From NCBI GenBank assembly GCA_030837265.1, contig JAUPKV010000039.1:1-5449 (forward strand): a stretch of 5,449 nucleotides of DNA, given 5' to 3'. The stretch comes from Methanobacteriota archaeon. Lineage in GTDB: Archaea > Halobacteriota > Methanosarcinia > Methanosarcinales > Methanosarcinaceae. The first letter of the stretch is position 1, and each line of letters starts with the position of its first letter. This document shows, piece after piece, positions 1 through 5,449 of this stretch. Both the position numbers and the translations under genes were made by a program. The notes beneath the pieces are model-generated. The model worked only from the letters and a program-made list of their open reading frames with translations. It was not told where the DNA came from and ran no database searches.

Positions 1-66
1 GCTCTTGCTGTAGCTCAGGATCTGGATTCGAAAATCGAGGGCCTTCTTCGAGATTCTGCATTGTAA
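1..66 (+). CDS. C-terminal end of an unidentified protein (partial, 5' end outside window)
   Basis: Frame 1 is open from the first base to a TAA at 64-66 and reads as 21 residues ending in DLDSKIEGLLRDSAL. The codons and the amphipathic, charged sequence look like the helical tail of a soluble protein, but 21 residues are too few to name a family. It lies 82 bases before the esterase start on the same strand, so it could be an upstream operon partner. The open frame could also be chance, since only 21 codons without a stop are seen. Confidence 0.42.
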   Translation, partial: ALAVAQDLDSKIEGLLRDSAL

Positions 67-133
67 TTTCAAAAAAGTGGATGGCTCAGTATTGCGACCA
101 CGACAAAGCGATGATAGTTCAAAACTAATCAAC

Positions 134-142
134 AAGGATGAG
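134..142 (+). promoter_or_regulatory. Ribosome binding site of the esterase gene
   Basis: AAGGATGAG ends six bases before the ATG at 149. This supports that start over the internal ATG at codon 20, which would remove the signal peptide. Confidence 0.55.
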
Positions 143-148
143 TAAATA

Positions 149-1201
149 ATGGCTCAAACACAAACCATATTTCTCACAATATTAATTCTGGGGGGGATAA
201 TTTCAATGAACCATACTGCAGCAGCACAAGAAAAAATACCGGATGCTGCGTGTGACCCTCGCATCGACCATCAGGTTAGACCTTTCCTCGCGGAACTCAA
301 CAAAAACAGTAGTCCGTTCTGGTTACTACCTGGACCTCAGGTGCGTGCAACCTTGACCGGCCTTCAGAATAAGACGCCAGTCGACCTTTCAGGTGTAAAC
401 ATCACGGAGAAGATGATCATACAGGACGGACGGCAGGTCAAAATCTACATTGTAAAGCCTGAGAAGACGAAGGGTACACCTCCAGTCTTCGTGTTCATTC
501 ATGGAGGAGTCTGGATCGCTGGAGACTTTGAGAACCATAAGCGCTTCGTACGCGATCTGGTTGTCGGTTCAGGTGCAGTGGCGGTATTCCCCGAGTACAC
601 CCCTATCCCGGATGCAGTCTATCCAACGCAGATTGAGGAATGTTTTGCGACTGCCAAATGGGTAACAGCACACGGGGATGAGATCGGAGTGGACGGCAGC
701 AGAATGGCAGTTGCCGGAAACTCTGTCGGCGGCAATATGGCGGCAGTGCTCGCGATGATGGCGAAAGATCGCGGCGGTCCGAAGATCAGACTCCAGGTAC
801 TGTTCTGGCCGGCAACTGACACGAACTTCGAAACCAAATCCTACCAGGAATTCCAAACCGGACGCTTTCTAGCGCGGGACTTCATGAAATTTGGATGGGA
901 TATCTATGCCCCGAATCCTCAGTTGCGACAGGAAGCCTATGTAGCTCCGCTCCAGGCAAGTATCGAACAACTGCGCAGCTTGCCTCCGGCTCTGATTCAG
1001 ACCGCGGAGAACGATCCACTTCGTGATGAGGGAGAATCCTATGCACACAAGCTGGATCAAGCTGGCGTGGAAGTCATTGCCCAGCGCTATATCGGTCAGA
1101 TCCATGACTTCGGCCTGCTGAATGCTTTGCAGGATGTCCCATCGACGCAGGAAGCTCTGCAACAAGCAAGCAAAGCCCTGGAAAAGTCCCTGAATCAATA
1201 G
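149..1201 (+). CDS. Exported alpha/beta hydrolase, hormone-sensitive-lipase (HSL) type esterase
   Basis: This protein of 350 residues probably hydrolyses carboxylic esters outside the cytoplasmic membrane. Residues 7-20 form a hydrophobic core followed by AAAQ, so a Sec signal peptide cut near residue 26 is likely; the n-region oddly has no Lys or Arg. The HSL-family signatures are in order: the HGG oxyanion-hole motif at 118-120, the nucleophile elbow GNSVGG at 190-195 with Ser192, Asp289 in the ENDPLRDEG segment, and His319 in IHDF. The triad is therefore complete as Ser192-Asp289-His319. The length is near that of HSL-type esterases (about 310 residues) plus a signal peptide. The substrate cannot be read from the sequence. 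Its G+C is higher than in the genes to the right, which together with the bacterial-style signal suggests transfer. The family is secure; specificity is unknown. Confidence 0.93.
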   Translation: MAQTQTIFLTILILGGIISMNHTAAAQEKIPDAACDPRIDHQVRPFLAELNKNSSPFWLLPGPQVRATLTGLQNKTPVDLSGVNITEKMIIQDGRQVKIYIVKPEKTKGTPPVFVFIHGGVWIAGDFENHKRFVRDLVVGSGAVAVFPEYTPIPDAVYPTQIEECFATAKWVTAHGDEIGVDGSRMAVAGNSVGGNMAAVLAMMAKDRGGPKIRLQVLFWPATDTNFETKSYQEFQTGRFLARDFMKFGWDIYAPNPQLRQEAYVAPLQASIEQLRSLPPALIQTAENDPLRDEGESYAHKLDQAGVEVIAQRYIGQIHDFGLLNALQDVPSTQEALQQASKALEKSLNQ

Positions 1202-1294
1202 TCTGCGCGGCATCAAAGAGTTTCTTGATGAAGGCCTGACTCGTTCGACTCGAAATAGCTTTCAAGGGCTGGGCTGAGGCAAAAGCGGAGTTAT

Positions 1295-1534
1295 ATGGGC
1301 ACTCGGGGGAGAGTGGCCTTCGTGGTGCATAACGACAAAAATAACGACAAAAAACACGAAGAGGGGCTCGATAACGACTTCTGGAAATAAATCCAGGCTT
1401 ACTGGCAGGAAAAGACGGCGGATCGCGAGAAGCCTCTGCTCGGCCTCTTCACCTGCCGGATTCTGCTTGACAAGCTGTTGAGTATGCTGGAATGTCGGGA
1501 TGTCAGATATGTTAATCTCCGGCACATCTGTTAA
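1295..1534 (+). pseudogene. Possible remnant of a small gene, interrupted by an in-frame TAA
   Basis: From ATG 1295 the frame reads 31 codons (starting MGTRGRVAFVVHNDK) to a TAA at 1388-1390. It then stays open in the same frame for 47 more codons to TAA 1532-1534, with a plausible-looking helical segment (KPLLGLFTCRILLDKLLSML). It has no good ribosome binding site and I recognise no family. The first part is partly generated by the 12-bp tandem repeat. It may be a decayed gene or simply chance openness in G+C-richer DNA. Confidence 0.2.
1318..1361. repeat. Inverted repeat CTTCGTG/CACGAAG enclosing a 12-bp tandem repeat
   Basis: CTTCGTG (1318-1324) and CACGAAG (1355-1361) are perfect reverse complements 30 bases apart. 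Between them ATAACGACAAAA occurs twice head to tail (1329-1340 and 1341-1352), and its ATAACGAC core recurs at 1371-1378. This kind of TTCGTG-rich intergenic repeat is common in prokaryotic genomes, but its role here is unknown. Confidence 0.6.
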
Positions 1535-1566
1535 TCCCCGGTTAGATCTGTTAATTCCCGATTAAT
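1508..1566. repeat. Three degenerate 19-20 bp repeats, operator-like
   Basis: GTTAATCTCCGG, GTTAATCCCCGG and GTTAATTCCCGA begin at 1511, 1530 and 1550, giving 19-20 bp units (about two helical turns). The third unit contains TTAAT-N5-ATTAA (1551-1565), a perfect short inverted repeat, and the second a weaker version. The array ends about 40 bases before the second hydrolase start and just upstream of its TATA-like box, where repressor or activator sites are expected. It is also a possible simple tandem duplication without function. Confidence 0.5.
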
Positions 1567-1580
1567 GTCCTTGATAGTGT

Positions 1581-1600
1581 AATTTATAAGAGCACAGGAG
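1581..1600 (+). promoter_or_regulatory. TATA-like box and ribosome binding site of the Cif-like hydrolase
   Basis: AATTTATAAG (1581-1590) can serve as an archaeal TATA box or a bacterial -10. AGGAG (1596-1600) lies eight bases before ATG 1609 and fixes that start. A TATA box only about 23 bases from the ATG would leave little room for the ribosome site in an archaeal transcript. Either the real promoter is further upstream or the region still has bacterial organisation. Confidence 0.45.
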
Positions 1601-1608
1601 AATGACAT

Positions 1609-2544
1609 ATGTTAAAACAGTCAATATATAGCATTGCATTTGTTTTAGCAACTGCTCTTCCTTCTTTGGCGCAGGTTTCCGATAGGACAGAGTTCGATCG
1701 GATGTTTTCGCATCATACAGCTAAAGTCAATGATGTGCGTCTGCATTACGTGATAGGAGGGAGAGGTGATCCGGTATTGTTGCTGCATGGATTTGCTGAG
1801 ACCTGGTATATGTGGCGGCACATCATGCCTGAGTTAGCGAAGTACTATACTGTTATTGTTCCTGACATGCGAGGTGCTGGAGATTCTGACAAACCCATCA
1901 TCGGCTATGACAAGCGGACGATGGCAACAGATGTTCATCAATTAGTACAGCAACTTGGATATCAACGAATTTTTCTTGTCGGGCATGATATCGGTTTGAT
2001 GGTTGCTTATGCGTATGCGGCAGCTTATCCTGCTGACGTTCGTCGTCTTGTCCTGCTTGATGCACCGATTCCGGGAACAAAAGTATTTGAGGAATTCGTA
2101 AGCAGTGGATCAGCATGGCATTTTGCGTTTCACAGCGTTCGGAATCTGCCCGAGTCACTTGTTGCGGGGCGCGAACGAACATATTTGACTGAAGGTTTTT
2201 ATCGTGCTCTATCTTACAATCCGGCAGCGTTCACTGAAGCCGATGTTAATGAATATGTGCGCTGCTATTCCTCACCTGGTGGTATGCGGGCTGGATTTGA
2301 GTATTTTCGTGCCTTTCCCGATGATTCTAAACAAAATAAAGAATACCTCAAAAGCAAACTTTCAATGCCTGTTTTAGCGTTGGGCGGAGCGCAGAGTTTC
2401 GGCCCTCTGATTGTCAATATGGTTAAGGAAGTAGCAACTAATGTGAGCGGTGGAATGATTGAGCAATGCGGACACTGGATTGCTGATGAACGTCCGGAGT
2501 ATCTAACCGAACAGCTTCTTGTCTTCTTTGGTGAAGAAAAATAA
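1609..2544 (+). CDS. Exported Cif-like alpha/beta hydrolase (epoxide hydrolase family)
   Basis: The 311-residue protein begins with a clear signal peptide: Lys3, a hydrophobic stretch 7-20, and SLA before Gln22. The core matches epoxide hydrolases and resembles the secreted Pseudomonas virulence factor Cif throughout, as I recall it. It shows HGFAE at 60-64 (Cif likewise lacks the usual HGxP proline), MWRHIMPELA, and VGHDIG at 124-129 with nucleophile Asp127. Asp151 in LLDAPIP lies at the position of the Cif acid Glu153, WHF carries His171 (Cif ring-opening His177), and CGHW gives the base His289. The second ring-opening tyrosine of Cif (Tyr239, FEYYRA) appears as Phe233 in FEYFRA, with Tyr232 beside it. 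Asp-based chemistry on an epoxide or haloacid outside the membrane is likely. It starts 407 bases after the esterase and has its own ribosome site. Confidence 0.88.
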   Translation: MLKQSIYSIAFVLATALPSLAQVSDRTEFDRMFSHHTAKVNDVRLHYVIGGRGDPVLLLHGFAETWYMWRHIMPELAKYYTVIVPDMRGAGDSDKPIIGYDKRTMATDVHQLVQQLGYQRIFLVGHDIGLMVAYAYAAAYPADVRRLVLLDAPIPGTKVFEEFVSSGSAWHFAFHSVRNLPESLVAGRERTYLTEGFYRALSYNPAAFTEADVNEYVRCYSSPGGMRAGFEYFRAFPDDSKQNKEYLKSKLSMPVLALGGAQSFGPLIVNMVKEVATNVSGGMIEQCGHWIADERPEYLTEQLLVFFGEEK

Positions 2545-2703
2545 CTCGCTCTGTGATTCTGCGTCGTCTGACATCAAGCATTTCCAGAGATCAATCATTT
2601 CTATAGCTTCCTCCACAAGCTGCATATTTCTTTCAGGATGCTTTGTTAAGTTTATTATAGCTCTCAATATTATTTTATTTCCGGATGTTTGAGGAAATCC
2701 GGG
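2503..2703 (-). pseudogene. Possible gene remnant, truncated at the hydrolase island edge
   Basis: The minus strand is open from just after a TAA at 2704-2706 to a TAG at 2503-2505. The part outside the hydrolase gene reads like real protein, with a Leu/Ile/Glu-rich amphipathic helix pattern (INLTKHPERN then MQLVEEAIEMIDLWKCLMS). An ATG at 2625 would give 40 residues, the last 14 or so overlapping the Cif-like gene antisense. I recognise no family. The likeliest reading is the leftover of an archaeal gene whose remainder was lost when the DNA to the left arrived. A chance open frame is possible. Confidence 0.28.
2651..2660 (+). promoter_or_regulatory. TATA box of the radical SAM gene
   Basis: TTTATTATAG is centred about 30 bases before ATG 2685 in an AT-rich stretch. 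There is no Shine-Dalgarno sequence in the bases just before the ATG, so the transcript is probably leaderless or nearly so. Confidence 0.45.
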
Positions 2704-3635
2704 TTACAAAAGCTTTGAACAAGATAAAGTCAACAAGCAAGATAGCACTGCCATTTCACTGGGACCTGAACATTTACAGGGGATGCGAGCACGGCTGCAA
2801 TTACTGCTATGCAATGTATTCTTACAGCTATCTTGAGAAAAAAATCGAAACGAAAGAAGAGCATTTGTCTGTAGAGGGAGAAAACAATAATTTTTTCCGG
2901 AGGATTTGCGTAAAAACCAATATTGCAGAAGCCCTCGAAAAGCAGCTTGGAGCCCGAACCTGGAAAAAAGAATTAATCAATATAGGTGGAGTCTGTGATA
3001 GTTACCAGCCAGCAGAAGCAAAGTATGGGTTAATGCGTGAAGTTCTGGCTATAATGATCGAGTATAAAAATCCGGTCACTATATCCACAAAATCCGACCT
3101 TATACTCAGAGATTTTGATCTTCTTAGAGAACTTTCCGAACTGACATATGTGAATATTGCAGTTACGGTTACAACAATGGATGAAAAACGAAGTGCTCTA
3201 CTGGAACCCCTTGCTGCTCCTCCCGAAAAACGCTTTTCCATACTGAATAAGTTTAAAGATACAGCCGCTGTTACCGGACTGCATTTGATGCCGATTCTTC
3301 CTTTTCTCACAGACAGCCCTCGAAATCTTGAGCAAATTCTATCTCTTGCATCTGAGTGTGAGGTAGATTATGCTTTACCTGCCGCTCTTTATCTCAGGGG
3401 TGAAACCCGGAAGCATTTTTTCAATTTCCTTAAACTTAATTTTCCCGAACTTGTACATCCGTATCGCAGATTGTATTCTGAAGAAGGGGCTGGCAGAATT
3501 TATAAAGACGAACTTTACGGAATGCTCAAACCTATTATGGAAAAATATCGTCTCTCAGGAAATTATATGAAGCCACTGGAAACAAAAATCCTACAGCCTA
3601 GACAACTTAAGCTTAATGATTTTTTGGAAAAATAG
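2685..3635 (+). CDS. Radical SAM protein, SplB / spore photoproduct lyase-like group (COG1533)
   Basis: The 316-residue cytosolic protein binds a [4Fe-4S] cluster and cleaves S-adenosylmethionine. [10 protein letters not shown] at 32-41 supplies the CxxxCxxC ligands Cys34, Cys38 and Cys41. Other group signatures follow: [11 protein letters not shown] (101-111), [18 protein letters not shown] (130-147), and VTVTTMDEK with [11 protein letters not shown] (160-183). Length is typical. Family members resemble the enzyme that repairs thymine-dimer spore photoproduct, but archaea make no spores and the real substrate is unknown. Most relatives have Thr-Asp at the YQP motif; here Cys104 precedes Asp105. 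The start has no ribosome site but suits a leaderless transcript. The gene stands alone on its strand, and its composition agrees with the archaeal right half of the window. Confidence 0.92.
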
Positions 3636-3788
3636 TTTTGAATCTTTTCGAATGTTTATTGTTAGACTTAAGTGTCAAGTGATTGACTTTGAGCTAATTG
3701 GTTTGGAATGTATTACCCTAAGTGATCCTATGTGATCACCTTTCGTGTTTATTCGACCCACAAAGTAACACACCTGGATATGATTTTA
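3636..3788. other. Intergenic region between convergent radical SAM and zinc-finger genes
   Basis: There is no gene here. It holds a small inverted repeat GTCAA-N4-TTGAC near 3675-3690 and a palindrome GTGATCAC at 3732-3739. The palindrome is preceded by another GTGATCC at 3722. Either could end transcription or bind a protein, but nothing shows which. Confidence 0.4.
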
Positions 3789-3923
3789 CTATGAATCTAT
3801 TTCCTTATGATGAGTGATATTTATCCTCTCATTCCTGGAGTGACAATCTCTAATGTGATCCCTTGTATGTGCCGGATGAACAAATACTGCTTCACAAAAA
3901 AGACAGGGGTATAAATTTTCCAT
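3789..3923 (-). CDS. Small C2H2 zinc-finger protein (44 residues)
   Basis: From ATG at 3923 the minus strand encodes 44 residues ending at TAG 3789-3791. It contains one textbook zinc finger: Cys7-x2-Cys10-x12-His23-x4-His28, with Phe14 at the usual aromatic core position; Cys27 is a possible alternative ligand. The tail is basic and His-rich (ERINITHHKEIDS). Single-finger proteins of this size occur in archaea and are thought to bind nucleic acid or protein; no target can be named. A TATA-like TTTTATATAG (3945-3954, minus strand) is centred about 26 bases before the ATG, and no ribosome site is present, which fits a leaderless mRNA. The exact spacing of ligands makes chance unlikely. The gene is convergent with the radical SAM gene and divergent from Hsp20. 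Confidence 0.78.
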   Translation of the reverse strand: MENLYPCLFCEAVFVHPAHTRDHIRDCHSRNERINITHHKEIDS

Positions 3924-3944
3924 GTTATAAAGTTAGGAATCATT

Positions 3945-3954
3945 CTATATAAAA
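3945..3954 (-). promoter_or_regulatory. TATA box of the zinc-finger gene
   Basis: Read on the minus strand, TTTTATATAG is centred about 26 bases before ATG 3923. Transcription would begin almost at the start codon, giving a leaderless message. Confidence 0.5.
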
Positions 3955-3970
3955 ATTTTGTTAATGATCC

Positions 3971-3980
3971 ATATATAATG
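3971..3980 (+). promoter_or_regulatory. TATA box of the Hsp20 gene
   Basis: ATATATAATG is the best TATA match on the plus strand before the Hsp20 gene. It predicts transcription from about 4000 and hence a leader of roughly 110 bases to ATG 4111. It lies only about 20 bases from the oppositely directed zinc-finger TATA box. A weaker alternative is TATAAA near 3910. Confidence 0.45.
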
Positions 3981-4110
3981 AATTAGTTACGAAAATCGAC
4001 AGCTGTCTGAGGTTATGGAAAGTAAGGTGTCACTTTTTACGTTAAAAGATTCCTTAATCGAATACAAATGTATAAATAAGCTATGCAGCGACTATATTTG
4101 GGGGTATATA

Positions 4111-4410
4111 ATGGCTGAAACCTTGAGACTATCACCAGTTATCAGTACATATCCGGATGATAACTACGAAAATCTTCAAATTGAAGTTATTCTTCCCGGA
4201 GTCGAAAAAAAAGATATTTCATTTAAATTAGATGCAAATAGCTTTTATGTAGCGGCTAATAAAGAAGGAGTTACTTACCTGGACAGTTATTCAATCGCCT
4301 GTCCGGTAGAACCTGGAAAGGCAACTGCAAAGTATTCAAATGGTGTGCTTAAAGTTACAGTACCATATCAGCAGCCTTTAGAAAAATTGGTTGATGTACA
4401 GATAGAGTAA
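4111..4410 (+). CDS. Minimal Hsp20 / alpha-crystallin family small heat-shock protein
   Basis: The 99-residue protein is almost only an alpha-crystallin domain: the first strands NLQIEVILPGVEKKDISFKL (21-40), a middle region ending ACPVEPGKA, and the family signature A-x3-NGVLKVTVP (about 73-85). Such proteins hold unfolding proteins in the cytosol. It is unusually short: the N-terminal arm is about 15 residues and the C-terminal IxI anchoring motif is absent (the end is VDVQIE), so large oligomers may not form. I chose ATG 4111 because the family-like sequence MAETLRLSPV starts there and a G-run lies about six bases upstream. ATG 4015 in the same frame would add 32 residues that look unlike the family, and its GAGG is only two bases away. 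No classical archaeal heat-shock palindrome was recognised upstream. Confidence 0.85.
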   Translation: MAETLRLSPVISTYPDDNYENLQIEVILPGVEKKDISFKLDANSFYVAANKEGVTYLDSYSIACPVEPGKATAKYSNGVLKVTVPYQQPLEKLVDVQIE

Positions 4411-4427
4411 AGAAAAGCGTCAAATAA

Positions 4428-4450
4428 CATCTTCTTTTTTATTCAAGATG
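4428..4450 (+). terminator. Candidate Hsp20 terminator
   Basis: CATCTT (4428-4433) and AAGATG (4445-4450) can pair around a loop that contains a T6 run, 18 bases after the Hsp20 stop codon. Archaeal termination depends mainly on the T run, which is present. Confidence 0.4.
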
Positions 4451-4454
4451 CAAT

Positions 4455-4515
4455 CTCCACCTGTGATAAGATGCTCTTAGGTGGTAACCACACATCATAT
4501 CACAGAGAGGTGGAG
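4455..4515. repeat. Large imperfect hairpin (18 bp in three blocks)
   Basis: CTCCACCT (4455-4462) pairs with AGGTGGAG (4508-4515), GTGATA (4463-4468) with TATCAC (4498-4503), and GATG (4470-4473) with CATC (4493-4496). The interruptions are an AGAG bulge and one A-A mismatch. The loop itself can fold through GTGG-TAA-CCAC (4481-4491). Such order suggests selection, as a structured RNA, a bidirectional terminator or the end of a lost mobile element. No transposase or promoter is seen with it. Confidence 0.7.
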
Positions 4516-4605
4516 TTCACATGGCATAGTTCTATTATACTTTTAGATTTATATATTTATCGTTTATATATATCACTGACTTCAATCTGCTTTAGAATGA
4601 AAAAG

Positions 4606-4650
4606 TTTCACTTTATCCGAATATTAAGTTATAAATATTATAAAGTGAAA
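4606..4650. repeat. Second large hairpin, 11 + 6 bp stem
   Basis: TTTCACTTTAT (4606-4616) is the exact reverse complement of ATAAAGTGAAA (4640-4650). Inside, AATATT at 4620-4625 pairs with AATATT at 4634-4639 after a three-base bulge, closing an eight-base loop. It lies between convergent genes, where a two-way transcription stop would be useful; function is unproven. Confidence 0.7.
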
Positions 4651-4716
4651 GGATCAAAACAGGGAACAGCATATATTTTGTGAACAGAATTAAAAACATG
4701 GTTAAAAAATATATAC

Positions 4717-4734
4717 GGTAGCAACAAGGTAGCA
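4717..4734. repeat. Direct repeat GGTAGCA, 11-bp period
   Basis: GGTAGCA occurs at 4717-4723 and 4728-4734, one helical turn apart, downstream of the minus-strand membrane-protein gene. It may be a protein site or chance. Confidence 0.4.
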
Positions 4735-4770
4735 TGATGTTTAAAAATTTACAACAAAGGGTACAGTCGC

Positions 4771-5034
4771 TTATGTACTTATTTTTGTAACACCTTTTTT
4801 ATTCTTTTTCAAATAAAAATAAACGACTAACCCCAGAGGAACGCCTATAACTAGAGATGTTGCCAGCATATTACTAATTGCCAGATTAATTGGTTCAGAA
4901 TTTAACAGGTTAAAATATAGGGATGTTGAATAGACAGCTTTAGCGCAAGCGACGAAGAACAACAAAACATATACACATAATGTGAAAACTATTGGTGCGA
5001 ATATTGTATCATTTGACCTGAAGTCAAAGGTCAT
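4771..5034 (-). CDS. Small membrane protein with two predicted helices, unknown function
   Basis: The 87-residue protein has hydrophobic segments at about 11-34 and 51-74, followed by the positively charged tail KKNKK (76-80). By the positive-inside rule both ends would face the cytoplasm. I recognise no family and no catalytic or metal-binding motif beyond isolated Cys20 and Cys30. The start is well supported: a near-perfect AAGGAGG lies eight bases before the ATG on the minus strand. The gene is divergent from an ArsR-family regulator, and its TATA region lies between the arms of an inverted repeat. It is therefore plausibly controlled by that regulator and perhaps linked to metal or metalloid stress, which is inference from position only. 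Confidence 0.8.
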   Translation of the reverse strand: MTFDFRSNDTIFAPIVFTLCVYVLLFFVACAKAVYSTSLYFNLLNSEPINLAISNMLATSLVIGVPLGLVVYFYLKKNKKGVTKIST

Positions 5035-5041
5035 TTTCCAC

Positions 5042-5048
5042 TCCTCCT
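5042..5048 (-). promoter_or_regulatory. Strong ribosome binding site of the membrane-protein gene
   Basis: The minus strand reads AAGGAGG a few bases before ATG 5034, complementary to the 16S rRNA 3' end. It is the strongest such site in the window. Confidence 0.75.
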
Positions 5049-5060
5049 TAAATAAATAAA

Positions 5061-5096
5061 CGCTTCTAACTTATTTATATTTATTTCACAGAAGCG
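5061..5096. promoter_or_regulatory. Inverted repeat flanking a TATA box, candidate ArsR operator
   Basis: CGCTTCT (5061-5067) and AGAAGCG (5090-5096) are perfect reverse complements 22 bases apart, about two helical turns between arms. The interior is AT only for most of its length and includes AAATATAAATAA on the minus strand, a good TATA box for the membrane-protein gene with a predicted transcript start near 5053. A dimeric repressor bound here would cover the TATA box. The ArsR gene next to it is the obvious candidate, but no binding is shown. Confidence 0.55.
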
Positions 5097-5144
5097 CCTT
5101 ATTTTAGTATTCTCCTTTGGTGGCACGTTCAAGCATGAAAACTC

Positions 5145-5151
5145 TTATTTA
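5145..5151 (+). promoter_or_regulatory. TATA box of the ArsR gene
   Basis: TTATTTA is centred about 25 bases before ATG 5173. No ribosome site lies at usable spacing (the nearest, GAGG at 5152-5155, is 17 bases away). A leaderless message is expected. Confidence 0.45.
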
Positions 5152-5172
5152 GAGGGCCCAGGTTCTTTCATT

Positions 5173-5449
5173 ATGAGTTATTGCTGCCCTGTGGACTCCG
5201 AGAAAAAAAAGGAATGGGAAGATCACATGCTTCAGGAAATCGACTTTCTTGAGCACGACATTAAAAAAGCCAGTGACATATTTAGTGCCCTCGGGCACCC
5301 TATTAGGTTGAAAATCGCTTATTTTCTCTCTCAAAGAGATCATTGCGTCTGTGAACTGATATTTAAGTTAGGTGAAAGGCAGAACCTGGTTTCTCATCAT
5401 TTGACTATTTTGAAAAACTGCGAAATTATCGAAGCTTATAGTAGTTCAA
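5173..5449 (+). CDS. ArsR/SmtB-family metal(loid)-responsive repressor (partial, 3' end outside window)
   Basis: The first 92 residues are present and the frame is open to the window end. A charged N-terminal helix (about 10-32) precedes a winged helix-turn-helix: SALGHPIRLKIAYFL (38-52), the DHCVCEL segment (56-62), and the recognition region RQNLVSHHLTILKN (69-82). CVC (Cys58, Cys60) in the helix before the recognition helix is the metal-thiolate site of arsenic/antimony sensors of the ArsR type. Cys4 and Cys5 near the N-terminus could add ligands, as in cadmium/lead sensors. Such proteins leave DNA when metal binds. No in-frame upstream start was found, so ATG 5173 is preferred. It is divergent from the membrane protein, and its regulated efflux or methylation gene may lie beyond the window. 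Confidence 0.9.
   Translation, partial: MSYCCPVDSEKKKEWEDHMLQEIDFLEHDIKKASDIFSALGHPIRLKIAYFLSQRDHCVCELIFKLGERQNLVSHHLTILKNCEIIEAYSSS

Follow-up and report, generated by a model that had tools for sequence, protein, structure and literature searches.

A conserved gene for a 44-residue single zinc-finger protein, probably leaderless, in Methanosarcina

We identified a short gene on the minus strand of a 5,449-nucleotide stretch of DNA from a methanogenic archaeon (hereafter the window), where an ATG-started open reading frame at 3789-3923 encodes 44 residues plus a stop codon, and sequence comparison makes it almost certain that this gene is real and conserved. The explanation favored for it as a whole, that of a leaderless Methanosarcina microprotein gene whose zinc-finger product binds a partner protein, is given about an even chance. 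The features on which the analysis draws are the following.

3789..3923, minus strand: coding sequence, including the stop, for the 44-residue zinc-finger protein (open reading frame, homologues, selection)
3840..3905, minus strand: predicted finger core from Cys7 to His28, C-x2-C-x12-H-x4-H, with an invariant extra Cys27 (alignment, AF2 models)
3921..3923, minus strand: ATG start codon, with transcription predicted to begin at this codon or no more than ~3 bases from it (spacing in 5/5 loci and the literature distance from TATA box to start site)
3945..3955, minus strand: TATA box TTTTTATATAG, reading CTATATAAAAA on the plus strand, with its 3' end 21 bases upstream of the ATG
3722..3739, plus strand: stem-loop with a T-rich tail, a possible terminator, located where the radical SAM and finger genes converge
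4111..4410, plus strand: divergent small heat-shock protein (HSP20), judged to stand outside the system (PF00011, relatives)

The frame at 3789-3923 translates to MENLYPCLFCEAVFVHPAHTRDHIRDCHSRNERINITHHKEIDS. It was noted that both elements claimed in the preliminary description, an exact Cys-x2-Cys-x12-His-x4-His spacing and a core Phe, are present as Cys7-x2-Cys10-x12-His23-x4-His28 and Phe14, in a protein with 3 Cys and 6 His among its 44 residues. Its assignment to the C2H2 class stood in part: the spacing is exact, but Cys27, which adjoins His28 and went unmentioned there, is also invariant in all seven intact proteins. With Cys27 and His28 equally fixed, the zinc site may be either C2H2 or C2HC, and Cys27 could, judging from the alignment, replace His28 as the fourth ligand. 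The Pfam zf-C2H2 model (PF00096) aligned full length to the window protein with an E-value of 0.034 and 15.1 bits against a cut-off of 25.2. It matched seven of seven family members (best E 0.0079), and its spacing of C-x2-4-C-x12-H-x3-5-H with a core aromatic residue was exact in 7/7 intact proteins, while no convincing family for the protein was found in PHROGs or NCBIfam. Among 21,577 open segments of at least 30 aa from 200 dinucleotide-shuffled windows, two carried the motif C..C-x12-H-x3-5-H, so that the chance rate of the motif alone is approximately 0.01 per shuffled window; it is the homologues that settle the frame as real.

A search of approximately 5.8 billion proteins returned two hits (P0002 and P0003), which match the window protein at 77 and 80%, and a search of proteins with a five-row alignment added P0004 and P0005; all four are proteins from short public contigs. 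P0004 and P0005 are free-standing 43-residue frames whose first residue is the conserved Met. The entries for P0002 and P0003 carry a 21-residue N-terminal extension upstream of that Met, in which KIFIY and NFLYY occur, and the extra residues, as read, fit a translated TATA region. Five matches at E-values up to 0.1 were obtained among 30 Methanosarcina genomes, and four were taken as copies; the other (L025, E 0.016) was dismissed after reading as a chance match. The copies lie in genomes G005, G006, G015 and G030 (4/30) and are intact in only 2/30. L023 and L014 are the intact genome copies, with 53% and 48% identity, whereas L024 is cut after about codon 24 (68% over 25) and L015 is frameshifted, with His28 replaced by Arg (39% identity). 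This brings the intact copies to seven of nine in all, window included, with two broken.

No further convincing member was found in 111 genomes of the family or in 392 genomes drawn from the phylum. Five matches at E 0.013-0.041 in the 111-genome search were dropped on E-value alone, and L033-L038 (E 2.8e-4 to 0.005) were set aside as unrelated after reading; L038 does read as a C2H2 finger, but inside a longer Cys-rich protein. Seven weak matches (E 0.42-1.3) were likewise set aside, with the motif in 0/5 matched frames among the five scanned. The first alignment-based scan of genome contigs confirmed no copy, and its exact words probably miss divergent copies. Phage records, plasmids and a pair of viral-contig scans yielded no relative of the finger protein, and a viral or plasmid origin was rejected for lack of a match in these collections. 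The radical SAM gene places the window in a Methanosarcina-like genome: of the 13 loci returned for this gene, ten were from Methanosarcina, with 69-77% identity over the best segment. The available portions of the literature on Methanosarcina, archaeal C2H2 fingers and small or leaderless frames yielded no description of the family, with an earlier sighting possible in a 27-sequence figure (PMC3541406), and the word 'zinc' was absent from the available main text of a Ribo-seq study of M. mazei (PMC11456600).

The seven-row conservation set consisted of the window protein, P0002-P0005, L014 and L023, and lengths in the family are 43-46 residues. Invariant in 7/7 intact proteins were M1, Y5-P6-C7, F9-C10-E-A-V-F14-V15, D22-H23 and C27-H28-S29; all four of Cys7, Cys10, His23 and His28 were therefore unchanged when ligand substitution was checked. 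The tails split the family into two clades, with the window type ending in ...INITHH or ITITHH (His-His at 38/39) and the L014 type carrying CxxC at 35/38. A comparison of synonymous and non-synonymous change, which the preliminary description had suggested, gave dS above dN in 6/6 pairs under NG86, with dS saturated in two, and the frame was kept in the relatives. The closest genome pair, L014-L023, had a dS of 0.525 and a dN of 0.019, with 9 synonymous and 2 non-synonymous changes and 0, 1 and 10 changes at the three codon positions. The earlier proposal of a real short C2H2-type gene is borne out by the conservation of frame, ligands and start codon and by purifying selection, and at the level of sequence these comparisons demonstrate coding status, selection and the invariance of the ligands.

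The promoter geometry was also found to be conserved in the aligned DNA. As had been proposed, a TATA-like box lies upstream of the gene, at 3945-3955, and the word TTATATA starts at -29 relative to the window ATG. The box stands 21-23 bases from the ATG in all five loci read as DNA (window, L014, L015, L023, L024), four of which carry TTTTTATATAG and one, L015, the variant TTTTCATATAA; in shuffles of each of the five upstream regions, a box word fell at -29 to -31 in 2 to 12 of 2000. In an ungapped comparison from the box, the box-centered block showed 72-94% identity in 10/10 locus pairs, compared with 23-43% further upstream. The lack of a ribosome site noted in the preliminary description was seen in 5/5 loci, with GGAG, GAGG and GGTG all absent from the 20 bases that precede the ATG. 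The available text of PMC5378194 places the BRE and TATA box of Methanolobus psychrophilus approximately 19-22 nt from the start site, for 81.6% of primary transcripts, against the 21-23 nt to the ATG measured here, and reports approximately 16% of transcripts in that organism as leaderless and the mRNAs of Methanosarcina mazei as mostly having long 5' UTRs; methanogens in general are described as carrying 5' UTRs in the consulted part of PMC3600222.

Since box and spacing are retained in 5/5 loci and no ribosome site is present, a leaderless promoter is well supported. The earlier suggestion to that effect is considered probable, and we predict with high confidence, from the sequence comparisons, that the finger gene is transcribed leaderless from its TATA box. 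Transcription driven by the box at 3945-3955 would begin at or next to the ATG, and with a transcript beginning there, translation of the mRNA would start without a ribosome site. Additional box words occur at -55 in the window and at -63 in L014, which leaves room for a leadered start at those points. Downstream of the gene, the stem-loop at 3722-3739 was found once against 0.1 expected on shuffles, and for the minus strand it is weak (z -1.66; equal folding in 13/200 shuffles).

The protein very probably adopts a single beta-beta-alpha zinc-finger fold, as predicted by structural modeling. AF2, run on a five-row alignment of the window protein, placed strands at residues 5-6 and 13-14, followed by a helix beginning at residue 17, with block pLDDT values of 84-90 over residues 1-30 and a mean of 75.5 in the best model, and P0004 (also five rows) gave the same layout with block values of 83-89 and a best mean of 74.8. 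The five models of each job disagreed (mean pLDDT 54-75.5 for the window protein and 47-74.8 for P0004), and the tails were poor, at 45-53. A seven-row family profile matched classical fingers in the PDB, including Kaiso (E 1.7e-5) and 7znf (E 4.5e-4). The family has the motif, core Phe, predicted fold and PDB profile match in common with the classical eukaryotic C2H2 fingers (ZFY, Kaiso; PF00096), but it differs from them in having a single finger in 44 aa that falls below the Pfam cut-off. Leu is usual at the classical-finger position equivalent to residue 20, whereas Thr, Ala or Val is found there in this family, together with Asp at helix position 6.

We further examined the helix face, using a presumed numbering of positions (-1, 2, 3, 6). 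With P0002 left out, the remaining six proteins read H-A-H-D, H-V-H-D, D-G-F-D, N-D-Y-D, D-G-Y-D and D-G-Y-D at these four usual DNA-contact positions, with Lys and Arg absent from all of them and His at -1 and 3 in the window clade. Asp occupies position 6 in 7/7 intact proteins, with Glu in its place in the broken copy L015. In the same six proteins Asp plus Glu exceeds Lys plus Arg in 6/6, with pI values of 4.5-6.3. The acidity of the proteins and the Asp at helix position 6 favor a zinc-stabilized protein-binding microprotein over a DNA-binding factor, and we regard protein binding, rather than DNA binding, as somewhat the better bet. The 44-residue product would form one beta-beta-alpha finger around a predicted zinc ion, with Cys7, Cys10 and His23 as three of the ligands and His28 or Cys27 as the fourth. 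A partner protein would most likely be bound and tuned through the helix face, which is acidic and unlike that of a DNA binder, and through the variable tail, which is rich in metal ligands. Protein binding and regulation are what we infer from these features, and the protein would act as an accessory regulator that some lineages retain and others have lost.

Because the finger motif and predicted fold are the same as in AFV1p06, an alternative is that the protein is a single-finger DNA-binding transcription factor working in the same manner. In the available text of PMC3541406, AFV1p06 is a small archaeal protein that contains a single finger of the classical C2H2 type, binds DNA with sequence-dependent affinity and, by the authors' count, has 20 distant euryarchaeal relatives; the DNA binding of this viral single finger indicates that one finger suffices in archaea. 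However, AFV1p06 is described in the same text as having basic residues near phosphates, Glu as the fourth ligand, and N- and C-extensions with a third strand (PMC3541406), whereas the acidic proteins described here show Asp (7/7) at helix position 6, Asp, Asn or His at -1 and His28 or Cys27 as the putative fourth ligand. The AFV1p06 family has a conserved extension of loop, helix and third strand following its finger; AF2 shows no third strand after the finger in the window protein or P0004, in a tail of low confidence, and AFV1p06 is of viral origin while no viral or plasmid relative of the finger protein was found in the collections searched. We therefore consider this role possible but doubtful. 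A metal buffer or zinc-storage peptide, as opposed to a macromolecule binder, appears improbable. The protein is rich in Cys and His (3 and 6 of 44), both clades have spare ligands in their tails, namely the CxxC (35/38) of the L014 type and the His-His pair (38/39) of the window type, and an ArsR/SmtB-type metalloregulator-like gene starts at 5173, approximately 1.2 kb from the finger gene. Against this role, residues other than the ligands are conserved (Y5, P6, E11, A12, V13, V15, D22, S29), and among seven neighbor proteins in other genomes only one best match bore a metal-related name, a NosD-type beta-helix protein, and this speaks only weakly for a metal role.

The preliminary description had hinted at a stress link through the heat-shock neighbor, and the two start codons of finger gene and HSP20 lie only 187 bases apart in the window. 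PF00011 matched the longer frame at 4015-4410 (E 8.6e-6); the mechanical frame starts at 4015, and the HSP20 start was set at 4111, as relatives align from that Met. Relatives of HSP20 were found in 30/30 Methanosarcina genomes as compared to 4/30 for the finger gene, and the two were never close there: the nearest listed HSP20 match is approximately 413 kb away in G015 and approximately 998 kb away in G030, and in G005 and G006 the finger gene and all listed HSP20 matches are on different contigs. No finger gene was found in G003, the genome with the best HSP20 match (82%), and in the 293 bases upstream of its HSP20 gene only the 84 adjoining bases and the first codon match the window (83%), with no match to the finger promoter. 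Because of this genome distribution the heat-shock partner reading was rejected, and a stress protein co-regulated or acting with the divergent HSP20 is very unlikely. A chance frame or dead gene is less credible still: two of nine copies are broken (L015, L024), but homologues, selection, invariant residues and the conserved promoter block argue against it, and a chance origin of the frame was ruled out by frame conservation, homologues and selection. Past its frameshift, L015 even retains a third-position excess relative to L014 (6, 5 and 13 changes by codon position), so that its decay looks recent, or else reflects an assembly error.

The surroundings of the finger gene were found to vary among genomes. 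A Beta-CASP nuclease (metallo-beta-lactamase) gene lies near it in G006, G015 and G030, the Pfam match having been made on the G015 gene and the other two being its blastn matches at 90 and 83%; a methyltransferase-like frame stands between the two genes in G030. In G005, the finger gene is approximately 1.7 kb from an RFC-like gene. In G015, it occupies a segment of approximately 560 bases flanked by direct copies of approximately 145 bases (87%), which correspond to the 5' end of the Beta-CASP gene (L027, 7530-7674 and 8233-8382), and six loci matching the G015 flank gave no blastn match to the finger gene. It was also noted that the truncated finger gene of G030 continues into the antisense of a CHAT-domain frame (L028, around 8254-8376). 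The gene's position thus varies between genomes, and the common part is the approximately 130-190 bases of promoter plus gene.

Separately from the finger gene, the right end of a MITE-like element (~145 bp, dispersed; TIR CATTTGTATTCGGTTAAG) was observed at 4029-4074 on the plus strand, immediately upstream of the TATA box of HSP20. The end motif of the element, with at most two mismatches, occurs in 15/30 Methanosarcina genomes and 54 times in G007, compared with 0 for a control pattern. A MITE-matching stretch of at least 30 bases precedes six of the 12 HSP20 loci read, which raises the possibility that the end of a mobile element acts as a heat-shock promoter. A MITE origin of the finger promoter was rejected, as the left-end score was reached by 138/300 shuffles in the window; for the promoters of L014 and L023 the figures were 23/300 and 97/300, and for the right end 0/300. 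Elsewhere in the window, the region 149-2544 contains two alpha/beta-hydrolase genes whose N-termini look signal-like by eye; these genes have G+C contents of 0.52 and 0.45, against 0.33-0.40 in the other genes, and were perhaps acquired from bacteria or result from an assembly join.

We compared the family with other small zinc proteins. MtrI of M. mazei, from the same genus, is a 68-aa stand-alone zinc-ribbon protein of varying gene context that, according to the available text of PMC12774963, binds and is thought by its authors to regulate the Mtr complex. It offers a precedent within the genus for the protein-binding role favored here. The likeness lies in a small stand-alone zinc protein found in Methanosarcinales families, with variable context and an accessory character, while the length of MtrI, its four-Cys zinc ribbon and its known partner Mtr set it apart (PMC12774963). 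The C(P)XCG micro-proteins of Haloferax volcanii are also single-domain archaeal zinc proteins below 70 aa, described with two C(P)XCG motifs in the parts available (PMC6562870, PMC11241148); the finger protein instead has one CxxC (CLFC) and a helix with His23 and His28, and by reading no C(P)XCG motif is present in the window protein. Two more Methanosarcina families, L039-L045 and L046-L049, were encountered with one C2H2-like finger in frames of 37-55 residues. The former differ in apparent TTG or GTG starts behind purine-rich stretches and the latter in a C-x2-C-x12-H-x3-C pattern followed by another Cys, and inspection by eye showed no TTTTTATATAG box ahead of either family. The finger family belongs, at genus level, to the already known single-domain archaeal zinc-finger microproteins.

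According to the available text of PMC3541406, classical C2H2 fingers are almost confined to eukaryotes, and DNA binding by an archaeal one was first demonstrated for a viral protein. Tentatively, these genes may encode Methanosarcina-specific, leaderless, acidic single-finger regulators that use the C2H2 fold for protein binding, in two sister lineages whose different spare tail ligands (His-His versus Cys-x2-Cys) would provide a switchable second metal site or a dimer contact. Annotation misses or mis-starts such genes, as with P0002 and P0003, which were entered with 21 extra residues. With a conserved finger of 43-46 residues and a start codon fixed by its promoter, the gene offers a compact system in which to study the action of a lone finger, and leaderless genes as well, in a genus where most mRNAs have long leaders, as reported in the portion of PMC5378194 available.
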